Part shown: one piece after another, positions 1-32,254 of the stretch
How positions within the stretch are numbered: the stretch's first letter is position 1
Layout of the letters: every line of letters begins with the position of its first letter
NCBI RefSeq assembly: GCF_002584535.1
Contig: NZ_NUOT01000077.1
Coordinates: forward strand, 1-32,254
Source: Bacillus cereus
Lineage (GTDB): Bacteria; Bacillota; Bacilli; Bacillales; Bacillaceae_G
DNA: 32,254 bases
Direction of reading: 5' to 3'
Notes under the pieces: generated by a model
What the model was told of the DNA's origin: nothing
Databases searched by the model: none
Seen by the model: the letters and a program-made list of their open reading frames with translations, nothing else
Position numbers and translations under genes: made by a program

Positions 1-39
1 ACCTAAATGGGATAATACCAGAGGCTTACTTTTTTTTAA

Positions 40-168
40 TTAGATAGTTTCTCCATGATCTAAACAAAGTAGATTAGCTTTAGCTGATGGCTCTTCAATA
101 GATTGATTAGCAACACCAACAGATAAAATCCCCGTAAAAATCATTACAGTTAAAATTAGTTTTTTCAT
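40..168 (-). CDS. phr: Phr signalling peptide precursor
   Basis: A 42-residue ORF starts 5 nt after the rap stop codon. It has a secretion leader (MKKLILTVMIFTGILSVGVA) and a short hydrophilic tail ending in LDHGETI. This is the architecture of Phr precursors: exported, trimmed outside the cell, re-imported by Opp and bound by the cognate Rap. The C-terminal heptapeptide LDHGETI shares its HG and final Ile with YAHGKDI, the Phr8 peptide of B. thuringiensis as I recall it, so the tail is the likely mature signal. The exact cleavage site is inferred, not seen. Position directly behind rap on the same strand is the normal cassette order. Confidence 0.85.
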   Translation of the reverse strand: MKKLILTVMIFTGILSVGVANQSIEEPSAKANLLCLDHGETI

Positions 169-173
169 TATTT

Positions 174-1244
174 TTATGCTCCCTTCTCTAAATCTTTTTT
201 GTCAGCATCTAGGGCAATGTGAAAGAATCTACTGGCTTTTTCATAATTGTTTAGGTCATAGAATTTGTTTCCGAGAATTGAAGCATATTCTTTTACATGA
301 CCCCATAGGTTTTCCTTCTTGAAATAATATATTCCCGTCATAATAACTTTCTCTAGTTCCCCAATCTCTGCCCCCTTATTGAGTTCTCTTAAGATAGCGA
401 AATGGCACTTATATTCTTTAAGTTTTGTAAGGTTATATCCTACCTCAATTAGATCTGCAGCAAGAAAATTTTCTCCTAACTTATAATATTCCCTAGCTAA
501 TAAGAACATAGTTCTAGGGTTATTTTTTAAAGAATCCTTTAAATATTTAATCGCTAACTCTGAAAGGTTTTGATCAGCATATAATAATCCTAAATTATGT
601 TTCACTTTACCTATTAGTTGTTCTTCGCCATATTTTTCAAATATTCTAAGAGCCGAAATGAAATTTTCCTCCGCAATTTCAAACAGTCTAAGTTTTGTAC
701 AAGCAAGTCCTATGGTATTTTGACAGGAAGCAACTTTCATTTCATATCCTGTATGTTTCGAAAATACCTCTTTTGCCTTATTAGCATATTTTGCAGCCAA
801 CAACGGGTTTAAGGATTGATAATGGAATACTGCAAACATGTAATCAAATTCAGCCTTTTCTAATTCATCTGGAATCGTTGCTAAGAGTTTTTCAGCCTTC
901 TCATATTGTTCTTTTGCTTCATTATGATTTCCAACCGAAATTGCATAAATAGCTTTGAAGAAATGATAATAATATTTCAAAAATGTTTCGGTTTGCTCTG
1001 GAAATGGAGCAATCTTTTCTAGACAGTCTTTAGAACCATCTGTATCACAAACCAGTAAATTATATCTAAAGTTAAGTAGAGAATAATAGATAGAGATATT
1101 AGAGTCTTCCTCCATACTATGAATATTTCTATCAATCTCTTCCTTTAAGTGCTTAGCTTTTATTATATGTTGAGAAATAATTGCATTATACCAACCGCTT
1201 AATAATGTTATTATTTCTTCTTTTGCTATTATATGTGTATCCAT
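174..1244 (-). CDS. rap: Rap-family TPR response-regulator phosphatase/inhibitor
   Basis: The protein has about 356 residues, the usual Rap size. The N-terminal helical region (about residues 1-75, with LLSGWYNAI) is followed by repeated tetratricopeptide helices such as the segments around GLACTKLRLFEIAEENF and GLLYADQNLSELAIKYL. Rap proteins act in the cytoplasm, dephosphorylating Spo0F~P or blocking response regulators, and are inhibited by their Phr peptide. The start at 1244 is preferred over an ATG four codons upstream because GAGG lies 6 nt before it. The gene follows npr on the same strand after about 160 bp with no clear terminator, so read-through from the protease is possible. The target (Spo0F, ComA-like or other) cannot be told from sequence. 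Confidence 0.88.
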   Translation of the reverse strand: MDTHIIAKEEIITLLSGWYNAIISQHIIKAKHLKEEIDRNIHSMEEDSNISIYYSLLNFRYNLLVCDTDGSKDCLEKIAPFPEQTETFLKYYYHFFKAIYAISVGNHNEAKEQYEKAEKLLATIPDELEKAEFDYMFAVFHYQSLNPLLAAKYANKAKEVFSKHTGYEMKVASCQNTIGLACTKLRLFEIAEENFISALRIFEKYGEEQLIGKVKHNLGLLYADQNLSELAIKYLKDSLKNNPRTMFLLAREYYKLGENFLAADLIEVGYNLTKLKEYKCHFAILRELNKGAEIGELEKVIMTGIYYFKKENLWGHVKEYASILGNKFYDLNNYEKASRFFHIALDADKKDLEKGA

Positions 1245-1403
1245 AATATTCCTCATCCTATTATAGTAATATCATCATAAAAAACAAATTTTCCGACATC
1301 TAACTTTCCATAGTCGAAACAATGGCAGAACATGTCCAATCCCTTGCTTATGCAGCCATTATGTGCTGAGTCCATCAATACGGATAAGAGCTATATTTCT
1401 CGC

Positions 1404-3107
1404 TTACTTAATTTTCGCTGCATCAAACGCTTTTTGAACTGCTTGAACTTCAGCTGAGTTAGCCCCATATTTATTTGTTGCAACTCGAATGCAACCCGCT
1501 CTCAATTCAGAGAAATCAGAAGTCATGTTTAATTCATCAGTGTTTGCATAATGGAAGATATCAAACATTTTATCCTCGCCAATACCTTTTACAATTACAC
1601 CGTTATGAGTGCCACCTTTTGCAATTAAATACGCAACTTTATTAATAATACTAGAGTTGAAATGAACGCCACCATTATCCCATCCATTAAAATCGTTAAA
1701 TTCACTATAATCATCTGGATAAGGTACTCCAGCTGAAGATTTAATTGAAGATGGATTTGCCATATCACGGAACACCGCTCCCGTTTGCTCTCCCATTGTC
1801 CAGTTAAATGCTCCATTATTTACGTATTTCTCAATAGCTGTTCCCATAATATCAGATAACGCCTCGTTAATCGCACCAGATTCTCCGGAATATTCCAAAT
1901 CGGATTCACTAGATGTAACCGCATGTGTAAATTCATGTCCCGCTACGTCAAACGCCTTTACAATAGGATCTCCGTATACAAGCATGCTACCATTATTATA
2001 ACTTGCTGCATTCTGCCAATTTTTCGGATCATTTGTATCTGCAGAATCCCAAGCATGTATAACTGATACTACTTTTTGTCCCTTATTATCAAAACTATTA
2101 CGCTTATATTTATCCTTATAAAAATCATATACTTTTGTTGCTAAGTAATGAGCGCTTACCGCCTTTGGATCATTAAATGTTGTTGAAGTGCTAGTTGCTA
2201 GAGTACCAGGATAATATCTTTCTTCTTTAGTAATATCCCTATAATTTACATCATACGTTTCAATTCCTTGCCCTCTAGTGTAATCAGCAAGCGCATATTT
2301 TCCATTACTTTGTTTAGAGATACCAAATGTACGAGAGATACCTAAATCATCTTTTCCTGTTCCAGTTAATGATGTAAGATTGCTTTTTCTACTTTCCTTT
2401 AAGGCCCCAACAAGCTTTTCACTAGCTTTTAAGTTAGATTCCTGCACCATATTTTTCAACATATCCCCATTATGTGCATTCACTAAATATGTTCCAGATA
2501 CATATTTTGGTGTTGCAGCAGCAAATGTAACTTGGTATGCATTGCTGGCTTGTCCATTATTTTCATCAACAAAAATAACTTCCTTTACTTCTGGTTCAGA
2601 AATAAAATTGATATCATTCCCGTATTTCGTATAAATATATTGTTTCGCTTCTTCTTGTGATAGATTAATAGGCTTCTTTAAATCTTCTTGCTTTAAATTT
2701 TGCGCGCTATCCCCTGAAACACTTTTAAGAACACCCTTTTTATCTACGTGTGCAGTCAATTGATGGCCATATACTTCTTTTCCTTCGTATGTTTGTTGCA
2801 TACGCACAAGTGTCGTCCCATCATAAGAAGCTCGCTTTTGAAGAACCTTATAATCTACTCCTGTTTCTCCATTCACTTGTTTTGGAGACAACGCTTGCTC
2901 TGTTTTCTCTTTAAGAGCATCTTTTACTACATTCTCTGGCTCCTTTTGTGATGGTTGTGTAAGTTCACCTGTACGAAACGAATCCTCTTGAATTTGAACT
3001 TGTAGTTGATCTGTTTCCTCTGCATGACCTACTCCATATGGTGCTACGGCAGTTAAAGCTAATCCTGTTGTTAACGCGACTGTAGCTAATGTTTTTTTAT
3101 TCTTCAT
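1404..3107 (-). CDS. npr: Secreted neutral metalloprotease (bacillolysin, M4 thermolysin family)
   Basis: A 567-residue preproprotease. The signal peptide (MKNKKTLATVAL..., cleavage near GHA-EE) is followed by an FTP/PepSY-type propeptide (about residues 50-240) and the M4 catalytic domain. Zinc motif HEFTH lies at about H391-H395 with the third ligand E415 in GAINEALSD; the GGVHFNSSI segment holds the catalytic His. Two adjacent ATGs follow GAGGTGA; the second (3107) has the better spacing, while a longer upstream extension has no ribosome site. A PlcR box lies about 100 bp upstream, so expression is probably PlcR-dependent. In B. cereus a neutral protease, NprB, has been reported to process the PapR pheromone, which matters here because a PapR-like gene lies upstream. 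Whether this is NprB or a paralogue I cannot decide. Confidence 0.95.
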   Translation of the reverse strand: MKNKKTLATVALTTGLALTAVAPYGVGHAEETDQLQVQIQEDSFRTGELTQPSQKEPENVVKDALKEKTEQALSPKQVNGETGVDYKVLQKRASYDGTTLVRMQQTYEGKEVYGHQLTAHVDKKGVLKSVSGDSAQNLKQEDLKKPINLSQEEAKQYIYTKYGNDINFISEPEVKEVIFVDENNGQASNAYQVTFAAATPKYVSGTYLVNAHNGDMLKNMVQESNLKASEKLVGALKESRKSNLTSLTGTGKDDLGISRTFGISKQSNGKYALADYTRGQGIETYDVNYRDITKEERYYPGTLATSTSTTFNDPKAVSAHYLATKVYDFYKDKYKRNSFDNKGQKVVSVIHAWDSADTNDPKNWQNAASYNNGSMLVYGDPIVKAFDVAGHEFTHAVTSSESDLEYSGESGAINEALSDIMGTAIEKYVNNGAFNWTMGEQTGAVFRDMANPSSIKSSAGVPYPDDYSEFNDFNGWDNGGVHFNSSIINKVAYLIAKGGTHNGVIVKGIGEDKMFDIFHYANTDELNMTSDFSELRAGCIRVATNKYGANSAEVQAVQKAFDAAKIK

Positions 3108-3208
3108 CATATTCACCTCGTATAATTTTCTGAAATATTGAACTTGTAAAAAAAGTATACTGTCTATTCTTGTCAAAAAAAAGAGAAAACGCAGAATTTA
3201 TGTAACAT

Positions 3209-3224
3209 TATGCAAAATTTCATA
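3209..3224 (-). promoter_or_regulatory. PlcR box upstream of npr
   Basis: TATGCAAAATTTCATA matches the PlcR operator consensus TATGNANNNNTNCATA at every fixed base and is palindromic. It lies about 100 bp before the npr start, a usual distance for PlcR-activated extracellular enzymes. I found no convincing sigma-A -10/-35 pair between box and start, although a TTGACA stands at 3171-3176. Confidence 0.8.
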
Positions 3225-3324
3225 TTTTAATGTTGATAATTAGTTATTTACATTCAATTATTCTAGAAAAAATTAATGTTTATATGGATCTAACTAATCC
3301 TTATTTAAGAACAAACATTAAAAA

Positions 3325-3356
3325 CTTCATTTTGAAAAAATTTGATCAAAATGAAG
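3325..3356 (-). terminator. Stem-loop terminator before npr
   Basis: Arms CTTCATTTTGA and TCAAAATGAAG form an 11-bp perfect stem with a 10-nt loop. On the minus strand it is followed by TTTTT. It would stop transcription coming from the 55-codon ORF at 3415-3582 and so insulate npr. Confidence 0.65.
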
Positions 3357-3414
3357 CTATGTCTTCAAAATAAGTATGTGATTTTGATAATAAAGTTTAA
3401 ATAGAAATAAAACC

Positions 3415-3582
3415 TCAGCATGGATTGAATTTGTTTTCAAATTCTGTTTTAGCAATTTTAATATATTTATTAACAAACTCTGTTTGTACTTCCATGTTTC
3501 TGTCTTGGTCATATTCATACGTATCTATTAAACTCCTTTTTAATTTAAAGCAAAAGTAATACAAGAAATAGATACTATTCAT
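3415..3582 (-). CDS. Small ORF of unknown function, possibly a gene with a lost start codon
   Basis: This frame is open for 55 codons from an ATG with no ribosome binding site. The second part reads like a soluble protein (IDTYEYDQDRNMEVQTEF, then a Lys/Glu-rich helix ending NKFNPC). An AAAAGGAG motif lies inside the ORF and is followed after TTTA by ATA-GAT-ACG; if that ATA was once ATG, the original protein would be about 37 residues. The unit stands between two stem-loop terminators, which argues that it was once a separate gene. I do not recognise the family. It may be a remnant. Confidence 0.3.
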   Translation of the reverse strand: MNSIYFLYYFCFKLKRSLIDTYEYDQDRNMEVQTEFVNKYIKIAKTEFENKFNPC

Positions 3583-3595
3583 AGTTTATACAAAC

Positions 3596-3627
3596 AAAAA
3601 CGAAGTCTTGTGGAGGACTTCGTTTTT
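3596..3627. terminator. Bidirectional stem-loop terminator
   Basis: Arms AAAAACGAAGTC and GACTTCGTTTTT form a perfect 12-bp stem with an 8-nt loop and T-runs on both strands. It most likely ends the transcript of the PapR-like gene at 3799-3930. Confidence 0.8.
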
Positions 3628-3798
3628 TACAGTGCATAATGAATTACAGGAATTATTAACACTTTTATATTATTCAACAATTCTGAATGCGGTTCTTTTC
3701 GTTTAAAAACTATGCTACAAATCCGAAATATTCTCTTTTTGATGTAGTTGGAAATTCTCTTATTTTCGTTAGTTTGATAGCACTAGGAATATACCCTA

Positions 3799-3930
3799 TT
3801 AATGTTCAAATGGTAGATCAGACATAACCTTCTCTTCTTCCTCTTCATGACTTTCACCACATAATGCCACTGTTGGTATAATTAATCCCGTTGCCAATGC
3901 AAACGTTATTATTTCTTCTTTACTTTGCAT
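3799..3930 (-). CDS. PapR-like pheromone precursor ending in SDLPFEH
   Basis: A 43-codon gene with a strong ribosome site (GAGGTGA, then AAAC, then ATG). The protein has a hydrophobic leader (roughly IITFALATGLIIPTVAL), an acidic linker (HEEEEEK) and the C-terminus VMSDLPFEH. SDLPFEH is, as I recall, the PapR heptapeptide of pherotype IV, the ligand that activates PlcR in that strain group. The leader also resembles that of the neighbouring protease: both have FALATGL/VALTTGL blocks, a GTCATG-AGAGGAA stretch at the cleavage zone and the same GCGAGGTGA or CGAGGTGA leader. No plcR gene lies beside it, so it would be an orphan signal or antagonist. The peptide signature and ribosome site are visible; function is inferred. 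Chance similarity is unlikely because a decayed second copy also ends in LPFEH. Confidence 0.7.
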   Translation of the reverse strand: MQSKEEIITFALATGLIIPTVALCGESHEEEEEKVMSDLPFEH

Positions 3931-4142
3931 GTTTTCACCTCGCATAATTTATATAGTACCATATTAAGATTGAATATTTTATATGTCGCATCAAAATAAT
4001 AGTGAAATGCATTTTCTATAAAATTTTAATGAACAGTCTATTGCTTGTTATTTACGACAGGTGATGTGTGTCATTGATGAACTAGAAGAGTTTTTCAAAA
4101 AAGAAGCAACCGTGTTTACTGACGTTTGTTTCTGTTACATTC

Positions 4143-4269
4143 GTGCTCAAATGGTAAATTAAAATCAGCTATACAATTTCCTTTTTGTGGTATTTTTCAT
4201 ATTGTTCCATAACTAATAAAACTAATTCTGCTGTTAACAAAACATTATATACAAATTTCCCCTATTTAT
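4143..4269 (-). pseudogene. Decayed second copy of the PapR-like gene
   Basis: On the minus strand GGTGAAAAAC is followed by ATA where the intact gene has ATG. The stretch then runs 127 nt to a codon series reading NLPFEH (TTA CCA TTT GAG CAC); the intact copy takes 129 nt for the same span. A hydrophobic segment (LLTAELVLLVM) and a charged linker (EKYHKKEIV) lie in one frame and ADFNLPFEH in another, so a frameshift, the lost start and a TAG stop break it. Homology rests on the matching ends, the length and the leader pattern; the middle has diverged a lot. Confidence 0.45.
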
Positions 4270-4715
4270 GTTTTTCACCACACTTGATTTCTCGATTTAC
4301 CAATCTTAAATACATTATAATTGTCTAATAGTGTCGAAAAAAAGAGGAATTGAAATTTATATTTTTTAATATTCAGAATTCAGACATTAACGCTAATGCT
4401 CCATCTACGATTTTTAAAGCTTCCATTACCCATTCCCATATTATGCGTAACAACACATACCTATCAAGTTAACATGATAGGTTTCCACAAAAACGATACA
4501 AATAAGAAACTGTTAAAACCTCAGCGCGGTGCTACCTTATTAAAGTGTTCTATTTCATGGTTATTGTGTAATTTCTATGTAACAAAGAAAAAAGCACCCT
4601 ATTTGGATGCTTATCGTATGAATATCTATTGAGATCAAAGCTTATTCATAAATTACATACAAGCAAAAAGATATGTACTACGACGTACTATAACCTTTTA
4701 TGTCTTCAAGTGAAA
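4270..4715. other. Gene-poor stretch
   Basis: About 445 bases, AT-rich, with no supported gene. A minus-strand reading around 4381-4440 gives MEALKIVDGALALMSEF and looks like the tail of a former protein, but it has no ribosome site and no recognisable family. A 78-codon plus-strand reading (4396-4632) has no ribosome site and non-protein-like composition. Confidence 0.5.
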
Positions 4716-4925
4716 TTAATGAGTGAATCTACCGCCAAGCTGTTGTTCAGCCATAGCTACTAAACGTTTTGTAATCTCACCACCAACTGAACCATTTGCA
4801 CGAGATGTTGTGTCTGGACCAAGCTGTACGCCAAATTCTTGTGCAATCTCATACTTCATTTGATTAATTGCGTTCTCAGCACCTTGAATCACTACATTAT
4901 TATTTCTGTTATTTTTATTTGCCAT
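4716..4925 (-). CDS. sasP: Alpha/beta-type small acid-soluble spore protein
   Basis: A 69-residue DNA-binding protein that coats and protects spore DNA in the forespore and is degraded at germination. It shows both family signatures: the GPR protease site region [10 protein letters not shown] and the C-terminal block [22 protein letters not shown]. The ATG at 4925 follows AGGAGGTGATACAT; an in-frame GTG three codons upstream lies within the ribosome site and is rejected. Single-gene unit. The N-terminus is Asn-rich ([10 protein letters not shown]), as in several B. cereus group SASPs. Confidence 0.97.
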
Positions 4926-4946
4926 ATGTATCACCTCCTACGTTTT

Positions 4947-4977
4947 TAACATGCTACGAATCACGGAAAAATATTTA
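4947..4977 (-). promoter_or_regulatory. Candidate sigma-G promoter of the SASP gene
   Basis: On the minus strand TAAATA (4972-4977) and CATGTTA (4947-4953) are spaced by 18 bp, close to the sigma-G pattern TGAATA-N17/18-CATNNTA expected for spore protein genes. The resulting leader would be short. Confidence 0.45.
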
Positions 4978-5034
4978 TTCCTTTTTATGGTAATTGATAT
5001 TTAAAAGTTTCCGTTCATGTTCAATCAGAAAACC

Positions 5035-5068
5035 AAAAGAACTTGTAGCAATCACTACAAGTTCTTTT
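5035..5068. terminator. Stem-loop, probably a terminator
   Basis: AAAAGAACTTGTAG and CTACAAGTTCTTTT form a perfect 14-bp stem with a 6-nt loop (CAATCA). No gene clearly ends here on either strand; the SASP gene is transcribed away from it. It may be left from a lost gene in 5069-5367, where I see no coding sequence. Confidence 0.6.
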
Positions 5069-5367
5069 TAAGGTAAGGTGATAAAAAGGGAACACAAACT
5101 ATCTTAACAGGCATATTAGAAAAACATAGGGATGATGCTTGATAGGTTTATTATATAACAAATATTAACATTTGGAGACTGTATTTTTGAAAATTATGTG
5201 AATTAAGAAAATCTAACCATTTATTTCCTTTTTATTCTGTTTAAAGACCCACTATAGTTAAATGATTTTTCCATATATCCCTTGTATATTAATTGATCTT
5301 AAGATGTAAAATATCCATTAATAACTACATTGTATGTAAATTCAAACCACAGAAGGAGCTATATATC

Positions 5368-5526
5368 ATGGATAAAAAAGATTTACGAAATCATCAAATC
5401 AACAACATGCCTTTAGATGCACTGAATACTCCGAGTAAGGATCAAGAACAAATGCAAGAATCAGATCAAAGGCTTTCTAACAGAAATGAAGATAGACTCA
5501 TCAAAAGACAAAACAACAAGCTTTAG
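5368..5526 (+). CDS. Small hydrophilic protein of unknown function
   Basis: A 52-residue protein with a good ribosome site (AGAAGGAG, 9 nt before ATG). It is very polar, rich in Asn, Gln, Asp and Lys (MDKKDLRNHQINNMPLDALN at the start, EDRLIKRQNNKL at the end), with no Cys, membrane segment or signal peptide. Such small polar proteins are common among sporulation genes of bacilli and a spore gene lies nearby, but nothing in the sequence proves a role. The 300 bp before it and the 250 bp after it hold nothing I can support. Confidence 0.6.
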   Translation: MDKKDLRNHQINNMPLDALNTPSKDQEQMQESDQRLSNRNEDRLIKRQNNKL

Positions 5527-5782
5527 TTAAGAACGAATAGGGAATTTTGTTGCATAAAAAACTACCTTTATTACCGCTATACAGCTGCATCTATTTTATT
5601 TTTTACTTCGAGAAGGTATTATATCTATAAATCTAGAAGGTAAAACAACATACTTTTTTTCCTGGAGTGATTCTGTATGAAAATACTAGAACACGAAACG
5701 TAACAACCGTATATCTCAATTAGAGGCCCTCCTCCTCTGTTTATTCACTTTATTTTTCTTATAATAAACAGGAGGATCGAAC

Positions 5783-6544
5783 ATGAAAAATGATAAATTA
5801 TTTTTAACACTTTTAGAAAATGCAAATACGAGCTTTAGTGGATGGGATTTCTCTTTTATTACAGAAACTGGTCGCATGAAAAGTGAATTACTTTCTTGGT
5901 CATATGGCAGCATGGCCTTTCAGCTTATACAAAACGCTCATGCTATGCTTGATATGGGAACAGGTGGCGGTGAATTTTTATCCCTGTTAAGACCTTTCCC
6001 TTCAACTATTTATGCGACTGAAGGTTATACACCCAATATCCCTATAGCAAAAAAGAAATTAGAACCTTTAGGTATAAAAGTAGTAAAAGTAACGGATGAC
6101 AACACCTTACCGTTTGATGATAGGCAATTCGATTTAATTTTAAATCAACATGAATCATACTCTGCTTCTGAAGTAAAAAGAATCCTTTCTCCAGATGGCA
6201 TCTTCCTTACGCAGCAAGTAGGTGGCTTAGATTGTGCGGAAATCAATGAAACACTCGGCGTACCACTCAATCTAGAATTTACAAATTGGCAGTTAGAAAC
6301 AGCTCTAGAGGAAATACAACAAAGTGGTTATAAAGTTTTACAATATAAAGAAGAATTTCCCGTTCAAAGATTTTATGATATCGGTGCTTTCGTCTATTAT
6401 TTAAAAGCCATTCCTTGGCAAGTACCTAACTTCAAAACTGAAACATATATAAATGAGCTATACAAAATACACCAAATTATTCTACAAAAAGGGTATTTCG
6501 ATGTGAAACAACATCGTTTTATGATTAAAGCTCAAAATCTTTAA
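5783..6544 (+). CDS. Class I SAM-dependent methyltransferase
   Basis: A 253-residue cytosolic protein. SAM-binding motif I is LDMGTGGGEF at residues 56-65, the acidic residue after beta-2 is in YATEGY and the beta-4 region is FDLILNQHES (Rossmann-like methyltransferase fold). The C-terminal third has a region rich in aromatic residues (RFYDIGAFVYYLKAIPW) typical of small-molecule methyltransferases. The start follows AGGAGGATCGAAC. It is transcribed alone and ends at a strong bidirectional terminator. The substrate cannot be deduced. Confidence 0.85.
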   Translation: MKNDKLFLTLLENANTSFSGWDFSFITETGRMKSELLSWSYGSMAFQLIQNAHAMLDMGTGGGEFLSLLRPFPSTIYATEGYTPNIPIAKKKLEPLGIKVVKVTDDNTLPFDDRQFDLILNQHESYSASEVKRILSPDGIFLTQQVGGLDCAEINETLGVPLNLEFTNWQLETALEEIQQSGYKVLQYKEEFPVQRFYDIGAFVYYLKAIPWQVPNFKTETYINELYKIHQIILQKGYFDVKQHRFMIKAQNL

Positions 6545-6600
6545 TCAGTGGACGTTTCTTCTTGTTAAATGAATCAGGCTGTTACTGCGGGCTAATTCGA

Positions 6601-6648
6601 AAAGAGACCTAAAAGGTATGCCTCATTACCTTTTAGGTCTCTTTTTTG
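6601..6648. terminator. Bidirectional terminator between convergent genes
   Basis: A 19-bp perfect stem (AAAAGAGACCTAAAAGGTA pairing with its complement at 6628-6646) with an 8-nt loop and a T-run on each strand separates the methyltransferase (+) from the penicillin-binding protein (-). Confidence 0.92.
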
Positions 6649-6680
6649 AATACATTATTATTCTATCCTTAAAAATCATT

Positions 6681-8828
6681 TTACTGCGGTTTATTCGGCT
6701 GTTCTACAGGAACTGGATTTCCACCCACTCGTTTCGCTTTCAATTCAAAATAGGCATCTAAAACTTCTCTTCCAATTTTAGAATTAATCCCTGATTTATC
6801 ATCGTTTACCCATGGTACAACTACAGAAAATGCAACTTCCGGTTCCGCGTCATAAGGGGCATAGCCAGCTAAGGTTAAATTATAACATTTTTTTCTATCT
6901 CCATTTTCGTCTTTACCTGTATCGCTATCACCACCATATATCGCTTCTGCTGTTCCTGTTTTTCCAGCAGGCTTATAAGGAAGATTTTGAAAGTGGGCTA
7001 CACCAGTTCCGTCAGTTTCTTGAAATACCTTTCTAAATCCCTCTTTCACTTGATTTATATACGAAATATCCATATCTACACGATTTAAAATGACTGGTTC
7101 CATTGATTGAACAACCTTACCAATATCCTCTGCTTTATCTGGTTGCTCTCTAATCTCTTGTACAATTTGTGGTTTCATACGATAACCACCATTCGCAATC
7201 GTTGAAATATATTGCACAAGCTGAAGCGGTGTATACGTATCATATTGACCGATTGAATAATCAAGTAAGAATCCCGGTGTATTATCTTTTCTTCCCCGTT
7301 GTCCCGCAGTCTCATTGGGTAACTCAATCCCCGTTGGAACGCCTAAACCAAATTGCCCAAAATGATAGCGCATTTTATCAAATACTTCTTGTTTTATATT
7401 TAACGGACTATTCGGTACATAATCAATTCCAGCAATCTTTAAAGCGGTATGAAACATATATACGTTAGAAGATACTTGTAAAGCTCTTACATCATCAACA
7501 TCACCAAAATCTTTCCATGATCTCTTTTCTTTTGTTGTTCCTTTAAATGTCATCGGCGCATCGAAAAAATGAGTAAATGGCTTAATAGCACCCGTTTGAT
7601 AACCCGTTAGTAAAGTTGCTCCCTTTACTGTTGAACCTAATTCATAAGAGCTCGTCATTGTACCAAGTGCAAAATCTTCTACTTGCATATTTCCATCTTT
7701 ATTTACTAGTTTTTTTCCTGAAATTGATAACAGCTGTCCATTTTTAGGGTTCATCATTACCACAAAGGCCCGATCAAGCAACGGTTCTATGCCTTTGAAT
7801 GCCATTAAATTTCTTTCAATGCTTTCCTCAACTTGCTTTTGTAATTCCATATCAATCGTTAACATTAAATTATTGCCACTTTTTCCTTTTTTAATTTGTT
7901 CGGTTCGAAGTATCTTTCCCTCCTTATCTGTAATGTTTTTTGATTGCGCTTTCGTACCATGTAACGCATCTTCATATTGCTTTTCAATATAACTCTTTCC
8001 AACACGATCATTACGGTTATACTCTCGAACTAAATAATAGTCTAGTTGTTCCTTTGGAAGTCCTTCATCAGCGCTTGAAACGTTACCAAGTATAGAACGA
8101 AGTATCTTATCATATGGATATATACGTTCCCAATCTACAGTTGTATCTACACCTGGAAGATCCGCTAACTTTTCACTAACCACGGCATATTCGTCTTGTT
8201 TTACATCCTTCTTAATAATTTGAGGAATCATTTTATAACCAGCGCTCATTTTACTTTTAATTGCTAATACTTCTATATCTTGGACAGTCAGTTCCTTTAA
8301 TTCCTCCGCTGTAATCCGCTCACGTCTCAATTCTTCCATCTTTTTATCTAATTCTTTTCCCTCTATTTTTTTTGCTCTTAGTTTCTTTTCATCCTCCTTT
8401 GTCACCTTTTCTGCTGCACGCTTCTTATGTAATTGCATCCAAAAATCTTTCTTATCTACCTCTGTTAATTTATCCATAGCTTCCTGCGGCATTTCAATGA
8501 TTTTCGCAAGTAGTTTTGCCGTATTTAACATTTCTTCTGAATTAACGCCTGTCATTTTTGTATATGTAATAGTCCGTAATGGTTTATTATCAACAATCGA
8601 ATGGCCTTCTCGGTCAAAAATTTTACCACGCGGAACAGGAGTACTAACCGTTAGATCCTCCTTCTTTTCCACCTTATTTGTATACGTCTTGCCATCTATA
8701 ATTTGGACCTTACCTAATTGAATAATAACAGTTGAAAACATAAGAAATACAAAGAAAAACAGCACATTTAACCGAAAAGGAATGTGGTTTTTCTTTTTCC
8801 GTTTCGTTTTCTCTTTCTTCTTTTCCAT
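6681..8828 (-). CDS. Class B penicillin-binding protein (PBP2-type transpeptidase)
   Basis: A 715-residue membrane-anchored D,D-transpeptidase that cross-links peptidoglycan. A Lys/Arg-rich cytoplasmic start and one membrane helix (about residues 20-40, VLFFFVFLMFSTVIIQLG) lead into the PBP dimerisation domain (PRGKIFDREG near 67-76) with a charged helical insert (about 135-175). The transpeptidase domain has S399-T-V-K402 (nucleophile), S453-S-N455 and K623-T-G625, all intact. It is related to B. subtilis PbpA/PbpH, the elongation-type PBPs, but which paralogue is not certain. The start follows GAGGAGAGCATA. A single-gene unit ending at the shared terminator. Confidence 0.93.
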   Translation of the reverse strand: MEKKKEKTKRKKKNHIPFRLNVLFFFVFLMFSTVIIQLGKVQIIDGKTYTNKVEKKEDLTVSTPVPRGKIFDREGHSIVDNKPLRTITYTKMTGVNSEEMLNTAKLLAKIIEMPQEAMDKLTEVDKKDFWMQLHKKRAAEKVTKEDEKKLRAKKIEGKELDKKMEELRRERITAEELKELTVQDIEVLAIKSKMSAGYKMIPQIIKKDVKQDEYAVVSEKLADLPGVDTTVDWERIYPYDKILRSILGNVSSADEGLPKEQLDYYLVREYNRNDRVGKSYIEKQYEDALHGTKAQSKNITDKEGKILRTEQIKKGKSGNNLMLTIDMELQKQVEESIERNLMAFKGIEPLLDRAFVVMMNPKNGQLLSISGKKLVNKDGNMQVEDFALGTMTSSYELGSTVKGATLLTGYQTGAIKPFTHFFDAPMTFKGTTKEKRSWKDFGDVDDVRALQVSSNVYMFHTALKIAGIDYVPNSPLNIKQEVFDKMRYHFGQFGLGVPTGIELPNETAGQRGRKDNTPGFLLDYSIGQYDTYTPLQLVQYISTIANGGYRMKPQIVQEIREQPDKAEDIGKVVQSMEPVILNRVDMDISYINQVKEGFRKVFQETDGTGVAHFQNLPYKPAGKTGTAEAIYGGDSDTGKDENGDRKKCYNLTLAGYAPYDAEPEVAFSVVVPWVNDDKSGINSKIGREVLDAYFELKAKRVGGNPVPVEQPNKPQ

Positions 8829-9013
8829 TATGCTCTCCTCTCTCTATAGTTTAAAGTCCCTTTCCCTCACACAATTCGCAAAATAAGTAACCAAAAACAA
8901 AACCATACATACTCATCCTGATATAAAAATTTTCTCTATTAATAATATTAAAGCACATAGATAATATAATTTATAGTATTTTATGGAAAATTAAGAAAAT
9001 TTAAACTCGAGAA

Positions 9014-9042
9014 AACCGAGATAAATACCTCTTATCTCGGTT
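9014..9042 (-). terminator. Terminator of the sirtuin gene
   Basis: AACCGAGATAA and TTATCTCGGTT form an 11-bp stem with a 7-nt loop 13 nt after the sirtuin stop; on the minus strand TTTTC follows. Confidence 0.8.
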
Positions 9043-9054
9043 CTCCTACACCAT

Positions 9055-9771
9055 TTAAAATTGATCTACAAACTGCCCAATCTTCTGCTGAAATACATAA
9101 TCAAAATGATTCTCTTGCCCCGTTAATTCTTCATTTACTAAAATTGTTGTTGCCCCTACTTCTCTTTTTGCAATTTGCGGGAATGATGCAACCGGCTGCA
9201 CTTTTAACGACGTTCCCATCACTAGTAATACATCCGTTTCATATAAACGCTGCATTGCATTTTGATATTGCGGTAATGTATCACCGTATAAAACGACATC
9301 TGGATTTAAGATAAAATTACATATTTCACATCGTGGCAGTTCATGATCTATCATATATTGCAAATCATATTTCGTTTTACATTTTGGACAGTGAGCTGTT
9401 TGGAGTGTGCCATGTAAATCAATAACGTGCTTACTACCACCTAATTGATGTAAACCATCGATATTTTGTGTTAATACTGTGATATCTTTTCCTTTTCTTT
9501 CTAAATCAGCTAAAAATTCATGCCCTCGGTTCGGTTTATATTGATGAAACGTATTAATTTGAAATATTTCTTTATAATGTTTCCAAAAGTCTTTTGGGTT
9601 ACGGTTATAATACCCTCTCGATAAGTACATTTCTACTTTTGCATCTGCATATAAACCATTCGCTGATCGAAAATCCGGAATACCACTTTCAGTACTCGCA
9701 CCAGCACCCGTTAATACCGTAATCTTATTTGCTTTTTCTATAATAGAACGTACTTCTTCATATTGCTGCAT
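9055..9771 (-). CDS. NAD-dependent protein deacylase (sirtuin)
   Basis: A 238-residue cytosolic sirtuin that removes acyl groups from lysines using NAD+. Seen: the NAD-binding TGAGASTESGIPDFRS (about residues 21-36), TQNIDGLHQLGG (101-112), the catalytic His in DLHG (H120), a four-Cys zinc site (C128, C131, C148, C151) and GTSLKVQP. The ATG at 9771 lies 6 nt after GAGGTG; a GTG three codons earlier falls inside the ribosome site. It resembles B. subtilis SrtN and E. coli CobB. It lies 70 bp after pcp on the same strand but has its own extended -10 promoter. Confidence 0.94.
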   Translation of the reverse strand: MQQYEEVRSIIEKANKITVLTGAGASTESGIPDFRSANGLYADAKVEMYLSRGYYNRNPKDFWKHYKEIFQINTFHQYKPNRGHEFLADLERKGKDITVLTQNIDGLHQLGGSKHVIDLHGTLQTAHCPKCKTKYDLQYMIDHELPRCEICNFILNPDVVLYGDTLPQYQNAMQRLYETDVLLVMGTSLKVQPVASFPQIAKREVGATTILVNEELTGQENHFDYVFQQKIGQFVDQF

Positions 9772-9803
9772 GACTCTCACCTCTATGTATACTTCTTCCT
9801 ATT

Positions 9804-9812
9804 ATTATAACA
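9804..9812 (-). promoter_or_regulatory. Extended -10 promoter for the sirtuin gene
   Basis: TGTTATAAT on the minus strand is a TGN extended -10 joined to a perfect TATAAT, about 33 bp before the start codon. No good -35 is visible, as often in extended -10 promoters. Confidence 0.5.
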
Positions 9813-9841
9813 TTTGTCCATAGTAGACGTTGCATTTTTGC

Positions 9842-10489
9842 TTAGTGTGTTGCCCCGCCGCATTCTACAATATCTGTTTCTACCTCTAATGCGACCTGTA
9901 TTAACAATTCAATTCCTTTTGTAATAACAGGCAGTGACATACTTGATTGCCCAGGATGATTACTTGCTTGCTTTGGCAAAAATGGAATATGTATAAAACC
10001 ACCTCGGATCCTATTTCCATTCTTACCTAACATATGCATAAGTCCATAAAAGAGATGATTACAAACAAATGTACCTGCAGTTTGCGAAACAGAAGCTGGT
10101 ATTCCTTCTTCACGAAGTTTCTTTACAATCACTTTCATTGGAAGCGTAGACCAATATGCGACTGGTCCTTCTTCTATAATAGGTACATCAACCGGCTGAT
10201 TCCCCTCATTATCAGGAATCCTTGCATCATCAACATTAATTGCAATTCGTTCCACTGTAATATCTGGGCGTCCTCCTGCTTGTCCTATACATATAACAAG
10301 CTCTGGTTCTATTTCCTCCATATAAGTCTGTAACACTTGTAGTGATTTATGAAACACAGTGGGGACTTTTTTACTAATAATCTTGTAATCTCCCATCACT
10401 TGGCCATCTAGTTCCTTTGCAACTTCCCAGGCAGGATTCATTTCTTCTCCACCAAAAGGCTCAAACCCTGTTAACAATACTGTCTTCAT
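9842..10489 (-). CDS. pcp: Pyrrolidone-carboxylate peptidase (pyroglutamyl peptidase I)
   Basis: A 215-residue cytosolic cysteine peptidase (C15) that removes N-terminal pyroglutamate from peptides. The triad is visible as E80 (DITVERI), C143 ([13 protein letters not shown]) and H167 (GGFIHIPF), one lower than the B. amyloliquefaciens numbering as I recall it. The start at 10489 gives the standard family length; an ATG immediately upstream and a GTG are alternatives. Last gene of the pyroglutamate operon, it supplies 5-oxoproline for PxpABC. Confidence 0.97.
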
Positions 10490-10504
10490 CATCCCCACTC
10501 CCTT

Positions 10505-11467
10505 CTAAAACCTGTACACAAGTCCATACATGATGAACATATTAATCACAAAAATAGTAATTGCAATTGGTGCTTGAGCCTTTATTACCGCGTTTTTATC
10601 TTTTAATTCTAATAGCATCGCTGGTACAATATTAAAGTTTGCTGCCATCGGCGTTATCAATGTACCACAGTACCCTGCAAACATTCCAAGCGCAGCCATG
10701 ATCGCTGGGTTACCTCCATGCATTTGAACGATAAGCGGTAGACCAATTCCTCCTGTAATAACAGCAAATGCGGCAAAGGCATTCCCCATTACAACTGTAA
10801 ACAACATCATCCCTAAACAATATGCCATAACAGCGACAAATGGATATTCTGTCGGCAATACTTGTCCTACTAAATCTGAGACAACTTGACCCACACCAGA
10901 TTTTGCAAAAATACCACCAAGCGCTGCTAACATTTGTGGTAAAATAACGGCCCATCCGACAGCTTGTAATAATCTGCTTCCCTCTTGTACAGGGGCTGTT
11001 ATTTTTGCCTTTGTGATTCCCATTGCCGCTACGAAAGCAAGCAATGCCCCAAGAGCTAATGCGATTAATGTGACCTTCTCAGGATCAACGAGAAATACAT
11101 TTCCAAACTTTAGCTTTCCTAACGTTAACGTACCAATGATTGTAAAAATGGGAATTAAAATAGCGGGCATAAAAATTTTATTTCTCAATTTTTCTGCATG
11201 TTTCACTCGCTCTTCTGTAGGTGCTTCTTTTTCATTGGACTTCGTTACTTTATTTAATGATGCTAAAACGACCATTGCTAATACAATACAACCGATATAA
11301 AATGACGGAATCATATTCCCAAATAAAAATGTAATAGAAAATAATGCCCAAAATAAACTAGAACCAAGGCGATTTGGATGCTGACGATCAAAAGCAATAC
11401 GAATCGCGACAAAGGCAACAATAATACCTAATAAATAATAGATTGTATCAAGTGTAATAATATTCAT
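10505..11467 (-). CDS. DUF979 membrane protein, probable 5-oxoproline transporter subunit
   Basis: A 320-residue integral membrane protein with about ten hydrophobic helices, starting NIITLDTIYYLLGIIVAFVA, with a charged loop near residues 75-95 (KSNEKEAPTEERVKHAEK). It matches DUF979, which nearly always accompanies DUF969. The pair is named a 5-oxoproline transporter in family resources; here that follows from its place between pxpA and pcp, not from any transport motif I can see. It begins 2 nt after the DUF969 stop, with AAAGGAGG inside the end of that gene, so translation is probably coupled. Confidence 0.88.
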   Translation of the reverse strand: MNIITLDTIYYLLGIIVAFVAIRIAFDRQHPNRLGSSLFWALFSITFLFGNMIPSFYIGCIVLAMVVLASLNKVTKSNEKEAPTEERVKHAEKLRNKIFMPAILIPIFTIIGTLTLGKLKFGNVFLVDPEKVTLIALALGALLAFVAAMGITKAKITAPVQEGSRLLQAVGWAVILPQMLAALGGIFAKSGVGQVVSDLVGQVLPTEYPFVAVMAYCLGMMLFTVVMGNAFAAFAVITGGIGLPLIVQMHGGNPAIMAALGMFAGYCGTLITPMAANFNIVPAMLLELKDKNAVIKAQAPIAITIFVINMFIMYGLVYRF

Positions 11468-11468
11468 C

Positions 11469-12164
11469 TTATATCGCCTCCTTTTGTTTGCTTTCTTCTT
11501 TTTTCATCGTTTTTTCAATATACTTATCGAATCGTTTAAAACGAATCCAACTGACAATAAAAGCTGAGATTGCCGTAGGAATTCCCCAAAGCGCCATATC
11601 CCACACACCAACATGCATTCCTACCGAATCAAAAAATCCCTTCATTAATAGAATTGCTCCTGTTGCGATAAAAATATCTTCCCCAAAAAACCATGCTGTA
11701 TTTTCAGCTGCCGCTGCATTCGCTTTAATCTTTTCTTTCAGTTTTTCTGGAAGTTTTCCGTAACGCCCTTGTGCTGCCCCTTCTGCCATTGGTGCAACTA
11801 ATGGTCTTACTGTTTGAGCATGCCCACCAATATTAAGTCCTACTGCAGCTGATCCTTCGCGAATTGCAAAATATGACATGAGTACTCTTCCTGTTGTAGC
11901 TCCTTTAGATTTCGTTATTAATGCTTCTGCTCTTTCTTTTAGTCCATATCTTTCTAGTATCCCAATGACAGGGAGTGTTAATAAAATTGGCATCGACATA
12001 TATCTGTTTTCTATGAAAAACTTTCCAAACATACTAATCACATCATAAAAACTCATCCCTGAAATCATACCCGTTGCAATTCCTGCAACCATTACAACTA
12101 ATAACGTATTAAGACGAAATAAAAATCCAACAGCTACAAGCAATATTCCAATTAATTTCAGCAT
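11469..12164 (-). CDS. DUF969 membrane protein, probable 5-oxoproline transporter subunit
   Basis: A 231-residue membrane protein with several helices (LIGILLVAVGFLFRLNTLLV at the start), the conserved block YFAIREGSAAVGLNIGGHAQ and VRPLVAPMAEGAA, and a Lys/Glu-rich cytoplasmic tail. It is DUF969, the partner of DUF979. Good ribosome site (AAGGGGGAG). It lies 20 bp after pxpA in the operon. Substrate inferred from neighbours. Confidence 0.88.
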   Translation of the reverse strand: MLKLIGILLVAVGFLFRLNTLLVVMVAGIATGMISGMSFYDVISMFGKFFIENRYMSMPILLTLPVIGILERYGLKERAEALITKSKGATTGRVLMSYFAIREGSAAVGLNIGGHAQTVRPLVAPMAEGAAQGRYGKLPEKLKEKIKANAAAAENTAWFFGEDIFIATGAILLMKGFFDSVGMHVGVWDMALWGIPTAISAFIVSWIRFKRFDKYIEKTMKKEESKQKEAI

Positions 12165-12184
12165 TTATGTATCTCCCCCTTATT

Positions 12185-12943
12185 CTACTTTGGTGCACAA
12201 ATAGAAATATCGTTTAATCGAAATGTTCTGTATATTTTTTCTACAAATTGAACTGCGTGCTCACCATCACCATGTATGCAAATTGTTTGCGCATCAATAT
12301 TGATTATCTTTCCACCGACTGTTTTTACATTTCCTTCCTTAACCATCTGCACTACTTGTTCAATTGCTATATCTTCATTTTTTATAATTGCATTTTCTTC
12401 TGTTCGGCTTGTTAATGTTCCATCTAATTGATACGTACGATCGGCAAACGCCTCTTGCACAAGCCTCAGTTCATATTTTTCGGCTGCTTGTATAAATTTA
12501 CTATTTGCTAATCCATACAGGAATAACTCTGGATTTATTTGATAGATTGCTTTTGCAATCGCATCCCCAATTTCTTGATCAGTAGCTGCCATATTATAAA
12601 GTGCACCGTGTGGTTTTACATGATGCATCCTCCCTCCTGCCGCTCTTATAAATCCATCTAATGCTCCGATTTGATATAAAACATAATCATATACTTCATC
12701 TGGAGAAACGCGCATCATCCTTCTCCCAAACCCAATTAAATCTGGAAAACCTGGATGCGCACCTATTTCCACATTATTTCTTAGCGATTTTTCAACAGTC
12801 TGACGCATAACAGTTGGATCACCAGCATGAAAACCACATGCAATATTTACTGACGAAACAAACGGAAGAATTTTATCGTCGTTTCCTATTTGATATGCAC
12901 CAAATCCTTCTCCTAAATCACAATTCAAATCAATCGTAACCAT
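12185..12943 (-). CDS. pxpA: 5-oxoprolinase subunit A (LamB/YcsF family)
   Basis: A 252-residue subunit of the PxpABC 5-oxoprolinase, which opens the ring of pyroglutamate to L-glutamate using ATP. Family blocks seen: IDLNCDLGEGFGAYQIGND at the N-terminus, SVNIACGFHAGDP, GAHPGFPDLIGFGRR and HVKPHGALYN, with the C-terminal CIHGDGEHA. Length is normal. The start follows GGGGGGAAATAGAAC. It lies 19 bp after pxpC. Confidence 0.96.
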   Translation of the reverse strand: MVTIDLNCDLGEGFGAYQIGNDDKILPFVSSVNIACGFHAGDPTVMRQTVEKSLRNNVEIGAHPGFPDLIGFGRRMMRVSPDEVYDYVLYQIGALDGFIRAAGGRMHHVKPHGALYNMAATDQEIGDAIAKAIYQINPELFLYGLANSKFIQAAEKYELRLVQEAFADRTYQLDGTLTSRTEENAIIKNEDIAIEQVVQMVKEGNVKTVGGKIINIDAQTICIHGDGEHAVQFVEKIYRTFRLNDISICAPK

Positions 12944-12962
12944 GTTCTATTTCCCCCCTACT

Positions 12963-13952
12963 TTAAGCTTGTAAAGCGATAAATTTCTTTAATAAATTCA
13001 TATTTTGTTCTTGCTCTATGTAAAGTTCTGTCGCTTCTGTTATAGAAGTCTTTGCAAACGTAGCATAATCACCTGGTTTCAATTGTGCAAGGATAGGTAA
13101 ATCAACTGATATGACATTACCAATTCGCGGATATCCACCTGTCGTTTGTCTATCTGCCATTAAGATAATTGGATTGCCACCAGGCGGCACCTGAATTGTT
13201 CCAAAGGTAACTGCACTTGATAAAATCTCAGATTGTTCTATTCTTTTTAGTTCTTCACCTTCAAACCGATATCCCATACGATCAGCATAATTAGATACTT
13301 TATATTCTTTTGTAAAAAACGCATCTAAACTCTCATTCTTAAATTGATCCCATTCAAAATCTGGAATGACACGAATAATTGGGCTACGACTATATTTAGG
13401 TAAAACATGACTACATATCCCCCAACTTGTTGCCATTCTTTCTTCATCCATCAAGTTCTTTATCAAGCAAGTAGCAAATTTTGACGGTGTACCAATTTGA
13501 AAAAGATCTCCCTTTTTCAATGCCCGTCCTTCCATTCCACCTATACTCGCTCTTACATATGTACTTTTACTTCCCATACTACTTGCAACATCAATTCCAC
13601 CTGCAAAGGTCACATATGTTCTACACCCAAATTGCACCTTCCCGAAACAAAGCATGCTCCCTTCTTTCGCCAGAACTGGTCGCCATAATGGAATTGGCTC
13701 CCCGTTTAACAGAGGCTCCGTATTCGCACCACCAATTGCCAGCAATGTTGTTTTCTTTATAAGTAGTTTCGGTCCCATCATTGTAATTTCTAATCCAGCT
13801 TCATTCTCTTCATTTCCTACTAACATATTTATCATTCTTAATGCTGCCTGGTCCATAGCACCGCCAACAGGTACACCATATTGTTGATAATGATATCTTC
13901 CTAAATCTTGAACCGTTGTAAACATCCCCGCATGTAAAATCTCAACATTCAT
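12963..13952 (-). CDS. pxpC: 5-oxoprolinase subunit C (KipA/biotin-dependent carboxyltransferase-like)
   Basis: A 329-residue protein of the KipA/DUR1 C-terminal family, cyclophilin-like, with family blocks VEILHAGMFTTVQDLGR, GVPVGGAMDQAALRMINMLV, PPGGNPIILMADRQTTGGYP and IGNVISVDL. Together with PxpB it forms the part of 5-oxoprolinase that acts with PxpA. Its ATG overlaps the pxpB stop as ATGA, and GGAGGGAG in pxpB serves as ribosome site. In B. subtilis the homologue KipA counteracts the KipI inhibitor of the sporulation kinase KinA. Confidence 0.95.
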   Translation of the reverse strand: MNVEILHAGMFTTVQDLGRYHYQQYGVPVGGAMDQAALRMINMLVGNEENEAGLEITMMGPKLLIKKTTLLAIGGANTEPLLNGEPIPLWRPVLAKEGSMLCFGKVQFGCRTYVTFAGGIDVASSMGSKSTYVRASIGGMEGRALKKGDLFQIGTPSKFATCLIKNLMDEERMATSWGICSHVLPKYSRSPIIRVIPDFEWDQFKNESLDAFFTKEYKVSNYADRMGYRFEGEELKRIEQSEILSSAVTFGTIQVPPGGNPIILMADRQTTGGYPRIGNVISVDLPILAQLKPGDYATFAKTSITEATELYIEQEQNMNLLKKFIALQA

Positions 13953-14659
13953 TTCTTAGCTCCCTCCATAACCAGAAACTCTTCCTCTGTTATTGGGATA
14001 AAACGTAAATACATTCCGCTTTGGACATATGTAGGCTTTTCTTCATCTGGCTGAAACAATGCAATAGGTGTCCGGCCAATAATATTCCAGCCACCTGGTG
14101 TTTCTAATGGATATATTCCTGTTTGACTTCCGCCAATTCCAACTGAACCAGGTGCTATTTGTAAACGCGGTGTTTGTTTTCTAGGTGTTTCGAGCTCTTT
14201 GGGCATCCCACCTAAATACGGGAAACCTGGTGTAAACCCTAACATATAAACAAAATACGTCGCTTCACTATGAAGACGAATTACATCACTTGCACATAAC
14301 TCATGGTATGCTGCAACTTCTTCTAAATCAGGTCCATATTTACCGCCGTAGCAAACTGGAATTGAAATACAATCATATTGTTTTTGCGTTTTATTTTGAG
14401 TATGACTAAGCAATCGATTTACGTATTCACATACAAAATCATAAGGCACTATCTTTCCTTCATTTTTCTCCCATAATTTACATACATCATAGTATACTGT
14501 TAAAGAAGTAAATGAAGGTACACACTCAATCATTCCATGAAAAGGATTTTGCTTTAATAGACTGCATAAATTTTGCACATTTTCATATATACCCAAATCA
14601 ATTTTTTCTCCAAATGTAACAACAACTGCTTGATCCCCTAGTGCTGAAAATTTCATCAT
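13949..14659 (-). CDS. pxpB: 5-oxoprolinase subunit B (KipI family)
   Basis: A 236-residue protein with the N-terminal GDQAVVVTFGEKIDL block and the signature YMLGFTPGFPYLGGMP, IAPGSVGIGGSQTGIYP and PGGWNIIGRTP of KipI/PxpB. Cytosolic subunit of the ATP-dependent 5-oxoprolinase. KipI of B. subtilis was first described as a KinA inhibitor, so a side role in sporulation signalling is possible. The ATG overlaps the regulator's stop codon (ATGA), which implies tight translational coupling. Confidence 0.95.
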   Translation of the reverse strand: MMKFSALGDQAVVVTFGEKIDLGIYENVQNLCSLLKQNPFHGMIECVPSFTSLTVYYDVCKLWEKNEGKIVPYDFVCEYVNRLLSHTQNKTQKQYDCISIPVCYGGKYGPDLEEVAAYHELCASDVIRLHSEATYFVYMLGFTPGFPYLGGMPKELETPRKQTPRLQIAPGSVGIGGSQTGIYPLETPGGWNIIGRTPIALFQPDEEKPTYVQSGMYLRFIPITEEEFLVMEGAKK

Positions 14660-15423
14660 ATCCCTTCCTTTTCACCCATCCAGCCAAGTTCTTTCGAAAT
14701 TTGATGCGCCGTTTCTTTCACTTTTTTAATAAAGGTTGGAATTGTCGATTCATTATACTCAATTTCTAATCCTGAAATACTAATACCAGCTATTACATGA
14801 CCATCGCTTGCAAAAATAGGTGCTGCAATGGCAGCTGTATGGTTCTCAAGTTCCGAATAACTTATCGTATACCCTTCTCTTTTTGCCTTACGTAACTGGT
14901 TTTGTAACTCTTCTTTATCCACTATCGTTCCATCCGCAAATCGTTGTAATTGTACTTTCTCTACATACCGCATTTGATCGGCTTCTCCAAAATACGAAAG
15001 CAAAATACGCGGACATGCTCCTGCATATAAAGGTGCTCGTCTTCCAATCTCTGTGTATACTCTTACTGGTTGATCTCCATCCATTTTTTCAATATAAATT
15101 GCCTCATTATCATCTTGAATAATTAAATTGACAGCTTGACCAAGAGAATCTCTAAGCATTTTCATATATGGTTTTGCAATATTTCGTACCGATAATCGCT
15201 TCGAAACAAGCTGACCAAATCCTAAAAATATTAATCCCAGTCTATAGGCTCCCTTTGTTGTCTTTTGTAAAAAACCCATTTCTTCAAGTGAACCAATTAA
15301 ACGGTATACAGATGTTTTAGGCATCCCCGTGTGATGAACCATTTCCGTTAACGTTAACTCTTCATGTTCATAAAATAGTTCTAAAATATCCATCGTCTTT
15401 ACAGCTGTTTTATTTATACTCAT
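14656..15423 (-). CDS. IclR-family regulator of the pyroglutamate operon
   Basis: A 255-residue regulator. The N-terminal winged helix-turn-helix (about residues 5-65, with LTLTEMVHHTGMPKTSVYRL) is followed by the IclR effector domain (about 80-250, with GISISGLEIEY). The start at 15423 follows GGGGAGCTAGG; the longer reading frame upstream would run through the operator sites and is rejected. As first gene of the operon it resembles KipR of B. subtilis, which represses kip genes. Two inverted-repeat sites in its leader suggest autoregulation, with pyroglutamate or a related compound as the probable effector (inference). Confidence 0.93.
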   Translation of the reverse strand: MSINKTAVKTMDILELFYEHEELTLTEMVHHTGMPKTSVYRLIGSLEEMGFLQKTTKGAYRLGLIFLGFGQLVSKRLSVRNIAKPYMKMLRDSLGQAVNLIIQDDNEAIYIEKMDGDQPVRVYTEIGRRAPLYAGACPRILLSYFGEADQMRYVEKVQLQRFADGTIVDKEELQNQLRKAKREGYTISYSELENHTAAIAAPIFASDGHVIAGISISGLEIEYNESTIPTFIKKVKETAHQISKELGWMGEKEGI

Positions 15424-15438
15424 CCTAGCTCCCCTAAG

Positions 15439-15474
15439 TTCCGTAATTCGGAACAACAATTCCGTTTTTCGAAA
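15439..15474 (-). promoter_or_regulatory. Tandem IclR-type operators
   Basis: Two 15-bp inverted repeats, TTCCGTAATTCGGAA (15439-15453, perfect) and TTCCGTTTTTCGAAA (15460-15474, imperfect), have centres 21 bp apart, two helical turns. They lie between the promoter and the regulator's start codon, downstream of the expected transcription start, where a bound dimer pair would block RNA polymerase. Confidence 0.7.
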
Positions 15475-15491
15475 CAAATATATAATTTAAA

Positions 15492-15520
15492 ATTATAAAA
15501 TATTCTTTCTTTTTAGACAA
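15492..15520 (-). promoter_or_regulatory. Sigma-A promoter of the pyroglutamate operon
   Basis: TTGTCT (15515-15520), a 17-bp spacer and a perfect TATAAT (15492-15497) on the minus strand, with transcription expected to start near 15485. Confidence 0.75.
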
Positions 15521-15536
15521 TATTTTTCTAAAATAA

Positions 15537-15569
15537 AAAAAGCATTGAAATGAACATTCAATGCTTTTT
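15537..15569. terminator. Terminator after the signal peptidase gene
   Basis: AAAAAGCATTGAA and TTCAATGCTTTTT form a 13-bp stem with a 7-nt loop, 24 bp after the signal peptidase stop codon. Confidence 0.85.
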
Positions 15570-15593
15570 AACACATATATCAAAACCTTATCT

Positions 15594-16148
15594 TTAATGC
15601 AACGCTCTTACTTGTTGCAACGGCCAAAATACTACTTCACCTTTTCCGACAATTTGATCTTCAGAAACAAATCCAAACATGCGGCTATCTTTTGAAACTT
15701 GACGATTATCTCCCAGGACAAATACTTGTCCTTCTGGAACTTTTTCTTTTCCAGTTTTTTGCTCTAACGTGAAATCAGGAGTTAGCTTCCCTTTACCTAC
15801 CTGTTCCTTATACTCTGCTAGATATGGTTCATCTACCGCTTTTCCATTCACATATAATACGTCGTTTTTATACTCAATCGTATCCCCTGGTAAGCCAATT
15901 ACTCGCTTCACTAAATCATATCCTTCTTTTCCATGAAACACGATAATATCAAAGCGATTTAAACCTTGTATATTATAACCAATTTTATTGACAAGGACAC
16001 GCTCATTATTTTCTAAAGTAGGCATCATAGACTCACCTTGTACGAGAGAAGGAGTAAATAAAATACCACGTACAATTAAAGCGATTCCTATTGTAATTCC
16101 TATTGTTTTAATCCATGAAATAATTTCTTTTTTCTTGCTTTTCTCCAT
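15594..16148 (-). CDS. lepB: Type I signal peptidase
   Basis: A 184-residue membrane protease that removes signal peptides from exported proteins. One N-terminal membrane helix (about residues 12-32) is followed by the catalytic Ser40 in QGESMMPTL, Lys81 in DLVKRVIGLPGD and the box E region GDNRQVSKDSR. This is the Ser-Lys prokaryotic type (SipS/SipT-like), of normal length. The ribosome site is AGAGGGG. It lies 21 bp after cutC and is probably co-transcribed. B. cereus group genomes carry several paralogues; which one this is I cannot say. Confidence 0.95.
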   Translation of the reverse strand: MEKSKKKEIISWIKTIGITIGIALIVRGILFTPSLVQGESMMPTLENNERVLVNKIGYNIQGLNRFDIIVFHGKEGYDLVKRVIGLPGDTIEYKNDVLYVNGKAVDEPYLAEYKEQVGKGKLTPDFTLEQKTGKEKVPEGQVFVLGDNRQVSKDSRMFGFVSEDQIVGKGEVVFWPLQQVRALH

Positions 16149-16169
16149 CTTTTCCCCTCTTCTCTAGCA

Positions 16170-16853
16170 TTATAATGATTTTGTCAATCCCACTAGATCT
16201 TGTACAGATTTTTGATTTATTTCAGCAAAACAAGATTTACCTTCTCGGACTGCAGTACCAATATGCGCTTCTGAAATTCCTGTTTCATTCAATACTCGTT
16301 GTATATTTTCCTTTGTCACACCACTTCCAGCAATGAGCTGTACATCACCTTGACTTACTCTTTGCATTTCATGGAGTACAGGAATATTTTCCACTATGCC
16401 TCCTTGTCCACCAGAAGTTAAAATATGAGTGATCTTTTCAAAATTACGCAATGTTTGAACTGCACCAACAAGATCAGCCATTTCATCTATTGCACGATGA
16501 AATGTGACATTCATTCCATCTACAACAGATAATAAATCAGCTAATTTTTCTTCATCAATTTGATTTTGTTCATTCAATACACCTAATACAACACCGGCTG
16601 CACCAAGTTCTTGCGCGACTCGAATATCTTCTTTCATCATTTTGATTTCTTCTGCTGTATATATAAATGACTTAGCATGAGGACGAATCATAACATGAAT
16701 AGGTATGTTTACAGCTTTCACCGCTTTTTTTATAAAAGCATAACTTGGTGTTAATCCACCTTCTGTGTATGCTGAAATGAGTTCAATTCGATTTCCACCA
16801 GCTTTTTCAATTTGCTTCACATCTTCTAAACAAGTTGCAATAACCTCTAGCAT
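16170..16853 (-). CDS. cutC: CutC family protein
   Basis: A 227-residue TIM-barrel protein of the CutC family. Motifs: MLEVIATCLEDVKQIEKAGG, NRIELISAYTEGGLTPSY, IPIHVMIRPH, VTFHRAIDEM and ILTSGGQGG. CutC was linked to copper homeostasis in E. coli, but its biochemical role is not settled. The start at 16853 follows AGAGGTAAGTTTC; the longer frame has no ribosome site. First gene of a two-gene unit with the signal peptidase. Confidence 0.92.
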   Translation of the reverse strand: MLEVIATCLEDVKQIEKAGGNRIELISAYTEGGLTPSYAFIKKAVKAVNIPIHVMIRPHAKSFIYTAEEIKMMKEDIRVAQELGAAGVVLGVLNEQNQIDEEKLADLLSVVDGMNVTFHRAIDEMADLVGAVQTLRNFEKITHILTSGGQGGIVENIPVLHEMQRVSQGDVQLIAGSGVTKENIQRVLNETGISEAHIGTAVREGKSCFAEINQKSVQDLVGLTKSL

Positions 16854-17127
16854 GAAACTTACCTCTTTTCGTACTTTTTCCACATTATTATACCGTAGTA
16901 TAAATCCGAAACATAGGTTTCTCATATAAAACTTGAAAAAAGCAAAGAAAATGAAAGATTTTTCAAACTCCTGTAAAGTTTAGAAAAACAAGTTCATTAA
17001 CCTAAAGTTGCGTACTTGAGAAACAACTGAATTCTCCTTCTTTATTTCCATAATTACTATATTTCTGTTATTCTTTTAATATATTTCTAAATTTTGTCAC
17101 AAACAATACAAGGAGGCTCATTATACG

Positions 17128-18276
17128 ATGAATATGAAAGCTACAACATTGACAGCAACAACTATTGCAACCGCTTCTCTTTTACCATCCACTACTGAAG
17201 CAGATACGCAAACAACAGCTGTACAACCAAAGAGCAACGCAGGAATCGGATACGTAAAACTTGATAACGTTCAACTCTATCAAGAAAGCACAACAAATAG
17301 TGATTCCCTCGGAAGTATTTCATATAACACACCTGTGATTATTCTCGAAACTACACGTAACTGGTATAAAGTAAACTCCCAAAACAAAATTGGCTACATC
17401 CAAAAGTCCAATTTATCTTTGAAAAAGCTACATCCACAACAAACCCAACACATCGTAACTGCAGACGCCTTAAATGTTCGTTCAAAACCAAGTATACAAT
17501 CATCCATTATTGACGTATTACCAAACGGAGCATTTATCTCTGTCCAAGAAACACATCACGACTGGTATCTCATCTCTCACAATGGACAAAAAGGATACGT
17601 AAAAAAAGAATTTGTATCCAATCGTTCACACTCATTCGTTAACGGGATTACAATACAAAACAATGCTTACTACGTTGCAACACCTAACTTAAAAGTACGC
17701 AGCAGTGCAGGGACAAACACTGCTGTTATTGGCTCTTTACAAAACGGAACGCAACTTCAAGTCGTTGATACTGTAGGTACATGGTATAAAATTCGTTTTG
17801 GCTCTGGATATGGGTATGTTGCAAAACATTATGTATTACAAAATAAACCGCAAGAGAAATCTACATCACCTTCCATACCTGCTGTTTTTAAATTTCCAAC
17901 ACAAGGACAAGTTAGCTCACCATTTGAAGTGAGATGGGGACAAATGCATTATGGTGTTGACTTTGTGGCAACTGGAGATATTTCTATCCATGCTGCAGCT
18001 GCTGGGAAAGTTATCAAATCCTACTATTCTAGTAGCTATGGTAATGTTGTATTTGTCACTCATTACATAAAAGGAAAATTATATACGACTGTTTATGCAC
18101 ATATGAAAAACAGATTTGTACAAGCCGGAGATCGCGTTCAAGTTGGTCAAGAGTTAGGGCAGATGGGGAGCACTGGACATTCAACAGGACAACATCTTCA
18201 CTTTGAATTACATAATGGGGAATGGAATTTCGAGAAAACAAATGCCGTTGATCCACTTCCTTACTTAGTACGGTAA
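17128..18276 (+). CDS. Secreted SH3b-M23 peptidoglycan endopeptidase
   Basis: A 382-residue exported cell-wall hydrolase. A short Thr/Ala-rich signal peptide probably cleaved at TEA-D (about residue 25) is followed by three bacterial SH3 domains (about 40-98, 108-164 and 181-237), a linker and an M23 LytM-type peptidase (about 255-380). Zinc ligands are H274 and D278 in HYGVDF and H358 in HLHFEL; the catalytic His is H325 in YAHMKN. It should cut peptide cross-links of peptidoglycan. AAGGAGG lies 11 nt before the first ATG; a second ATG two codons later is an alternative. A small membrane protein gene follows after 6 bp. Confidence 0.93.
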   Translation: MNMKATTLTATTIATASLLPSTTEADTQTTAVQPKSNAGIGYVKLDNVQLYQESTTNSDSLGSISYNTPVIILETTRNWYKVNSQNKIGYIQKSNLSLKKLHPQQTQHIVTADALNVRSKPSIQSSIIDVLPNGAFISVQETHHDWYLISHNGQKGYVKKEFVSNRSHSFVNGITIQNNAYYVATPNLKVRSSAGTNTAVIGSLQNGTQLQVVDTVGTWYKIRFGSGYGYVAKHYVLQNKPQEKSTSPSIPAVFKFPTQGQVSSPFEVRWGQMHYGVDFVATGDISIHAAAAGKVIKSYYSSSYGNVVFVTHYIKGKLYTTVYAHMKNRFVQAGDRVQVGQELGQMGSTGHSTGQHLHFELHNGEWNFEKTNAVDPLPYLVR

Positions 18277-18282
18277 CATCTT

Positions 18283-18627
18283 ATGCTACGTAATATTCCG
18301 TTACTTATTGAGTATCTAGCTTTCTTCGGTCTAATCTGTTGTTTTGTTATTTATGATACAAATATATATTTTTTAAGCATACTCATCTTATTTGTATGCT
18401 GTGAAATATTGCGAGAATTATATAAAATACGATTAAAAAAACACATTTCTCATCTATTTACATCACTCATTATTATCGTTTGTTTAATCACTAATTTTAT
18501 GATGGATGGTCTATTTCTATCGAGTATGTTCCCTGTATTTTTTATAAGCGTTCTTCTTATTGTATCACAATATATCTACGTGCCTGAACATCACAAAAAA
18601 GAAGATAGAGAAGAAAAAATTGTATAG
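18283..18627 (+). CDS. Small membrane protein of unknown function
   Basis: A 114-residue protein with four likely membrane helices (LLIEYLAFFGLICCFVIYD, then IYFLSILILFVCCEIL, LFTSLIIIVCLITNFMM and FPVFFISVLLIVSQY) and a charged C-terminal tail (HHKKEDREEK). It has a weak ribosome site and lies 6 bp after the endopeptidase, so it is probably translated from the same mRNA. I do not recognise a family. A terminator follows. Confidence 0.65.
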   Translation: MLRNIPLLIEYLAFFGLICCFVIYDTNIYFLSILILFVCCEILRELYKIRLKKHISHLFTSLIIIVCLITNFMMDGLFLSSMFPVFFISVLLIVSQYIYVPEHHKKEDREEKIV

Positions 18628-18652
18628 TCTTTTCTGACATATACGTCCATAC

Positions 18653-18694
18653 AAAAAAACCACTCTTGAAATAACAATTCAAAAGTGGTTTTTT
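18653..18694. terminator. Bidirectional terminator
   Basis: AAAAAACCACT-C-TTGAA pairs with TTCAA-A-AGTGGTTTTTT (one mismatch) across a 7-8-nt loop. It ends the endopeptidase unit (+) and the YdbC-like gene (-). Confidence 0.85.
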
Positions 18695-18714
18695 CTGCAC
18701 AAAACACTTTGTTT

Positions 18715-18936
18715 TTATAACTCCATACGGTTTAAAATATCTTTTAATGTTTTTAACTCTTCGATTGTCAATGTGATACCTTTTCCCATTTTATCATGTT
18801 CCGGTGCCCAATCACGCAAATCATACTTTGGCTCTTTGCCGTTCCAGCTAATTAGATTGAGTTCTTTGTTCCAGCCTTTAGGTGACTGTGATATAACTCC
18901 AAAAGTTTCTTTAATATCAAATTTGATTTCTGCCAC
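18715..18936 (-). CDS. YdbC/PC4-like single-stranded DNA-binding protein
   Basis: A 73-residue protein (AEIKFDIKETFGVISQSPKG, then KELNLISWNGKEPKYDLRDW and GKGITLTIEELKTL) of the bacterial PC4/YdbC family. These proteins form dimers that bind single-stranded nucleic acid; a role in transcription or genome maintenance is assumed. The start is a GTG at 18936, 6-10 nt after AAAGGGGG; an upstream GTG lies at the ribosome site. Single-gene unit. Confidence 0.85.
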   Translation of the reverse strand: MAEIKFDIKETFGVISQSPKGWNKELNLISWNGKEPKYDLRDWAPEHDKMGKGITLTIEELKTLKDILNRMEL

Positions 18937-19063
18937 TGTTTTTCCCCCTTTCACATATATATTCCTTTATCTTCTCTCCTACATTCTCTCATATGTTATA
19001 TCGATAGCGCTAATTTTCCGCACGTCGATCATTGAACACCTTTCATTGTTCATCCCCTACAAT

Positions 19064-19097
19064 AAAAAGAACTTTGGTGCATACCAAAGTTCTTTTT
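19064..19097 (-). terminator. Terminator of the methionine transporter operon
   Basis: AAAAAGAACTTTGGT and its complement form a perfect 15-bp stem with a GCAT tetraloop, 4 nt after the metP stop codon. Confidence 0.9.
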
Positions 19098-19101
19098 ATC
19101 A

Positions 19102-19764
19102 TTATCTTTTATCAAGTTTCGCTGCAATTCTATTTCCAATAAATTGTACAGATTGAACGAGAATCACAAGCATAAGTACTGTAACAACCATAACATCTGT
19201 TTGGAAACGATAATAACCGAAACGAATCGCTAAGTCACCGACACCACCACCGCCGACAACACCTGCCATAGCTGAGTAGGAAATAAAGCTTACTGTTAAA
19301 ACTGTTAAGCTTAATACAAGACCTGAACGCGCCTCAACAAGCAGTACTTTCCAAACAATTTGCAGTGGCGACGCTCCCATTGCCTCAGCAGCTTCAATTA
19401 CCCCTTTTGGAACTTCGCGCAGCGCTTGCTCTACAAGTCTTGCAAAATAAGGAATGGCTGCTACTGATAAAGGAATCGTTGCAGCGATTGGACCAATTGT
19501 AGTTCCTAATAAGGTTCTTGTAAATGGTACAAGAGCTACTAACAAAATGATAAATGGAAATGAGCGAATAATATTTACGATGCCGTTTAATGTACGATGG
19601 ACAATATTTTGTTCCAAAATTTGTCCTTTGCTAGTAAAATATAAAATTACACCTAAAGGAATTCCTAAAATAATTGCCGCTCCAACTGAAAGTCCAACCA
19701 TTAAAAATGTTTGCAAAAGCGATGTCCAAATTTCTGGAAGCAGTGGAATAACATTATTGAACAT
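19102..19764 (-). CDS. metP: Methionine ABC transporter permease
   Basis: A 220-residue permease with five or six membrane helices and the EAA loop (EAAEAMGASPLQIVWKVLL) that contacts the ATPase, typical of MetI/MetP. It imports methionine (and possibly other sulfur compounds) with MetN and MetQ. The start at 19764 follows AGAGG at 8 nt and overlaps the end of metN by 11 bp. Last gene of the riboswitch-controlled operon. Confidence 0.94.
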   Translation of the reverse strand: MFNNVIPLLPEIWTSLLQTFLMVGLSVGAAIILGIPLGVILYFTSKGQILEQNIVHRTLNGIVNIIRSFPFIILLVALVPFTRTLLGTTIGPIAATIPLSVAAIPYFARLVEQALREVPKGVIEAAEAMGASPLQIVWKVLLVEARSGLVLSLTVLTVSFISYSAMAGVVGGGGVGDLAIRFGYYRFQTDVMVVTVLMLVILVQSVQFIGNRIAAKLDKR

Positions 19765-20515
19765 GTGCAATGCCTCTCTCTCCTTCAACACCTAATAGAA
19801 GTTTTGCGATTTCTGTTGTTGGTTTTAGATGTTGGTCACGTAAATGGAAGGATTCAACAACTTCTCCTTCTTCCATCACTGCTACTTTATTACAAATTTG
19901 TTTAATGACATTCATTTCATGCGTTACAATTACGATTGTAACCCCTAGCTCTTTATTTATCTTTTGTAAAAATTGCAAAATAGATCGTGTCGTTTTCGGA
20001 TCGAGTGCCGATGTCGGCTCGTCACAAAGTAATACTTTGGGATCATTTGCTAATGCACGTGCAATCGCAACACGTTGTTTTTGCCCACCGCTTAGTTGTG
20101 AAGGAAAATGATATGCTTTATCGCTTAAGCCAACAATTTCTAAGCATTCTCGCACTCGTTTTTCTTTTTCTTCTTTTGAAACTGACTTCAATTCTAACGG
20201 CAAAGCAATATTATCCGATACATTTTTATTATGAAGAAGATGAAAGTGTTGAAAAATCATACCAATCGACTGTCTTGCCGTTCGTAAATCTTTCTTCGAT
20301 AACTTTGTTAAATCTTCTCCATTTACAATCACCACACCTGAATCCGGCTTTTCTAGTAAATTCATTGTACGTAATAACGTAGACTTTCCTGCACCGCTCA
20401 ATCCAGCAATTCCGAATATATCATGTTCTTCAATTTGTAAAGAGACTGATTTTACACCATGAAATAAACCTTCTTTCGTCTGGAACGTTTTATTGATATC
20501 GCGTAACGTTATCAT
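19754..20515 (-). CDS. metN: Methionine ABC transporter ATPase, short form
   Basis: About 253 residues with Walker A GLSGAGKST, Q-loop QHFHLL, signature LSGGQKQR, Walker B VLLCDEPTSALD and the H-loop THEM. MetN of B. subtilis and E. coli has about 340 residues with a C-terminal NIL/ACT domain that senses methionine; here that domain is absent. Two in-frame ATGs (20521 and 20515) follow AAAGGAG; the second has better spacing. It follows the acyl-CoA-dehydrogenase-like gene with virtually no gap. Confidence 0.92.
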   Translation of the reverse strand: MITLRDINKTFQTKEGLFHGVKSVSLQIEEHDIFGIAGLSGAGKSTLLRTMNLLEKPDSGVVIVNGEDLTKLSKKDLRTARQSIGMIFQHFHLLHNKNVSDNIALPLELKSVSKEEKEKRVRECLEIVGLSDKAYHFPSQLSGGQKQRVAIARALANDPKVLLCDEPTSALDPKTTRSILQFLQKINKELGVTIVIVTHEMNVIKQICNKVAVMEEGEVVESFHLRDQHLKPTTEIAKLLLGVEGERGIAHVQ

Positions 20516-20521
20516 TTTCAT

Positions 20522-21682
20522 TCACTCCTTTTCATTTGATTTAAAAACATCGTCTGCTATTAGCGAGAGTGTTACATCATCCATTGGCGGATTGTGTAAA
20601 CCAGCTCGAACATTTAAATAATAACGGTGTAGTGGATTTTTTTCAGATAAGCTTTTCGCTCCAACAATTCGCATTGCTTTATCTACAACCGATATGGCTA
20701 CATTCGTCGCAATATATTTTGCAGCTGCTAATTCGGCTTGCAAAGATTGTTTATCTTCTGCCTCATCATATTTTTTTGCAACTTGATATAAAAACGTGCG
20801 TGCCTGCATAAGTTCTAGCTCTAATTCACCTACTAATCTTCTAATATTCGGCAGTAAACTGATTGGATGATTTAAACTATTCGGTTGATATGACTTGGCA
20901 AAATCAATCGCATAATTTCTTGCAGCCTGCGCAATCCCTAAATAACATGCTGGTATATGCAGTAACCATCCAATTCCTTTTGGTTTCACCTGTGCACCTT
21001 TTACATCTGTAAAAAATTTATTTTGGATTTCAACATTCTGTAATACAAGATCATGGCTAGCCGTTCCACGCATCGCAACACTATCCCATGTCTCCTCTAT
21101 ATAGACACCTTTTTCGTGCCTTGGAATCACAAATTCTCCTATCTCTTCTCGTCCTTCAATACTCGCTGAGATGATGAAATAATCAAGTACAGGTGCCATC
21201 GTTGTAAAAGTCTTTCTGCCGTTTATAACCCATTTATCACCTTTTTTCACAGCTAATGTTTCTGGTTTCCCGCCCCTTGTTGGACTCCCTGTCTTCGGTT
21301 CTGTTGCTGCTCGGTTAAAAAGAGCACCTTTTTTTACTTCTTCACAAAACCAAGAAAACATATCAGGTTGCCATGAGCGATTTTCAGCAAGTTCTTTCAC
21401 AATTCCAAGGTGCCAACCAATTGATAAAGCGGTTGCTCCATCTCCCTCTGCAATTTTTTCTTGAAATAAAACAAAATCATACAATGAAATGGCCTTTCCA
21501 CCGACATCTTTTGGTAATGTTAGCTTCGTATAACCAATATTTTGTAAATCTTTAATATTTTCAAAAGGAAAAGATCCGAGTTCACTCAGTTGATGTTCCC
21601 TTTCTGCAAATCGCGGAATGAATTCTTTTATTTTCTCCAATACGAGAACTTGTTCTTCTGTTTCTATAAATGATAATGTCAT
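20522..21682 (-). CDS. Acyl-CoA dehydrogenase-family flavoprotein within the methionine operon
   Basis: A 386-residue protein with the acyl-CoA dehydrogenase fold: an N-terminal helical domain, the middle beta domain (NGRKTFTTMAPVLDYFIISA) and a C-terminal helical domain ending LHRYYLNVRAGLHNPPMDDV. It resembles the SfnB/DszC-like branch, whose members use reduced flavin and oxygen rather than acyl-CoA and act on organosulfur compounds. Set between metQ and metN under a SAM riboswitch, it probably oxidises an imported sulfur compound. Substrate and reaction are inferred. The start follows AAGGAGATCTTGAT; it lies 13 bp after metQ. Confidence 0.85.
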   Translation of the reverse strand: MTLSFIETEEQVLVLEKIKEFIPRFAEREHQLSELGSFPFENIKDLQNIGYTKLTLPKDVGGKAISLYDFVLFQEKIAEGDGATALSIGWHLGIVKELAENRSWQPDMFSWFCEEVKKGALFNRAATEPKTGSPTRGGKPETLAVKKGDKWVINGRKTFTTMAPVLDYFIISASIEGREEIGEFVIPRHEKGVYIEETWDSVAMRGTASHDLVLQNVEIQNKFFTDVKGAQVKPKGIGWLLHIPACYLGIAQAARNYAIDFAKSYQPNSLNHPISLLPNIRRLVGELELELMQARTFLYQVAKKYDEAEDKQSLQAELAAAKYIATNVAISVVDKAMRIVGAKSLSEKNPLHRYYLNVRAGLHNPPMDDVTLSLIADDVFKSNEKE

Positions 21683-21695
21683 ATCAAGATCTCCT

Positions 21696-22514
21696 TTACT
21701 TTAAGTAATCAGGGAGCACAAACCCCTCAAATTGTTCTTCAGATTGAATCATCTTTTTAAACTCTGGTGAATGATATGCTTCAATTAAATCTTTCACAAA
21801 TGGTTTTTCTTTATCTTCATCGCGAACAGTAACAATAATTCTATGTTGTGATGGTGTTTTTTCTAATTCCAGCGCTTCTTTTAACTTATGTCCAGATGAA
21901 ATAACAAGGTTTCCGTTAATAATACCGTAATCTAAATCTTTCATAGCTCTTGGAATTTGTGGTGATTCAAGCGGTACCAATTTGAAATCTTTCTTTTTAA
22001 ACGTTATATCTTTTTCAGAGATTGTTAAAATATTTACATTGTCTTTTAATTTCACCCAGCCAATCTCTTCTAAAATACGTAATGCACGTTCTAAATTAAC
22101 TGGATCATTTGGTACCCCAATCTTCATTCCATCCTTCAAACCATCTAATGACTTATGTTTTTCAGAGTATACACCTTGAGGTGCTGATGGAACCTGAATA
22201 ACGTTCGAAATTTTCGCATTATTTTCTTTTGCGTACGATTCCATAAAAGCAGTACTTTGAAATATATTTGCATCAATATCCTTATTTGTTAGGGCTGGAT
22301 TTGTTTCGTTTGGTGAATTAAACTCAACAATTTTAATTTTATAGCCCTTTTTCTCTAAATATGGTTGAACTGCCTTTTTCACTTGATCACTGTATGGTCC
22401 TGGGGTAAACCCTAAACGAATTTCTTTTTGGTCACCTGCAGATGATTTTGCGCAACCAGAAATTACAAATAAACTGCATACGATGCTTACTAGTGTAAAA
22501 AATAAACGCTTCAT
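21696..22514 (-). CDS. metQ: Methionine-binding lipoprotein (NlpA/MetQ family)
   Basis: A 272-residue lipoprotein. Signal peptide with lipobox VISGC (Cys at about 21) and a MetQ-type solute-binding domain: LGFTPGPYSDQVKK, NETNPALTNKDIDANIFQS, IGVPNDPVNLERAL and DLDYGIINGNL. It captures methionine or a related sulfur compound outside the membrane and hands it to MetP-MetN. Good ribosome site (AGGAGGAGAG). First gene after the SAM riboswitch. Confidence 0.93.
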   Translation of the reverse strand: MKRLFFTLVSIVCSLFVISGCAKSSAGDQKEIRLGFTPGPYSDQVKKAVQPYLEKKGYKIKIVEFNSPNETNPALTNKDIDANIFQSTAFMESYAKENNAKISNVIQVPSAPQGVYSEKHKSLDGLKDGMKIGVPNDPVNLERALRILEEIGWVKLKDNVNILTISEKDITFKKKDFKLVPLESPQIPRAMKDLDYGIINGNLVISSGHKLKEALELEKTPSQHRIIVTVRDEDKEKPFVKDLIEAYHSPEFKKMIQSEEQFEGFVLPDYLK

Positions 22515-22532
22515 CTTTTCTCTCCTCCTACT

Positions 22533-22663
22533 AAAAAAACAACCTTACATATAAGAAGGTTGTCATTTCTTTTCCTTCTTATCTACTCGGAATTAGCACC
22601 TTTTTATCACATGATAGGTTGCTGAAGTTTCATTGGGCCGTTCCCTCCACTTCTCTCGATAAG
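22533..22663 (-). ncRNA. SAM-I (S-box) riboswitch before metQ
   Basis: On the minus strand the aptamer runs 22663-22578: P1 arms CTTATC/GATAAG, the conserved AGAGAAGTGGAGGGAACGG, CAATGAAACTTCAGCAACC and GGTGCTAATTCC blocks. It is followed by a terminator (ACAACCTT / AAGGTTGT, then seven T) at 22533-22563. SAM binding should favour the terminator and switch the metQ operon off when SAM is plentiful. Confidence 0.96.
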
Positions 22664-22685
22664 ATTATATTTGATTATGCATTTT

Positions 22686-22730
22686 ATTGTGTCACTATTC
22701 CGATAAAAATACAAGGTTTTTATCGGAATT
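22686..22730 (-). promoter_or_regulatory. metQ promoter region with an inverted-repeat operator
   Basis: TTGTAT (22709-22714) and CACAAT (22686-22691) with 17 bp between them are a weak -35/-10 pair upstream of the riboswitch. They are embedded in an inverted repeat, TTCCGATAAAAA at 22698-22709 and TTTTTATCGGAA at 22717-22728. The ATCGGAATT at 22722-22730 resembles the ATNGGAATT core that I recall for CymR, the repressor of cysteine and sulfur genes. Read on the plus strand the same repeat plus T-run looks like a terminator, but no plus-strand gene ends here. Confidence 0.5.
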
Positions 22731-22754
22731 TTTTTCTATAATTTGTAAAGTTAT

Positions 22755-22796
22755 AGAAAAAAAGACAGACTCAGCAGAACTATTCTACCTTTGTCT
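22755..22796 (-). terminator. Terminator after the DUF218 gene
   Basis: On the minus strand AGACA/TGTCT encloses a second stem GGTAGAA/TTCTGCT and is followed by seven T, about 20 bp after the stop codon. Confidence 0.6.
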
Positions 22797-22814
22797 ATCC
22801 TTTTTCTTACTTTC

Positions 22815-23444
22815 TTAATCACCTTTCAAAGTACGTATAGGTAACGATGCAACATACCCAATATAAGAGCACAATTCTTTAAAAAAGAACGGAATTTCTG
22901 TATCTAATGTTTTATATGCTGATGTGGGAGTCGGCGATGCGTATGCATCCATCCCAATATGCTTCGCTATTCTCATCGCTCGCTTCATATGAAGAGGATC
23001 GCTTACGATTGTATAAGTATGTAAGCCATTGTCAATTCCAACTTGCTTAGCATTCTTCAAATTATCTTCTGTAAAACGCGACTGTGTTTCAATTAATATA
23101 TCTTCATCCTTTACGTCATGCTTTAATGCATACGCTTTCGCAGTCCGTGCTTCTTCCAGCTCTGATTCAAATTTAGTACCACCTGTAAAAATAATCTTCT
23201 TAATACTTCCATTTTTATACAAGGAGATTGCATGATTGATTCGTTCGCGGAATACAGGAGACGGTTTTCCATTCCAAGAAGCCGCTCCTAGTACAACAGC
23301 AGCATCTGTAGGTACCTCATCTGTTTTAAAGCGATTACTCCAAATATCGTAAGCTGCATAACTAATAAATAGAATTATAGAACTAATCATAAGCAAGAAC
23401 ACTTGCAAAACTCGTCTTTTCTTACTTTTCTTATTTTGTTTCAT
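22815..23444 (-). CDS. DUF218 (YdcF/SanA-like) membrane-anchored protein
   Basis: A 209-residue protein with a basic N-terminus, one membrane helix (VLQVFLLMISSIILFISYAA) and an outward DUF218 domain: AAVVLGAASWNGKPSPVFRE, IIFTGG, ETQSRFTEDN and IVSDPLHMKRAM. The family includes SanA and YdcF, linked to envelope integrity, but the enzymatic activity is unknown. The start at 23444 lies 9 nt after GGAGG; an ATG nine codons earlier has no ribosome site. Single-gene unit. Confidence 0.85.
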   Translation of the reverse strand: MKQNKKSKKRRVLQVFLLMISSIILFISYAAYDIWSNRFKTDEVPTDAAVVLGAASWNGKPSPVFRERINHAISLYKNGSIKKIIFTGGTKFESELEEARTAKAYALKHDVKDEDILIETQSRFTEDNLKNAKQVGIDNGLHTYTIVSDPLHMKRAMRIAKHIGMDAYASPTPTSAYKTLDTEIPFFFKELCSYIGYVASLPIRTLKGD

Positions 23445-23737
23445 TTGTACTAGCCTCCGCGCATCATCCATACTTCTATTAATTTAAAATGACCTTTTTC
23501 GAATCATTAAATTTGAGTTTATTTAAAAGAAGGAACTTTTCTAAACAATCAATTCGTATTATAAAGGATTTTCATTCAAATAGAGGATTTTTAATTTACT
23601 ATTATTTGTGGTTCATACTATATGAGTTTGATTTATGTACGAATTTCCTCATACAACTCCATTGTAACGAATTTTTTCACGGAAGGGAATGATGAAACAA
23701 AAGTATATAAAAGAAGTAATCATTTTGTAAGAAAAAA
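23445..23737. other. Intergenic stretch without a supported gene
   Basis: About 290 bases of AT-rich sequence. Plus-strand reading frames here (23489-23692, 23622-23828) lack ribosome sites and overlap a terminator; I see no promoter or repeat of note. Confidence 0.5.
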
Positions 23738-23770
23738 AGGTATATTTTCCTCTCTTAAGAGCATATACCT
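23738..23770 (-). terminator. Terminator of the two-gene acetyltransferase unit
   Basis: AGGTATAT and ATATACCT flank an inner CTCTTAAGAG palindrome; seven T follow on the minus strand. It lies 9 bp after the stop codon of the 23779-24276 gene. Confidence 0.8.
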
Positions 23771-23778
23771 CTTCCGTT

Positions 23779-24276
23779 TCACTTTACAATCCAATATTTC
23801 ATATGTTGTTCCTCAAGTACACATGTAAAGCCTATCTTTTCTAACACTCTACTCGACGCGACATTACTCGTTAAACAATCTGCCTTAATCGTTTGCACTT
23901 CTTCATTCTGCTCCAGCCACTTAACGAAGGACTTTGCCATTTCAGTCGCATAGCCTTTCCCTTGATATTCTGGTACAATGCTATATCCAATCTCTACTGT
24001 ACCAGTTGAATCAGGAGCACCTTTACAACCCATATCACCAATAATAACATTATCTTCCTTATGAATAATAAGTCCGCTCCATTTACTTTGTTTCGGGCTT
24101 TTTCGTAAACTTTCAGCAATCCACGGCAAAATATCTTTATAATCTGGCATTGGCCATTCTAAAGATATTTTATACGATATGATTTCCTGTAGCTCTTCTC
24201 TCCCTTTTATCATTGCCTCGACAAGTTCTAATGTAAAGGGGATCATCTTGAGTCTCTTTGTTTCTAAATTTGTCAT
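23779..24276 (-). CDS. GNAT-family N-acetyltransferase (RimJ/RimL type)
   Basis: A 165-residue protein with the GNAT fold: the N-terminal ETKRLKMIPFT typical of RimJ-like enzymes, IIGDMGCKG, the acetyl-CoA loop EYQGKGYATEMAKSFVKWL and SRVLEKIGFTCV. It transfers an acetyl group from acetyl-CoA to an unknown acceptor. It follows a second GNAT gene after 9 bp, so the two form an operon. Ribosome site AGGAGGCAACT. Confidence 0.88.
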   Translation of the reverse strand: MTNLETKRLKMIPFTLELVEAMIKGREELQEIISYKISLEWPMPDYKDILPWIAESLRKSPKQSKWSGLIIHKEDNVIIGDMGCKGAPDSTGTVEIGYSIVPEYQGKGYATEMAKSFVKWLEQNEEVQTIKADCLTSNVASSRVLEKIGFTCVLEEQHMKYWIVK

Positions 24277-24285
24277 AGTTGCCTC

Positions 24286-24864
24286 CTATTTATACATGTC
24301 CATTTTGTGTAGTAATCGATCTTTCACGATTGGCCACTCGCTTGCAATGATGCTATATACTACCGCATCTCTTACATAACCGCTTGGTAATCTTCTCTCA
24401 TTTCGTAATATCCCTTCTTTTACTGCGCCTAGTCGTTCAATCGCTCGTTGTGCTTTTTCATTTCGCAAGTCTGTTTTTATTTGCACACGCAGCATGTGTA
24501 ATTCTTCAAACGCATATTGCAATAACATGTACTTACATTCCGTATTCACACTTGTTCGTTGTACACTCGGATGATACCATGTTTGGCCAAGTTCAACCGT
24601 TTTGTTATCATTTGAAATACTATACAAACGTGTACTGCCTACAACTTCATTCGTTTTTTGATCTATAACAACAAATGGTAAATCCGTTCCCTTCTCATAT
24701 CGTTTTACTGCCGTTTCAACATACCGATCCATATCTTGATAACTTTCCATTTTAGCTATTAAATACGTCCAAACTTCTTTATTCCCTTCCACAATTGCAA
24801 ATAATTTTTCTACATCATTTGCATCCATTAATCGCAACATCGCTCTTTTGTTTACTATTTCCAT
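24286..24864 (-). CDS. GNAT-family N-acetyltransferase
   Basis: A 192-residue GNAT with RAMLRLMDANDVEKLFAIVE at the N-terminus, EVVGSTRLYSIS and ELGQTWYHPSVQRTSVNTEC for the central strands, and AQRAIERLGAVKEGILRNER. It resembles RimJ/YjcK-like enzymes acting on proteins or small molecules; substrate unknown. The start at 24864 lies 8 nt after AAGGGG. First gene of the acetyltransferase pair. Confidence 0.87.
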   Translation of the reverse strand: MEIVNKRAMLRLMDANDVEKLFAIVEGNKEVWTYLIAKMESYQDMDRYVETAVKRYEKGTDLPFVVIDQKTNEVVGSTRLYSISNDNKTVELGQTWYHPSVQRTSVNTECKYMLLQYAFEELHMLRVQIKTDLRNEKAQRAIERLGAVKEGILRNERRLPSGYVRDAVVYSIIASEWPIVKDRLLHKMDMYK

Positions 24865-24973
24865 AAACACATCCCCTTTTCTATGTATCTAGCTATATTA
24901 TAGTTTGCCACATAACACATATCAAAATATTCGAAATTTCATTTTCTATCGATTAAAATCTAATAATACGAAA

Positions 24974-25008
24974 AAAAGACTCACTTTAATAACATAAGTG
25001 TGTCTTTT
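24974..25008 (-). terminator. Stem-loop terminator
   Basis: AAAAGACTCACTT pairs with AAGTGTGTCTTTT (one mismatch) across a 9-nt loop and is followed by T-rich sequence on the minus strand. It lies after the membrane-protein remnant and probably ends the transcript of the acetyltransferase gene at 25226-25741. Confidence 0.7.
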
Positions 25009-25042
25009 CATCTCTTACAGTAAAACATATGCAATTGGCCCA

Positions 25043-25225
25043 CTAATCACCAATGTTAAAATCGTTCTTTCAATATACAAAATTAATAAGTTCTGAAATT
25101 TTTCATGGTATATCCATAGATAAAATACATGGGATAGACGTCGAAAAAAGCAAAACAAATGATACGGATACAACCGCAATCACAAACTTAGTTACAAGCG
25201 GCACACTAACGACAAGTAATGAAAA
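25043..25225 (-). pseudogene. Remnant of a membrane protein gene
   Basis: Directly after the acetyltransferase stop, and in the same frame, the minus strand reads a convincing membrane segment (LLVVSVPLVTKFVIAVVSVS, then FVLLFSTSIPCILSMDIP). It is interrupted by TGA at 25103-25105, reads KISELINFVY, meets another TGA at 25070-25072 and ends at TAG (25043-25045). Both TGA triplets would be Trp if one base differed. An alternative C-terminus in another frame (ILYIERTILTLVISGPIAYV) also looks like protein, so a frameshift may be involved. No start codon is left. Family not recognised. Confidence 0.45.
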
Positions 25226-25741
25226 CTATTTTTTTATCCTTTTTCGATATTTATTATGACCATCTGCCACGCCAAAATACTCAAAGCCATTGTTTTTATA
25301 GAATTTGTTTAGTTTAGTATTATTTGCAACACAATCTAACTTTAAGAACTTTTTGTCAGTGTGCATATTATCTTGAATCCACATCAAAATCCTTTCACCT
25401 ATTCTCCTTTTCATATACTTAGGGATAATCGCCAGTCTATGTAAATATAGTGAATCAAAAAAAACATCTTCACCAAAAATATGGCGATCCCAATCACTTT
25501 GTGTGGAAGAAACTGTGAAAGTACCTATCATTTCATTTTCTTTTAAAATGATGTAAGTGTTGTTGTTCGTTACAGCTTGTGCTATCTCTTCGTCATCTCT
25601 ACCTTCTAAGAGGTACTGCCACTGATTGATTTCTTTATCTTTTAACCATTGAGCGATTTCTTTTAGCATATGAATAATAAGAGTACTTTCATTATTATGT
25701 GCAGTTCTAATTTGATAGCCTTCAAGAGTATTCCGATTCAC
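25226..25741 (-). CDS. GNAT-family N-acetyltransferase
   Basis: A 171-residue GNAT protein: YQIRTAHNNESTLIIHMLKE at the N-terminus, EMIGTFTVSS, DSLYLHRLAIIPKYMKRRIG for the acetyl-CoA-binding region and LDCVANNTKLNKFYKNNGFEY near the end. It starts with GTG at 25741 behind AAGGAGGAGGAAAA; no ATG fits. The substrate is unknown. A single gene, followed in frame by a membrane-protein remnant. Confidence 0.85.
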   Translation of the reverse strand: MNRNTLEGYQIRTAHNNESTLIIHMLKEIAQWLKDKEINQWQYLLEGRDDEEIAQAVTNNNTYIILKENEMIGTFTVSSTQSDWDRHIFGEDVFFDSLYLHRLAIIPKYMKRRIGERILMWIQDNMHTDKKFLKLDCVANNTKLNKFYKNNGFEYFGVADGHNKYRKRIKK

Positions 25742-25825
25742 TTTTCCTCCTCCTTTTTAATACTTCGGCTATTTATCTTGCTATTTGTGGGTAGTAATCT
25801 CTCTTTTTATTACCTTTTATAACCC

Positions 25826-25857
25826 AAAAAGGCTTAGAGATTTCTCCAAACCTTTTT
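25826..25857 (-). terminator. Terminator of the M20 amidohydrolase gene
   Basis: AAAAAGGCTTAGAGA pairs with TCTCCAAACCTTTTT (two G-U pairs) around a 2-nt loop, about 45 bp after the stop codon. Confidence 0.75.
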
Positions 25858-25903
25858 CATCCAAATAAAATTTTAGAAAACCACTTCTCGAGTACTTATC
25901 ACA

Positions 25904-27106
25904 TTATTGATTTCGCTGCGCCCCTCTAAACTCCTCCTTAATTTGATTAAGCGTTCCTTCTTCTGTAATTAATCGGTATGCTGCATACGCTAATGCTTTT
26001 GCGGATGTAACTAAGGCTTTATCGCCAAGTTCCGAACAAGCTGCTTCTCTAAATTCATTCGTATGCGCAATTAAATGCTCTGGACCAATTTTGATATAAG
26101 GATGAATCGTTGGTACAACTTGACTCACATTTCCCGCATCTGTTGAACCGATTCCAAGTCTCTCTTTACGATTTACTTCTTCACCAAGGTTTTCTAATTC
26201 CTCAGCAATCACTTCATTAAATGTTTTTGTCACTAATAATTCATCAATTTCATTCTGAAACTGATTGATTTTTACTGTTGTTCCTGTTGCCAGTGCTGCA
26301 CCTTGCGCAATGTTTCGTACTTTTTCTGTTACTTCCGCACATCTCTTACGTGTTGCTGCGCGAATAAAGAAACGGGCTGATGCGTAATCTGGAATAATAT
26401 TCGGCGCCTTTCCACCTTCAGTAATGACACCATGAATTTTCACATCTGACGGTAGCTGTTGACGCAGTGCATTAATCCCATTGTAAAGTTGAATAACCGC
26501 ATCTAATGCATTAATTCCTTCTTCTGGTGACGCTGCTGCATGAGCTGATTTTCCATAGAAATGAAAATCAAGTGGATCAACTGCGAGTGACGGACTTGTT
26601 GTTGCTGTTTTTCCACTAGGGTGAATCATAAGTGCTGCATCCATCTTGTTAAACAATCCTGCTTTCACATAACTTGCTTTTGCACTTCCATTTGGACCAC
26701 CTTCTTCTGCTGGTGTTCCAAATACAACGATTTCACCGCCGATTTCTTCAATTGTTTCCGATAATGCAATCGCTGCTGCAACGCTAATTGTACCAATTAA
26801 ATTATGACCACACGCATGGCCTAATCCAGGCAAAGCATCATACTCTGCTAAAAAAGCAATTGTAGGTCCTTGTTTTCCTGAGCTTTTCCGTGCGATAAAA
26901 CCTGTTTCATGTCCTGCTATATTATGCTGCAATTGAAATCCTGCACTCCCTAAAAGTAAACTTAATGTTCTGGATGCAAAGAATTCTTGATTGCCGATTT
27001 CAGGATTCGCATGTATATCATGACTTGTTTTTATGTAGTTTTCTTTATTTCCTTCTATACTTTCCGTAATAATATTTCGGTGTGACGTTACTTGTTTTGT
27101 TGTCAT
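25904..27106 (-). CDS. M20 family amidohydrolase (AbgB/N-acyl amino acid type)
   Basis: A 400-residue cytosolic metallo-amidohydrolase of the M20D type. Motifs: HANPEIGNQEF near the N-terminus, AFLAEYDALPGLGHACGHNL with metal ligands, TPAEEGG, the dimerisation domain (FHFYGKSAHAAASPEEGINA) and the C-terminal GSTDAGNVSQVVPTIHPY. Relatives remove acyl groups from amino acids or cleave aminobenzoyl-glutamate. Control by a SAM riboswitch and a promoter element shared with metQ point to N-acylated methionine or cysteine derivatives as substrate (inference). The start at 27106 follows AAGGAGG; a nearer ATG overlaps the ribosome site. Confidence 0.88.
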   Translation of the reverse strand: MTTKQVTSHRNIITESIEGNKENYIKTSHDIHANPEIGNQEFFASRTLSLLLGSAGFQLQHNIAGHETGFIARKSSGKQGPTIAFLAEYDALPGLGHACGHNLIGTISVAAAIALSETIEEIGGEIVVFGTPAEEGGPNGSAKASYVKAGLFNKMDAALMIHPSGKTATTSPSLAVDPLDFHFYGKSAHAAASPEEGINALDAVIQLYNGINALRQQLPSDVKIHGVITEGGKAPNIIPDYASARFFIRAATRKRCAEVTEKVRNIAQGAALATGTTVKINQFQNEIDELLVTKTFNEVIAEELENLGEEVNRKERLGIGSTDAGNVSQVVPTIHPYIKIGPEHLIAHTNEFREAACSELGDKALVTSAKALAYAAYRLITEEGTLNQIKEEFRGAQRNQ

Positions 27107-27134
27107 TTTCCCCATTCCTCCTTTAAATTTACAC

Positions 27135-27304
27135 ATAAAAAAGCCTCTTTCTAAAAGATAGAAAGAGGCTTGAAAATACAAATTCAAAATAGCCTTCTTT
27201 CTTATCTTTCAAGTCTTTCACTTGCTGGAATTGGCACAGTATTCATATTGAATCCGCTGCCGAGGTTTCATAGGGCCAGTCCCTCCACCTCTCGTGATAA
27301 GAAA
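27135..27304 (-). ncRNA. SAM-I (S-box) riboswitch before the M20 gene
   Basis: The aptamer runs 27304-27198 on the minus strand: P1 arms TTTCTTATC/GATAAGAAA, AGAGGTGGAGGGACTGG, CCCTATGAAACCTCGGCAGC and TGCCAATTCC. The terminator AAGCCTCTTTCT/AGAAAGAGGCTT with a T-run lies at 27135-27171. It is clearly a separate riboswitch from the one at metQ. Confidence 0.96.
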
Positions 27305-27343
27305 ATTGTTTTTATTTTCATAAAATTATATTAAATTATTTTC

Positions 27344-27383
27344 ATTCTAGTGTTATTCCGAGTAAATGTCAAGGAATTCCGAT
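27344..27383 (-). promoter_or_regulatory. Promoter of the M20 gene with a CymR-like element
   Basis: TTGACA (27367-27372), 17 bp and TAGAAT (27344-27349) on the minus strand, a near-perfect sigma-A promoter. The spacer carries TCGGAATA, and ATCGGAATT lies immediately upstream of the -35 (27375-27383). Both words also occur in the metQ promoter. Confidence 0.75.
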
Positions 27384-27389
27384 CTGATT

Positions 27390-29669
27390 TTAACGAATAT
27401 CTAAAAACCCTTTTAAAACGCCAATCGTTTCAGGTGCATGTAATCTTGCACATATATAAGGGAATTCTGGACTTCCTTCAAACGTCATGTGAGATGTTAA
27501 AGGCGCTCCTGCCCAAAAGATTTCATCATCAATTAATAAAAATGGGAGTGACTTATTTTGTCTTTGTATTCTCACGTTTTTTAATGGAATTGGTCCATCA
27601 CTATATATCGTGACCTGCGCTGCTGTACGCATTAATGCCTGCCATACTCTTTTGTCTACCTGTCTTGTACTTGGAAGCGAAATAATAATTTTTTGTTTTG
27701 CCGATAGAATATCTTTTAATAATCCTTTCGGTTCTTCCAAATTCATTTGCATAAACCATCTCAAACGTTTTGTAATTTTTCGTTCTAGCAATGGGCGCGA
27801 AGTAGTACGATCATATACATTTCCGTGTCTTTCTATGTGAGAAGTTAAGTGAGATAACGCTTGTTTTCGAGAAAGGTTTTTCCGCATATACTTACAGTCC
27901 GATAACTGAATAAACTTCCCTCTTGCTCTCGTTATCGCAACGTTTACTAAACGATGATTTTTATGATCAAAAAATAATACGCCGGGTCTCTCCTGCGGAT
28001 AACTATCTACTGTATCAAATATCATCATATCTCGTTCAGACCCTTGAAATTTATGAACTGTTGCCGCTAATATAGGCGTATTTCGATACTTTGTTTTTTG
28101 CAAAATCTCCCTTATACCTGTTGATAAGAAACGGGACTGCGCGCGATATGGCGTGACAACTCCAATCGATTGAACACCATCTAATAATCCAATTAAAATC
28201 AGCTGCATCGCAACGAAACCGGACATAATATTAAAACGTGAACCAGAGGCTGCATCTTTTAAAGAATAAGCGCCCATCAAACTTGTATCAAACAGAGCTA
28301 GCGCTTCATTTGCAAATGGCTGTAATTTCGCTAATTCTTGTCTTGCCGAAACAGAAGGATGATCGAACACTCTATTCTTATAAATAAATGAGTTTGTAAA
28401 CTTAGATATATCCGCATGCATTCGTCTTTGTTCCTCTAGCATAAATAAATTTGGATGCGTTTCATAACTATTTACAGATTGGACAATGCCAGCATGATAA
28501 AACATATCTTCCCCTAGCCACTTTCTAACGAGCTCATGATTTGCCATCGCAATTGGTGGTAACTGTAAAAAATCACCACAAACGACAATTCTTTTTCCAA
28601 GAGAAGCTGCTAAAGCAATTTGTGGTACATAAGCCATACTTACTTCGTCCACGACAATTAAGTCAAATGTTCGTTCGTAAATAAGAGAATCAATTGCACA
28701 CTTAGATAGCGTTGCACCAATTACTTTTGCATTTTCAATATATTCTCTTTCTACTTCTTTAATTTTTGCTCTTTGTTTTCTAAGATCTCCTTCAATTTCT
28801 TGTATCCGCTTCTTATCAGAAGCAGTTGCTTTATACGATAAGATTTTTTGGCGAAGATCTTGGCGCATTTCCTCTAAATAAAGCTTTTCTTCTCCCCATG
28901 ATCCATTCGTTGTTTCGACTAATCTAGAAGCAAGCAACGTTTCATGATTACGTATATGTTCATGTTGACTAAATCCATATCGGACGATTTCTCCTGGTGT
29001 CCATTTTTCTTTCTTCTCTATTTGCTTTGTGACTTCACTCATTAATACATCCACTGCTGCATTACTATGAGCAAGTACAAGTACTGACTTTCCTTTTTGA
29101 TAATGCGCCGAAATAATGCGTGATAAGTTATAAGACTTTCCTGTTCCAGGTGGTCCCCACACATATGTCGCCCTATTATAAAAAGAACGATATGCAAGTT
29201 CATTCTTCGGATTTTTCATCTTTTCTATATGCTTTGGCGTACTCTTTCCATCTAAAAGACGCTTTACCCGCTGACGCTTTTGTTTATCTTTTCGTATTTC
29301 TTTCAACCGCTCTTGCAGTTGTTCTAACAACTGCCATGGTTCACTGTATAAACTAGCTTCTCTTATTTCACCTTGTATATAATCATTCAATTTCAGCTCG
29401 ATTTCTAATCCATGTACGGATAATACTTCTCCTGTTGTTTCCTCACCATCAAATTCAATTCGAATGGGTGTACCCTCTGGTAAGCTTACTTCCGAGATAA
29501 GCTGAAATACATAAACTGTACTTTCATAATCTGTATATAAAAAACGACCATTTATAATCGATAGCTTACTACCGCCTATCGTTTTCCAATGTTTAATTTC
29601 ATATGCTAATGCTTGATGCCACTCTTTCATCGTTTCCGTTAATGAAGGAGTTTGTAAAGTTGTGTTCAT
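27390..29669 (-). CDS. Superfamily 1 helicase (AAA_11/AAA_12, Upf1/Dna2-like) with C-terminal extension
   Basis: A 759-residue protein. The N-terminal domain (about 1-125) is followed by a basic coiled region and the helicase core: Walker A GPPGTGKS at about 172-179, a long charged coiled coil (about 265-320), motif II VVDEVSMAY, motif III GDFLQLPP, then TPYRAQ, TVHKFQGSERD and VNVAITRARGKFI. The C-terminal 150 residues (after the HIERHGNVYDRTT region) end in LPFLLIDDEIFWAGAPL, which resembles a phospholipase D-like half. It probably acts on DNA or RNA as an ATP-driven 5'-3' helicase. The start at 29669 follows AAGGAGACAACGCA. Confidence 0.88.
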   Translation of the reverse strand: MNTTLQTPSLTETMKEWHQALAYEIKHWKTIGGSKLSIINGRFLYTDYESTVYVFQLISEVSLPEGTPIRIEFDGEETTGEVLSVHGLEIELKLNDYIQGEIREASLYSEPWQLLEQLQERLKEIRKDKQKRQRVKRLLDGKSTPKHIEKMKNPKNELAYRSFYNRATYVWGPPGTGKSYNLSRIISAHYQKGKSVLVLAHSNAAVDVLMSEVTKQIEKKEKWTPGEIVRYGFSQHEHIRNHETLLASRLVETTNGSWGEEKLYLEEMRQDLRQKILSYKATASDKKRIQEIEGDLRKQRAKIKEVEREYIENAKVIGATLSKCAIDSLIYERTFDLIVVDEVSMAYVPQIALAASLGKRIVVCGDFLQLPPIAMANHELVRKWLGEDMFYHAGIVQSVNSYETHPNLFMLEEQRRMHADISKFTNSFIYKNRVFDHPSVSARQELAKLQPFANEALALFDTSLMGAYSLKDAASGSRFNIMSGFVAMQLILIGLLDGVQSIGVVTPYRAQSRFLSTGIREILQKTKYRNTPILAATVHKFQGSERDMMIFDTVDSYPQERPGVLFFDHKNHRLVNVAITRARGKFIQLSDCKYMRKNLSRKQALSHLTSHIERHGNVYDRTTSRPLLERKITKRLRWFMQMNLEEPKGLLKDILSAKQKIIISLPSTRQVDKRVWQALMRTAAQVTIYSDGPIPLKNVRIQRQNKSLPFLLIDDEIFWAGAPLTSHMTFEGSPEFPYICARLHAPETIGVLKGFLDIR

Positions 29670-29748
29670 TGCGTTGTCTCCTTCCTTCTTTCCAAACATA
29701 CTTTCTCACTATATCATAGAACATCATAAAATTTGTAAGGTTTTTATC

Positions 29749-29777
29749 TTGCTTATTTTCTCAATTTTCAATATTAT
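29749..29777 (+). promoter_or_regulatory. Promoter of the VOC protein gene
   Basis: TTGCTT (29749-29754), a 17-bp spacer and TATTAT (29772-29777), 36 bp before the start codon. Confidence 0.5.
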
Positions 29778-29812
29778 GATACATATTAAAATTACGGAAA
29801 GAAGGAATCGAT

Positions 29813-30205
29813 ATGCCGGTACGAAGAATCGAACATGTTGGAATCATGGTTGCAAACTTAGAAACATCGATCTCATTTTATGAAGAAGTGGTTGGGTTAA
29901 AACTTATCAAACGTATGGGACATCCAGATCCAAACTTAAAACTCGCTTTTTTAGGTGTAGATGGCGCCCAAGAAACCATTGTTGAATTCATTGAAGGTTA
30001 TAATTCTTCTCTGCCAACAGAAGGTAAAATACATCATATTTGCTTCAAAGTAGATTCATTAGAAGATGAAATGGAAAGGCTGAAAAAATTAGGGATCACT
30101 TTTTTATTAAGTGAAGAAATTGAAACCCTACCAGATGGAACACGTTATTTTTTCTTCTCTGGTCCTGATGGAGAGTGGATCGAGTTTTTTGAGACAGAGA
30201 GATAA
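29813..30205 (+). CDS. VOC-superfamily protein (glyoxalase/lactoylglutathione lyase-like)
   Basis: A 130-residue metalloprotein made of two beta-alpha-beta-beta-beta modules. Likely metal ligands are H8 (RIEHVGIMV), E58 (ETIVEF), H74 or H75 (KIHHICFKV) and E124 (GEWIEFFE). It could be a glyoxalase I-like lyase detoxifying methylglyoxal (with bacillithiol in bacilli) or another VOC enzyme; the sequence does not decide. Ribosome site AGAAGGAA. Single-gene unit with its own promoter and terminator. Confidence 0.88.
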   Translation: MPVRRIEHVGIMVANLETSISFYEEVVGLKLIKRMGHPDPNLKLAFLGVDGAQETIVEFIEGYNSSLPTEGKIHHICFKVDSLEDEMERLKKLGITFLLSEEIETLPDGTRYFFFSGPDGEWIEFFETER

Positions 30206-30225
30206 AGTGAAACTTTCATGTGCAG

Positions 30226-30270
30226 GTGATTCATCAGCTCCTTATAAAGCTAGACGATGAATCACTTTTT
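30226..30270 (+). terminator. Terminator after the VOC gene
   Basis: GTGATTCATC pairs with GATGAATCAC around an inner AGCT/AGCT stem and is followed by TTTTT. Confidence 0.85.
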
Positions 30271-30449
30271 ACGTTACATTCAATGCTTTTCGAGTCGATT
30301 TTAATACACCCTACTTCTCACTAACACTTTAGAAATTTAATAGACTAAAAGAAGAAATAAACAAATTTGTATTATGTTATATACCCTAAGTTTAAAAGAT
30401 ATAAATCACAGTACCATAGACCGTTCACATTCTCTGCAAAAGGAGGTAT

Positions 30450-30665
30450 ATGTTCGCGCAACCAAAAATCTACACTTGGGAAAGTTATGCATTTATAACT
30501 TTTAGTGTATTAAGTACTGCAGGAATATTTTTGATTTATCCCATGGTACATTGGTTTGGTCCCAATACAGTTACTCCTATGTCCTATTCTATATCCATCG
30601 CAACTATTTTATCCATTTCCCCCTTTCCTTATTTTAATTTGTGGTTAATTGTTGTGTGTAAGTAA
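30450..30665 (+). CDS. Small membrane protein, perhaps truncated
   Basis: A 71-residue ORF right after AAAGGAGGTAT. It reads as two or three membrane helices (SYAFITFSVLSTAGIFLIYP and SYSISIATILSISPFPYF) after KIYTWE. The ribosome site is strong although its spacing to the ATG is short. The reading frame that follows (30649-30765) continues like protein in another register, so this may be the front half of a frame-shifted gene. I do not recognise the family. Confidence 0.4.
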   Translation: MFAQPKIYTWESYAFITFSVLSTAGIFLIYPMVHWFGPNTVTPMSYSISIATILSISPFPYFNLWLIVVCK

Positions 30666-30765
30666 AGAAGATACAGTGTCTGTAGTCGATGATAGTTGCA
30701 CCGGTTATAACTTAATAAAAAAAGATGGTGTAGTCAGCTTGGTAGTAAAAGATATTTTTCGTTAA
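30649..30765 (+). pseudogene. Frame-shifted coding remnant after the small membrane ORF
   Basis: In a frame different from the preceding ORF, 38 codons read SKEDTVSVVDDSCTGYNL and then IKKDGVVSLVVKDIFR before TAA. The composition looks like real protein, but there is no ribosome site or ATG; only TTG codons stand at its beginning. It overlaps the end of the preceding ORF, as expected from a frameshift. Confidence 0.3.
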
Positions 30766-30795
30766 AATAATAATGGACTTTTTAAAAGCTCGTTC

Positions 30796-30844
30796 AAAAA
30801 AAGAAGATAGCCATCTCATATATAGGTGGCTACCTTCTTTTTTT
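30796..30844. terminator. Bidirectional stem-loop terminator
   Basis: AAAAAGAAG and CTTCTTTTT enclose AGCCATCT/AGGTGGCT around a 7-nt loop, with T-runs on both sides. It separates the small plus-strand ORFs from the DUF4145 gene. Confidence 0.85.
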
Positions 30845-30955
30845 CGTATATTAGCTGGTCTTCCGTCAGTGGGGATGAAAAAATCACTAATAGAAGTTTC
30901 ACTTTATAAGAAAGGAATATTCTTACTCTCAAATGGATAGTCGTATGTGCGATTT

Positions 30956-31645
30956 CTATTTCAATTTCTGTTCAATCTTATCATGTATTAATTCGATTTT
31001 TTCAGGCAGTACAAATAAATATTCGATCAGGACTTCCAATAATTCTGTTAATAAAACAATGGTTTCATCGTCAATTTCTTGCTTTAGTTCAAGCATTTCA
31101 TAAAAAAGACTGTCCGGATGAACAAGGTGGCCAATATTTTGAATCGGTTTCGTTAAATCAACATGTTTTGGAAATTGCTCGAATTGCTGGCAAAGAGACT
31201 GCCCATTCGTTTTCTCCCCAAGGAAATGTTTGAGGACACCTTCAAGAACTCGTTTTGACATTACTGCCGTAGCAGAATGATCTTTTGACTGACTGATATT
31301 TAAAGTAGAGCGATATGATCTGAGAAGGTCTATAGGAATTTTTTTGTTTTGTTCGAGTTGATGTAAAGGATCTTTTGAAGCTGAAGGATTATACATATAG
31401 ATGTCTACTCCATTGATTTGATCTGAACAATTATGAAACATAATGACAAACTCTGATGGTTTTTTACATTCAGAACAAAGCCCTTCTACGAATAATCCGC
31501 CTTTTTTCACTTGATAAAAATTTGCTTTCAATGTGAATTCACTTGATTTACCGCAATTCGGACATTGGCTTTTAATATTTTTTGGTACTTTTAAATATCC
31601 ATACTGGGTATAAGATAAAATGGCTCCCGGCAATATTCTTTTCAT
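30956..31645 (-). CDS. DUF4145 domain protein with zinc ribbon
   Basis: A 229-residue protein. The N-terminal treble-clef or ribbon has CPNCGKSSEF and CSECKKPSEF (about residues 28-63), and the C-terminal helical DUF4145 part has SKRVLEGVLKHFLG, IGHLVHPDSLFYEML and a helix-rich tail. DUF4145 occurs alone and in proteins linked to restriction or other defence genes; its function is unknown. The start follows AGGAGGTTTAA. It stands alone between small broken ORFs and a high-G+C fragment. Confidence 0.75.
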   Translation of the reverse strand: MKRILPGAILSYTQYGYLKVPKNIKSQCPNCGKSSEFTLKANFYQVKKGGLFVEGLCSECKKPSEFVIMFHNCSDQINGVDIYMYNPSASKDPLHQLEQNKKIPIDLLRSYRSTLNISQSKDHSATAVMSKRVLEGVLKHFLGEKTNGQSLCQQFEQFPKHVDLTKPIQNIGHLVHPDSLFYEMLELKQEIDDETIVLLTELLEVLIEYLFVLPEKIELIHDKIEQKLK

Positions 31646-32029
31646 TTAAACCTCCTATGAAACGCAATCCTAATTTGTAGCTTATATAAATATTCCTGAT
31701 AACTACTCAGTCACCCTATGAAAATATAAGATAATTGGAGAATTTTAATGAAAAAATATGTTTATCTGTTTTATCACAAGATGTAGTAGTATTGCACATG
31801 TCTTTGTTGCAGCAAAAAAAAACAGACCGAATTTTAGCCTGTCAAACTCCTAAGTCAAGGGTATAGCCGAATTTTATGATTGGTGATACAAATTTCTTCG
31901 TTGATATAAAAAGTATAACTTTAAAAAAAATGTTTGCAAGTTGTAATATATGGAACAGAAGTTATTGGTAATTCGCGTATGTAAGGTAAACAAATGGGTA
32001 CGTTTGTTGAATAGGTTTTATTGAAATGA
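31646..32029. other. Non-coding stretch at a probable junction
   Basis: About 380 bases with no supported gene. CCGAATTTTA occurs twice (near 31827 and 31868). A ribosome-like GGAG precedes a 12-codon reading frame at 31749, too short to call. The composition changes sharply at about 32040, where high-G+C coding sequence begins. Confidence 0.5.
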
Positions 32030-32254
32030 TCAATCTTTATTCAAAATGTTTTTTGGGATTAGCCCGTTTTGAGCAAATATCTCAACAGTTTGCAATGCCT
32101 GTCGTTGGCTAGTCTCAACAAGTAGATGGCTATCGGGTGCCAGCCAGAGTGATGCCTCAGCAGCTATCCGTCGCTGGACATCTAGTCCTTCCGCTCCACC
32201 GTCGACTGCCGCCCTTGCCTCATATTTCCGGGCCTCTCGAGGTAACAGCTTAAT
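32030..32254 (-). CDS. 3' end of a HemK-like protein N5-glutamine methyltransferase, possibly truncated
   Basis: Seventy-four codons enter from the right edge: KLLPREARKYEARAAVDGG, AEGLDVQRRIAAEASLWLAP, DSHLLVETSQRQ and EIFAQNGLIPKNILNKD. This is the C-terminal part of the putative protein N(5)-glutamine methyltransferase family related to PrmC/HemK. The DNA is visibly richer in G+C (GCC, CGG, GGC codons) than its surroundings and the wording resembles actinobacterial homologues, suggesting transfer. Homologues continue after GLIP with a further strand; here the protein stops after eight more residues, so the gene may be clipped. Confidence 0.75.
   Translation of the reverse strand: MKLLPREARKYEARAAVDGGAEGLDVQRRIAAEASLWLAPDSHLLVETSQRQALQTVEIFAQNGLIPKNILNKD

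What the first reader, a model, noticed from the sequence alone, without database searches (positions are those of the whole stretch)
3799..3930. Orphan PapR-like gene with a protease-like leader next to a PlcR-box protease
The 43-residue product ends in SDLPFEH, which I recall as the PlcR-activating heptapeptide of pherotype IV, yet no plcR lies in the window. Its leader and translation start look like those of npr (CGAGGTGA, ALATGL versus ALTTGL, and a shared GTCATG-AGAGGAA stretch), as if a pheromone tail had been joined to a protease secretion signal. NprB is reported to mature PapR, so a PapR-like gene 690 bp upstream of a PlcR-controlled neutral protease could be a self-contained booster, or a way to feed a foreign pherotype signal (cross-talk or cheating).
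Basis: partly seen in the sequence, partly recalled or inferred. Interest (0 to 1): 0.87.

Follow-up and report, generated by a model that had tools for sequence, protein, structure and literature searches.

The report
Orphan PapR-type pheromone gene near protease
A tiny gene in what looks like a Bacillus cereus-group chromosome encodes a short protein that looks like a protease secretion leader ending in the exact seven residues of a known cell-to-cell signal, so it may be a spare source of that signal or the remains of one.

Summary
The 43-codon ORF (3799-3930, minus) has a strong Shine-Dalgarno site and ends in SDLPFEH, the PapR class IV (strain G9241) heptapeptide. Its first part is homologous, as DNA, to the leader of the M4 protease gene (npr) 690 bp downstream (0 of 1000 shuffles as good; best non-self match in the window). 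The tail does not align to npr beyond chance. New: a second LPFEH is encoded on the same strand 341 bp upstream, in a broken frame; LPFEH is expected 0.01 times per shuffled window. It is probably a decayed sister copy, though its leader similarity is weak. npr has a perfect PlcR box; the ORF has none. The ORF also lacks a positively charged leader start, fails the Pfam PapR cut-off, is separated from npr by a terminator, and lies near a grpB fragment. I favour a chimeric orphan pheromone precursor, with a decaying relic as close rival. A PlcR-box thermolysin (AQ16_5317) was implicated in maturing PapR in G9241; npr may be its orthologue, untested. No B. cereus-group chromosome was searchable, so conservation and the strain's own pherotype are unknown.

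The parts
3799..3930 (-). orphan PapR-like ORF, 43 aa, C-terminus SDLPFEH (3802-3822)
3833..3950 (-). ribosome-binding site plus leader homologous to the npr 5' end
   Evidence: score 83, shuffle maximum 39, 0 of 1000; best non-self place in the window; 64 of 99 nt and 14 of 33 aa identical in frame
4116..4246 (-). probable decayed sister copy: broken frame, second LPFEH at 4143-4157, no ATG in its stop-to-stop piece (4116-4199)
   Evidence: leader similarity weak
3596..3627 (-). intrinsic terminator between the ORF and npr
   Evidence: 12-pair stem plus T tail; -19 kcal/mol for 3585-3640, z -6.7
3421..3543 (-). 3' fragment of a grpB-like gene
   Evidence: tblastn 8e-13, 63% identity to the C-terminus of a Bacillus arachidis plasmid GrpB
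3209..3224 (.). perfect PlcR box of npr
1404..3107 (-). npr, secreted M4 (thermolysin-type) protease with propeptide and HEFTH motif
174..1256 (-). Rap-type protein (RapH_N plus TPR)
40..168 (-). likely phr of the Rap (42 aa, MKK start, hydrophobic leader)
   Evidence: no Pfam family, named by position and shape

Best explanation
The ORF is an orphan precursor of the PapR class IV signal. Its ribosome-binding site and export leader share descent with the npr 5' end, most simply as a copy of it, and its last seven codons give the PapR7 peptide. Steps: translation from the GAGGTGA site (read from sequence, not measured); export by Sec (inferred); extracellular trimming to SDLPFEH by PlcR-regulated M4 proteases such as the neighbouring npr (inferred from published work on G9241); re-import by Opp and binding to a class IV PlcR or a PlcR paralogue (inferred from literature). 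It would add signal outside the plcR-papR operon and, as it has no PlcR box, outside the PlcR feedback loop. A probable sister copy upstream has already decayed.
For: Exact heptapeptide at the C-terminus. Motif far above chance and present twice on one strand. Leader homology to npr. Of 4 small ORFs with a 6-base Shine-Dalgarno match it is the only one that is neither SASP nor inside a larger ORF. Hydrophobic core (best 15-residue hydropathy 2.14 against 1.84 for npr). Glycine after the hydrophobic helix, as reported for PlcR-type propeptides. Terminator downstream. Published link between a PlcR-box thermolysin and PapR maturation in the strain whose PapR7 is SDLPFEH.
Against: Net charge -1 in the first six residues against +3 in npr's first eight, and no lysine pair, which 56% of RRNPPA propeptides carry. 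No PlcR box with up to 2 mismatches at 3931-4185; the best promoter-like site within 150 bp upstream on its strand scores 9 of 12, and the region scanned has about as many such sites as shuffles (15 against 11.2). Pfam PapR 13.4 bits against a cut-off of 27; the last 23 residues alone give 12.4 bits, and without the last six residues there is no match. Differences from npr fall 14/9/12 on codon positions, so no sign of protein-level constraint on the leader. Decaying surroundings (grpB fragment, broken second copy). No conservation data.
Confidence: 0.48

Rival explanations
1. Relic. A papR-tail/npr-leader recombinant arose and was duplicated, and both copies are now decaying; the ORF is intact only because it is short and recent, and makes little or no signal.
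For: Broken second copy, negative leader start, no PlcR box, grpB fragment nearby, no codon-position bias.
Against: Intact frame, strong Shine-Dalgarno site and exact heptapeptide are all kept; well-formed terminator.
Confidence: 0.37
2. It feeds a receptor other than the strain's own PlcR: an orphan PlcR paralogue (PlcRb or PlcRc, reported without peptides) or the PlcR of another pherotype.
For: PlcRb and PlcRc have no associated peptide. The ORF has no PlcR-like gene within the window (by eye); the nearby Rap has its own phr-like ORF.
Against: No direct evidence; SDLPFEH is the class IV PlcR ligand itself.
Confidence: 0.1
3. Chance: a decayed npr leader that happens to end in SDLPFEH.
For: The leader really is npr-like.
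Against: SDLPFEH was not seen in any of 200 window shuffles; two LPFEH where 0.01 are expected; the tail does not align to npr better than shuffles (1172 of 2000 as good).
Confidence: 0.05

Closest known systems
PapR, PlcR-PapR quorum sensing, class IV (SDLPFEH; B. cereus G9241)
   Same: Exact C-terminal heptapeptide; small precursor with hydrophobic leader and a spacer (43 aa here, 48 aa reported)
   Different: No plcR next to it, no PlcR box, leader homologous to npr, negative leader start, below the Pfam PapR cut-off
PapRa-PlcRa
   Same: PapR-like peptide gene apart from plcR
   Different: PapRa is 93 aa, lies just upstream of its receptor gene, and its CSIPYEY is internal
Pheromones of PrgX (Enterococcus)
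   Same: Signal usually not encoded near its receptor gene. Recalled, from no call: some of these peptides come from secretion signals of unrelated exported proteins, so a pheromone tied to a secretion leader has a precedent
   Different: Other receptor family and other peptide; here the signal lies at the C-terminus of a separate small ORF, after the leader
Duplicate propeptide genes of Rap systems
   Same: More than one gene for a signal
   Different: Those described lie next to the receptor gene; this one has no PlcR-like gene nearby
NprP2 (BC_2735 / AQ16_5317)
   Same: PlcR-box thermolysin-type protease, like the npr here; in G9241 implicated in PapR maturation
   Different: Orthology to the window's npr was not testable; argued only by elimination of NprB (next to plcR) and NprC (BC3383, numbered next to the enhancin-like mpbE BC3384)

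Membership tests
PapR (PF05968) | C-terminal PlcR-activating heptapeptide of one of four classes | tested here: met
   SDLPFEH, class IV
PapR (PF05968) | Whole-protein match over Pfam's gathering score | tested here: not met
   13.4 bits against 27; without the last six residues no match
PapR (PF05968) | Gene about 70 bp downstream of plcR | tested here: not met
   No plcR-like ORF among 69 listed (by eye); the Pfam scans covered 14 window ORFs, of which only the Rap has TPR repeats
PapR (PF05968) | PlcR-controlled expression | tested here: not met
   No box with 0-2 mismatches at 3931-4185; the next site, 4186-4201, has 2 mismatches, and about 33 sites with up to 2 mismatches are expected per window. 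Sequence level only
PapR (PF05968) | Sec-type export leader | tested here: inconclusive
   Hydrophobic core and following glycine present; charge of the start is -1 and no KK. No signal-peptide predictor was available
PapR (PF05968) | Mature peptide activates PlcR | not testable with these tools
   Needs experiment
Phr of the neighbouring Rap | Small gene directly downstream of rap | tested here: not met
   That place is taken by the ORF 40-168
npr leader paralogue | Significant DNA homology to the npr 5' end | tested here: met

The most novel reading that the evidence does not exclude
A new pheromone gene made by exchange of parts: a protease's translation start and secretion leader joined to a quorum-sensing tail, amplified in tandem, and placed next to the kind of protease that matures the signal. 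It would be an orphan, PlcR-independent source of a class IV signal that receptor-anchored searches for such systems would miss.
Probability: 0.33. Interest if true: 0.75.

Novelty: new variant of a known kind. Interest (0 to 1): 0.55.

Why it matters
RRNPP signal genes are usually sought next to their receptors. An orphan precursor with a working heptapeptide would mean that PlcR can be fed from outside the plcR-papR operon, without the PlcR feedback loop, and that strains could send a pherotype other than their own. It would also show how a new pheromone gene can arise, from a secreted enzyme's leader. If it is a relic, it is still a record of that process.

Tried and rejected
Conservation. 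The ORF as query found no relative in genome contigs (123 stretches matched a pattern, none confirmed) or viral contigs (25 stretches, none confirmed); in plasmids and phages tblastn gave one chance-level hit each (E 5 and 0.5). The intergenic DNA as query gave, over the ORF, only a chance-level hit in a Borreliella plasmid (E 0.1, 3 of 23 records not listed). npr as query: nothing in viral contigs, and in plasmids 84 records, each with less than 60% identity at its best place. The neighbouring methyltransferase as query gave 5 distant loci in genome contigs, none from Bacillus, so the collection seems to lack the B. cereus group and these negatives say nothing about conservation.

Tail derived from npr by small changes: rejected, 1172 of 2000 shuffles align as well. 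Third remnant at about 3274-3307: 29 of 2000 locally, but its score of 27 is within background over 2568 tiles of the window; dropped. Second copy: its tail is better than shuffles locally (0 of 2000) but its score (27) is within the same window background (unrelated places reach 28); its leader is not significant against the ORF's leader (127 of 2000) and marginal against npr's (9 of 2000; 4 of 1000; tied with an unrelated place in the window scan). It rests mainly on the rarity of LPFEH and on being the best non-npr place for the whole ORF (47 against 39; 45 against 41). The 180 bases upstream of the ORF and of npr align somewhat better than shuffles (18 of 1000); not followed up. ORF 3415-3582 as a remnant of a PlcR- or Rap-like gene: rejected; it is a grpB fragment. 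ORF as the phr of the Rap: rejected.

Papers: PMC10017872, PMC8140105, PMC5007282, PMC3673130, PMC3519770, PMC4147580, PMC2464732, PMC7267880, PMC3171730, PMC4162614, PMC4701985: passages only. PMC9765709: passages and section 9. PMC10075063: search listing with start of abstract. Three primary papers on PapR classes and NprB (PMC545710, PMC2441798, PMC2678557) are not held. An orphan or second papR was not seen in the listings of searches (open-licence library only).

Full report
What is there. Reading the minus strand, the order is: SASP gene (4716-4925), a broken LPFEH-encoding stretch (about 4246-4116), the 43-codon ORF (3930-3799), a terminator (3627-3596), a grpB fragment (3543-3421), a perfect PlcR box (3224-3209), npr (3107-1404), rap (1256-174) and a phr-like ORF (168-40). 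The window gives no name; the content (PlcR box, M4 protease, PapR motif) points to the Bacillus cereus group, which is inference.

The ORF is more than chance. SDLPFEH is the PapR7 of B. cereus G9241 (passages of PMC10017872) and PapR IV (passages of PMC8140105 and PMC3673130). LPFEH occurred on average 0.01 times per dinucleotide shuffle of the window (200 shuffles) and 0.0007 times per shuffle of the 1.6-kb intergenic region (3000 shuffles); it is observed twice, both on the minus strand. The looser class [LVMI]P[FY]E[FYH] followed by a stop, observed once, was reached in 3 of 200 window shuffles and 4 of 3000 intergenic shuffles. Of 4 ATG ORFs of 20-70 codons with a 6-base Shine-Dalgarno match, this is the only one that is neither SASP nor inside a larger ORF; that scan missed the phr-like ORF.

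The leader is npr-like. From 8 bases before CGAGGTGA to just past the EE pair, the ORF and npr align over 119 columns with score 83; 1000 shuffles reached at most 39. npr is the best non-self place among 640 tiles (83 against 47 for the second copy and 39 for the next) and among 1276 tiles (73 against 45 and 41). In reverse the ORF is the best place for the npr leader (83; tiles not overlapping the ORF reach 36; 1277 tiles). In frame, 64 of 99 bases and 14 of 33 residues agree, with differences 14/9/12 over codon positions, so the leader shows no clear protein-level constraint. The tail does not align to npr beyond chance. Which event made it (recombination with papR, or selection on a leader copy) is not shown, nor is the direction of copying.

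A second copy. At 4143-4157 a second LPFEH is encoded 341 bp upstream on the same strand, in a stop-to-stop piece of 26 codons without ATG. As DNA the whole ORF matches this place better than shuffles (48, 0 of 1000, shuffle maximum 44), but only just better than the next unrelated place in the window (47 against 39; 45 against 41). Its leader taken alone is not significant against the ORF's (127 of 2000). I call it a probable decayed sister; my confidence in that is about 0.75.

Does it work? For: intact frame, translation site, hydrophobic core, glycine after the helix, a terminator downstream. Against: net charge -1 at the start against +3 in npr, no lysine pair (56% of RRNPPA propeptides carry one; section 9 of PMC9765709), no PlcR box at 0-2 mismatches between 3931 and 4185, weak promoter-like sites only, and decayed neighbours. 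Pfam's PapR model gives 13.4 bits against a cut-off of 27, and the last 23 residues alone give 12.4. It should not be filed as a PapR family member; it carries a PapR IV tail and may work like a PapR precursor.

The protease. npr is an intact-looking M4 enzyme (FTP propeptide, catalytic domains, HEFTH) with a perfect PlcR box. In ATCC 14579 the PlcR-controlled neutral proteases listed in the passages I saw are NprP2 (BC2735), NprC (BC3383) and NprB (BC5351). NprB is reported next to plcR, and NprC is numbered next to the enhancin-like mpbE (BC3384); I saw neither plcR nor an enhancin among the window's listed ORFs. NprP2 is left by elimination, which is weak. In G9241 the PlcR-box thermolysin AQ16_5317, 97% identical to BC_2735, gave a slight rise in haemolysis when expressed constitutively, which the authors read as PapR processing. 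If npr is its orthologue, an SDLPFEH-encoding ORF lies upstream of a protease reported to mature a PapR with that same heptapeptide. That would be striking, and it is testable.

Precedent. [quoted passage not shown] I saw no orphan or second PapR gene in the listings of the searches named under Tried and rejected.

Limits. No genome is held for the window. The collections I could search gave no B. cereus-group chromosome, so conservation, copy number, the strain's own pherotype and protease orthology are all untested.

Noticed in passing
window 40-1256, minus strand: A Rap-type protein (RapH_N plus TPR) with a phr-like ORF 5 bp downstream (42 aa, MKK start), next to the PlcR-box protease: a second peptide-signalling cassette in the same 4 kb.
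   Followed up: partly
window 3421-3543, minus strand: 3' fragment of a grpB-like gene, 63% identical to the C-terminus of a GrpB on a Bacillus arachidis plasmid, where an IS4-family transposase gene lies next to it.
   Followed up: partly
window 10033-10048: A second perfect PlcR-box sequence, inside the coding sequence 9842-10498 (pcp-like, named from its sequence by eye); perfect boxes are expected 0.15 times per window and 1 of 100 shuffles held two, so it may be chance.
   Followed up: no
window 3560-3666: The terminator region after the ORF recurs at 73-77% identity at places without a listed gene on plasmids of Bacillus arachidis and Peribacillus.
   Followed up: partly
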